Virus record (IMG/VR): IMGVR_UViG_3300047297_000053
Span: 1 to 29,552 of that record
Direction: 5' to 3' (one strand)
Length of the DNA: 29,552 nucleotides
Source of the DNA: a virus
Both the position numbers and the translations under genes were made by a program. Under the pieces are notes generated by a model. It made no database searches. It was not told the DNA's origin and saw only the letters and a list, made by a program, of their open reading frames with translations. Below, piece after piece: positions 1 to 29,552 of this stretch; the stretch's first letter is position 1; each line of letters opens with the position of its first letter.

Positions 1-127
1 TGGGTAGATCAGCAATCATCGCTGCACCAGTAACGATTCGTTTCTCCTCGTCTTGGATGGCAAATTTACTCGCTGACAATTTGCGTTCAGTCCAACGGAA
101 CATCTCCTCACCACCCCACAACAAATA
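1..127. repeat. Terminal repeat, copy 1 (circular-assembly overlap)
   Basis: Bases 1-127 are identical to 29426-29552. Both copies lie inside the prohead protease gene, and joining them restores one continuous frame. An exact 127-base overlap is what a k=127 assembler leaves on a circular contig, so I read it as assembly overlap, not a physical terminal repeat. The genome is then a circle or circularly permuted molecule of about 29,425 bp. Confidence 0.93.
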
Positions 128-1222
128 TGAGATAGTTCCACAAGCGGTTTCATCGTCTGCGTTGTAGTATTCTTTTGCTCTTGATAGGTATGAATAGATT
201 CGTTGAACGGTTTCATCGCTGATTGGTTCACCTTGTGCTAATTGTTGACCTCTCACCTTGCCGACTTGAGTTGCACACTTGTTGCCGTTCTCCTCGTTCA
301 ATCGGATACCTCTTTCGGCATTTGCTTTCGCACCTTCAGGATAATCCGTATAACTTGCAAACCCGAATGCTTTGGGATGCTTGTTTGGAAGTAAGTCATA
401 ATCGGTATCATATTTCGGATTCTCAGGTCTGCCGTTCTTCAGCAAGTACAAGAATGCGTTAACTCTTGCATACGCCCATTGCTCTGCAGATTTGACCTTT
501 GGCGAATGGCTGGTGTTGAATGCCCCCAATCCTCGCTGAAATACCGACTTCAAAGCTCCGAGAGTTGCCTTGCCATTTTTGATGTTGGCTTCCCGGTCAT
601 TGAACTCATCAACTTTATTTTGCAATGTTTTCTCTTGCTCGGCAGTCACCTTTGCTCCACGCTTTCCACTTGCATCACCTTCTGCACTTCCTTCGCCTTT
701 TGGATTCTTGTTTGGTGTATCACTTTTTGGTGCTTTGTCAGATGGATTGATTCCACCTCTTTCACCAACTTCGGCAAATTCTTCCAAATATGATTTGATT
801 GTTGCGATGTGTTCACCCATATATTCAACATCGTGTTCCATACCAATCAACTCATCAATCTCTTTCATCAGGTCATTGAAGTCATCAAGCAAAACAAACG
901 CCTCTTCATAATCTCTCAAGGTTGCTTTGCCATTCATCTCAACATCGTGTTCAATCTTGAATATACTATCGGCAATTTGAGCAGCAGAACGAATCATCCC
1001 TTGCTCATCATCACCTACATTCATTTCGACCAGGTGTTTGAACATAGCATTTGCCGTTGGGCATTGGTCAAAGTGATCAGGTGTAAATCCGTAGATATGC
1101 AATTCATCGTGGAATGCAAGAAAGTCCTTTTGAATGGCTGCGTTTTCAACCAAAGAAACGAACTCGATTCCCGTTTCCTCATCCCACTCATTGATGTCTA
1201 ATTTGTAAACTGGTAACTTCAT
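1..1222 (-). CDS. XkdF-like prohead protease, N-terminal part (gene split by window ends)
   Basis: Read from ATG at 1222, this frame stays open to base 1 and continues at 29425 down to a stop at 29037, giving 536 residues. Residues 1-36 (MKLPVYKLDI..., then GIEFVSLVENAAI) are the usual start of XkdF-like (Peptidase_S78_2) prohead proteases of Bacteroidota phages. The protease proper resumes only near residue 385. Between them lie a helical acidic region (about 60-150), a charged low-complexity linker (155-200), a block with QRGLGAF and EQWAYARVNAFLYLL (about 222-285) resembling DUF5824, and a block with CATQVGKVRGQQLAQGEPIS and CGTISYLLWGG (about 285-380). The gene follows the tape-measure gene's neighbourhood in the same direction and precedes scaffold and capsid, which fits a capsid-maturation role. 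The functions of the extra blocks are unknown. Confidence 0.8.
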   Translation of the reverse strand, partial: MKLPVYKLDINEWDEETGIEFVSLVENAAIQKDFLAFHDELHIYGFTPDHFDQCPTANAMFKHLVEMNVGDDEQGMIRSAAQIADSIFKIEHDVEMNGKATLRDYEEAFVLLDDFNDLMKEIDELIGMEHDVEYMGEHIATIKSYLEEFAEVGERGGINPSDKAPKSDTPNKNPKGEGSAEGDASGKRGAKVTAEQEKTLQNKVDEFNDREANIKNGKATLGALKSVFQRGLGAFNTSHSPKVKSAEQWAYARVNAFLYLLKNGRPENPKYDTDYDLLPNKHPKAFGFASYTDYPEGAKANAERGIRLNEENGNKCATQVGKVRGQQLAQGEPISDETVQRIYSYLSRAKEYYNADDETACGTISYLLWGGEEMFRWTERKLSASKFAIQDEEKRIVTGAAMIADLP

Positions 1223-1237
1223 CTTTCTTAAATAGCA

Positions 1238-3070
1238 CTATTTGACAACGGATACTTTTCTCGTAGTATCCACACGATCAGTTGTTCTGCGGATGTCACC
1301 TTCAGTCACAAATACCTTTGTATCAAATCCGCTTACTGAAGGAAGTGATGAGCTGATGTTTGGTGCTGACATTTGTGGCATTCCTCCACCACCCATTTGT
1401 GATGGTGCTGATGCTGCCCCACCACCTTTGCCACTTTTCAAGATTGCTCTTGCTTTGTTTGCTGCTCCCAATACTGCTGCAATTTGTGATGCGTAGAATA
1501 TAGGGAATGCAAATGGTGCTGCTGGTCCGGTTGCCTTTGCTCCTTTTTGTGCGATGTCCAATGCGTTGATAAATCCAACACCCGTTCCAATTGCGATATC
1601 AACCAATGCTGCGGCTTTTGCTGCGTCACTACCTTCTTTGAACAATCCACCAAGTGCCAATACGGCATCCCTTGTTGCCTGAACCATTTCCGCTTTGGCA
1701 GTCATCAATGCTTCTTGATTGAGCAAAGCATCTTCAGTTGCCTTTTTGTCAATGTCGGCTTTTGCTTTGGCTTCTTCATCTGCAATCTTGATGGCTTCGG
1801 CTGAATTCTTTTTTGCAAGGTCAAGTTCTGCGGCATCAACTTCAGCAGTTGCAACAATTTCTAAATCCTTGTATTTTTTATTGATTAACGCCAACGCATC
1901 ATTGTTCCCTTTGGCTGCTTTTTGTTCTTCAATTTGTGCTTCTTTTAATGCAGCAAGTTTATTGCTATATTCCTTTTGAATCCTTTCTCCTTCATCATCA
2001 ATCATTGCCAATTCTTTTTGCCTTTCTGCTTCGTTTGCAGAAAGTCGTGCGGAATTGGTTTGATCAAGAATCCTTTGTTGTTCTGCTGCTGCATCTTTTT
2101 CCCTTTGAAGTCGTTCTTGGCGTTTCTTTTCGGTTTCCGCTTTTGCATCTGCATCAAGTTTGTCTTGTTTTGCTTTTGCAGCATTTGCAGCATCGGTTGT
2201 GATTTTGTCAATGTTCTTCTGATATTGCTTTTCTTGAAGTTCAAGTGCAGTATCTTTCACGGTTTCTTGCTGAATCCTTACATTGATTGCATCCTTATCT
2301 TTTTGTTTAGTAGCACGATTCAAGTCATCAAACAAAAGATTCATATCCTTGTTATGCTTTTCCCTTGTCGCTTTTGTTTCAGCGAGTAACCTGATGTTTG
2401 TCTCAAGTTCTGTTTCACCTAATTTTTGAATTTCACCAGCTAATCTTCTTTGCTCTTTGCTGACTTCTGCCAATGCTTTTGCTGCTTCCCCTCCAGCATC
2501 TTTCATTGCCAAAAATTTGTCAACCAAATAGCCAACCGCAATAATGATTGCACCAATACCCAATGTTGAAAGAACTGATTTGAACATTTGAGCTGATGTT
2601 GCACCGGCTTTGAATCCAGCAGCAATCATTTGACCCATCCCCGTGAATGCACCGCCTATGCTTTTTGCAATTGCAGTAAATTGTTGTTGAACTTTTCCTA
2701 ATCCCTCAAGACCTTGTGTCAATGCCATTGCCCCTTGCAATTTGATCATTGTCTTTTCAAAGTCCTTTGATTCAGTTCCAAACAAAGCCATTGCCCCTTG
2801 TGCTGCTTGGAATCCATTTGCAACGCCCATCACAACGGTGTTCAATCTCGCAAACTTATCAGGATTGACCGCTTTCACACGATCATTGAAATCCTCCATC
2901 CTATCCCTTGCACCGGCAAGTGCCTTTTCCGCTTTGACGGCTTCAGGTGAGAACTCTCCGAACTCCATCACCGCTTGTTGAGCTGCAATGGTCAGTTCCT
3001 TTATTTCGGACTTCATTGATTTGAAGTCAGGTTTTTTGACGGTTAAGTCAATCGTTGCGTTTAGTGCCAT
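1238..3070 (-). CDS. Tail tape measure protein
   Basis: A 610-residue protein rich in Ala, Lys, Glu and Gln. It has an N-terminal helical region (DFKSMKSEIKELTIAAQQAV), hydrophobic segments near residues 165-185 (LGIGAIIIAVGYLVDKFL) and near 490-545, a long coiled coil (about 200-450, with many EKKRQERLQ-type stretches), and a Gly/Ser/Met-rich tail. This architecture and size fit a tape measure protein, which sets tail length and occupies the tail tube lumen. At roughly 0.15 nm per residue, 610 residues would suggest a tail of about 90 nm, as an inference. Its ATG shares one base with the stop of the 950-residue tail gene (TAATG at 3070), so translation is probably coupled. Only 15 bp separate its stop from the protease start. 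Confidence 0.85.
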   Translation of the reverse strand: MALNATIDLTVKKPDFKSMKSEIKELTIAAQQAVMEFGEFSPEAVKAEKALAGARDRMEDFNDRVKAVNPDKFARLNTVVMGVANGFQAAQGAMALFGTESKDFEKTMIKLQGAMALTQGLEGLGKVQQQFTAIAKSIGGAFTGMGQMIAAGFKAGATSAQMFKSVLSTLGIGAIIIAVGYLVDKFLAMKDAGGEAAKALAEVSKEQRRLAGEIQKLGETELETNIRLLAETKATREKHNKDMNLLFDDLNRATKQKDKDAINVRIQQETVKDTALELQEKQYQKNIDKITTDAANAAKAKQDKLDADAKAETEKKRQERLQREKDAAAEQQRILDQTNSARLSANEAERQKELAMIDDEGERIQKEYSNKLAALKEAQIEEQKAAKGNNDALALINKKYKDLEIVATAEVDAAELDLAKKNSAEAIKIADEEAKAKADIDKKATEDALLNQEALMTAKAEMVQATRDAVLALGGLFKEGSDAAKAAALVDIAIGTGVGFINALDIAQKGAKATGPAAPFAFPIFYASQIAAVLGAANKARAILKSGKGGGAASAPSQMGGGGMPQMSAPNISSSLPSVSGFDTKVFVTEGDIRRTTDRVDTTRKVSVVK

Positions 3071-5922
3071 TAGTGTCCTTCTGCTATTATGTAAAATTGA
3101 ACGCCATCAGTAGTGATGACATCGTATGAATGTGCTGATGTTTGTGTGTGTGAATCGCTGCCATCAATTTGTGCAGCAGTTGCGGTGTCAATGGTAACTT
3201 GATGTCCGGCTAATGGCTTTTTAATTACCCAAGTTTTTCCACTTAGTCCAGTTGGATCAGGTAAGGTAATTGTAAAATTGCCCATTGTTGTACTTGCTAT
3301 TATCAACCAATCATTTTTGGTTGCCGAGTAATTTGCTGATACGGTTTGAACTGCTCCTCCACTCAAATAGTTTGGATACATCTCGTAATTGCCGATGTAG
3401 AGTGTATCAGGTTTGCTGACTTCAAAGTCCGTGCATACCAATGCAACACTTCCCTCAGCACCCATTGAATAACTTACTCTCCGTAATCCAAGACCTGAAT
3501 TGTTTGCACCATCCGAAGATTGCACAATATCGTAACCAGTAAATACACCGCCACCACCACCCGTGCTGCCACCGATATTCACTCCACGAATACCCGGTTT
3601 GATTGGATTGCTTCCACCTGGATAAATATCTCCGTATGTTTCCGTTTCTTGTCCTTGCCCCGTTCCAGCACCAATCTTCTTTGTTGTGATGATTGCCGGT
3701 GGGATAAATTGAGCAAGAAGGAATTCACATTCATACACTCCGTCTTCAACGGGATTGTAATCGGTCACCTTGTTCAATCTCCAATACTGACCTTCAAAGA
3801 AATACAAATTGTTGAATCGTAAATTCAACCAATCCAATGGGGTGATTCTAAAATAAGCTCGTACAATCTTCGAGTTCTTGTTGGTGATTTCCGTCAAGAA
3901 ACGATAATAGTAGTTTGTGACAAGGTTTGAGTTGCCGTACTTATAACCAGCACCAACACCAAGTTCTTTCGGCATACCAAATAGTATGTCAAAGGTCGGA
4001 TTTTCGATGTTGTCATAGTGGATTGTCAACGGCAGTTTTCGTTGCACTACATACGGGAAGTTTCCAACTCCGTAGAATGGTGCGTAGAATCTCCAAGATA
4101 CATTGTTCTGCGTTCCAGCATAGTACAAAATTCTCAAATCGCCATCCTTTTGAGCTTCGACATAACTCAAGACAAAGTTCTTTTGTCCGTTGTCGTAGTT
4201 CTTTATTTGGGTAGGTGAAAAAATGATGTCAATCTTCTTCTCCGTTTTTACGAAGTCATTGTCAATTTTGTATGTCCGTGATCCGTATGTGGATTGATAG
4301 TTCTCCTGATATTCTTTGTTCGATTCATCTGCTCCGTCTTTGTAACTAAACACATACGGGTTTGCATCAAGATCCCCCATCGGAATAATCTCAACGGGTT
4401 GTGAATAGTCAAGTTTCTTTGTCCAATCGACATTCACTCCATTGTAGAAATCATCACGGGGAACAATCCTCAGAACCTTTGGTTGGTCTTGACTTGGTTC
4501 AATGTACAAGTTGAACATCTTGACAAACGACATCAGCATCTCGCTTTGCTTGACTTCCGAGTTTAAGAATATAGAGAATTCAACCGTTTCGTTGTATGCA
4601 AAGTTGAAAGCGTTTTGGTTATTCTCCATAAACGATCCGATGCCCATAGTCAAACTGAATAAGGCGTTTGTCAAATTCTTGGCATTTGCTTGGTCATAAA
4701 TCTGAACCAATCTGATGTCAATTAAATCCCCCGTTGCAACGCTTGGCGATGTCAGGTAAATATATTCCGATGATGGCTGATTCGCTGCATCAATGTTGAT
4801 GGTTGCAGTTGACTTCAAAACTCCGTTGACATACAAGCCAAACAAAGCAAATATATCAGGCGTAACAACTGGAGCATAACCGGTAATCATAAACTGCATA
4901 CCAAATTCAATCAAGAAATTGTATGCTCCACCAATCGGTGCGGTGTATTGACCGGTTGTCGGATTGTAGTTTCCGCCATTGTCAAAGTTACCACCCGTTG
5001 AATCGTTGTTGAATATCAAGGTAGTTCCCAAATCTAAACTCTGACTTGTTGTTGCTCTTGATCCCCTGAACAATCGTTGTGTCAACAATGCCGAGTTTCC
5101 CGTCAATCCGTTTGGTGGCGGAATGATTAATCTTTTGAATCGGTCAGTATTAAAGAACGAATCGTTTGTGTACGAATACCCAGCATTTGTGAATATCTTA
5201 TCAACGATTGTCTTTGCATATAGACAAGGGGTGAACCACGCTGCTTCCCATTGTGTGATGTTTCTCAATCCTGAATATCCTCGGTCAATCATCGCATAAA
5301 CATACCCACTTCCATAGGCAAATGCTTGTGGACTTCCGTTTTTTACTATCTGCGTATCCCAAGAATCAATGATGTTTCCACTTGACAATGTGTGATTGTA
5401 TTCGGGGAATGACAATATGTTCAGTTTACGGTCTGCAATGGTCGTGAATAGATCAGCAGTTTGTCCGTGACAAGTTACTTCATAGGTGATGTGAGTTGAA
5501 TCGTCAACACGGATTTGTACCAATCTCAAGAATCCCCTCAATTGTTCAATGCCGTCAACATAGATGATACAATCCGCTTTCTTATTTGGATTGAAATCAG
5601 GTGCAAACTGCGTTGATCCCTGAATGGTTTGCTCTACCTCAAACAAGTGCGAGAAGATTATGTTGTTTGTCTTAGTACCAGGCAACTCAATTGTCTTTGT
5701 CCAATCGGATGACCTTGCATCAGGTTCTCGGATGTCTGCAATTGATCGGTTAATCAAGATACTCACATCATCAAAGGTTTCCAATTTCCCCGTAATGTAT
5801 TGACCACCGAAAGATGATTCCCAAACAACGGCAGAGTTCTCCCAAAGTTCAAGTGCGTTTTGCCATTCTACATTGTTGGTTTTTGCGATGCCAACGGGAA
5901 GAGCAACATAAATATCTATCAT
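3070..5922 (-). CDS. Large tail-tip/baseplate protein with fibre-like C-terminus
   Basis: 950 residues. The N-terminal two thirds is a structural tail protein (DDVSILINRSIADIREPDAR; KQSEMLMSFVKMFNLYIEPS near 480, of the type seen in hub or tip proteins). After a Gly-rich linker near residue 785 (GGSTGGGGGVFTG) the C-terminus contains a fibre-like repeat region, including SANYSATKNDWLIIASTT and TITLPDPTGLSGKTWVIKK. The latter is a common ending for phage tail fibre and receptor-binding proteins. It lies between a 379-residue tail protein and the tape measure, overlapping the former by 4 bp (ATGA). I infer a tail-tip or hub protein that carries a receptor-binding or adhesive end. The precise role (hub, Tal-like or side fibre) cannot be decided from sequence alone. 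Confidence 0.65.
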   Translation of the reverse strand: MIDIYVALPVGIAKTNNVEWQNALELWENSAVVWESSFGGQYITGKLETFDDVSILINRSIADIREPDARSSDWTKTIELPGTKTNNIIFSHLFEVEQTIQGSTQFAPDFNPNKKADCIIYVDGIEQLRGFLRLVQIRVDDSTHITYEVTCHGQTADLFTTIADRKLNILSFPEYNHTLSSGNIIDSWDTQIVKNGSPQAFAYGSGYVYAMIDRGYSGLRNITQWEAAWFTPCLYAKTIVDKIFTNAGYSYTNDSFFNTDRFKRLIIPPPNGLTGNSALLTQRLFRGSRATTSQSLDLGTTLIFNNDSTGGNFDNGGNYNPTTGQYTAPIGGAYNFLIEFGMQFMITGYAPVVTPDIFALFGLYVNGVLKSTATINIDAANQPSSEYIYLTSPSVATGDLIDIRLVQIYDQANAKNLTNALFSLTMGIGSFMENNQNAFNFAYNETVEFSIFLNSEVKQSEMLMSFVKMFNLYIEPSQDQPKVLRIVPRDDFYNGVNVDWTKKLDYSQPVEIIPMGDLDANPYVFSYKDGADESNKEYQENYQSTYGSRTYKIDNDFVKTEKKIDIIFSPTQIKNYDNGQKNFVLSYVEAQKDGDLRILYYAGTQNNVSWRFYAPFYGVGNFPYVVQRKLPLTIHYDNIENPTFDILFGMPKELGVGAGYKYGNSNLVTNYYYRFLTEITNKNSKIVRAYFRITPLDWLNLRFNNLYFFEGQYWRLNKVTDYNPVEDGVYECEFLLAQFIPPAIITTKKIGAGTGQGQETETYGDIYPGGSNPIKPGIRGVNIGGSTGGGGGVFTGYDIVQSSDGANNSGLGLRRVSYSMGAEGSVALVCTDFEVSKPDTLYIGNYEMYPNYLSGGAVQTVSANYSATKNDWLIIASTTMGNFTITLPDPTGLSGKTWVIKKPLAGHQVTIDTATAAQIDGSDSHTQTSAHSYDVITTDGVQFYIIAEGH

Positions 5923-7058
5923 AAACGTTGTGATTTGTCAGCGAATGACAAGGTGATGTCAAGCTCAAGATTGAACATCTTATCTTGCACACCCTTCTTT
6001 TGCTCGTATACTGCATTGTCTATGTTGACTGCATACAAAGTACCGTCATACATATAAACAACTGGAGATTCAATCAGATCACGCAACCAAGCGGATTCGG
6101 TGTCATCTATCCAGTTTGAATTCAACTTGATTTTCTGACTTGCTTTGGTATGGTAGTTTGTGCGAGTGCGAACGCTTGTTGAATAACCGTATGTTGCACC
6201 AAGTGTGTATGGGTTCTGCTGAAATTGTTTTCTCTCCACCTCAAATGTATCTCGTCTGACCATATTGAAACGGAAGGAATCAAATCCTCCAAGTCGGTTC
6301 ATAAAGAAGATATCCGTTGTTTCGTACTTGCTACACTCGTCTTTGATGTTTATGCGATATGTTTCTGACTTTGCAGTTCCCCCAAGTTTCAACACGACAT
6401 CAAAGAAGGTTGCACCACCGGGTATTGTCAATTGACTCCCAACGGGAATTCTCACGACCTTAGATGAAGGCAATGTGAATGTTTGGGTACTTGCATCGGA
6501 GTAGGTAATTACAACGCTTGTGGCATCTCCTTTCAAAGCATACAACCAATCCTTCTGAGTGCGATGGATGTATCTCGTTCTGACATTTGTCAAGAACTTT
6601 GCTGATGATGATGTGGCAAGATATTGAGCTTGTGCGTAAGTGACCAAATCAAACGGATTCAAGGCAGCGTTCCAAATCGTTCCAGTTGCGGAAGTCAAGT
6701 TCAAATACTCGGTGATTGTTCCCGTTGCTGATGGTGAATACTCATACCCAAACTCCACCTTGTAATCGCTGAATGAATCAACGCACCCGCTTGGAGATGT
6801 ATCCGTGAACGACCAATTGTTGCTCACATAACTCTCAAGGATGCGACCAATGTTGAACACCCCCTTGTTTGTACTTCCATAGTAAATCGGTGCTTTGAGT
6901 TTGGCAACAGTTGTTGCGGCAATCTTTACATCTGCAATGAACTTGAAATTGTCCTTTGTGTAGATACCACCTGATGATTCCGTGATGACAAAGTTGGTGT
7001 CATTGAATCCTGGATGGTATGAATCGGGTTGTTGGGTAATTGATAAAGCCACATACAA
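5919..7058 (-). CDS. Tail protein (distal-tail/baseplate-like)
   Basis: 379 residues if started at TTG 7058. An in-frame stop lies just upstream, so only TTG 7058 or GTG 7052 are early starts. A promoter-like box (7056-7063) covers the TTG, which favours GTG 7052 and an almost leaderless message. The protein is beta-rich (NFVITESSGGIYTKDNFKF near the start) and ends in WIDDTESAWLRDLIESPVVY and FNLELDITLSFADKSQRL, a pattern seen in phage distal-tail-like proteins that bind the end of the tube. I recognise no enzymatic motif. It is the first gene after the chaperones and is coupled (ATGA overlap) to the 950-residue tail gene. The role is inferred mainly from context. Confidence 0.55.
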   Translation of the reverse strand: MYVALSITQQPDSYHPGFNDTNFVITESSGGIYTKDNFKFIADVKIAATTVAKLKAPIYYGSTNKGVFNIGRILESYVSNNWSFTDTSPSGCVDSFSDYKVEFGYEYSPSATGTITEYLNLTSATGTIWNAALNPFDLVTYAQAQYLATSSSAKFLTNVRTRYIHRTQKDWLYALKGDATSVVITYSDASTQTFTLPSSKVVRIPVGSQLTIPGGATFFDVVLKLGGTAKSETYRINIKDECSKYETTDIFFMNRLGGFDSFRFNMVRRDTFEVERKQFQQNPYTLGATYGYSTSVRTRTNYHTKASQKIKLNSNWIDDTESAWLRDLIESPVVYMYDGTLYAVNIDNAVYEQKKGVQDKMFNLELDITLSFADKSQRL

Positions 7059-7087
7059 AAATAGCGTTGATGGTTATTCGTTCCAAA
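7056..7087 (-). promoter_or_regulatory. Promoter, Bacteroidota type (tail/head operon)
   Basis: On the minus strand: TTTG (7087-7084), 20 bp, TATTTTTG (7063-7056). This matches the Bacteroidota -33 TTTG and -7 TAnnTTTG consensus with the usual spacing. Transcription would begin near 7050, at the start of the tail gene, and run through tape measure, protease, scaffold and capsid to the terminator at 26958-26982. Confidence 0.6.
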
Positions 7088-7141
7088 TGCCCCCACTTTT
7101 ATTGGATTGCACCCATTTTGCAGAATCCATTGGTTAATTGC

Positions 7142-7168
7142 AATCTTCCCAATCTTCCCAATCTTCCC
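7142..7168. repeat. Three tandem copies of a 9-bp repeat
   Basis: AATCTTCCC (GGGAAGATT on the coding strand) occurs three times head to tail. It sits in the 172-bp gap between the chaperone stop (7231) and the tail promoter (7087). No stem-loop or T-tract accompanies it. It could be a protein-binding array or replication slippage; nothing in the sequence decides. Confidence 0.8.
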
Positions 7169-7230
7169 AATAATCCTATAAATTGGCAATTTTTAGGAAT
7201 TCTGCCGTAACATATAACCACCTAAATTTG

Positions 7231-7581
7231 TTACAACATCTCGTTGAGACAAGCAACAATGTACGGATTGAATCCTTTCCCGGCAGCATCCTCCAATCGT
7301 TTCTGCCGTTCCTTTGTCTTGGCTTTGTAGAACGCCATCGCATTGAGAAATTCTATCAACGGCATATCAAGAATGTAATCCCATTTGGTGCGATCACCTT
7401 TGACAATCTTGTCAACTATCTCAAGCCAAACTATTGGGCTTTGGTCAACTGCTCGGTCATATCCTTCATCTCCTCCTTCAAAGAGCAAAGGATATTTTTC
7501 AATAATTCGGGATAAACTTCCAAAAAAAAAAGAGCATAGGTGTACGGAAGTGGAACCGGCAACGCCATCATCAAACTGCAC
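7231..7581 (-). CDS. Tail assembly chaperone, frameshifted C-terminal part (gpT-like)
   Basis: This frame lies -1 relative to the 186-residue chaperone ORF and overlaps it by 151 bp. It has no convincing own start or ribosome-binding site; the ATG at 7581 lies within the upstream frame. A run of ten T (7531-7522 on the coding strand) joins the two: reading ...GCT CTT TTT TTT and slipping back one base continues as TTT GGA AGT. The fusion would keep 156 upstream residues and add 97 (GSLSRIIEKYPLLF... to the end), about 253 in all. Two-frame chaperones of this kind (lambda G/GT) bind the tape measure during tail assembly. Location just before the tail genes supports this. The sequence has no family motif I can name, so the call rests on architecture and position. 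Confidence 0.65.
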   Translation of the reverse strand: MQFDDGVAGSTSVHLCSFFFGSLSRIIEKYPLLFEGGDEGYDRAVDQSPIVWLEIVDKIVKGDRTKWDYILDMPLIEFLNAMAFYKAKTKERQKRLEDAAGKGFNPYIVACLNEML

Positions 7582-7991
7582 TTGTCTTCATAGTGTGCCT
7601 GAGCATCAACGACTTTCTTGTTCCTTCCAAAGAAGTCAACCTCCACCGATAGCAATGCAACAATCTTGTGAAGCGATTCAATCACATCTCCGTTAAATAC
7701 TTGCTGGAGTTCAATGAAGTGGTGACCACACATTTCGTTAGGCGTTTTGGCTAATCTGAAATAACGACCACGCAGTTTGAACATAAACTGAATCGGTGCT
7801 TTTGGTAGGTCATTGAGAAACGACAACTTTGCAAACTCGGTTGTGAGCTTGTCAAGAGTCATTGATTCAACCTCATCCATTGAAAGATTCAAAGCAATGG
7901 CAAGTATGTTCATCTGCCGTTCAAGGTCAGACATATCACGACAAGAGTGAATCTCTTGCAGTTGGTGGATGGTTATGTTTTTCCAATTCAT
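7431..7991 (-). CDS. Tail assembly chaperone, unshifted product (gpG-like)
   Basis: 186 residues starting MNWKNITIHQLQEI, helical, without catalytic motifs. Its codons 154-157 read CTT TTT TTT TTG over a T10 run, after which the -1 frame stays open to 7231 while this frame ends at 7431. That gives the short/long product pair typical of tail assembly chaperones. It lies between the large terminase (stop 8036, 44 bp upstream) and the tail genes. The N-terminal part (residues 1-100) looks like the conserved portion, with FKLRGRYFRLAK and CGHHFIELQQVF. The role is inferred from the frameshift pair and synteny. Confidence 0.65.
   Translation of the reverse strand: MNWKNITIHQLQEIHSCRDMSDLERQMNILAIALNLSMDEVESMTLDKLTTEFAKLSFLNDLPKAPIQFMFKLRGRYFRLAKTPNEMCGHHFIELQQVFNGDVIESLHKIVALLSVEVDFFGRNKKVVDAQAHYEDKCSLMMALPVPLPYTYALFFLEVYPELLKNILCSLKEEMKDMTEQLTKAQ
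7522..7531 (-). other. Slippery T10 run for -1 frameshift or polymerase slippage
   Basis: Ten consecutive T on the coding strand, framed CTC-T10-GG. In the zero frame this offers T TTT TTT, a heptamer on which both P- and A-site tRNAs re-pair after a -1 slip. A run this long could also work by transcriptional slippage (one extra U). Either gives the same 253-residue fusion. I did not identify a clear downstream pseudoknot. Confidence 0.65.
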
Positions 7992-8035
7992 AGCGTTTCA
8001 GTTTGTAACGGTTTGAGCAATGTGCATTTTTTACA

Positions 8036-9223
8036 CTATGCAAAATAAAATGTTCCTGGTCTATTATGAGTTTTGCAATCAACGGCAAGTGCGAGAGCCA
8101 TCACGCAGTCATCGTGTAGTCCAGCGGGTGCAGTATATCGCACACCAGTTCTTGTGTATTCAAATTCAAAGTTCTCCATCTCCGAGCCAATCGGTTCTTC
8201 AGGAAAGAACACATCGGTTTGTTGAACCGACATCACCAATCCTTCAATGAGTTGTTGTTTGCTTTGGCTTGTGAACTTGAATCCCTTCACTCTTTGACAA
8301 AGTCGTTGTAGTTGTTCCACGATAGGATCACCCACTCCAGTTGAATCAACAAACGATGGTGTGTTTCCAATCAGTTTGACAATCCGTGCTTGAGTGACTG
8401 ACCAATCGGCTTGAAATCGTTCGCAATATGATACGCAATTATTCGCATCCATACCAATAATAACCGTATAATCCGAGTATTTGGCAAGGTCAATTCCCCA
8501 AGCAACAACGGGCATTGATGAAATAGGTCGGTAGCATTTGCGGATTGCATCTATGCCAAACGGATTTGATTTGTCATCGGCTGGTTCTGCAAGGTATAAT
8601 TCACGAAAGACATAATCAGGTAGATCTCGCTTGGCTTGTTCAATCTCTGATTCCGAGATGATGCCTTCCCTTGCAGCATCGTATGCCGTTATTTTGAAAT
8701 ACTTGTATTCGGGTTCTCCTTGCCTTGCTCTCTCGCCTAATTTATAGAACCAGTTCTTTTTACCTTTGACATTCCCGATGAGTTTGCACTTGCCTTGTGT
8801 AGCAGTCAGCGTTGAACGGAGTGCATACCAACTCTCCTCACGCATCCTTGATGCTTCATCAATCACGGCAGCATATACATCGTCACCATACAAGTTGTCC
8901 GGCTTCTCTCCGCTCTTGAACTCTATGCGTGATCCAGTTGGCAAGGTCAACAATAGTTTTGTTTCGTTGCTCAAGAAGAAGTTCTTGTCGGTGACTTGGT
9001 TCTTCATCCTTCGGAATGCAATCTCCGCTTGTTGGTATACTGGGGCAACCCACCACACCGACTGACCATCCTTGCATTGGAGTGCTTGTTCAAAGAGCCA
9101 AATGATATGGGATGCCGTCTTTCCCGTTTTTGTACTCGCAGCAGTAATCGTGAACCTCTCCTCGCAATCAAGGATGTCCTTTTGGTAACTCGTCAGATAT
9201 GGTCGTGTGTAATTTATTTGCAC
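8036..9223 (-). CDS. terL: Terminase large subunit
   Basis: 395 residues. The ATPase domain has a Walker A-like TAASTKTGKT (about 27-36) and Walker B AAVIDEAS (D121, E122). The C-terminal RNase H-like nuclease has GIDLAKYSD (D244), VDSTGVGDP (D292) and GLHDDCVMALALA (D370, D371). Together these define a phage DNA-packaging motor that cuts concatemers and pumps DNA through the portal. At 395 residues it is a compact TerL. It overlaps the upstream glycosyltransferase by 10 bp, and the tail chaperone follows. The portal is far away at 21783-23666, so the usual TerL-portal adjacency is broken here. Confidence 0.95.
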   Translation of the reverse strand: MQINYTRPYLTSYQKDILDCEERFTITAASTKTGKTASHIIWLFEQALQCKDGQSVWWVAPVYQQAEIAFRRMKNQVTDKNFFLSNETKLLLTLPTGSRIEFKSGEKPDNLYGDDVYAAVIDEASRMREESWYALRSTLTATQGKCKLIGNVKGKKNWFYKLGERARQGEPEYKYFKITAYDAAREGIISESEIEQAKRDLPDYVFRELYLAEPADDKSNPFGIDAIRKCYRPISSMPVVAWGIDLAKYSDYTVIIGMDANNCVSYCERFQADWSVTQARIVKLIGNTPSFVDSTGVGDPIVEQLQRLCQRVKGFKFTSQSKQQLIEGLVMSVQQTDVFFPEEPIGSEMENFEFEYTRTGVRYTAPAGLHDDCVMALALAVDCKTHNRPGTFYFA

Positions 9224-10203
9224 AACGATTTGTAAAGTGCTAAACGAGTAAGGTTGTGAAGTTCAAGATTGTGATGCTTTTGGCAGTAGTCGTAGTTTGC
9301 CAATCCCATTGACTGACGAACCGAGTGACCAACATCAATCAGTTTCTGAATCGCAGTCCGCCAATCGTTTTGAGTTACCAACAACACCCCGTCATTCGCT
9401 TGATGGTATAAGTACGGATACACCGCAGAACAAATGATTGGCTTCTTATAAGCACTTGCTTCCACAATCTTCAGCTCAGATTTGCATTGGTTGAACTTGT
9501 TGTCTTGCAACGGTGCAATCACAATGTCAAAATGCTTGTACACTTCACCATATTCAAACACCGATGTGCCTTCCACAATCTTTGCATTGGGCATACTCTT
9601 GGCAATGCGATTCCAAATCTCTCCTGGTGTGTAACCGCAGATGTAGAACTCAATGTCAAGTCCTTTGATTTGGTCAGCAATCAATTTCAAGTCCTCCTCG
9701 TGTGTAACTCCACCAACCCATCCGACCTTCACTTTGTCGGTGCGTTCTGATGGCACGGCTTCCCATTGCTTGTGTGTGTAGTCCAAACAGTTGGATGCGA
9801 TGATGACATTCTCGTTGATTTGACGAATCTCTTTTGCAAGTGCTGGTGTTGTGGTGATCACCGCATCAGCGTAATTGATTGCATCTTTCACGCCTTGTTT
9901 GATTCCTTTGCGATATGCCCAATATGCCGGGTTGTATTTAGGAAGCACCCAATAGTCGTCAATGTCCACGACATAGGGAGTGCCTGAATCAGCAATCTTC
10001 TTCAAGACATCATAATGCTTTGCACCAAGCCATCGTGAGAACACAACCACATCAAATTGAGAATAGTCAAGTGTGAGCCATTCTTCTGCAGATTGACAAA
10101 CGCTGACATCTGCGTGTCCATCAATCTGCATCCGAAGGTGTGGTGTGAATAGACGGTGGTAAACAACACCATTGATTCCGTCAGTTAGAATAAGGAGTTT
10201 CAT
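9214..10203 (-). CDS. GT-B glycosyltransferase between terminase genes
   Basis: 329 residues with a two-domain GT-B layout: N-terminal Rossmann-like half (MKLLILTDGINGVVYHRL; VVDIDDYW near 78-85), second half beginning near VKVGWVGGVTHEEDL (158-172), and the donor-binding stretch APLQDNKFNQCKSELK then IVEASAYKKPII (230-257), where the Glu residues match the GT4-family E-x7-E region. It should transfer a sugar from a nucleotide donor, perhaps onto phage structural protein, host glycan or DNA; the acceptor cannot be told. It overlaps the 61-residue ORF by 4 bp upstream and terL by 10 bp downstream, so it is co-translated with packaging genes. Confidence 0.85.
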   Translation of the reverse strand: MKLLILTDGINGVVYHRLFTPHLRMQIDGHADVSVCQSAEEWLTLDYSQFDVVVFSRWLGAKHYDVLKKIADSGTPYVVDIDDYWVLPKYNPAYWAYRKGIKQGVKDAINYADAVITTTPALAKEIRQINENVIIASNCLDYTHKQWEAVPSERTDKVKVGWVGGVTHEEDLKLIADQIKGLDIEFYICGYTPGEIWNRIAKSMPNAKIVEGTSVFEYGEVYKHFDIVIAPLQDNKFNQCKSELKIVEASAYKKPIICSAVYPYLYHQANDGVLLVTQNDWRTAIQKLIDVGHSVRQSMGLANYDYCQKHHNLELHNLTRLALYKSLCK

Positions 10204-10385
10204 TCGTTTGGTAGAATTGGGATTGGCATCCAGTACATCACATTAATCCAAGACATCGTGTTCTCGTCAATCCACATATCTCCATTGTACCGAGCAAGTT
10301 TGATTTCGCCATCAAAGGTTGCAACGAGTTTAAGTTCTCCGTCATACGGTGGGAATGTGTCCTCACCTCTCCAAGTTTTTTTCAT
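10200..10385 (-). CDS. Small protein with DUF551-like ending
   Basis: 61 residues, overlapping the small terminase by 23 bp and the glycosyltransferase by 4 bp. It starts MKKTWRGEDTFPPYDGEL and ends SWINVMYWMPIPILPNE, which resembles the W..V..WMP.P.PP ending of DUF551-type phage proteins. The function of that group is unknown. The aromatic, acidic composition suggests a compact soluble protein. I place moderate trust in it being real because it fills the gap between two firm genes without leaving spare sequence. Confidence 0.65.
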   Translation of the reverse strand: MKKTWRGEDTFPPYDGELKLVATFDGEIKLARYNGDMWIDENTMSWINVMYWMPIPILPNE

Positions 10386-10752
10386 CGAGATTCAAAGTTA
10401 TTGTAAAGTTTTTTGATTGTATTGTTTGATCAATGGTCTCTTTCGGTTTGCCTTGTGAACGAGTGAGTAGCGTCTCCAAGTTAAACAAAGAGTTCTTGTC
10501 GTGCGACTTTAATAACGCACCGGCAATGATTCGTTCAAGGATGGTGTATTCGTCACCCTTGTCGATGGCTTCAAGGTCTTTGCGTGACATCACGAGCATC
10601 GTGTTGACGGTGTCTTCGACTTGACTCTTTTGATACCCGATTTCTTTCAATAGGGTAACCAATTTCTTTGGTCTGCCGTGCGGATTCAGGACTTCTCCTT
10701 TCGCTGGTCTTGTCAAACTTCCTCCGTGTGGTTGCTTCTCTTGTGTTGCCAT
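10363..10752 (-). CDS. terS: Terminase small subunit-like (DUF5681-like N-terminus)
   Basis: 129 residues. The N-terminus GGSLTRPAKGEVLNPHGRP followed by KKLVTL has the Gly-Arg-Pro-rich start found in DUF5681 and terminase small subunit-like proteins. The remainder is helical and charged (SRKDLEAIDKGDEYTILERI, SKNFTITLNLDE). TerS recognises the packaging site and regulates TerL. Its position directly after an HNH nuclease gene and two genes before terL supports the call. ATG at 10752 is preceded by GGAG. No N-terminal HTH is obvious, so the assignment depends partly on context. Confidence 0.7.
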   Translation of the reverse strand: MATQEKQPHGGSLTRPAKGEVLNPHGRPKKLVTLLKEIGYQKSQVEDTVNTMLVMSRKDLEAIDKGDEYTILERIIAGALLKSHDKNSLFNLETLLTRSQGKPKETIDQTIQSKNFTITLNLDEKNLER

Positions 10753-10761
10753 ATCTCCGAA

Positions 10762-11016
10762 TTATCCCCGAATTAATCTTTCTGCGTGTTTGCATTTCAA
10801 GAAGTCCTTGTATTGCTTCTTGTCCCCATATTTGATGTGGCACTCTCTACACAAACACATCAGATTTTCGATGACATCTTTGGTTGTTGTTCCTCCCATT
10901 CCCCTTGCTTCGATGTGGTGTAAGTCGTTACCAACTTTCCCGCACACTTCACAATCTATGAATGAGCTGATGTCATATCCGAAGTGGTTAAAATATACCA
11001 TCGTGTGTTTTTTCAA
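10762..11016 (-). CDS. HNH endonuclease
   Basis: 84 residues with a complete zinc-binding HNH motif: C22-x2-C25 (CEVC), H33-H34 (LHHIE), N51 (IENLMCLC), C56-x2-C59 and H60 (CRECH). HNH proteins beside terminase genes, like HK97 gp74, assist specific cutting of concatemeric DNA during packaging; that role is inferred here from the adjacent terS and terL. It overlaps the upstream 73-residue gene by 4 bp (ATGA). MKKHTMVYF and the internal MVYF are both possible starts; the overlap favours the first. Confidence 0.9.
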   Translation of the reverse strand: MKKHTMVYFNHFGYDISSFIDCEVCGKVGNDLHHIEARGMGGTTTKDVIENLMCLCRECHIKYGDKKQYKDFLKCKHAERLIRG

Positions 11017-11234
11017 ATTGTCAATCCTTCCTCAATTAGCAATTCACGAATAAAGTCACGAACCTTGACGAGTGCATCAACAACTTCATCAGGCGTTTCA
11101 TCGGATGCGTACTTTGTCCGTGTTCTCAACTCGTTGTCAATTTCTGATACGATGCACTTCCACTTCCATCCGTTTGTGCAATCTTCAAATTCTTGGCGTT
11201 CTTCGTGTAGGTCAAATTCAATTATTGCTTTCAT
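11013..11234 (-). CDS. Conserved small phage protein of unknown function
   Basis: 73 residues, MKAIIEFDLHEERQEFEDCT then a short W-K-W stretch, then a helical C-terminus (DEVVDALVKVRDFIRELLI). The MKAIIEFDL-x-E-x-x-E-F opening recurs in small early proteins of many phages with no assigned function. It overlaps the preceding gene by 17 bp and the HNH gene by 4 bp, so it is translated as part of a tightly packed cluster. Confidence 0.7.
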   Translation of the reverse strand: MKAIIEFDLHEERQEFEDCTNGWKWKCIVSEIDNELRTRTKYASDETPDEVVDALVKVRDFIRELLIEEGLTI

Positions 11235-11487
11235 CTGAGAATGTTTCGTTGTAGTATTGTTCTGGATTCTTATATTTTATGTCTTCAATAAAACCACTTC
11301 CATCATCAAATCCCGCTTCACTTGCATTCATTATTTCCTCCTTGTGCATTGCTTTGGCTTGTTGTTCTGCTTTTGCCAGTTCTTCTGCATATTCATTTGC
11401 AGAAAGTTTGCCTAACCTTACTTCGATTTCCAAAACATCTCTTTTAACCGAATACCAATCCACGCTACTTTGTTTATTGTTGCTCAT
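11218..11487 (-). CDS. Small acidic protein, MSNNKQS leader (copy A)
   Basis: 89 residues from ATG 11487, chosen because GGAGGTAAC lies directly upstream and because the first seven codons are shared with the gene at 11704-11973. It has a helical middle (KLSANEYAEELAKAEQQAKA) and an acidic, Asp/Glu/Asn-rich end. No domain recognised. It overlaps the preceding gene by 14 bp and the next by 17 bp. Confidence 0.65.
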   Translation of the reverse strand: MSNNKQSSVDWYSVKRDVLEIEVRLGKLSANEYAEELAKAEQQAKAMHKEEIMNASEAGFDDGSGFIEDIKYKNPEQYYNETFSDESNN

Positions 11488-11488
11488 T
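11466..11488. repeat. 23-bp direct repeat at a gene start, copy A
   Basis: Identical to 11952-11974. It covers the ATG and the first seven codons (MSNNKQS) of the gene at 11218-11487. Since the proteins diverge afterwards, it may mark an exchanged or duplicated start cassette. Confidence 0.85.
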
Positions 11489-11707
11489 GTTACCTCCAAA
11501 TGTTTCGTTAAATATGTTTTTAATAAATGTAATTTCTTCAAGGTCATTATAGTTATGTACAGTTTTTGTTAATTCATCTTGGTCGTATTCATATTCCCTT
11601 GATAACCTTTCTTCAAAGTAATACCAAGTGTTGTTGAACCAAAGAAACTTGCTTACGCCATTTACTGTTTGCCCTATGTCAAATACATCTCCATTATTAA
11701 TTTTCAT
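11474..11707 (-). CDS. Hypothetical small protein
   Basis: 77 residues starting MKINNGDVFDIGQTVNGVSK with an aromatic stretch (FLWFNNTWYYFEE) and an acidic C-terminus. The start has a strong AAGGAGGTAAC Shine-Dalgarno-like sequence. It overlaps the MSNNKQS-leader gene on each side (4 bp upstream, 14 bp downstream). The compact beta-type N-terminus hints at a small SH3-like fold, but this is only an impression; no function can be given. Confidence 0.65.
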   Translation of the reverse strand: MKINNGDVFDIGQTVNGVSKFLWFNNTWYYFEERLSREYEYDQDELTKTVHNYNDLEEITFIKNIFNETFGGNNEQQ

Positions 11708-11973
11708 TTGTTACCTCCTTGTATTTTATTACGCATCCAATCTATTCCAATTGTAGCACCATAGATTACCCCATCATTAAATTGTCCATCGTCAAGGTGT
11801 TTAGTGTAGGGAAATGTGTTTATAAATTCACCTATCTCCTCATCACTTGGTAGTTCGATGGGTGTTAATGATTCAACAATTCTATTTTTGGAAACATTTC
11901 TTTTGGCTAAATCTATTGCCCGTTCTACTTGTTCTTCTGTGTATAGTATCATACTTTGTTTATTGTTGCTCAT
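11704..11973 (-). CDS. Small protein, MSNNKQS leader (copy B)
   Basis: 89 residues starting MSNNKQSMILYTEEQVERAI, followed by ELPSDEEIGEFINTFPYT and a C-terminal GATIGIDWMRNKI. The YTEEQVxxAIxxA and GxxxGxxWMRNKI features recur in small hypothetical proteins of Bacteroidota phages. The first seven residues equal those of the gene at 11218-11487, but the rest differs. ATGA overlap with the upstream CxxC protein. Confidence 0.7.
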   Translation of the reverse strand: MSNNKQSMILYTEEQVERAIDLAKRNVSKNRIVESLTPIELPSDEEIGEFINTFPYTKHLDDGQFNDGVIYGATIGIDWMRNKIQGGNK

Positions 11974-11974
11974 T
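11952..11974. repeat. 23-bp direct repeat at a gene start, copy B
   Basis: Identical to 11466-11488; it covers the ATG and first seven codons of the gene at 11704-11973. The copies are 486 bp apart, and recombination between them would exchange or delete the two genes between. Confidence 0.85.
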
Positions 11975-12221
11975 TGCGTTTGCGTTTTGGTTTCTGCTCA
12001 TCATCGGCAAGTTGTGCCAACTCAATTGCTTTTTGGTCTGCCCAAATTAAAAGTGAGAACACCGACTCAATCACACAAGTTGAGCAGTTTGGAACATTGC
12101 GACCAAATATCTCACGATGTACATTCTGAAGTTGTGCGGATTGCTCAGGCGTTAATTGGAACACGAGTGTCTTTTTGTAGATCTCGTATGCCGGGCGAAG
12201 TGACTGGATGAATTCTATCAT
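11970..12221 (-). CDS. Small CxxC protein, unknown function
   Basis: 83 residues, MIEFIQSLRPAYEIYKKTL, a Q-rich helix (TPEQSAQLQNVHREIFG), then RNVPNCSTCVIESVFSLL with a CxxC pair, and a basic tail (KPKRKRK). The single CxxC could be redox active or half of a metal site; no further ligands are evident. The basic end suggests nucleic-acid contact. ATGA overlap with the membrane protein upstream and with the MSNNKQS gene downstream. Confidence 0.65.
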   Translation of the reverse strand: MIEFIQSLRPAYEIYKKTLVFQLTPEQSAQLQNVHREIFGRNVPNCSTCVIESVFSLLIWADQKAIELAQLADDEQKPKRKRK

Positions 12222-12472
12222 AGTTTTGTTTCAAGGAGTGCGACAATGACGGTTGCGATGGATGCGTACAAGATACCCACAAATCCGTAGGTGTATATAA
12301 AAAATGACAATCCCAACCACCACGATAGGCAGAAAGCACAGTCAAGTGGTTTCATTCGTTTCCATTTGGAGAAGTCGCTTCCGTAGATATAGCGTTTGAG
12401 CAAGTCGGCTGGTTTGCCGAAGTTGACAATGATGATGCTTAGACAAGCAATTCCAATTATTTCGTTGTACAT
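12218..12472 (-). CDS. Small membrane protein with CAFCLSWWLG motif
   Basis: 84 residues from ATG 12472, preferred over the upstream start at 12565, which would sit deep in the previous gene. Two or three hydrophobic segments are seen: MYNEIIGIACLSIIIVNFG, CLSWWLGLSFFIYTYGF and GILYASIATVIVALL. The motif LDCAFCLSWWLG resembles the CxxC-x-x-W-x-G of small membrane proteins found in phages of Bacteroidota. No function is known to me. It overlaps the sigma-like gene by 16 bp. Confidence 0.65.
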   Translation of the reverse strand: MYNEIIGIACLSIIIVNFGKPADLLKRYIYGSDFSKWKRMKPLDCAFCLSWWLGLSFFIYTYGFVGILYASIATVIVALLETKL

Positions 12473-12966
12473 CTTTCTTTCATTAATTTTACTACACGCA
12501 GAATCTCTCTGACTGAAATATCCGTTTGGCGATGAATTGCCCTTGCTGACATTCCGCTGCACCAAAGTTTGAATAACTCCCTTTCATAGAAATATGCTGA
12601 TTCAGTTACCTGGTTTATTTTGTTGATTCGTTTTTGTTCGATTAGTTCTTCTTCTTCTCTTTCAAAAAGAAGGTCGGGTTCTTGGGATAGATTAAGGTCG
12701 TAGACATCCAGCGAATCATATATGCGAGATTCACCAAAGGGATGCCGGTTGCCGTTGATACAAAGGTACAAAAGACGGATTGTCCAAAACTGGATGTATC
12801 CGTCATTGTATATCTTTTCAATTTGTTCATCAGGTTTTTCAAGTATTGTCAGAAAATAGAATTGATAGAGTTCCCGTGCCAACTCGTTCCCTTTGGCAAT
12901 GTTCTTGGTGGCTTTGGTTAGCCATTCAGCTTTCGAGAGTTCCTCTATGATTTCCGCTTTTTTCAC
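12457..12966 (-). CDS. Sigma-70-like or HTH transcription regulator
   Basis: 169 residues from GTG 12966. The first 75 (KGNELARELYQFYFLTILEK and GYIQFWTIRLLYLCINGN) resemble region 2 of small sigma-70-like proteins in Bacteroidota phages. The C-terminus (YERELFKLWCSGMSARAIHR, then QTDISVREILRVVKLMKE, about 127-165) is an HTH of region-4 type. A long acidic linker lies between them. The gene heads the unit leading from replication to packaging genes, where a late-gene regulator is expected. I infer that it redirects or modifies host RNA polymerase. Alternatives are a RinA-like activator or a plain HTH protein. A promoter-like box lies at 12985-12992. Confidence 0.6.
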   Translation of the reverse strand: MKKAEIIEELSKAEWLTKATKNIAKGNELARELYQFYFLTILEKPDEQIEKIYNDGYIQFWTIRLLYLCINGNRHPFGESRIYDSLDVYDLNLSQEPDLLFEREEEELIEQKRINKINQVTESAYFYERELFKLWCSGMSARAIHRQTDISVREILRVVKLMKERCTTK

Positions 12967-12984
12967 ATTTTCTTTTCAATACTA

Positions 12985-12992
12985 CAAATATA
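12985..12992 (-). promoter_or_regulatory. Promoter -7 box, weak candidate
   Basis: TATATTTG on the minus strand fits the TAnnTTTG -7 box, 18 bp before the GTG of the sigma-like gene, in the 69-bp gap after the DnaA-like gene. There is no TTTG at the expected -33 distance, so it may need an activator or be chance in AT-rich DNA. Confidence 0.35.
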
Positions 12993-13035
12993 ACCATTCT
13001 TTTCGTATTTTTTCTTTATACGCAACATCTCATCC

Positions 13036-13512
13036 TCAGAGCGGAGAATATGTATTGACGAGCTTAGACCTTTCGTGCAAATGCAAACCCAGTAAGGATA
13101 GAGATTCGACATATAATTTGTTGGTTGTTCGGTCATATTCTACAAGGGATTCGTACACTTGCACGGAGTTGATGATGGTTGAGTGATCACGATGAAGAAT
13201 CTTGCCGATGGAAAGATAGGTCATCTTCAAATGCTTTCTACATAAATAGCAAAACAAGTGCCGAGCATCCATAATGTTTTGAGTGCGTACCTTGTCAACG
13301 ATTGCATCAGGTGTGACATCATACACGATTGAAACAACTCGCATTGCTTCAGTCCATTCCGCATCTATCTCGTTTATCTTGCATCTTGGGTTGATGATTT
13401 CGTCTTTGAGTTTCTTGACCTCGTCAATTCGTTTCTGATTAAGTTCGGCAACAACACCCCGAAGGCGTTTAACTTCTTGTTTTAGTAGGTGGGTTTCTTG
13501 GTAGTGGTTCAT
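13036..13512 (-). CDS. DnaA domain IV-like DNA-binding protein
   Basis: 158 residues. The N-terminus (about 5-45) is a coiled coil (LLKQEVKRLRGVVAELNQKR). Residues 52-120 match domain IV of DnaA: WTEAMRVVSIVYDVTPDAIV, ARHLFCYLCRKHLKMTYLS, IGKILHRDHSTIINSV. The RDHST segment is the DnaA signature that contacts the DnaA box. The AAA+ domain of DnaA is absent, so it cannot act as a full initiator. It overlaps the DnaB-type helicase gene by 4 bp and so belongs to the replication operon. I infer that it marks the phage origin, or competes with host DnaA. ATG at 13512. Confidence 0.8.
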   Translation of the reverse strand: MNHYQETHLLKQEVKRLRGVVAELNQKRIDEVKKLKDEIINPRCKINEIDAEWTEAMRVVSIVYDVTPDAIVDKVRTQNIMDARHLFCYLCRKHLKMTYLSIGKILHRDHSTIINSVQVYESLVEYDRTTNKLYVESLSLLGLHLHERSKLVNTYSPL

Positions 13513-14747
13513 AGTCGTTCTTCATACATTGTGCGTTCACCGATGAATGTCGTTTTGATTGTGTAGCATTCACCGTGACGATTCTTTGCAATAATCAGTT
13601 CGGCTTCTTCTTGCTGGAGCTTCTCACCTGAATAGTATGCCGGGCGAAATGGGAACATCACAACATCCGCATCTTGTTCAATACTTCCACTCTCACGGAT
13701 ATCACTCAGCATCGGTCTCTTGTCCGCTCTCTCCTCACATTTGCGTGATAACTGTGCCAACACTATGACGGTGATATTTAGTTCCTTAGAAAGCAATTTT
13801 AAGTTTCTTGATATTTCTGCAATCTCTTGTTCTCGATTTGTCTTTGTTCCTTTGATTAACTGGATGTAATCAATCACCAACAACTCAAGTCCGTGTTTTG
13901 CTTTGTGAATCTTGGCTTTGGATTTGATTTGTTGAATACTGCAATTTGGATCATCGTCAATGTAGAATTGCACGGTCTGATTGTTTGCTGAATTAATAAG
14001 TTGCTCAACCTCAAACTCGCGAAGGTTGGCATTCCTAATCTTCCAATTTGCAAGGTCGGTGATCAATGACAAGTATCTTTTGACAAGTTGCTCATTGCTC
14101 ATCTCCAGCGACAAGAACAAACCCTTTCCACCTATCTTGGCGAAGTCATACATCAGCGACAAAGCAAGTGCCGTTTTGCCTTGTCCAGGTCGTGCAGCCA
14201 TCACAATCAAATCACCGTTGTTCCATCCTCCCAATACCCGGTCAAGTCCAGCCCATCCCGTTTGTCTTCCCGTGAGCTTGTCACCTCTTTGCACCGCCTC
14301 AATAATTGCATCAACGGTCTTGTTGGTAACTGCTGAAATCTGCACGGGATCATTGATTGTTGTGAACTTGGTGTTGTCAACCATTGTTTGAACATTGGTG
14401 AGTATCTCTTTTAAGTCAGCGTTCAAATCCAAGTTTGTGATGTTCTCAACGAATTGTTTTTTAAGGTACTTGTGTTCAAGTGCTGGAAGGTGACTGCTGA
14501 TGTTTGGCATTCCATAAACATTCTGAGTGAGTTGAACGATTGTGACCATCTCCGCACGATTAAACTTTTTGCCTAATGTCAGCACATCAATCTCATCGTT
14601 GTTGATGTACATCTCCAACATCACCTCAACAATCCGTTTGTTGAGTGGTGTTTCAAACCATTGCGATTTGATTCTCGGCAACATTGCACGAGTTTGGTCG
14701 TAGAATAGTAGTTGACCGATTATGTAGTCCTCAAGTTCGTTCATCAT
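13509..14747 (-). CDS. dnaB: Replicative DNA helicase, DnaB family
   Basis: 412 residues. An N-terminal helical domain (EDYIIGQLLFYDQTR and onward) is followed by the RecA-like core: Walker A AARPGQGKT (184-192), Walker B LLVIDYIQLI (D293), H4-type AQLSRKCEERADKRP, and RESGSIEQDADVV near 351-363. This is a hexameric helicase that unwinds DNA 5'-3' at the fork and works with a primase. No primase gene is recognised in the window, so host DnaG is probably used. The start overlaps the end of the DUF6291-like gene by 17 bp, consistent with an initiator/loader-helicase pair. Confidence 0.93.
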   Translation of the reverse strand: MMNELEDYIIGQLLFYDQTRAMLPRIKSQWFETPLNKRIVEVMLEMYINNDEIDVLTLGKKFNRAEMVTIVQLTQNVYGMPNISSHLPALEHKYLKKQFVENITNLDLNADLKEILTNVQTMVDNTKFTTINDPVQISAVTNKTVDAIIEAVQRGDKLTGRQTGWAGLDRVLGGWNNGDLIVMAARPGQGKTALALSLMYDFAKIGGKGLFLSLEMSNEQLVKRYLSLITDLANWKIRNANLREFEVEQLINSANNQTVQFYIDDDPNCSIQQIKSKAKIHKAKHGLELLVIDYIQLIKGTKTNREQEIAEISRNLKLLSKELNITVIVLAQLSRKCEERADKRPMLSDIRESGSIEQDADVVMFPFRPAYYSGEKLQQEEAELIIAKNRHGECYTIKTTFIGERTMYEERL

Positions 14748-15336
14748 ATTCTTTCAAAGAAAACACTTTTCGGTTGATAATTTGTGGAGTACTTAGATTA
14801 TTTGTAGAATTTTTTTTCCAAGTCATAACACACGACTTCCAATCCTTTATTTTGTTCTTGCCAATCACCCAACCTTTAGCTTCATAAAAATAGAAGAAAC
14901 GCTCTGCGAGATTCTCCATTCCTTTTTCAGCCATATAGATTTCGATTTCTTGAATAGTGGGTTTGATAAAACCCTTATTTACTTTTATATCATTTACAGT
15001 AGCAGTATCATTAGCATTTACATTATCAGCTTTTTTGGGTTCTTCAAAAAAGGGTTGGGTTATTTGGGTTATTTCATCCTTCTTTGGTCTTCCACCTTTT
15101 GCACCATTAAACTTTTGCTTATCAATGTAATCGTCATATTTACGCAAATCCCTCTTCAGTTGCGTTTTAATGGGTTCAAATGCGATGGTTAATAGTAAGT
15201 CATCACACGGTGGATTTTCATCGTTGACATATGCAAAGATGTGTTTGATTAATTTACCCGCAATTTCATCAGGTAGTTTGTTGAATACTCCTTGTTGATC
15301 GCAATAGAGTAGAAATGATTTTTTGTCTTTAGCCAT
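14731..15336 (-). CDS. Replisome organiser/helicase loader-like (DUF6291-like)
   Basis: 201 residues. The N-terminal 85 (KSFLLYCDQQGVFNKLPDEI to KFNGAKGGRPKK) match the DUF6291-type domain common in Bacteroidota phages and mobile elements next to replication genes. A low-complexity linker (DNVNANDTATVND) separates it from a C-terminal module ending in GWVIGKNKIKDWKSCVMTW, like the last part of phage replisome organisers and DnaD-like proteins. I infer origin binding or DnaB loading. ATG at 15336 follows immediately after a hairpin and seven U (15337-15389), which suggests control by attenuation. Confidence 0.75.
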   Translation of the reverse strand: MAKDKKSFLLYCDQQGVFNKLPDEIAGKLIKHIFAYVNDENPPCDDLLLTIAFEPIKTQLKRDLRKYDDYIDKQKFNGAKGGRPKKDEITQITQPFFEEPKKADNVNANDTATVNDIKVNKGFIKPTIQEIEIYMAEKGMENLAERFFYFYEAKGWVIGKNKIKDWKSCVMTWKKNSTNNLSTPQIINRKVFSLKEYDERT

Positions 15337-15389
15337 AAAAAAATCCCTCTCAAATCGTAGTAGTAGAAGTACACACGATTCAAAAGGGA
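15337..15389 (-). terminator. Leader hairpin with U-tract directly before the replication gene (attenuator candidate)
   Basis: In minus-strand RNA, UCCCUUUUGAAUCGU (15389-15375) pairs with ACGAUUUGAGAGGGA (15358-15344) over 15 bp. The three non-Watson-Crick pairs are all G.U wobbles, while the plus strand would have C.A mismatches. The loop is 16 nt. Seven U follow (15343-15337), then the AUG of the replication gene. This is the form of an intrinsic terminator placed so that a paused or terminated transcript ends at the start codon. GTAGAAG at 15413-15419 (coding strand GUAGAAG) is complementary to CUUCUAC in the loop, so an alternative fold is possible. Confidence 0.65.
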
Positions 15390-15435
15390 AATAGGGGTTT
15401 AACTTTCGGCATCTTCTACATACCAGTTAACAGTT

Positions 15436-15467
15436 CAAATATAATACATCACACGGAATATCCCAAT
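15436..15467 (-). promoter_or_regulatory. Promoter, Bacteroidota type (replication operon)
   Basis: Minus strand: ATTG (15467-15464, three of four TTTG bases), 20 bp, TATATTTG (15443-15436). Transcription would begin near 15430 and give a leader of about 95 nt containing the hairpin at 15337-15389. The -33 box overlaps the end of the upstream gene. Confidence 0.5.
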
Positions 15468-15721
15468 TCTTTTTTCACTCTTAATTGCGATTTGTGACGA
15501 TCAGCGTAATTCACTCCACGCAATTCCTCGTTCTCCTCCTGGTGCTTCGCTCTCCATCTGCGGATGGTTTCCGGTGATGGCAATCTCTTTGCTTCAAATT
15601 CCGTGAAGAAGTCCTTCCCATCGCACAACCTTCGGTAAATGACCGCCATCAGTTTAATATCGCAATCCCTCGTTTCGGGTTTGTGTTGCAATAAATACGC
15701 AACCATTTCTTTCGTGTTCAT
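15449..15721 (-). CDS. Conserved phage protein with HTH-like segment
   Basis: 90 residues: MNTKEMVAYLLQHKPETRD, then DCDIKLMAVIYRRLC, then LPSPETIRRWRAKHQEENEE and a basic end. The PSPETIRRWRAKHQ segment reads as a recognition-helix-like element and recurs in small proteins near recombination and replication genes of Bacteroidota phages. The function is not known. It overlaps the 47-residue ORF by 4 bp (ATGA). It is the last gene before the replication promoter. Confidence 0.7.
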   Translation of the reverse strand: MNTKEMVAYLLQHKPETRDCDIKLMAVIYRRLCDGKDFFTEFEAKRLPSPETIRRWRAKHQEENEELRGVNYADRHKSQLRVKKELGYSV

Positions 15722-15861
15722 TGTCGGTCTATAAAGTTTGCATAATAGATTGCATCGGTTTCATTCTCAAAGGTGGCGAGTAGTTCCCCAGCGAAGTACA
15801 CACGCCATTTGACAATCTCATTTATTGATGCTCTTACCACGAGTGCTTTGATTTTTGTCAT
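15718..15861 (-). CDS. Short ORF, 47 residues
   Basis: A frame from ATG 15861 encodes MTKIKALVVRASINEIVKWR and ends YYANFIDRQ, stopping at TGA 15718 in an ATGA overlap with the next gene. It fills a 96-bp gap between two genes that is otherwise unexplained. The sequence looks like a small beta-alpha protein (VKWRVYFAGELLATFENETD). The start overlaps the end of the 91-residue gene by 44 bp. Evidence is context and translational coupling only. Confidence 0.5.
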   Translation of the reverse strand: MTKIKALVVRASINEIVKWRVYFAGELLATFENETDAIYYANFIDRQ

Positions 15862-16093
15862 CGTTTAGTTCCTTTAAAAAGTTGGCTTGTAGTTCCCAAG
15901 TTTTTGCACGGTCATTTGCTTCCGCAATCTTTGAACGGATTTCAAGAAGTTCAGTTTCGTAATCCCAAATCAAACGATTCTTGTTTGATAGTTTTTCAAG
16001 TAATTCATCTTTCTCTTCAGACGCTTTGTGTAACTGGAGAAGGGTGATGACAAACAAGATTGCCATTCCGATAATTAAGTAATTTTGTATCAT
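15818..16093 (-). CDS. Small membrane-anchored coiled-coil protein
   Basis: 91 residues: an N-terminal membrane segment (residues 3-21, QNYLIIGMAILFVITLLQL) and a long charged helix (KASEEKDELLEKLSNKNRLI to about 75). This is the layout of a bitopic membrane protein with a coiled-coil domain. It could be a periplasmic coiled coil (spanin-like) or a cytoplasmic tether, and topology cannot be fixed. It is co-transcribed with early genes, not the lysis genes. ATGA overlap with the upstream 68-residue membrane protein. Confidence 0.65.
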   Translation of the reverse strand: MIQNYLIIGMAILFVITLLQLHKASEEKDELLEKLSNKNRLIWDYETELLEIRSKIAEANDRAKTWELQANFLKELNDDKNQSTRGKSINK

Positions 16094-16296
16094 TTGGTTT
16101 TTCCTTTATAAAATTTGTGTTTATAGATTGCCTTCGTGTATGTATCAAATTCGGGGATGTAGTTGTCCCTTTCAAATTCATACGGTGATGCTTCAGGCAA
16201 GTTGTCAAAGTCACGGAAGTATTGTTTCAACTTCCAGTACACGAACATCACCGCAATGGTGATGGGTGTAATTACGATTAAGAATATCAAATCCAT
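16090..16296 (-). CDS. Small membrane protein, 68 residues
   Basis: From ATG 16296 (AAAACTATGG start context); the GTG at 16326 is less likely because it lies inside a hairpin. One membrane segment (MDLIFLIVITPITIAVMFVY) precedes a charged region rich in Tyr, Phe and Lys (ASPYEFERDNYIPEFDTYTK). Function unknown. Overlaps the next small membrane protein by 4 bp; the pair may act together. Confidence 0.6.
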   Translation of the reverse strand: MDLIFLIVITPITIAVMFVYWKLKQYFRDFDNLPEASPYEFERDNYIPEFDTYTKAIYKHKFYKGKTK

Positions 16297-16310
16297 AGTT
16301 TTATAATTAA

Positions 16311-16330
16311 GGGGATGATTGCTCACCCCC
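16311..16330 (-). terminator. GC-rich hairpin with GCAA tetraloop
   Basis: Minus-strand RNA GGGGGUGA-GCAA-UCAUCCCC: an 8-bp stem with one G.U pair and a GNRA-type loop. It lies 8 bp after the stop of the 77-residue gene and 14 bp before the ATG at 16296. The following UUAAUUAU is only partly U-rich, so it may be a weak terminator, an RNA-stability element or a translational control site. Confidence 0.4.
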
Positions 16331-16337
16331 GTGTTTT

Positions 16338-16571
16338 TTAGAATAATTGAATTAATTTAATGTTGTGATAGTCAAGTTCAAATCTTGATGTAACTCCGTG
16401 AACAATTACCTCTGCCCAAAGTGATTCGTTTGTAGCACGATATTCAAATTGTTTTGCTAATTGCATTTGAATAAAATCAGGTGAGATGTTCAAATGGGTG
16501 GAAATTGTCTTGTACTGGTAACTTCCTTCGTAAAATCTTACTGTGTTATTTTGTGTTTGTGTCATATCCAT
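16338..16571 (-). CDS. Hypothetical small protein behind an early promoter
   Basis: 77 residues, MDMTQTQNNTVRFYEGSYQY, then an amphipathic helix (SPDFIQMQLAKQFEY) and a beta-like end (WAEVIVHGVTSRFELDYHNI). No family recognised. Two starts are possible (ATG 16571 or 16565); both lie within about 10 nt of a -7 box at 16576-16583, so the message would have almost no leader. It is first in the 16571-15449 cluster. Confidence 0.6.
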   Translation of the reverse strand: MDMTQTQNNTVRFYEGSYQYKTISTHLNISPDFIQMQLAKQFEYRATNESLWAEVIVHGVTSRFELDYHNIKLIQLF

Positions 16572-16575
16572 AAAT

Positions 16576-16607
16576 CAAACTAACAACATATTTTTCTATT
16601 CTGCAAA
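16576..16607 (-). promoter_or_regulatory. Promoter, Bacteroidota type (small early genes)
   Basis: Minus strand: TTTG (16607-16604), 20 bp, TTAGTTTG (16583-16576), one mismatch to TAnnTTTG. It sits in the 69-bp gap after the exonuclease gene, 4 nt before an ATG. Geometry equals that of the promoters at 7056 and 18292. Confidence 0.5.
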
Positions 16608-16640
16608 TTTATTTTATAGTAGAGTTGGTGAATGAACGAT

Positions 16641-17288
16641 TTACTTAGTGATTGACATAAATAGTTCTCCAGCCGATGCCAACTTCTCGTCAATGATTTC
16701 TTGGATGTCCTCCTCCAAAGTGATCAAGGTGCTTGTCATCTTCTTTCCGTGTGGCATTCGTGGATCATAACTTACGAAATACGCTTCTTCCATTTCCGTT
16801 GCAATCATACCCATCTGAACTTGCCAATAGTATTCAGGGCGTTTTGATTTGAACTGCTCGTTGTTGGTAATTAAAAAGTTCTGAAGGTGATTGCCTGAAT
16901 TGAAAGGACATTTAATCTCTACCAATTGCCATCCGAGTGCATCAGGTGAATATCCACCCCACTCCCCATAGGTGATGAAGGTGTATGTTTCTGCACCATA
17001 GTAAGTGTAAAATTCTTCTGAATCTTGGGCAAAGTATTGGAACGCTTCCTTCTCGTGTTCCTTGCCCCAATCCAATGCACGACCATACATCTCCGCTTTT
17101 TGCCCGGTTAAGTATTCCGCTGCCTTCTCAAAGATGAATGTCTTTGCAGTTTCTGAGAGATACTCCGATTTGTTTTTTGGAGTACCCATCAGTTTGTGTA
17201 TTTCAGATGCCGTGAATCGTGAGCTTCTCAATTGATGCCAATCGTCTTCGGTCAAATTAGTGTGAATTGTTGGAAGTTGAAGTTTCAT
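16641..17288 (-). CDS. YqaJ-like viral recombinase (5'-3' exonuclease)
   Basis: 215 residues with the PD-(D/E)xK nuclease pattern of the YqaJ/lambda-exonuclease family: SSRFTASEIHKLMG (22-35), YGRALDWGKEHE (68-79), GYSPDALG (D116), LVEIKCPF (E124, K126) and YYWQVQMGM. Such enzymes resect dsDNA ends to expose 3' strands for the partner annealing protein. That partner, an ERF protein, is the upstream gene, and the two overlap by 4 bp (ATGA), so they form a standard phage recombination pair. Length is normal for the family. Confidence 0.92.
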   Translation of the reverse strand: MKLQLPTIHTNLTEDDWHQLRSSRFTASEIHKLMGTPKNKSEYLSETAKTFIFEKAAEYLTGQKAEMYGRALDWGKEHEKEAFQYFAQDSEEFYTYYGAETYTFITYGEWGGYSPDALGWQLVEIKCPFNSGNHLQNFLITNNEQFKSKRPEYYWQVQMGMIATEMEEAYFVSYDPRMPHGKKMTSTLITLEEDIQEIIDEKLASAGELFMSITK

Positions 17289-17824
17289 TTCTCGCCAATT
17301 AAAAGTTTCTGATTCACTTCACTCACTTCAAACTTCGTGGTGATGTCGGTCATCAATCCACCCGTCTTCAAATGCTCAACGGCTTTTGCCCAACTAGAGT
17401 GCTTTGGTGTAAGTTCATCACGCTTGGGTGCTGACTGTCTTCCCATTGCTTTCTCTCCGTCATCGTCATCGTCAATGTTTAAGTTTAGGATTGAACCGAG
17501 TGCATATCTCCTTGCATAGGTGATTGCACTTCCCATTGCTTGTGGATCGTTTTGTTTTGCAACCGGCATCACATACGATGATTCAATCCATTCGCCTGAT
17601 TCAGCGTGAATGATTAATGTCGTGAGTGCATTGCCATCAGGGAATTGAGTGATTGCCAATCCGCATTCGCTTAATGGCTTTTGAATGGTATCCAGTATGT
17701 TCGCTAAACTTGCATACTTGGATTTGAAGAAAGGATTTGATGATTCCTTTCCGACCTTGCTCACCGATGCTTGGAATGTTACCAATGCACCAGCAATGTT
17801 CTTGATTGATTCGCTTTTATTCAT
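17285..17824 (-). CDS. erf: ERF-family single-strand annealing protein
   Basis: 179 residues with ERF hallmarks: NPFFKSKYASLANILDTIQK (30-49), LSECGLAITQFP, and NDPQAMGSAITYARRYAL followed by GSILNLNIDDDDDGE (about 92-124). The C-terminal part (PKRDELTPKHSSWAKAVEHL onward) is a less conserved tail likely to bind partners. ERF proteins anneal complementary strands and support recombination-dependent replication or genome circularisation. Coupled by 4 bp to the YqaJ exonuclease. The start has an AACTCTATG context without a Shine-Dalgarno sequence. Confidence 0.92.
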   Translation of the reverse strand: MNKSESIKNIAGALVTFQASVSKVGKESSNPFFKSKYASLANILDTIQKPLSECGLAITQFPDGNALTTLIIHAESGEWIESSYVMPVAKQNDPQAMGSAITYARRYALGSILNLNIDDDDDGEKAMGRQSAPKRDELTPKHSSWAKAVEHLKTGGLMTDITTKFEVSEVNQKLLIGEK

Positions 17825-17836
17825 AGAGTTTTGTTT

Positions 17837-18106
17837 TTAGAAAAAGTTGGTTCTTTGTCCTATCATAAATAGAACCTTAAATTTGGTTGGTTCAGCATTG
17901 AAGAATGCTTCTGAGTTGATGCCGTCAAATTCTTTGATACAACAATCACCAAATCCGCTGGTGGTTGAATTGACATAATCGTCAAGTTCTTCAATGTGAT
18001 TTGCGATAAGCCAATTATCAACGGCTTCAATTGTGTAGACATACTTCTCTACATTGATACGACCTTGCAAGGTTAGTATCCATCCATTGATTGCCAACTC
18101 AATCAT
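17837..18106 (-). CDS. Hypothetical small protein, 89 residues
   Basis: MIELAINGWILTLQGRINVE, then AVDNWLIANHIEELDDYVNS, TSGFGDCCIKEFDGI and an aromatic C-terminus. No family recognised; the SGFGDCCIKEFDG segment with adjacent Cys is the most distinctive part. A strong GGGAGGTGAAC lies just before ATG 18106, inside the end of the HTH gene, which it overlaps by 8 bp. Position suggests an early regulatory or host-interaction role, but nothing shows it. Confidence 0.6.
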   Translation of the reverse strand: MIELAINGWILTLQGRINVEKYVYTIEAVDNWLIANHIEELDDYVNSTTSGFGDCCIKEFDGINSEAFFNAEPTKFKVLFMIGQRTNFF

Positions 18107-18284
18107 TGTTCACCTCCCTCAATGCAATCTCAATGACTGCTTTTGCTTTTGGAGAAACGATGTTTCCATCGACTAAATACTTGCGAACGGTTGGAAGTGA
18201 CACTCCGGTCTTCCGTGCGACAATCTGAAAAAGACCTTGTCTTCGTTTCAGTTTGATTGTTTCAATTGCTTTTGCGTAATCCAT
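18099..18284 (-). CDS. Small HTH DNA-binding protein
   Basis: 61 residues from ATG 18284; the promoter box at 18292-18299 excludes the longer start at 18314. KLKRRQGLFQIVARKTGVSL then PTVRKYLVDGN (about 11-40) is a helix-turn-helix (QIVARKTGVSLPTVRKYL), followed by PKAKAVIEIALREV. This is repressor-like in size and fold. Being first in the early unit and nearly leaderless, it could repress its own promoter or neighbours. Since no integrase is found, its role may be timing of early genes and not lysogeny. Confidence 0.75.
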   Translation of the reverse strand: MDYAKAIETIKLKRRQGLFQIVARKTGVSLPTVRKYLVDGNIVSPKAKAVIEIALREVNND

Positions 18285-18291
18285 AACGGCA

Positions 18292-18323
18292 CAAAAGTAA
18301 AATAAACAATTCAATAATGCAAA
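18292..18323 (-). promoter_or_regulatory. Promoter, Bacteroidota type (early recombination operon)
   Basis: Minus strand: TTTG (18323-18320), 20 bp, TACTTTTG (18299-18292), a full match to -33/-7 consensus. The -7 box ends 7 nt before the HTH gene's ATG (18284), so the start site would fall at or beside the start codon. It is in the only gap between the late connector gene (stop 18340) and the early genes. Confidence 0.65.
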
Positions 18324-18339
18324 TAAACTTTTCTTTTTG

Positions 18340-18876
18340 TTAGATTTTTATGTCTTCCGAAAATATCAAATCCCCGAATCTTGCATTCAGCTCGTTGACC
18401 AATTCCATCTGAATGGATTCCGTGAATGCCTTCTCAAGGAATGGTTGTGCCTTTGTTCCGCTTCGGTGAATCTTCTTGGCAATTGCTTTTGCAAGTGAAT
18501 CGTATGTTTGACCTTCGCTTGGTTTGATACCCTTTTGACTGATCCAAGTTTTTAACGACTGCCAAAGGTACGGAGTGCCTTCAATATGTCCTCCTCGTGT
18601 TGGCTTCCTTCCGTATTCAATGAACTCCCAATAGTCCTCAGCCAACAAGATTGTGTTGATGGATGTCGGTGACTTTGTGATGCTTCCTGGTTGAAACGAT
18701 TGGCGAAGTTTGGATGATGCGTTTGTTCCATTGGCATCCAAGTTTGCCCAAATCGGCGGAATGACTTTCTTGTTCCACCAATCAATGATGATCTGCTGAA
18801 GGAGTGAACCTTGAGATGCGTCACCCAAATAAGTATCAAGTGCATCGGGCAATTTGGATAAATCTATTTCAGCCAC
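18340..18876 (-). CDS. Head-tail joining protein, HK97 gp10-like
   Basis: 178 residues. KLRQSFQPGSITKSPTSINT, DYWEFIEYGRKPTRGG (about 80-96) and a helix with KAQPFLEKAFTESI (about 140-155) are the conserved parts of HK97 gp10/tail-completion-like proteins: a beta core with E-Y-G, then a P-F-L-E-K-A-F helix. Such proteins join connector and tail. It overlaps the membrane protein upstream by 13 bp and is the last gene of the late unit from 26924. Separation from the capsid genes is unusual. Confidence 0.75.
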   Translation of the reverse strand: MAEIDLSKLPDALDTYLGDASQGSLLQQIIIDWWNKKVIPPIWANLDANGTNASSKLRQSFQPGSITKSPTSINTILLAEDYWEFIEYGRKPTRGGHIEGTPYLWQSLKTWISQKGIKPSEGQTYDSLAKAIAKKIHRSGTKAQPFLEKAFTESIQMELVNELNARFGDLIFSEDIKI

Positions 18877-19208
18877 ATTGCAACGCTTAAAATGGTTAGG
18901 ACTACACTCAGCATCTTATATGACAACAAAGTGCGTGAGATGGCTTTATTTCGCTTCACAAGTGCATTGTTGTCATCTTTCAAGTATCCGATGTTTGTCT
19001 TTTGCTTGGTGATGATAGAATCTTGCTGATGAATGATGACGGAATCCGATGTCACGATTTTGCAAAGAACGGTGACTTGCCTTCTTGCGATTGCACCCTT
19101 CACCAAATAGTGGTTTGCTTCTTGAATTACACAAGTATCAATCAATACTTGTCCATTGCTGGTCATAGGAATCAGAAACAATAAGAACCACATTCTACAA
19201 AGTAGCAT
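18864..19208 (-). CDS. Signal peptide plus C-terminal membrane anchor protein (spanin-like?)
   Basis: 114 residues from ATG 19208 (ATG 19193 also possible). MLLCRMWFLLFLIPMTSNGQ is a signal peptide-like start; the middle is a helical region (DSVIIHQQDSIITKQKTNIG, DDNNALVKRNKAIS); the end (LLSYKMLSVVLTILSVAMWL) is a membrane segment. A protein exported and held by a C-terminal anchor with a periplasmic coiled coil would suit envelope disruption, but no lipobox is seen and the gene is not beside the amidase. The spanin idea is an inference; a host-membrane protein is equally possible. Confidence 0.55.
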   Translation of the reverse strand: MLLCRMWFLLFLIPMTSNGQVLIDTCVIQEANHYLVKGAIARRQVTVLCKIVTSDSVIIHQQDSIITKQKTNIGYLKDDNNALVKRNKAISRTLLSYKMLSVVLTILSVAMWLK

Positions 19209-19431
19209 TTTTTGGCGATTGTTTTTCTTTGGTTTCAATCAGCTTGTCAAGATACCACTTCGCTTTGTACAAATCTTCAAGACCATTCTTGTCCTCACAA
19301 CGCCAAATGTATTTGATTATGTTCCCGGTGCAAACTGCGATGATTCCTTTTTTATTGGTTGTTGCTGATTCAATCGCATCAATGCACTCAATCAATCCTT
19401 GCTTATAGTGTTTTGGGTTGACCGCATCCAT
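19195..19431 (-). CDS. DUF3310 family protein
   Basis: 78 residues with the DUF3310 core: VNPKHYKQGLIECIDAIES (4-22) and GNIIKYIWRCEDKNGLEDLY (36-55) plus KAKWYLDKLI. This small helical domain is very widespread in phages, sometimes fused to nucleotide kinases or MazG-like proteins, and a role in nucleotide metabolism has been proposed without proof. It overlaps the previous gene by 37 bp and the next by 14 bp. Confidence 0.9.
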   Translation of the reverse strand: MDAVNPKHYKQGLIECIDAIESATTNKKGIIAVCTGNIIKYIWRCEDKNGLEDLYKAKWYLDKLIETKEKQSPKNATL

Positions 19432-19652
19432 TTCTTTACAAATATATCATATTCTTCTTCCAGTATAAACGAATGACCACCGAGCATATAAACAATGCAA
19501 TACTCGTGGTATGCACTTACACCAACAATTTGTGCAGAATCAATCGCACCATCTTCAACAATTTCAACGATGTCTGATTCGCCTTCAATCAAACCCATCC
19601 AATTTTCGTTCTTCTGCTCGTGAACAATTTGAACCTTTAGGATAACGCCCAT
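19392..19652 (-). CDS. Hypothetical small acidic protein
   Basis: 86 residues, MGVILKVQIVHEQKNENWMG, an acidic beta-rich middle (ESDIVEIVEDGAID), and LGGHSFILEEEYDIFVKKWM near the end. No family recognised. It lies 17 bp after the metallophosphoesterase stop and overlaps DUF3310. Retained because codon flow and operon spacing are continuous. Confidence 0.6.
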   Translation of the reverse strand: MGVILKVQIVHEQKNENWMGLIEGESDIVEIVEDGAIDSAQIVGVSAYHEYCIVYMLGGHSFILEEEYDIFVKKWMRSTQNTISKD

Positions 19653-19669
19653 ATTCTTTTTTTTAACCT

Positions 19670-20515
19670 TTAGATTGTTTTGTGAGTATAAGCAACAATC
19701 TTGCGACCTGTATTTTCATCTCTATGTGGATTCATAATCAACCATCGACCTCCGATTGGCTTAGGCGATGCACCCCTTTCGATATGCCAACCCTTTGAAC
19801 CATCTCCGTATTCTTCTTTGTATGCCGAAGTACGAATCATCAAGATGTCACGAAGTACGATTGTATCCTTGTTTGATAAGCATTCAACCGTGTAGGTCAT
19901 TTCATAGTCCTCGTGAACGTGTCCCATCCAAATGGCATCTGCATTCTCTACGTTTACGCTCATCCGGTTGTGTTGAATTGTTCCACGAGTTACCGCACCA
20001 CCACCACCGAATCCGTGCATATATTTCATCTTATACGATACCACTTTTTTCAATTCACCATAATTAAAATTGTAACGAATCCATCCACCATATCCACCTA
20101 CCTGAATATCGCTTCCAGTTTTGTAGTTTAGCAAAGTGACAAAGCGTTCAATGATGTCGGTTTCTTGGCGTTTGAGAATGTTTGTTTCGTGATTACCATA
20201 TCCGATGAGCTTAATCAAATGAGCATAGGGCGTGAACCACTCAACCGCAGTTTCAATAATTGCATCAAAGTAATTTGCAACATTGTGTTCAGGTCGGATG
20301 TCTGACTTGCTCTTTCGTGGATCATACGCACCTTGCATCAAACAAAATAAATCTCCGTTGATTAGGATGTCGTTGTTCCCGGCAAGTGCCTGATCAAGAT
20401 GTTTCTTGAGAGTTAGTCGGTCACACTTTGGATTGTCCCAATGCAAATCAGAAATCAATAGAACCTTCGTTTGTTCAAACGGCTTGTCAATTTTGATGAC
20501 GTTGTTTTTTTTCAT
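19670..20515 (-). CDS. Calcineurin-like metallophosphoesterase
   Basis: 281 residues containing all blocks of a dinuclear metal phosphoesterase: ISDLHWD (D23, H25), INGDLF (D55), YGNHE (N108, H109), MHGFGG (H167) and WMGHVHED (H199, H201). It should hydrolyse a phosphodiester or monoester, such as nucleic-acid ends or nucleotides; the insert at residues 60-100 and the C-terminal part (SAYKEEYGDGSKGW) may set substrate. It lies among head-tail genes, coupled by 4 bp to a membrane protein upstream, where no nuclease function is obvious. ATG 20515 has the AACTCTATG start context. Confidence 0.9.
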   Translation of the reverse strand: MKKNNVIKIDKPFEQTKVLLISDLHWDNPKCDRLTLKKHLDQALAGNNDILINGDLFCLMQGAYDPRKSKSDIRPEHNVANYFDAIIETAVEWFTPYAHLIKLIGYGNHETNILKRQETDIIERFVTLLNYKTGSDIQVGGYGGWIRYNFNYGELKKVVSYKMKYMHGFGGGGAVTRGTIQHNRMSVNVENADAIWMGHVHEDYEMTYTVECLSNKDTIVLRDILMIRTSAYKEEYGDGSKGWHIERGASPKPIGGRWLIMNPHRDENTGRKIVAYTHKTI

Positions 20516-20826
20516 AGAGTTGTGTCAAGTGTACGATGTATCTCAATTGCTTGTTTCAGACCTACTGACGAACTTTTGAATGTGTCAAGGTAGATTGTAT
20601 CCAAGTGATTCAGATATTTGATTAGAACGCTTCTTTTGATTTTCTCACGTTCAACAATTCTTTCGTGCATTTCTACCTTCAATAGTGTTTTTGGCTTCGG
20701 ATGTTCGTCAAAATTAAACATCGCCCAAATCACACTAAATAGGTACAACGCAACTATTGCTGAGATAAGGAGTGAGAACTTGGAAGTTGATTGCATATCC
20801 AGCCAATATATCAGTTTTTGAATCAT
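20512..20826 (-). CDS. Membrane-anchored helical protein (possible inner spanin-like)
   Basis: 104 residues from ATG 20826 or 94 from ATG 20796. A membrane segment (SLLISAIVALYLFSVIWAMF, about 18-37) is followed by a charged helical region (VEMHERIVEREKIKRSVLIK, then HLDTIYLDTFKSSS). The N-terminal anchor plus helical domain resembles inner-membrane spanins, but there is no adjacent outer-membrane lipoprotein. It overlaps the upstream completion-protein gene by up to 92 bp in another frame, which is large, so the shorter start is somewhat more likely. ATGA overlap with the phosphoesterase gene. Confidence 0.55.
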   Translation of the reverse strand: MIQKLIYWLDMQSTSKFSLLISAIVALYLFSVIWAMFNFDEHPKPKTLLKVEMHERIVEREKIKRSVLIKYLNHLDTIYLDTFKSSSVGLKQAIEIHRTLDTTL

Positions 20827-21175
20827 AGAATGGTGATGCGTTTCCGCTGATGCTTAGTTCAAAGTCACCATCGGATTCGGTGTTGGTTTCTACCAACGCA
20901 AAAATGTCTGACATAATTTGTGCAGTATCCGACAAAACTTCAATTGTGTTGGATTCAGATTCAAAAACACGATCCATCACAAGCAATGCAAAGTTGTATG
21001 TCATCAACTTCCCGGCTGACTGCAAATTAAAGCCATCAGGATACAACCAAACCAACGGATAGTATTCAACATTCTCAACCGTCAAATTTGATTGCTGACC
21101 TACCCCAAACTTTCCGACCATTTTATGGCTTTCGGCTGCGGTCTGAATCTTTTTGATTATTTGGTTTAATGTCAT
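20735..21175 (-). CDS. Head-tail or tail completion protein
   Basis: 146 residues: MTLNQIIKKIQTAAESHKMV, FGVGQQSNLTVENVEYYPLV, then TYNFALLVMDRVFESESNTI and a long amphipathic helix (EVLSDTAQIMSDIFALVE). This arrangement (N-terminal helix, beta sandwich, D-R-V) is typical of a family of small structural proteins that follow the connector gene in Bacteroidota siphophages, probably tail-terminator-like. The ring-forming role is inferred from order: portal, connector, this gene, then gp10-like. Confidence 0.6.
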   Translation of the reverse strand: MTLNQIIKKIQTAAESHKMVGKFGVGQQSNLTVENVEYYPLVWLYPDGFNLQSAGKLMTYNFALLVMDRVFESESNTIEVLSDTAQIMSDIFALVETNTESDGDFELSISGNASPFYDSKTDILAGYAINFQVLTPYLSNSCVVPI

Positions 21176-21219
21176 TTTTTAGGAATTTGAGAAGTTTGGC
21201 TTCGTTGTTCTTTTGCCAC

Positions 21220-21783
21220 TTATTTGTCCTCGTGGGGGAAGTCATAGTTGAAGAAACAATCGTCATATCTTAGTGGTAAATAAATTCCTCCGCTGAATGC
21301 AGTTGATTTCGGTCTGATGGTGTCAATCGTGTTGCCGGGATTCAAGAACAACGGATAGTCATTCGTGTTGGTACGGAGATAATCTCTCAACCTATTTGCA
21401 TAGTATTCCGCTTTGTCACGATATCTGCCTTCAATCAATGTCATCTCCTCAACGGATACGGCACGAGCATTGTCCGATTCACGAGATGCAACCGATTTGT
21501 TCATCAACTTGAATGTCATTGGCAACATCGCCTCAGTCAAGGTATAATACTTCAAACAAGGTGCAATGTATGAATCCAAAAGAGTGACATTCAAAGCACT
21601 CAATGTATTTGCAAACGCTTGTGTCTGCAACTGGTTGTAAATACCCGAACCAATCACATCACGGATGTAGATTTCCTGAGCTTCTTTGATTGCTGACTTC
21701 AGCAACTTATCGTCAACATTCTCATTCAAAGGTGTGTTGTCCTTCAAATAGGTTGTTGATATGAAATATACAAAGTTTGTCAT
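21220..21783 (-). CDS. Head-tail connector protein (DUF6712-like)
   Basis: 187 residues from ATG 21783, chosen because AAGGAGGT precedes it and it forms TAATG with the portal stop; the longer frame to 21828 would run into the portal. Residues 1-75 contain VDDKLLKSAIKEAQEIYIRD and VIGSGIYNQL, then a helical bundle with ESDNARAVSVEEMTLIEGRY and YYANRLRDYLRTN. These match small helical connector proteins of Bacteroidota phages that bind beneath the portal. The C-terminal tail (about 150-187) is aromatic and variable. Confidence 0.75.
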   Translation of the reverse strand: MTNFVYFISTTYLKDNTPLNENVDDKLLKSAIKEAQEIYIRDVIGSGIYNQLQTQAFANTLSALNVTLLDSYIAPCLKYYTLTEAMLPMTFKLMNKSVASRESDNARAVSVEEMTLIEGRYRDKAEYYANRLRDYLRTNTNDYPLFLNPGNTIDTIRPKSTAFSGGIYLPLRYDDCFFNYDFPHEDK

Positions 21784-23666
21784 TATTTCAACCTCCTTAA
21801 TAATTGTTGTTGCCAAATATGACGGCATTGTGGAACATTGACATCAAGTGTTGGGTTGTGATACCATCCACCTCGTCTTGACCAAACATCAATTCCCGTT
21901 TGTGCTGACATTGCATCAATATCCGCACGGGAATACACACGATTTGATTGAACAATTTGTTTGCAGAAATCACGAGATGTTGGAAGTAAAATTCCGCCCT
22001 TGATTCCTGGTGCGATAGAGTATTTGTAACGAACCACAATTTCGGTTTTCAACTGACTTATTTCATCCAATCCTTTTGTGGTTACTTCAAGACCTTCGTT
22101 GTATCCTTTGATCAACTTGGCATCGTTCAATTTTGCAATGGTATCAACCACGACTTGTGGATCAAGTTTCGTGATGTTTACAATATCGCCAATTTGCAAA
22201 CCTTTGTTTTCCTTCAACACATTCAAGATGGCTGATTCAATCGCATCTGCAAAGTCAAACTTCATTGGCTCAAAGTTTTCCGCTGGTTCACCGTATTGCA
22301 TAAACACCGCCAAATCTCTTTCATCATTCCATCCGAAAGGATTCTCCGATGAGAAAGCAACGGGGGCTGCTCCTGATGGTAAAGAATCACCACCCACGAT
22401 TGGATTGAGTCCAGCCAATTGACGCTTCTCGTTGATGGTCATATTGCTCAATACATTGTTTGCAACCAAAGGTGACAAAGCGTTGATGGCATCGTTCAAT
22501 GATGACTGCACTTTCACATTTGAAAGTGCTGGAAGTCCTAATTCTTGACGAGCTTCTTCGTTTGAAATCAACCCGGCAGTAAATAACGCTTGATAATCCA
22601 ATCCGATTGGTGGTTTATTAATGGTTTCCAAGCGAACTGGAGAGATGAACTCAAACAAATAAGTCAAAGTATCATCAATCTTTTGTTGTCTTGGTTCAAT
22701 GTATGATTGTTGGAACATCTCATACGCTTCAATCATCTCGCTACGACCACCCAATTGACCTTCCACACGCACTCCAAACAACATTGGTGAGTTCACCTTA
22801 TGTGCAACAAATATCTCTTGTTGTACGGTCTTATTCAATAAGTCAAATTGCTTGTCAAAGTCCGATGGTTGCAAGTTGCTGATCACCGATTCTTTTTCTT
22901 GTGGGTCGTTGTATTGGATGATAAGACCACCAGCATTGTCCGTGCCTTGATAATTCTCTTTGAATCGTCTTGCAGTTGAACGAGCTTCTTCAGGTGTTGG
23001 GATTCCCTTGAATAACTGGATATGCGTTTGTGCCGTGAATCCGTTCTTGATTGAGTTCAAATAGTAATTTGAAATCTCGGTGTCAACTTCAATATATTTC
23101 AATGCACCAACATAATCAGGCAAAGGATATTCACCTTGACCAGGTCGGTAGAATTGGCAATAATAAAGCGACTTTGATTCTCGTGTGGTTGCGTTGAATG
23201 GAACATAATGCTTTTGTTCTGCCTTGCGGTCAGTCCAATCCTCGCAATACACATACTCGCCTTCAAGTCCTTTGCGGATATTCTTGAAAGGAATGTGGTA
23301 AATTTCAGCAATTGCCGTCTTTGCTTTGTTCCAAATTATCTCCAACGCATAACCATTGAACAACTCAAGGTCATAGGCAATCTTACCTTTGACTTGGTTA
23401 AGTGTTTCGTAAGCGTTGATACTTTGAATTTTGGCTTCGGCTTTTGCGATGTCAACGGTGTTTTGTCCAATCACCTTTGTCCCAATCCCGGCAACATACG
23501 ATGCTTTGGATGAAACGATGGCATTGTGCTTGGGTGACTTGTTGAATAACTCAATCAGGAAATCGGGATATAAGTTGTCAGCACCAAAAGTCACATATCC
23601 TTTCGCCTTGTTTTCTTTGAAAACTGGAAGGACATTGTCGTGAAAGTTGATTCTTTGGAAGATCAT
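21783..23666 (-). CDS. Portal protein with winged-helix and minor-head-like C-terminal extension
   Basis: 627 residues. The first ~400 are a portal: NVLPVFKENKAKGYVTFGAD, NLYPDFLIELFNKSPKHNAI, a region with VHKVNSPMLFG-like HKVNSPMLFGVR and GLISNEEARQELGLPAL. Portals form the dodecameric DNA gate. After an extra region comes a winged-helix-like segment (477-538, ILNVLKENKGLQIGDIVNIT) and a C-terminal block (539-627) with YSIAPGIKGG, PTSRDFCKQIV, DVWSRRGGWYHNP and PQCRHIWQQQ, which resembles the Cys/His ending of Mu gpF-like minor head proteins. No separate minor head gene is seen, so the function may be built in. Starts 17 bp after the amidase stop. Confidence 0.85.
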   Translation of the reverse strand: MIFQRINFHDNVLPVFKENKAKGYVTFGADNLYPDFLIELFNKSPKHNAIVSSKASYVAGIGTKVIGQNTVDIAKAEAKIQSINAYETLNQVKGKIAYDLELFNGYALEIIWNKAKTAIAEIYHIPFKNIRKGLEGEYVYCEDWTDRKAEQKHYVPFNATTRESKSLYYCQFYRPGQGEYPLPDYVGALKYIEVDTEISNYYLNSIKNGFTAQTHIQLFKGIPTPEEARSTARRFKENYQGTDNAGGLIIQYNDPQEKESVISNLQPSDFDKQFDLLNKTVQQEIFVAHKVNSPMLFGVRVEGQLGGRSEMIEAYEMFQQSYIEPRQQKIDDTLTYLFEFISPVRLETINKPPIGLDYQALFTAGLISNEEARQELGLPALSNVKVQSSLNDAINALSPLVANNVLSNMTINEKRQLAGLNPIVGGDSLPSGAAPVAFSSENPFGWNDERDLAVFMQYGEPAENFEPMKFDFADAIESAILNVLKENKGLQIGDIVNITKLDPQVVVDTIAKLNDAKLIKGYNEGLEVTTKGLDEISQLKTEIVVRYKYSIAPGIKGGILLPTSRDFCKQIVQSNRVYSRADIDAMSAQTGIDVWSRRGGWYHNPTLDVNVPQCRHIWQQQLLRRLK

Positions 23667-23683
23667 TGAAAGTAAATAGCAAC

Positions 23684-24298
23684 TTAAAGTGATTGCAACA
23701 TACTAATCAAATCGGGATGCGGATAAACATCAATTTTATCAGCTCGTACCGAGTTGTGTGTGAACACTCCATTCTTGCCTGACAATGCTCTTTTGGTAAC
23801 TTGCCAAATGTCCTGGTGATATGTTAGGTCAATGCCGTACTTCTCACGCCACAACAACAACAATTCTTTGACTGATGCGATTTGCTCTTTGGTGTAGTTC
23901 TCAAAATAGGTGTATCCCTTGTATGGCTTGTCAAGTTTGCAAACATCTTTGACTTCTTTGCCAACATAATTGATGAACTTGCCGTTCTTCTCAACCAGGT
24001 ATCCCCAATTGCAAATCTCAATACCGATGGATGTCTTGTCAAGTTTGATGAATGGCACTCCTTGAAAGTGCGATGTCTTTAATCCTAAATGATACGCCCA
24101 ATGTTTAGATGAGAATCCTTGCAAGATTTCACCCGTGCGACTTATCGCAACGCACGTTGCGATGTTTGTGACATCAGCATCCCAAAACTTAAATGTTGCA
24201 ACTCCGTCACCACCTCCAGCAGTATGATGCAAGTAGATTTGTGACTTTGGACATTCCTCTTTGTAGTATCCATTGAACGCAACTTGTTTAAGCTTCAT
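23684..24298 (-). CDS. Endolysin, N-acetylmuramoyl-L-alanine amidase (Amidase_2)
   Basis: 204 residues with the T7 lysozyme-like zinc amidase pattern: IYLHHTAGGGDG (H24/H25), HWAYHLGLK (H66, H70), SIGIEICNWG (E94), and TYHQDIWQ with FTHNSVRADKIDVYPHPDL (H181 as second ligand; K188 and D190 at the catalytic Lys and third-ligand positions). It cleaves the amide between MurNAc and the peptide stem for host lysis. No signal peptide, so it needs the membrane proteins just upstream. The gene overlaps the 66-residue membrane ORF by 11 bp. Confidence 0.9.
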   Translation of the reverse strand: MKLKQVAFNGYYKEECPKSQIYLHHTAGGGDGVATFKFWDADVTNIATCVAISRTGEILQGFSSKHWAYHLGLKTSHFQGVPFIKLDKTSIGIEICNWGYLVEKNGKFINYVGKEVKDVCKLDKPYKGYTYFENYTKEQIASVKELLLLWREKYGIDLTYHQDIWQVTKRALSGKNGVFTHNSVRADKIDVYPHPDLISMLQSL

Positions 24299-24488
24299 CC
24301 GTAAAGAAGTTTGTGATCAACTTTCCAACTCCTCCAGCAATGCCGATTGCCAACATCACTTGTGGATGATCAAGATTCAAACTGGCAACAAACAAGGATG
24401 CACCGGCAATGGAATCACCAAGCACTCGAAATCGTTTCGGTGTAGGTTCAAAATAACCTTTTAACCTTGTCCTCTTTTTGCTTTCCAC
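24288..24488 (-). CDS. Small membrane protein, lysis cassette
   Basis: 66 residues from GTG 24488: a basic N-terminus (ESKKRTRLKGYFEPTPKRFR) then two hydrophobic stretches (DSIAGASLFVASLNL and VMLAIGIAGGVGKLITNFF). This resembles small membrane proteins that precede amidase genes in Bacteroidota phages. It is a holin or antiholin candidate. The start lies inside the 38-residue basic ORF (28-bp overlap). Confidence 0.65.
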   Translation of the reverse strand: MESKKRTRLKGYFEPTPKRFRVLGDSIAGASLFVASLNLDHPQVMLAIGIAGGVGKLITNFFTDEA

Positions 24489-24577
24489 GACTTGTGCTTG
24501 TTGATGTGTTTGGTATGTCTGCCAAGTTTATTCTTTGGCTTTGCTCTAAACGTGGTTGTATTAGTTGCCTTTGCCAT
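24461..24577 (-). CDS. Very basic 38-residue protein
   Basis: Opens at ATG 24577: MAKATNTTTFRAKPKNKLGR, then HTKHINKHKSWKAKRGQG. Nearly a third of residues are Lys, Arg or His, with no hydrophobic core. Short basic proteins with this MAK-x-TNTTF-R-x-KPK opening and R-G-Q-G ending occur in Bacteroidota phages and are too short for many gene callers. It could bind nucleic acid; the function is unknown. It overlaps the holin-like gene by 17 bp and the next membrane gene by 28 bp, so it may couple their translation. Confidence 0.6.
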   Translation of the reverse strand: MAKATNTTTFRAKPKNKLGRHTKHINKHKSWKAKRGQG

Positions 24578-24767
24578 CTATCGCATCGATTTTCTTAGCG
24601 TAGTAACGAATCGCAAACAAACCCGACACAATACCAACAAGAGCCAAAATAAGTGCAAACAAAGGTTGCCAAGTGTTTGCAAAATGAAGGACGGCAGAAC
24701 TGCCCGAAATAGCCGTTGCAATACCTGCCGTCGTGTCGTTATCAAAGTGCTTCATCACTCGTTGCAT
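24561..24767 (-). CDS. Putative holin
   Basis: 68 residues from ATG 24767, or 64 from ATG 24755 (MKHFDNDTTAGIATAISGSS), the latter matching better the MxxFDxDTTA opening of holin-like proteins in Bacteroidota phages. Two hydrophobic segments (IATAISGSSAVLHFA; PLFALILALVGIVSGLFAI) are followed by a charged tail (RYYAKKIDAIDGKGN). It would form pores that release the downstream amidase. It overlaps the 46-residue coiled-coil ORF upstream by 14-26 bp. Confidence 0.7.
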   Translation of the reverse strand: MQRVMKHFDNDTTAGIATAISGSSAVLHFANTWQPLFALILALVGIVSGLFAIRYYAKKIDAIDGKGN

Positions 24768-24882
24768 TTGGTTTCAATGTGTTTTCATACGCATTGATAA
24801 GAACCTTAACTTCATCAAGTTGCATCAACAAACTCGCTTCTTGTTGTTTGAGTTGCTCTAATCGTTGTTGCAAATGTTCCAT
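24742..24882 (-). CDS. 46-residue coiled-coil protein
   Basis: ATG 24882 shares a base with the preceding stop (TAATG). It encodes MEHLQQRLEQLKQQEASLLM, then QLDEVKVLINAYENTLKP and a short acidic end: one heptad-repeat helix (Leu at a/d positions), likely oligomeric. It is the gap-filler between the 86-residue structural-type gene and the holin. Function unknown. Confidence 0.6.
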   Translation of the reverse strand: MEHLQQRLEQLKQQEASLLMQLDEVKVLINAYENTLKPNATSDEAL

Positions 24883-25142
24883 TACGCGCTTGGTGCTTCT
24901 TCGGTTGCTTCTTCAACAACGGGAACGGGGCAAATTGTCCAAGTGTAAGTTGCGATGTTAGCATAGTAAGTATCAACGCCTAATACCTCATCGGCACTTG
25001 GGTCATTTACTGCTAACACACCACGCCAAAAACTTGATGCGATTACAACGCCATCTTTTGTTACGTCGGTAGTTTTCCGAACTTCAATCGAGCCGTCAGC
25101 GTTTACATTGAAACCGCTGATGTAAATTATTTCTTCTATCAT
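24882..25142 (-). CDS. Small protein following the tail fibre gene
   Basis: 86 residues: IYISGFNVNADGSIEVRKTT, DVTKDGVVIASSFWRGVLAV, then TYTWTICPVPVVEEATEEAP. The pattern N-x-D-G-x-I-x-V-R...K-D-G-V-x-I recurs in short proteins found just after fibre genes in phages of several phyla. Its role is unknown (fibre-associated or assembly factor by position). ATG 25142 is 18 bp downstream of the fibre stop. Confidence 0.65.
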   Translation of the reverse strand: MIEEIIYISGFNVNADGSIEVRKTTDVTKDGVVIASSFWRGVLAVNDPSADEVLGVDTYYANIATYTWTICPVPVVEEATEEAPSA

Positions 25143-25160
25143 GATTTTTATTTTTTAAGT

Positions 25161-26207
25161 TTATACGCTATAAGTAACTGATACCATTACTGAACTTCCA
25201 TTTTGAAAATCAGCATTTGTTAAATTTGATACAGAACCCAAAATTGTAATTTCTCCCAATAAAATGCTATTTGAACCTGTATTTACAAAACCTTGAAATG
25301 CGTTTGTAAAAGAAACATTATCATATCTCAATATAACTGGAGCAAGTCCTTCAGGAACAGATGCGTTTGTAAATGGTAATCCAGTTATTTCAGCATCACC
25401 CGTAGAACTTCCTTTACTTGACAAAGCCACATATCCACTTGCGGTAACTTGTCTACCAATTTTAGTGTATCTTCCAGTGCGATTTACATAAGTAATACCC
25501 GTAGTTCCACCACCAAAACTAAGCCCCATAGTCCAAGTACCCTCCTCGTAGTCATCAAGGGCGTTGGCTGCTGCGGTGTCGCCGTTGAATGTTAAGCCGT
25601 TTGCAGTAACACGAACACGCTCTACGTTATTGGTTTCAAAAGACATAAAGCCGTTTGTCTTCTGACTGAACGTAGTATCGTTGCCACCTTGAATGATTTG
25701 TAGTCCGTTTGCTGCTCCCGTACCCGTAGTGCTATTTGTAATTTGCAAACGAGTAGTAGTCGTGGAACTATTGATTTGCAAAGAATAGTTAGGCGCACTT
25801 GTGCCGATGCCTACGTTGCCTGCGTTTATTGTCATTCGTGTAGCAGTGGTATCACGAAAGTTAAAAATACCATTAGCAGTACCGCGTTGGTCAAAAAACA
25901 TCTCACACGAACCAGTACCATTAGTTGAGAATCCTACTTGGCTATTATTTCCCGCATTCAAAAGAACCTCGCCACCACCAAAACCCGAAATACTACCGCG
26001 AAATATACTGCCTCCATTTACGTCTAATTTAGCAGCAGGCGTACTCGTGCCTATGCCTACCGCAGTAGTTGACAAAGCAAGAACCGAATCATTGCCTAAT
26101 CCATCGCTTAATACTTTTGCCGTTGCGCTTAACGGTCCGTTATCGCCTACCTTTATCAAGGCATCGTATGTTGTCGAGGGTGTTAACCCAGTTAAAGAAG
26201 TTCCCAT
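25161..26207 (-). CDS. Tail fibre protein with VGIGTSTP repeats
   Basis: 348 residues. Short FN3-like opening (TSLTGLTPSTTYDALIKVGD), then AVGIGTSTPAAKLDVNGG (about 49-66) and NVGIGTSAPNYSLQIN (about 130-145), beta-helix repeats common in tail fibres and adhesins of aquatic Bacteroidota phages. ANALDDYEEGTWTMGLSFGG (about 210-230) leads into a globular end (TYVNRTGRYTKIGRQVTASG). The NALDDYEEGTWTP-type hinge plus RYTKIG domain is a recognised receptor-binding C-terminus. No chaperone gene is evident. Begins 3 nt after the 41-residue ORF. Confidence 0.85.
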   Translation of the reverse strand: MGTSLTGLTPSTTYDALIKVGDNGPLSATAKVLSDGLGNDSVLALSTTAVGIGTSTPAAKLDVNGGSIFRGSISGFGGGEVLLNAGNNSQVGFSTNGTGSCEMFFDQRGTANGIFNFRDTTATRMTINAGNVGIGTSAPNYSLQINSSTTTTRLQITNSTTGTGAANGLQIIQGGNDTTFSQKTNGFMSFETNNVERVRVTANGLTFNGDTAAANALDDYEEGTWTMGLSFGGGTTGITYVNRTGRYTKIGRQVTASGYVALSSKGSSTGDAEITGLPFTNASVPEGLAPVILRYDNVSFTNAFQGFVNTGSNSILLGEITILGSVSNLTNADFQNGSSVMVSVTYSV

Positions 26208-26210
26208 AGT

Positions 26211-26336
26211 TTATAAATTCCAAAATTCGTTAATAGTTTCCCAATTCTCGGTGATTGTCTGCCATTGGCGTGTACTCACCGCATTCAAATACTGACTGCG
26301 ATTGATTCCGATACCGATACCGATTCCCATTCTCAT
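26211..26336 (-). CDS. 41-residue ORF with GIGIGI repeat
   Basis: ATG 26336 encodes MRMGIGIGIGINRSQYLNAV, then STRQWQTITENWETINEFWN and L. It fills the gap between two structural-type genes with 1- and 3-nt spacing, which argues for real translation. The W-x-x-I-T-E-N-W-E-x-I repeat (QWQTITENWETINEFW) is likely a short amphipathic helix that may attach to the fibre. Similar tiny proteins occur before fibre genes in Bacteroidota phages. Confidence 0.6.
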   Translation of the reverse strand: MRMGIGIGIGINRSQYLNAVSTRQWQTITENWETINEFWNL

Positions 26337-26337
26337 T

Positions 26338-26598
26338 TTAGTATCCGATTACAGAACCTGAAGAGATGACGAATCCCGTGATTTTACCTGCGCCACCACC
26401 TGGAAGATATGCACCTTGTTGAAAGGTCACGGAAGTCATTCCACGAGCAGATAGAACATTTGTTCCGTCTACTGAGAAAGATGTGAATACCGTGTTCTCT
26501 TGTACTACCAAAGCGGAGTATCCCACGCCCGTAACGGTTGAAGTAGAGTGGTACTTAAAACCATCTCCACCAGCAATAATGCTTGTTGAATTGCTCAT
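26338..26598 (-). CDS. Small beta-rich structural-type protein
   Basis: 86 residues: STSIIAGGDGFKYHSTSTVT, then FTSFSVDGTNVLSARGM and PGGGAGKITGFVISSGSVIG. Gly/Ser/Thr-rich and beta-type, like small decoration or fibre-tip subunits of phages. It overlaps the upstream gene by 4 bp. A virion role is inferred from composition and its place before the fibre gene. Confidence 0.6.
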   Translation of the reverse strand: MSNSTSIIAGGDGFKYHSTSTVTGVGYSALVVQENTVFTSFSVDGTNVLSARGMTSVTFQQGAYLPGGGAGKITGFVISSGSVIGY

Positions 26599-26924
26599 AT
26601 TGTGTGTATTTTTTCTATTAAAGTTGGAGTGTATTGTGTCACGCTTGATGTTGTTTCTACTTTTAAGATACCGATTTCACAAAGAATTCCACCGCTTGTG
26701 CTTACACTATATTCGTGTTCTCCTTCCAAGAGTGTTCCCGTTGTACCTTCAATAAATTGAAATTTGTTGTATCTCTCAGTTTGAGTTGATACATCGGTCA
26801 AGGTTCTTGTCAATACGGTTTCCGTTTGTCGGTGAGTGAAGGTAAATACATACGATGCTGCACTTGCTTTCTCGGTCAAAGTCAAGTACCAAAACTTGGT
26901 TTGCAGTTTATTAATTACCAACAT
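26595..26924 (-). CDS. Structural-type protein opening the late unit
   Basis: 109 residues: MLVINKLQTKFWYLTLTEKA, VFTFTHRQTETVLTRTLTDV, FQFIEGTTGTLLEGEHEYSV and LKVETTSSVTQYTPTLIEKI. It is a single beta domain of the kind found as small tail or head subunits in Bacteroidota phages (tail-tip or decoration). The ATG lies 5 nt after a -7 box, so the mRNA may be leaderless. ATGA overlap to the next gene. Confidence 0.6.
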   Translation of the reverse strand: MLVINKLQTKFWYLTLTEKASAASYVFTFTHRQTETVLTRTLTDVSTQTERYNKFQFIEGTTGTLLEGEHEYSVSTSGGILCEIGILKVETTSSVTQYTPTLIEKIHTI

Positions 26925-26929
26925 CTATA

Positions 26930-26960
26930 CAAAATAGCGATTCACTTTTTATGTAACAAA
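26930..26960 (-). promoter_or_regulatory. Promoter overlapping the terminator (late unit)
   Basis: Minus strand: TTTG (26960-26957), 20 bp, TATTTTG (26936-26930). The -33 TTTG is made of the last bases of the terminator's T-tract (26958-26963), so one 50-bp segment ends the capsid/tail-tube unit and starts the fibre-lysis-portal unit. The -7 box ends 5 nt before the ATG at 26924. Confidence 0.5.
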
Positions 26961-26982
26961 AAAGGGTGAGCAATGCCCACCC
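26958..26982 (-). terminator. Intrinsic terminator after the tail tube gene
   Basis: Minus-strand RNA GGGUGGGC-AUU-GCUCACCC, an 8-bp stem with one G.U pair, followed by six U (26963-26958). It begins 24 bp after the stop of the tail tube gene and is the clearest terminator in the genome. Confidence 0.8.
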
Positions 26983-27006
26983 CCTCTCTCTATGAATCAA
27001 GCGTAC

Positions 27007-27513
27007 TTAAATTCCTAATGTAGTTGCTACCGATGCTTGAAGCAAGAATGGTGCTTCGGCTTCGATTGCAGATAGAGTTACCTCATATCCAGTAGAATCA
27101 CCCATTGCAGTACCCGTGTTGCTGACCATTGCGGTCACATCACAACCCAAGTCCTTACCAGCCAACCAATACTCATCGTTGTTCGTTTTCACGATTGCAT
27201 AACAACGACCTTGTGCAAGAAGTTTCATCTCGTTGCGTTTGGTTGTTGACAATCTGCGAAGTTTGAACGCAATGTCAGCTTGGTTGAAAGATGTGCCGTT
27301 CTCAATCGAAACATTTGTGGTGTTTGTCAATGATCCGGTTGCTTTCGGTAGCTCGTAAGTGTACACATCGCCACTCACCACAGTTGTTGCAGTTACTACA
27401 CCACTAACAACGGTAAACTTTGATGCAGTCCAACTGATTAGGTGGATGCTTTTGATACCCCCGATTGCTTCTTTGCAATCAAGGGTAAATCCTGATGTTA
27501 ATAAACAAGGCAT
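27007..27513 (-). CDS. Major tail tube protein, probable
   Basis: 168 residues: MPCLLTSGFTLDCKEAIGGI, IKSIHLISW, a beta-rich core with KATGSLTNTTNVSIENGTSF, and TGTAMGDSTGYEVTLSAIEA near the end. The C-D-C opening, GI-x-x-I-x-L and the G-x-x-x-G-D-x-x-G-Y-x-V-T-L ending fit tail tube proteins of Bacteroidota siphophages, which polymerise around the tape measure. It lies 11 bp after the major capsid gene and is last before the terminator, so it shares high expression with capsid, as expected. Not confirmed by a characterised motif. Confidence 0.7.
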   Translation of the reverse strand: MPCLLTSGFTLDCKEAIGGIKSIHLISWTASKFTVVSGVVTATTVVSGDVYTYELPKATGSLTNTTNVSIENGTSFNQADIAFKLRRLSTTKRNEMKLLAQGRCYAIVKTNNDEYWLAGKDLGCDVTAMVSNTGTAMGDSTGYEVTLSAIEAEAPFLLQASVATTLGI

Positions 27514-27524
27514 CCTATATCAGA

Positions 27525-28454
27525 TTAAAGGGTGAAATAAACAACTTCAGATGGGAATGCAACCTGCACACCATACTTGAAAGTCAAACGGAAACGAACT
27601 TCGTCAGAATCTTCAGAGTACCAAAGTTTTGCGATTTCCTCTTCGTTTGCAAGGTCAGTTCCTAAGAAGAAGTTAGACAATGAACCAGCGAACAATTTGT
27701 TTGTTCCGTTCAAACCACCAACGGCGATCAACTTCATATTAGTACCAGGATAAACCATTTCCATTTCACTTGCAGCATCAGCAACATAATGAAACAAATT
27801 GGCGTTCTTCAAGTTTACCAACATCAACTTGTAAGCGTCAACACCCAAGAAACAAACTAAGTCAGTTTTGGTTGCAACGGCAGCAGGGATGTTTGCATAG
27901 ATTTGATCCAAGATGTCATCAATGTTTGCAGCAGTTACGGTTGTGAAAGTTGTTGGAAGAGCGTTTGCCAATGTTGGAGATGCACCTGAAACAATCTTGA
28001 TCAAACCATCGAAACGGCTTAAGTTAGGATTACCACTTGCAGAATCACCCTGCCAAAGAGCAGTTTCCAAAGTTTGTGCAATCACGGCTACCTTCTCGTT
28101 ACCAATCTGCTCCTCGAAAGGAATCATTGTTGGTGAACCGGGCATAATTTGTGTTTGCATCCACTTTGCTTCCAAAGTTTTAGGACACAAAGTTTCTTCA
28201 ACTTTAACTGCACCTACGGTGATGTTACGTTGTGTAAAGGTAGTTGTACCACTTGGATTGTATCCGCAGCCATCGGCTTGAAAGAATACAGTTGAAGCGA
28301 TGATGTTCAAGGCAGCAGATGATTTAACACCTACTTGCACTTGGTTAGCAGCGTACATCGCAGCAGCAGTTTTACCGCTGAACAATGCTTTAACCAACAA
28401 ATCTGTTGATTGTTCGTTGTTGTAATTAACGAGAGATCCGACTGAAAATGCCAT
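27525..28454 (-). CDS. Major capsid protein (HK97-like fold expected)
   Basis: 309 residues: MAFSVGSLVNYNNEQSTDLL, then TVFFQADGCGYNPSGTTTFT, QRNITVGAVKVEETLCPKTL, LEAKWMQTQIMPGSPTMIPF, EEQIGNEKVAVIAQTLETAL, a P-loop-like domain (CFLGVDAYKLMLVNLKNANL) and a C-terminal AGSLSNFFLGTDLANEEEIA. The order N-arm, E-loop, spine helix (IAQTLETALWQG), P-domain and A-domain is that of HK97-like capsid proteins, and position after scaffold fits. It is 10 bp after the scaffold-like gene and 11 bp before the tail tube gene. ATG is in the AAAACTATGG context. Confidence 0.85.
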   Translation of the reverse strand: MAFSVGSLVNYNNEQSTDLLVKALFSGKTAAAMYAANQVQVGVKSSAALNIIASTVFFQADGCGYNPSGTTTFTQRNITVGAVKVEETLCPKTLEAKWMQTQIMPGSPTMIPFEEQIGNEKVAVIAQTLETALWQGDSASGNPNLSRFDGLIKIVSGASPTLANALPTTFTTVTAANIDDILDQIYANIPAAVATKTDLVCFLGVDAYKLMLVNLKNANLFHYVADAASEMEMVYPGTNMKLIAVGGLNGTNKLFAGSLSNFFLGTDLANEEEIAKLWYSEDSDEVRFRLTFKYGVQVAFPSEVVYFTL

Positions 28455-28463
28455 AGTTTTAGT

Positions 28464-28997
28464 TTATTTATTTAGTGAGTTTTTTAATCTTTTGAGTGCT
28501 TCAAACTGATCATTCTTTTTTGAAGACACGGGTACTTTTGTTGGTTCGTCAGAAGGCAAGTCAGCCACTTTCTCGATCAAGTCGATTGCTTTGCTCATTG
28601 CTTCTTTGTGGTTGTTGTTAGATGCAGTCAATGTTGCAACCTTTGCAGTCAATTCAGCGATTGCAGTTTCCATCTTGGCAACTACTTCGTTGAATGCAGA
28701 CACGGTTGCGAATTCTTCGGCTTCAACTTCAATCTCAACTTCAGGTTCAACGATTTCAGTAACCATTCCACCAACGGTTGTTACCAACAATCCACCTTCA
28801 ACTTCGTGAGTTGCGTCAGGTGCTGGAATGTCACCTTCAGCAGTTTGAACGAAGATGGCAGTTCCTACCATCAATTCGCCTTCGTAAGTGATTACAGTTC
28901 CATCAGTCAATGTGGCGGTTGCCATATCAACTTTGATTTCTTCGTCAGAGAATCCGAGCATTGTGCGGATTTCTTTCAATGTTTCTTTTGCGTTCAT
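28464..28997 (-). CDS. Scaffold-like protein
   Basis: 177 residues: N-terminal MNAKETLKEIRTMLGFSDEE, a small beta domain (TDGTVITYEGELMVGTAIFV; EVEGGLLVTTVGGMVTEI), an acidic stretch (VEPEVEIEVEAEE), a coiled coil (NEVVAKMETAIAELTAKVAT, about 100-145) and a basic Lys/Asn-rich end (SSKKNDQFEALKRLKNSLNK). Acidic middle, coiled coil and basic C-terminus is the usual scaffold design; the basic end binds capsid subunits. Placed between protease and major capsid, the protease should digest it. There is no other scaffold candidate. Confidence 0.75.
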   Translation of the reverse strand: MNAKETLKEIRTMLGFSDEEIKVDMATATLTDGTVITYEGELMVGTAIFVQTAEGDIPAPDATHEVEGGLLVTTVGGMVTEIVEPEVEIEVEAEEFATVSAFNEVVAKMETAIAELTAKVATLTASNNNHKEAMSKAIDLIEKVADLPSDEPTKVPVSSKKNDQFEALKRLKNSLNK

Positions 28998-29036
28998 TTG
29001 TATATTAATTAGTTTTTAGTTGTAAGTGTTGCAATT

Positions 29037-29552
29037 TTATTTGCCATTCCATTGGCTAAGGATTGATTTCATTTGCTCAATCAGTTGTTCATCAGCATCA
29101 ACGGGAAAGTCAAAAACACCTTCAACGGAGAATCCTTTGAACTCGCCTGACTTCACTTTTGCCCACACTTCATCGTTGTCAATCAAGTATGAAACAAACC
29201 ACGAACCATCGGCAACCTCCTCAAATCCCATCGGTGGCATCACGCCCCTTTGTCGGTCAATGATGTATGATTCAAACAAGCTCACGCCATCAGCGATTGG
29301 AGTTTTGTGGTGAGTGTTCACGGCATCGTACTTGTTGCCCCTTGCCCACTTTTTAGCAATCTTGAAGATGCTCTCTTTGTCAAATACAACATAGTATTCA
29401 CCACGAACATCATCCCTTCGATAGATGGGTAGATCAGCAATCATCGCTGCACCAGTAACGATTCGTTTCTCCTCGTCTTGGATGGCAAATTTACTCGCTG
29501 ACAATTTGCGTTCAGTCCAACGGAACATCTCCTCACCACCCCACAACAAATA
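29037..29552 (-). CDS. XkdF-like prohead protease, C-terminal catalytic part
   Basis: This is the continuation of the gene at 1-1222. It holds residues of about 366-536, with KFAIQDEEKRIVTGAAMIAD followed by LPIYR, a His-containing stretch (NTHHKTP) and FKGFSVEGVFDF, the conserved core of the XkdF-like putative serine prohead protease family. That family processes scaffold and capsid N-termini inside the prohead. The apparent start inside the end of the window (TTG near 29549) is an artefact of the cut; the true start is ATG at 1222. The stop at 29037 is about 40 bp before the scaffold-like gene (start 28997), giving the classic order protease, scaffold, major capsid. Family assignment is firm; the identity of the catalytic Ser cannot be settled by eye. 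Confidence 0.85.
   Translation of the reverse strand, partial: YLLWGGEEMFRWTERKLSASKFAIQDEEKRIVTGAAMIADLPIYRRDDVRGEYYVVFDKESIFKIAKKWARGNKYDAVNTHHKTPIADGVSLFESYIIDRQRGVMPPMGFEEVADGSWFVSYLIDNDEVWAKVKSGEFKGFSVEGVFDFPVDADEQLIEQMKSILSQWNGK
29426..29552. repeat. Terminal repeat, copy 2 (circular-assembly overlap)
   Basis: Exact copy of bases 1-127; see that entry. Collapsing the two copies joins the N-terminal part of the protease gene (1-1222) to its C-terminal part (29037 onward). Confidence 0.93.

Follow-up and report, generated by a model that had tools for sequence, protein, structure and literature searches.

A probable tail assembly chaperone gene expressed by -1 frameshifting at a conserved T run in an uncultivated long-tailed phage

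A gene adjoining the terminase gene in an uncultivated viral genome is, at a probability of about 0.74, the tail assembly chaperone gene of a long-tailed phage, probably with a Bacteroidota host, that gives two products by programmed -1 frameshifting. The genome is IMG/VR record IMGVR_UViG_3300047297_000053, all 29,552 nucleotides of which were analysed and are referred to here as the window. In the proposed mechanism, most ribosomes would stay in the 0 frame and make a gpG-like protein of 186 amino acids, and a small fraction would slip back by one base, with two Phe-tRNAs on T_TTT_TTT inside a run of ten Ts (T10). Slipped ribosomes would continue in the -1 frame, making a protein of 253 amino acids with a second, mostly helical, gpT-like domain. 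On the model of lambda gpG/gpGT, the part common to both products would be expected to attach to the tape measure protein, with the -1 domain bringing in the tail tube protein. Frameshifting of this kind is already known; the protein family itself is new, unannotated and not recognised by the databases searched. The features of the locus are as follows.

7431..7991, minus strand: short product, the gpG-like candidate tail assembly chaperone (N domain), a 0-frame ORF of 186 amino acids
7522..7531, minus strand: slip site, T10, the same in each of the 51 close sequences (window included) extending to the run
7524..7530, minus strand: in-frame slippery heptamer T_TTT_TTT inside the T10 run, read from the sequence
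7231..7530, minus strand: gpT-like domain in the -1 frame, some 100 codons long, its stop ending at 7231
7231..7991, minus strand: candidate long product, a gpGT-like -1 fusion of 253 amino acids, length and sequence computed
7431..7521, minus strand: dual-coding overlap, in which the 0-frame tail and the -1 frame are both open and variability is spread over all three codon positions
7579..7581, minus strand: -1-frame GTG, mechanically a start codon but rejected on substitution patterns and on stops in relatives
8036..9223, minus strand: terminase large subunit, just upstream of the frameshift gene (PHROG 2, E 8.2e-35; Pfam Terminase_6N, E 7.3e-8)
1238..3070, minus strand: candidate tape measure protein of 610 amino acids, third gene downstream (PHROG 339, 'tail length tape measure protein', a weak match at E 6.8e-4)

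The 0-frame ORF runs from 7991 to 7431 on the minus strand and contains GCT CTT TTT TTT TTG, with its T10 at 7531-7522 on the coding strand (A10 at 7522-7531 on the plus strand). In the -1 frame the run reads TCT TTT TTT TTT GGA, and this frame is open until the stop ending at 7231. The fusion computed from the two frames spans 7991-7231 with the junction ...YALFFFGSL; the +1 frame meets a stop 10 codons past the run, in close relatives and the window alike. A preliminary description of this DNA had two overlapping frames meeting at a ten-T run and a 253-residue fusion arising from a -1 slip, and both points stand, the second with strong comparative evidence. It had also called the run unusually long, which it is not: one A10/T10 run was found in the window against 1.53 expected from dinucleotide shuffles. 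Since such a run is not unusual for the composition of the window, the argument rests on relatives.

An IMG/VR scan yielded 77 loci, or 78 with the window; three of them (L052, L076 and L078) end before the slip site and were dropped, leaving 75 that reach it. Relatives of the short product share 39-97% identity with it, apart from one distant sequence (L171) at 25%. The exact T10, in the same phase, is present in 51 of 51 close sequences, the window included; 49 of these have 100 open codons in the -1 frame, and in the other two the contig ends earlier. By sequence comparison, the real signal of frameshifting is the conserved switch of frame at the run. Among 35 distinct full-length sequences of the close clade, variable sites at 0-frame codon positions 1, 2 and 3 number 27/134, 10/133 and 97/133 before the slip site, 9/30, 8/30 and 11/31 in the overlap, and 3/67, 45/67 and 9/66 past the 0-frame stop, the last set being the third-position variation of the -1 frame. 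Past this stop, 38 of 67 codons of the -1 frame vary only synonymously and 8 nonsynonymously. A clade at about 46% identity (21 distinct sequences) switches likewise, with 2/72, 41/72 and 10/71 past the 0-frame stop.

Wider scans, two of which gave the best 80 of 166 and the best 80 of 174 matches, enlarged the set to at least 247 entries, in which many contigs appear more than once. Of the 247 entries listed, 242 have the -1 domain; the five without it (L052, L076, L078, L153 and L171) are truncated or too distant. In each of the 242, a 0-frame ORF 163 or more codons long lies one base out of frame from the -1 domain. As the -1 frame never stays open for more than 49 codons upstream, an in-frame fusion occurs in none of them. 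Seven types of site occur among the entries listed: CTT TTT TTT TTG (T10); CTT TTT TTT TCG followed by GCA, ACT or GCT (three types, T9); GTT TTT TTT TCG (T9); TCT TTT TTC TTG (T6C); and GTT TTT TCT TTG (T6, here GT6C). Five of the seven thus carry T9 or T10 and two carry T6, and in six the heptamer T_TTT_TTT or T_TTT_TTC is in frame, being retained among relatives save in the GTT TTT TCT clade. That clade (L075, L111 and L112) shows the -1 arrangement without a classical in-frame heptamer.

To group the sites independently of the slip codons, we clustered 115 distinct sequences by the upstream protein with these codons left out. The seven resulting clusters, of 35, 30, 20, 19, 4, 4 and 3 distinct sequences, are the same groups as those formed by the slip codons, and each has zero variation at the four slip codons. 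Of comparable degenerate codons, only 27-38% are invariant in the four large clusters, against 55-69% in the three small clusters, which on that account add little. A tree was built from 40 of 102 distinct fused sequences; in it every site type falls in one group, the weakest being T9a (75/99), with T6C and GT6C as sister groups (97/98). The T6C clade, with only six Ts in T_TTT_TTC, comprises 23 loci among the 75 sequences above and 20 distinct sequences in the clustering, and has the same -1 arrangement. The distant L171 has GAT TTT TTT TTT CTC, ten Ts in another codon layout, followed by a -1 tail that was matched by the -1-domain profile at E 1.6e-5 in an assembled set of 415 sequences.

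A counterpart was found among cultured phages. The model of the N domain matches viral models, mostly from uncultured Caudovirales, and also Nonlabens phage P12024S (BFVD, E 1.3e-8), in which the terminase gene is followed by a gene for the 175-amino-acid gp38 containing ATA CTT TTT TTT TAT (T9), with gp39 in the -1 frame of gp38. In the P12024S record (L248, NC_018271, 23136-23830), gp38 and gp39 are annotated as two hypothetical proteins, gp39 from an internal ATG. From their layout the two look like one frameshifted gene, from which the Nonlabens phage annotation splits off the -1 domain. A scan for loci of the P12024S type returned 63, of which 62 were examined (a fragment, L312, was omitted) and four run off the contig; TTTTTTT is in frame in all 58 readable loci (42 distinct), the run being T9 in 57 and T10 in one. 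Among the P12024S-type -1 tails, two gave a match to the -1-domain profile (L290, 7.4e-5; L257, 6.4e-4). P12024S and the window have portal, other structural and recombination genes in common at 21-40% identity, and both have the terminase as neighbour, a similar N-domain structure and a -1 domain joined at a T run. They differ in that the N-domain profile does not match gp38, the -1-domain profile does not match the -1 tail of P12024S itself, and the two terminases do not match by tblastn at E 0.01. Because of these mismatches, the link to P12024S rests on structure, neighbourhood, layout and shared structural genes. The host of the window phage is probably a member of the Bacteroidota, as judged from this kinship only. 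The proposed gene would account for an unannotated terminase-adjacent gene in many uncultivated phages and in cultured Nonlabens phages.

Two further arrangements were seen in this part of the survey. In 26 P12024S-type loci (L279, L283-L286, L288-L299, L302-L309 and L311), the 0 frame is open for 84 codons past the slip against 92 for the -1 frame, so that overprinting covers nearly all of the -1 domain and the fusion is only slightly longer than the 'short' product; across 18 distinct sequences this stretch has few variable sites (2/84, 14/84 and 9/83). In Flavobacterium phage 6H, gp10 (L249, NC_021867, complement of 10352-10927), a BFVD match to the N domain with a TM score of 0.37, ends near T_TTT_TTC; its -1 frame stops at once, yet reopens just after.

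How the frame is changed bears on the reading of the whole family. T_TTT_TTT, or T_TTT_TTC in the T6C clade, lets both Phe-tRNAs re-pair after a -1 step. According to PMC5009743, U_UUU_UUU is less shifty than A_AAA_AAG in E. coli, which fits a long product made at a low level. A stimulatory RNA structure common to the clades was sought and none was found, single-sequence z-scores for stem-loops ranging from about +1.5 to -4 and varying with the window scored and the clade. Since the T6C branch has six Ts at a classical T_TTT_TTC site, the arrangement does not depend on a long run, and the best common mechanism would be slippage by the ribosome.

The strongest competing account, in line with a suggestion in the preliminary description, is that RNA polymerase slips at T9 or T10, an extra U (as in T11) giving the -1 frame either alone or alongside ribosomal slipping. 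Runs of more than eight Ts are known slippage sites (PMC3711429), and T9 or T10 is retained in five of the seven clusters as well as in every one of the 58 readable P12024S-type loci. L171 keeps ten Ts although its codon layout is different, and the GTT TTT TCT clade has T6 but not the phase of the heptamer. Against this, the T_TTT_TTC clade keeps the same -1 arrangement with six Ts only, and an NTT-type run beyond seven can result from coding alone, where the heptamer is preceded by a hydrophobic NTT codon and followed by a codon starting with T. We regard as doubtful the proposal that the family is held at T9 or longer because polymerase slippage, solely or partly, sets the ratio of short to long product, the T6C side branch having moved to a classical ribosomal site. 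In the GTT TTT TCT clade, a ribosomal slip would let the P-site tRNA re-pair fully and would need wobble at the middle position from the A-site tRNA; alternatively, the polymerase may slip on T6.

Thermus dnaX (A9) and Shigella mxiE (a T run of over eight), examples of genes with transcriptional slippage (PMC3711429), resemble the window in having a homopolymer of similar length at the frame transition; they differ from it in that another branch of the window family uses T6C in the classical ribosomal phase. Our search of the open-access literature found no description of a phage tail chaperone with a T-run slip site or with transcriptional slippage. The peptide is identical whether a U is added or the ribosome steps back by one base (CTT TTT TTT TTT GGA, LFFFG), so peptides cannot separate the two routes; mass spectrometry of the junction would prove the fusion and not the mechanism, ALFFFG arising from ribosome or polymerase alike. 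The related genes with T10, T9, T6C and GT6C sites offer a natural series on how slippage of the ribosome and of the polymerase share the frameshift. Were one mechanism alone to appear across this series, the other would be excluded for this chaperone-like family.

The preliminary description likened the locus to the short/long tail chaperone pairs of long-tailed phages. The short/long -1 pair is strongly supported by the comparisons above, and the chaperone role is very probable, judged by architecture, genome context and weak hints from fold. Searches of Pfam, PHROGs and PDB sequences gave no credible family match for the frameshift products; tblastn against INPHARED with the N domain, the -1 domain or the L171 N domain gave no match, and a scan of genome_contigs with the -1 domain gave no relative. 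By structure, the AlphaFold2 model of the 186-amino-acid product (pLDDT 86, pTM 0.76) was compared with the PDB by VIA, where the first row is the HK97 tail assembly chaperone 2ob9, at a weak Z of 3.5 over 59 residues, covering N-domain residues 2-64 with 10% identity. Foldseek against the PDB gave no significant row for the N domain among the 50 of 53 rows listed, and 2ob9 was absent from these. In BFVD, rows 40 and 44 are named tail assembly chaperone, with weak E values of 0.067 and 0.39. The -1 domain model (pLDDT 70) had no convincing match in the fold search.

In lambda, the G/GT pair lies directly upstream of the tape measure gene and its slip site is G_GGA_AAG. The gene in the window differs from lambda gpG/gpGT in having T_TTT_TTT instead, in having no sequence match to that pair, and in its position: it adjoins the terminase gene, and the candidate tape measure gene lies downstream on the same strand, past two large intervening genes. 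It resembles lambda gpG/gpGT (PMC5009743) in its short 0-frame product and in a putative -1 extension, made at a low level, towards the end of the first ORF. A tailed-phage gene that yields two products through a -1 shift bears the signature of lambda-type tail chaperones, and known phage chaperone pairs shift to -1 at a low level despite low sequence similarity (PMC5009743). Short/long -1 pairs in tailed phages are typically chaperones (PMC5009743, PMC10885494); PMC10885494 reports that SEA-PHAGES records contain 2397 chaperone genes with a joined annotation. For two chaperone genes, the measured frameshift levels were 6 and 7% (PMC3711429).

It is also conceivable, if unlikely, that this is a genuine -1 frameshift gene whose products are not tail chaperones and form, for example, some other structural or regulatory pair. 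The want of a credible sequence match to any named family, the weak fold evidence and the position of the gene away from the direct vicinity of the candidate tape measure gene would agree with such a pair. The typical role of short/long -1 pairs in tailed phages speaks against it, as do the HK97 chaperone in first place in VIA and the two named chaperones in BFVD, all with weak scores.

The preliminary description also held that the downstream frame has no usable start. Mechanically a start exists, and the comparative data argue that it goes unused. All 75 sequences have an NTG codon (67 ATG, 8 GTG) in the -1 frame, 51 bases ahead of the run's first -1 codon, the window having GTG at 7581, and gp39 of P12024S is annotated as a separate gene from an ATG inside the -1 domain; both observations would suit a separate gene in the -1 frame. 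The NTG is, however, a consequence of the 0-frame codons, which encode Lys-Cys in 51 of the 75 sequences; the other 24 have Arg-Cys, with an Arg codon that ends in A. Between the NTG and the slip site, codons that vary are nonsynonymous in the -1 frame at 12/13 in the close clade and 10/10 in the other clade, and mostly synonymous in the 0 frame (7/11 and 8/11, respectively), as expected of a stretch that evolves in the 0 frame. Stops in the -1 frame interrupt the same stretch in 3/24 and 3/14 distinct peptides, and in L075. Substitutions and stops together indicate that the -1 frame is selected only from about the slip site on, which, as far as sequence comparison goes, is a requirement of a frameshift and not of a separate gene. 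Across the relatives no separate start is conserved, and the -1 layout is present in 242 of 247 entries. On the frame-specific substitution patterns and the stops, we rejected an independent -1 start, which we consider very improbable.

Homopolymers are prone to sequencing error and this T10 is not rarer than chance in the window, but a decayed gene or a homopolymer assembly error is ruled out as the cause of the frame break by the exact T10 in 51 of 51 close sequences, on contigs from many different metagenome records, by purifying selection on both frames and by recurrence of the break in other clades with other slip sequences.

The window carries an exact direct terminal repeat of 127 bases (1-127 and 29426-29552), which gives a genome of 29,425 bases (about 29.4 kb) that is probably complete and was probably assembled as a circle. 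One ORF (2-1222 and 29037-29552, minus strand) seems to cross the contig junction. Directly upstream of the terminase gene lies a glycosyltransferase gene (9214-10203, minus strand; PHROG 7162, E 2.3e-57). Finally, a Shine-Dalgarno-like AAGGAGGAGATG occurs about 40 bases past the slip site, at about 7475-7490 on the minus strand of the window, and recurs in some clades, where it may merely reflect the overlapping KEEM/EGGDE codons.

Follow-up and report, generated by a model that had tools for sequence, protein, structure and literature searches.

A conserved RNA leader with a predicted kissing-loop terminator in front of the replication genes of flavophages

Contacts between RNA loops take part in the replication control of several plasmids. 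In ColE1, RNAI and RNAII carry fully complementary 7-nt loops, and the Rop protein recognises the kissing shape and not its sequence. In rep attenuation of the pT181/pIP501 type, a terminator hairpin is situated just before the replication-initiator gene and is controlled by a loop-loop contact. Within a single leader, a kissing loop acts on a terminator in the guanidine-IV riboswitch (GGAM-1 or mepA motif), where it hinders formation of the complete terminator stem and leads to read-through; the kiss was proposed to stretch the linker and to keep the outer terminator pairs open, while the linker becomes shorter as the terminator stem grows, which works against the kiss (PMC7736828, PMC11611296).

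Here, a phage leader is described that combines an early hairpin, a linker and a terminator with mutually complementary loops. The window is the whole stretch of 29,552 nt that was analysed, i.e., positions 1 to 29,552 of the IMG/VR record IMGVR_UViG_3300047297_000053, and the leader is on its minus strand.

The leader and the replication operon in the window

The leader has a length of about 95 nt after the promoter and contains, in this order, P1/P2, a linker, P3, U7 and the ATG (Table 1). The transcript probably starts at about position 15431. The promoter, the 15-bp hairpin and the seven U that end at the ATG were all found as described in the original prediction, and the three non-Watson-Crick pairs of P3 are indeed G.U pairs in the minus-strand RNA, in addition to 12 Watson-Crick pairs. 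P3 of the window is stable (-20.8 kcal/mol), it is directly followed by U7, and its stem covaries in related leaders, and, thus, it is a predicted intrinsic (Rho-independent) terminator. A simple terminator scanner missed P3 owing to a bulge inside the stem. The predicted folding was also borne out for the whole region 15330-15435, which had an energy of -29.0 kcal/mol compared with -17.4 +/- 3.05 kcal/mol for shuffled sequences (z = -3.8), and none of 200 shuffles was as good. The segment GUAGAAG had been noted as complementary to the terminator loop; it turned out to be the 7-nt loop of P2 and not part of loose leader sequence, which refines the earlier description. L2 and L3 are mutually complementary and both closing stems are conserved, as is characteristic for a kissing-loop RNA.

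Table 1. Positions of the leader elements and of the operon genes in the window
Feature	Positions	Strand	Sequence or evidence
Bacteroidota-type promoter (TTTG-n19-TAnnTTTG type)	15436..15466	-	TTGG (15466-15463), 19 nt, -7 box TATATTTG (15443-15436)
Stem P1, enclosing P2	15399..15430	-	UUAAC (15430-15426) with GUUAA (15403-15399)
Hairpin P2	15408..15424	-	GGUAU (15424-15420) with AUGCC (15412-15408)
Loop L2, apical on P2	15413..15419	-	GUAGAAG, 7 nt; kissing partner of L3
Linker, P1/P2 to P3	15390..15398	-	9 nt
Hairpin P3, terminator stem	15344..15389	-	UCCCUUUUGAAUCGU (15389-15375) with ACGAUUUGAGAGGGA (15358-15344)
Apical stem in P3	15372-15370 with 15362-15360	-	GUA/UAC, 3 bp; closes L3
Loop L3, apical on P3	15363..15369	-	CUUCUAC, 7 nt; complement of L2
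U7 tract	15337..15343	-	3' of P3; adjoins AUG (15336-15334) in this phage
First operon gene, DUF6291 protein (primosomal/replication-protein-like)	14731..15336	-	PF19808, E=1.4e-24; phrog_6451 primosomal, E=4e-6
DnaB-like replicative helicase	13509..14747	-	PF03796, E=3.4e-86
Protein with DnaA C-terminal (origin-binding HTH) domain	13036..13512	-	PF08299, E=3.9e-17

The similarity of the DUF6291 product to primosomal proteins is weak. Upstream, an exonuclease and an Erf annealing protein are encoded on the same strand as the leader. "Replication operon" is a fair name for the set of DUF6291, DnaB and DnaA-domain genes.

The junction of P2 and L2 (15415-15421, minus strand) contains AUGUAG, a start codon directly followed by a stop codon. 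AUGUAA or AUGUAG is frequent at this junction in close relatives, but is absent in others, which have, e.g., AUGUCG, and the start-stop motif is probably incidental.

Covariation and distribution of the leader

The DUF6291 protein was used as a query, which led to 80 viral loci. In most of them the same leader was situated directly upstream, with loops that were different, yet mutually complementary. Ten loci have another gene ahead of DUF6291, and there the leader stands before that gene instead, i.e., the position of the element follows whichever gene opens the operon.

In an alignment of 23 leaders all five helices were kept, including the pseudoknotted L2:L3 helix, 92.4% of the cells were paired, and two-sided changes were seen in 120 cells versus 41 after shuffling. 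With a covariance model the set was enlarged to 61 leaders, and covariation was scored on the 57 distinct rows. Overall, 96.0% of the cells were paired, with two-sided changes in 396 cells versus 106 after shuffling. The kissing helix L2:L3 was 96.3% paired and had two-sided changes at all seven pairs; the values were very similar for P1 (96.0%, four of five pairs), P2 (98.2%, five of five pairs) and the apical stem of P3 (98%, three of three pairs), and P3 including its base covaried together with the other helices. When the partners of the whole structure were slid by 1-3 columns as a control, only 39-50% were paired. The U-tract was nearly invariant in A1/A3. Related phages, thus, carry two-sided compensatory changes in both arms, and the selection on the RNA that had been claimed was borne out.

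It had also been proposed that the complementarity of GUAGAAG and CUUCUAC acts as a switch, in that an alternative fold blocks the hairpin. A conserved role was found for the L2:L3 contact, but not for an extended alternative hairpin: pairs that extend L2:L3 beyond the 7-bp core were paired in 65.0% of the cells versus 64.5% after shuffling, and their covariation was at the shuffle level. A two-state attenuator with a conserved long antiterminator helix is therefore not supported. Because the flanks do not covary and both closing stems do, the selected contact is the loop-loop kiss. The comparative analysis, thus, shows that the loop of the early hairpin P2 and the later terminator loop L3 are selected for complementarity, just behind a Bacteroidota promoter, and by the same evidence the element itself is well supported as an RNA structure.

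In isolate phages whose DUF6291 proteins are distant, the covariance model barely or never matched the leaders, yet the same plan is kept. Blind and promoter-anchored scans recovered the layout without sequence similarity in Lillamyvirus/Muminvirus (loops of the replication leader UGAGACG/CGUCUCA), Elemovirus (replication leader, UGAGAGC/GCUCUCA), the Cellulophaga phages phi19:3 (Baltivirus) and phi13:2 (CUCACAA/UUGUGAG), the Olleya phage Harreka_1 (GUGGUGG/CCACCAC), the Flavobacterium phage 11b (GGGCAGG/CCUGCCC) and the Polaribacter phage P12002L. The latter was chosen merely as another Bacteroidota phage, and a new element was found directly before its primosomal gene. The Cellulophaga phage phi10:1 has an element with a variant promoter box, which was recognised by eye and missed by the scan. 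The hosts of isolate phages with the element before replication genes, thus, belong to Flavobacterium, Cellulophaga, Olleya and Polaribacter.

Across 132 loci a detector found the element in 104, which represent 66 distinct leaders with 29 distinct loop pairs, and the remaining loci mostly contain a 6-bp subtype (L034 group), covariance-model leaders, a long-P3 subtype or operon-internal genes. The genes behind the element encode DUF6291, DnaB, primase or primosomal proteins. The spacing between the -7 box and L2 was 13-19 nt in nearly all 66 distinct leaders, and the linker from the end of P2 to P3 comprised 14-23 nt across most families.

To judge specificity, a strict scan rule was used, which demanded TAnnTTTG, a hairpin loop 8-24 nt further on and a 7-nt Watson-Crick complement within a terminator loop. 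This promoter-anchored scan, the thresholds of which were fixed after the first cases were known, revealed 62 distinct elements in 1.42 Mb, compared with a chance expectation of about 1-2, and practically all of these elements precede replication genes. The expectation is based on a locally shuffled null, in which 9.1 Mb gave 8 matches, corresponding to 1.6 per 1.83 Mb. A generic detector without promoter anchor found 6 of 72 terminators, while 1.4 were expected; this detector has a real background, and therefore the conclusions rest on the anchored scan and on covariation. No promoter-anchored match was found in the phages 6H, RAP44, phi12:1, P2559S, P12024L and Bacteroides B40-8, and the scanned replication loci of gut, Porphyromonas and Vibrio phages contained no element. 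In nine Bacteroidota genomes, which were searched for copies in hosts, the covariance model R1 gave just weak matches (E 0.09-0.9). One promoter-anchored match in a Flavobacterium MAG, at a prophage-like DUF6291 locus (L103:1658-1760), is a candidate element; its loops are CAUCCAC/GUGGAUG, and it lies 281 nt ahead of DUF6291.

Several additional observations were made at related loci. In the Lillamyvirus snork6-2 (L082:2597-2685) a second kissing terminator precedes a NUMOD4/HNH endonuclease gene. Its loops, GUCGUCG/CGACGAC, are not those of the replication leader in this phage, and hemulen has the same hairpin (L092:648-685). A relative of the primosomal gene of P12002L (L199:2361-2457) has a candidate element just upstream, with the loops GACAUCA/UGAUGUC. 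Four loci (L080, L144, L158 and L164) have a different terminator hairpin of 68 nt just upstream of the DUF6291 start; its apical part is more complex, loop complementarity is possible, e.g., AAGUUAGG/CCUAACUU in L164, and this group may represent a second subtype. In an elemovirus (L083:3364-3439) a tRNA-Ala gene is situated about 180 nt upstream of the promoter of the replication leader.

Predicted mechanism and alternative explanations

The covariation indicates that the kiss is selected and is neutral with regard to the direction in which it pushes termination; in addition, intermolecular L2:L3 pairing would produce the same covariation as a kiss in cis. The leader RNA probably decides whether the replication genes are switched on. 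We favour, with a probability of roughly 0.58, that it attenuates transcription of the phage replication operon in cis and that it does so as a kissing-loop terminator, in which the kiss would lead to read-through. L2 and L3 would meet only once the polymerase nears the end of P3. While it passes P3, L2 would grab L3 ahead of the closure of the lower P3 stem, and the kissing complex, together with the short linker, would hinder full closure of P3 beside the U-tract, so that the polymerase would read through into the DUF6291-dnaB-dnaA-like genes. If the kiss is not formed, the terminator would close and transcription would yield only the RNA of about 95 nt. The balance may be set by folding kinetics, i.e., by polymerase speed or pausing, temperature and Mg2+, or, alternatively, by a hypothetical protein of the host or the phage, for which the shape of the kissing complex counts and not its sequence. 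As had been proposed originally, the leader may act in replication timing under the control of a factor; that the kiss counteracts termination is an inference, and so is the signal.

Nested folding was applied to transcripts of the 66 distinct leaders. When they ended 12-16 nt short of the complete P3, L2 was paired with the L3 side in the minimum free energy structure of 47-51 of the leaders, and at full P3 in none. In a crude rod-and-linker model, the results of which exclude Lillamyvirus, the linker, which P1 shortens to 9-10 nt in the family of the window leader, was too short for the kissing complex and a complete P3 when P1 was closed, and the strain was only about 2-8 kcal/mol when P1 was open or absent. 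In families without P1 the linker of 15-23 nt could span the kiss and the complete P3 together, and therefore steric exclusion is not forced there. This would also suit the opposite sign, which we regard as unlikely, namely that the kiss helps P3 to fold or to stay closed. Termination would then be the default, and replication would be turned on when the kiss is broken, either by a factor of the phage or the host or by an arriving ribosome or polymerase. The joint covariation of all helices, the base of P3 included, is also in line with it. However, P3 alone is already strong across the leaders (-12 to -35 kcal/mol), with no obvious need for help, and the guanidine-IV riboswitch, the one studied relative of the architecture, works the opposite way. 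By analogy with this riboswitch, antitermination by kissing is the sign that we favour.

A somewhat more doubtful explanation is that the terminated RNA of about 95 nt is itself the product, i.e., a stable phage small RNA that is folded by the kiss and acts elsewhere, for instance as a decoy for a host factor or in superinfection or copy control via its loops in trans; read-through would then be a by-product. The element is always situated before the replication operon or, once, before another gene, and never stands alone, although the RNA would have a defined 5' end at P1/P2 and a defined 3' end at U7. The two elements of the Lillamyvirus genome use different loop pairs, as expected if cross-talk is avoided, but a sign of diversifying selection was not seen: the pairwise difference was 0.365 for L2 and 0.354 for L3, compared with 0.393 for P2 and 0.429 for P3. 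The loops, thus, change no faster than the stems, and this lends no support to a diversification as in plasmid incompatibility.

It is very unlikely that the leader controls translation, with P3 beside the start codon hiding the initiation region and the kiss tuning the hiding. U7 abuts the ATG in the window and in most close relatives, as would be expected, but the distance from the U-tract to the ATG ranges from 6 to 49 nt across the 66 distinct leaders, and in distant families, in which the ATG is 19-49 nt downstream, the terminator and the kiss are retained. What is kept throughout is, therefore, the terminator and not the access of ribosomes, and this speaks for an attenuation of transcription rather than for an occlusion of the ribosome.

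Comparison with known RNA elements

In the window no family of Rfam 15 scored above the gathering threshold, and a relaxed search of the region gave only chance-level scores. A tRNA-like element was ruled out, because ARAGORN found none. A literature search, in which subscription journals were thinly covered, revealed no description of this leader element. We regard the kissing-loop leader as a new RNA family, while kissing-loop attenuation as such is already known.

Flavophages belong to the phages that are common in aquatic environments, and, to our knowledge, little is known about their regulation. As a tentative generalisation, the chances of which we put slightly below even, a large, unrecognised family of ligand-free kissing-loop antiterminators might gate the replication module in several flavophage genera, with only the complementarity of the 7-nt loops being selected, and with a read-out by polymerase folding kinetics or a structure-specific protein. 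If true, a shared RNA switch would stand at the head of flavophage replication genes, and the control of terminators by kissing loops, described for one riboswitch class, would be extended to include phages as well as loops that vary freely. Loop swaps that keep the complementarity would be a clean system to study in which way a terminator is overcome or assisted by a tertiary contact, and the loops could act as orthogonal, programmable attenuators in Bacteroidota.

The plasmid systems of the pT181/pIP501 type work with an antisense RNA as a second molecule and with a pre-emptor helix, whereas in the phage leader the complementary loop is part of the same transcript and an extended pre-emptor is not conserved. 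The ColE1 kiss joins two RNAs and controls a primer, while both loops of the phage kiss belong to a single leader, which contains an intrinsic terminator. With guanidine-IV the phage leader has in common the upstream hairpin, the short linker, the terminator with a kissing loop, U7 and the start codon, and also here the kissing contact involves the terminator loop. In spite of this identical order of parts, a small-molecule riboswitch, e.g., a guanidine-IV relative, is highly improbable, as Rfam gave no match, the highly conserved loop nucleotides of the ligand pocket are replaced by 29 freely varying loop pairs, and replication genes instead of sugE/mepA-type transporter genes lie behind the leader. 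Unlike in guanidine-IV, the phage kiss normally consists of seven Watson-Crick pairs of freely varying sequence. Taken together, the phage leader would work like the guanidine-IV platform, yet it is no member of that class, because the ligand nucleotides are absent and the genes differ.
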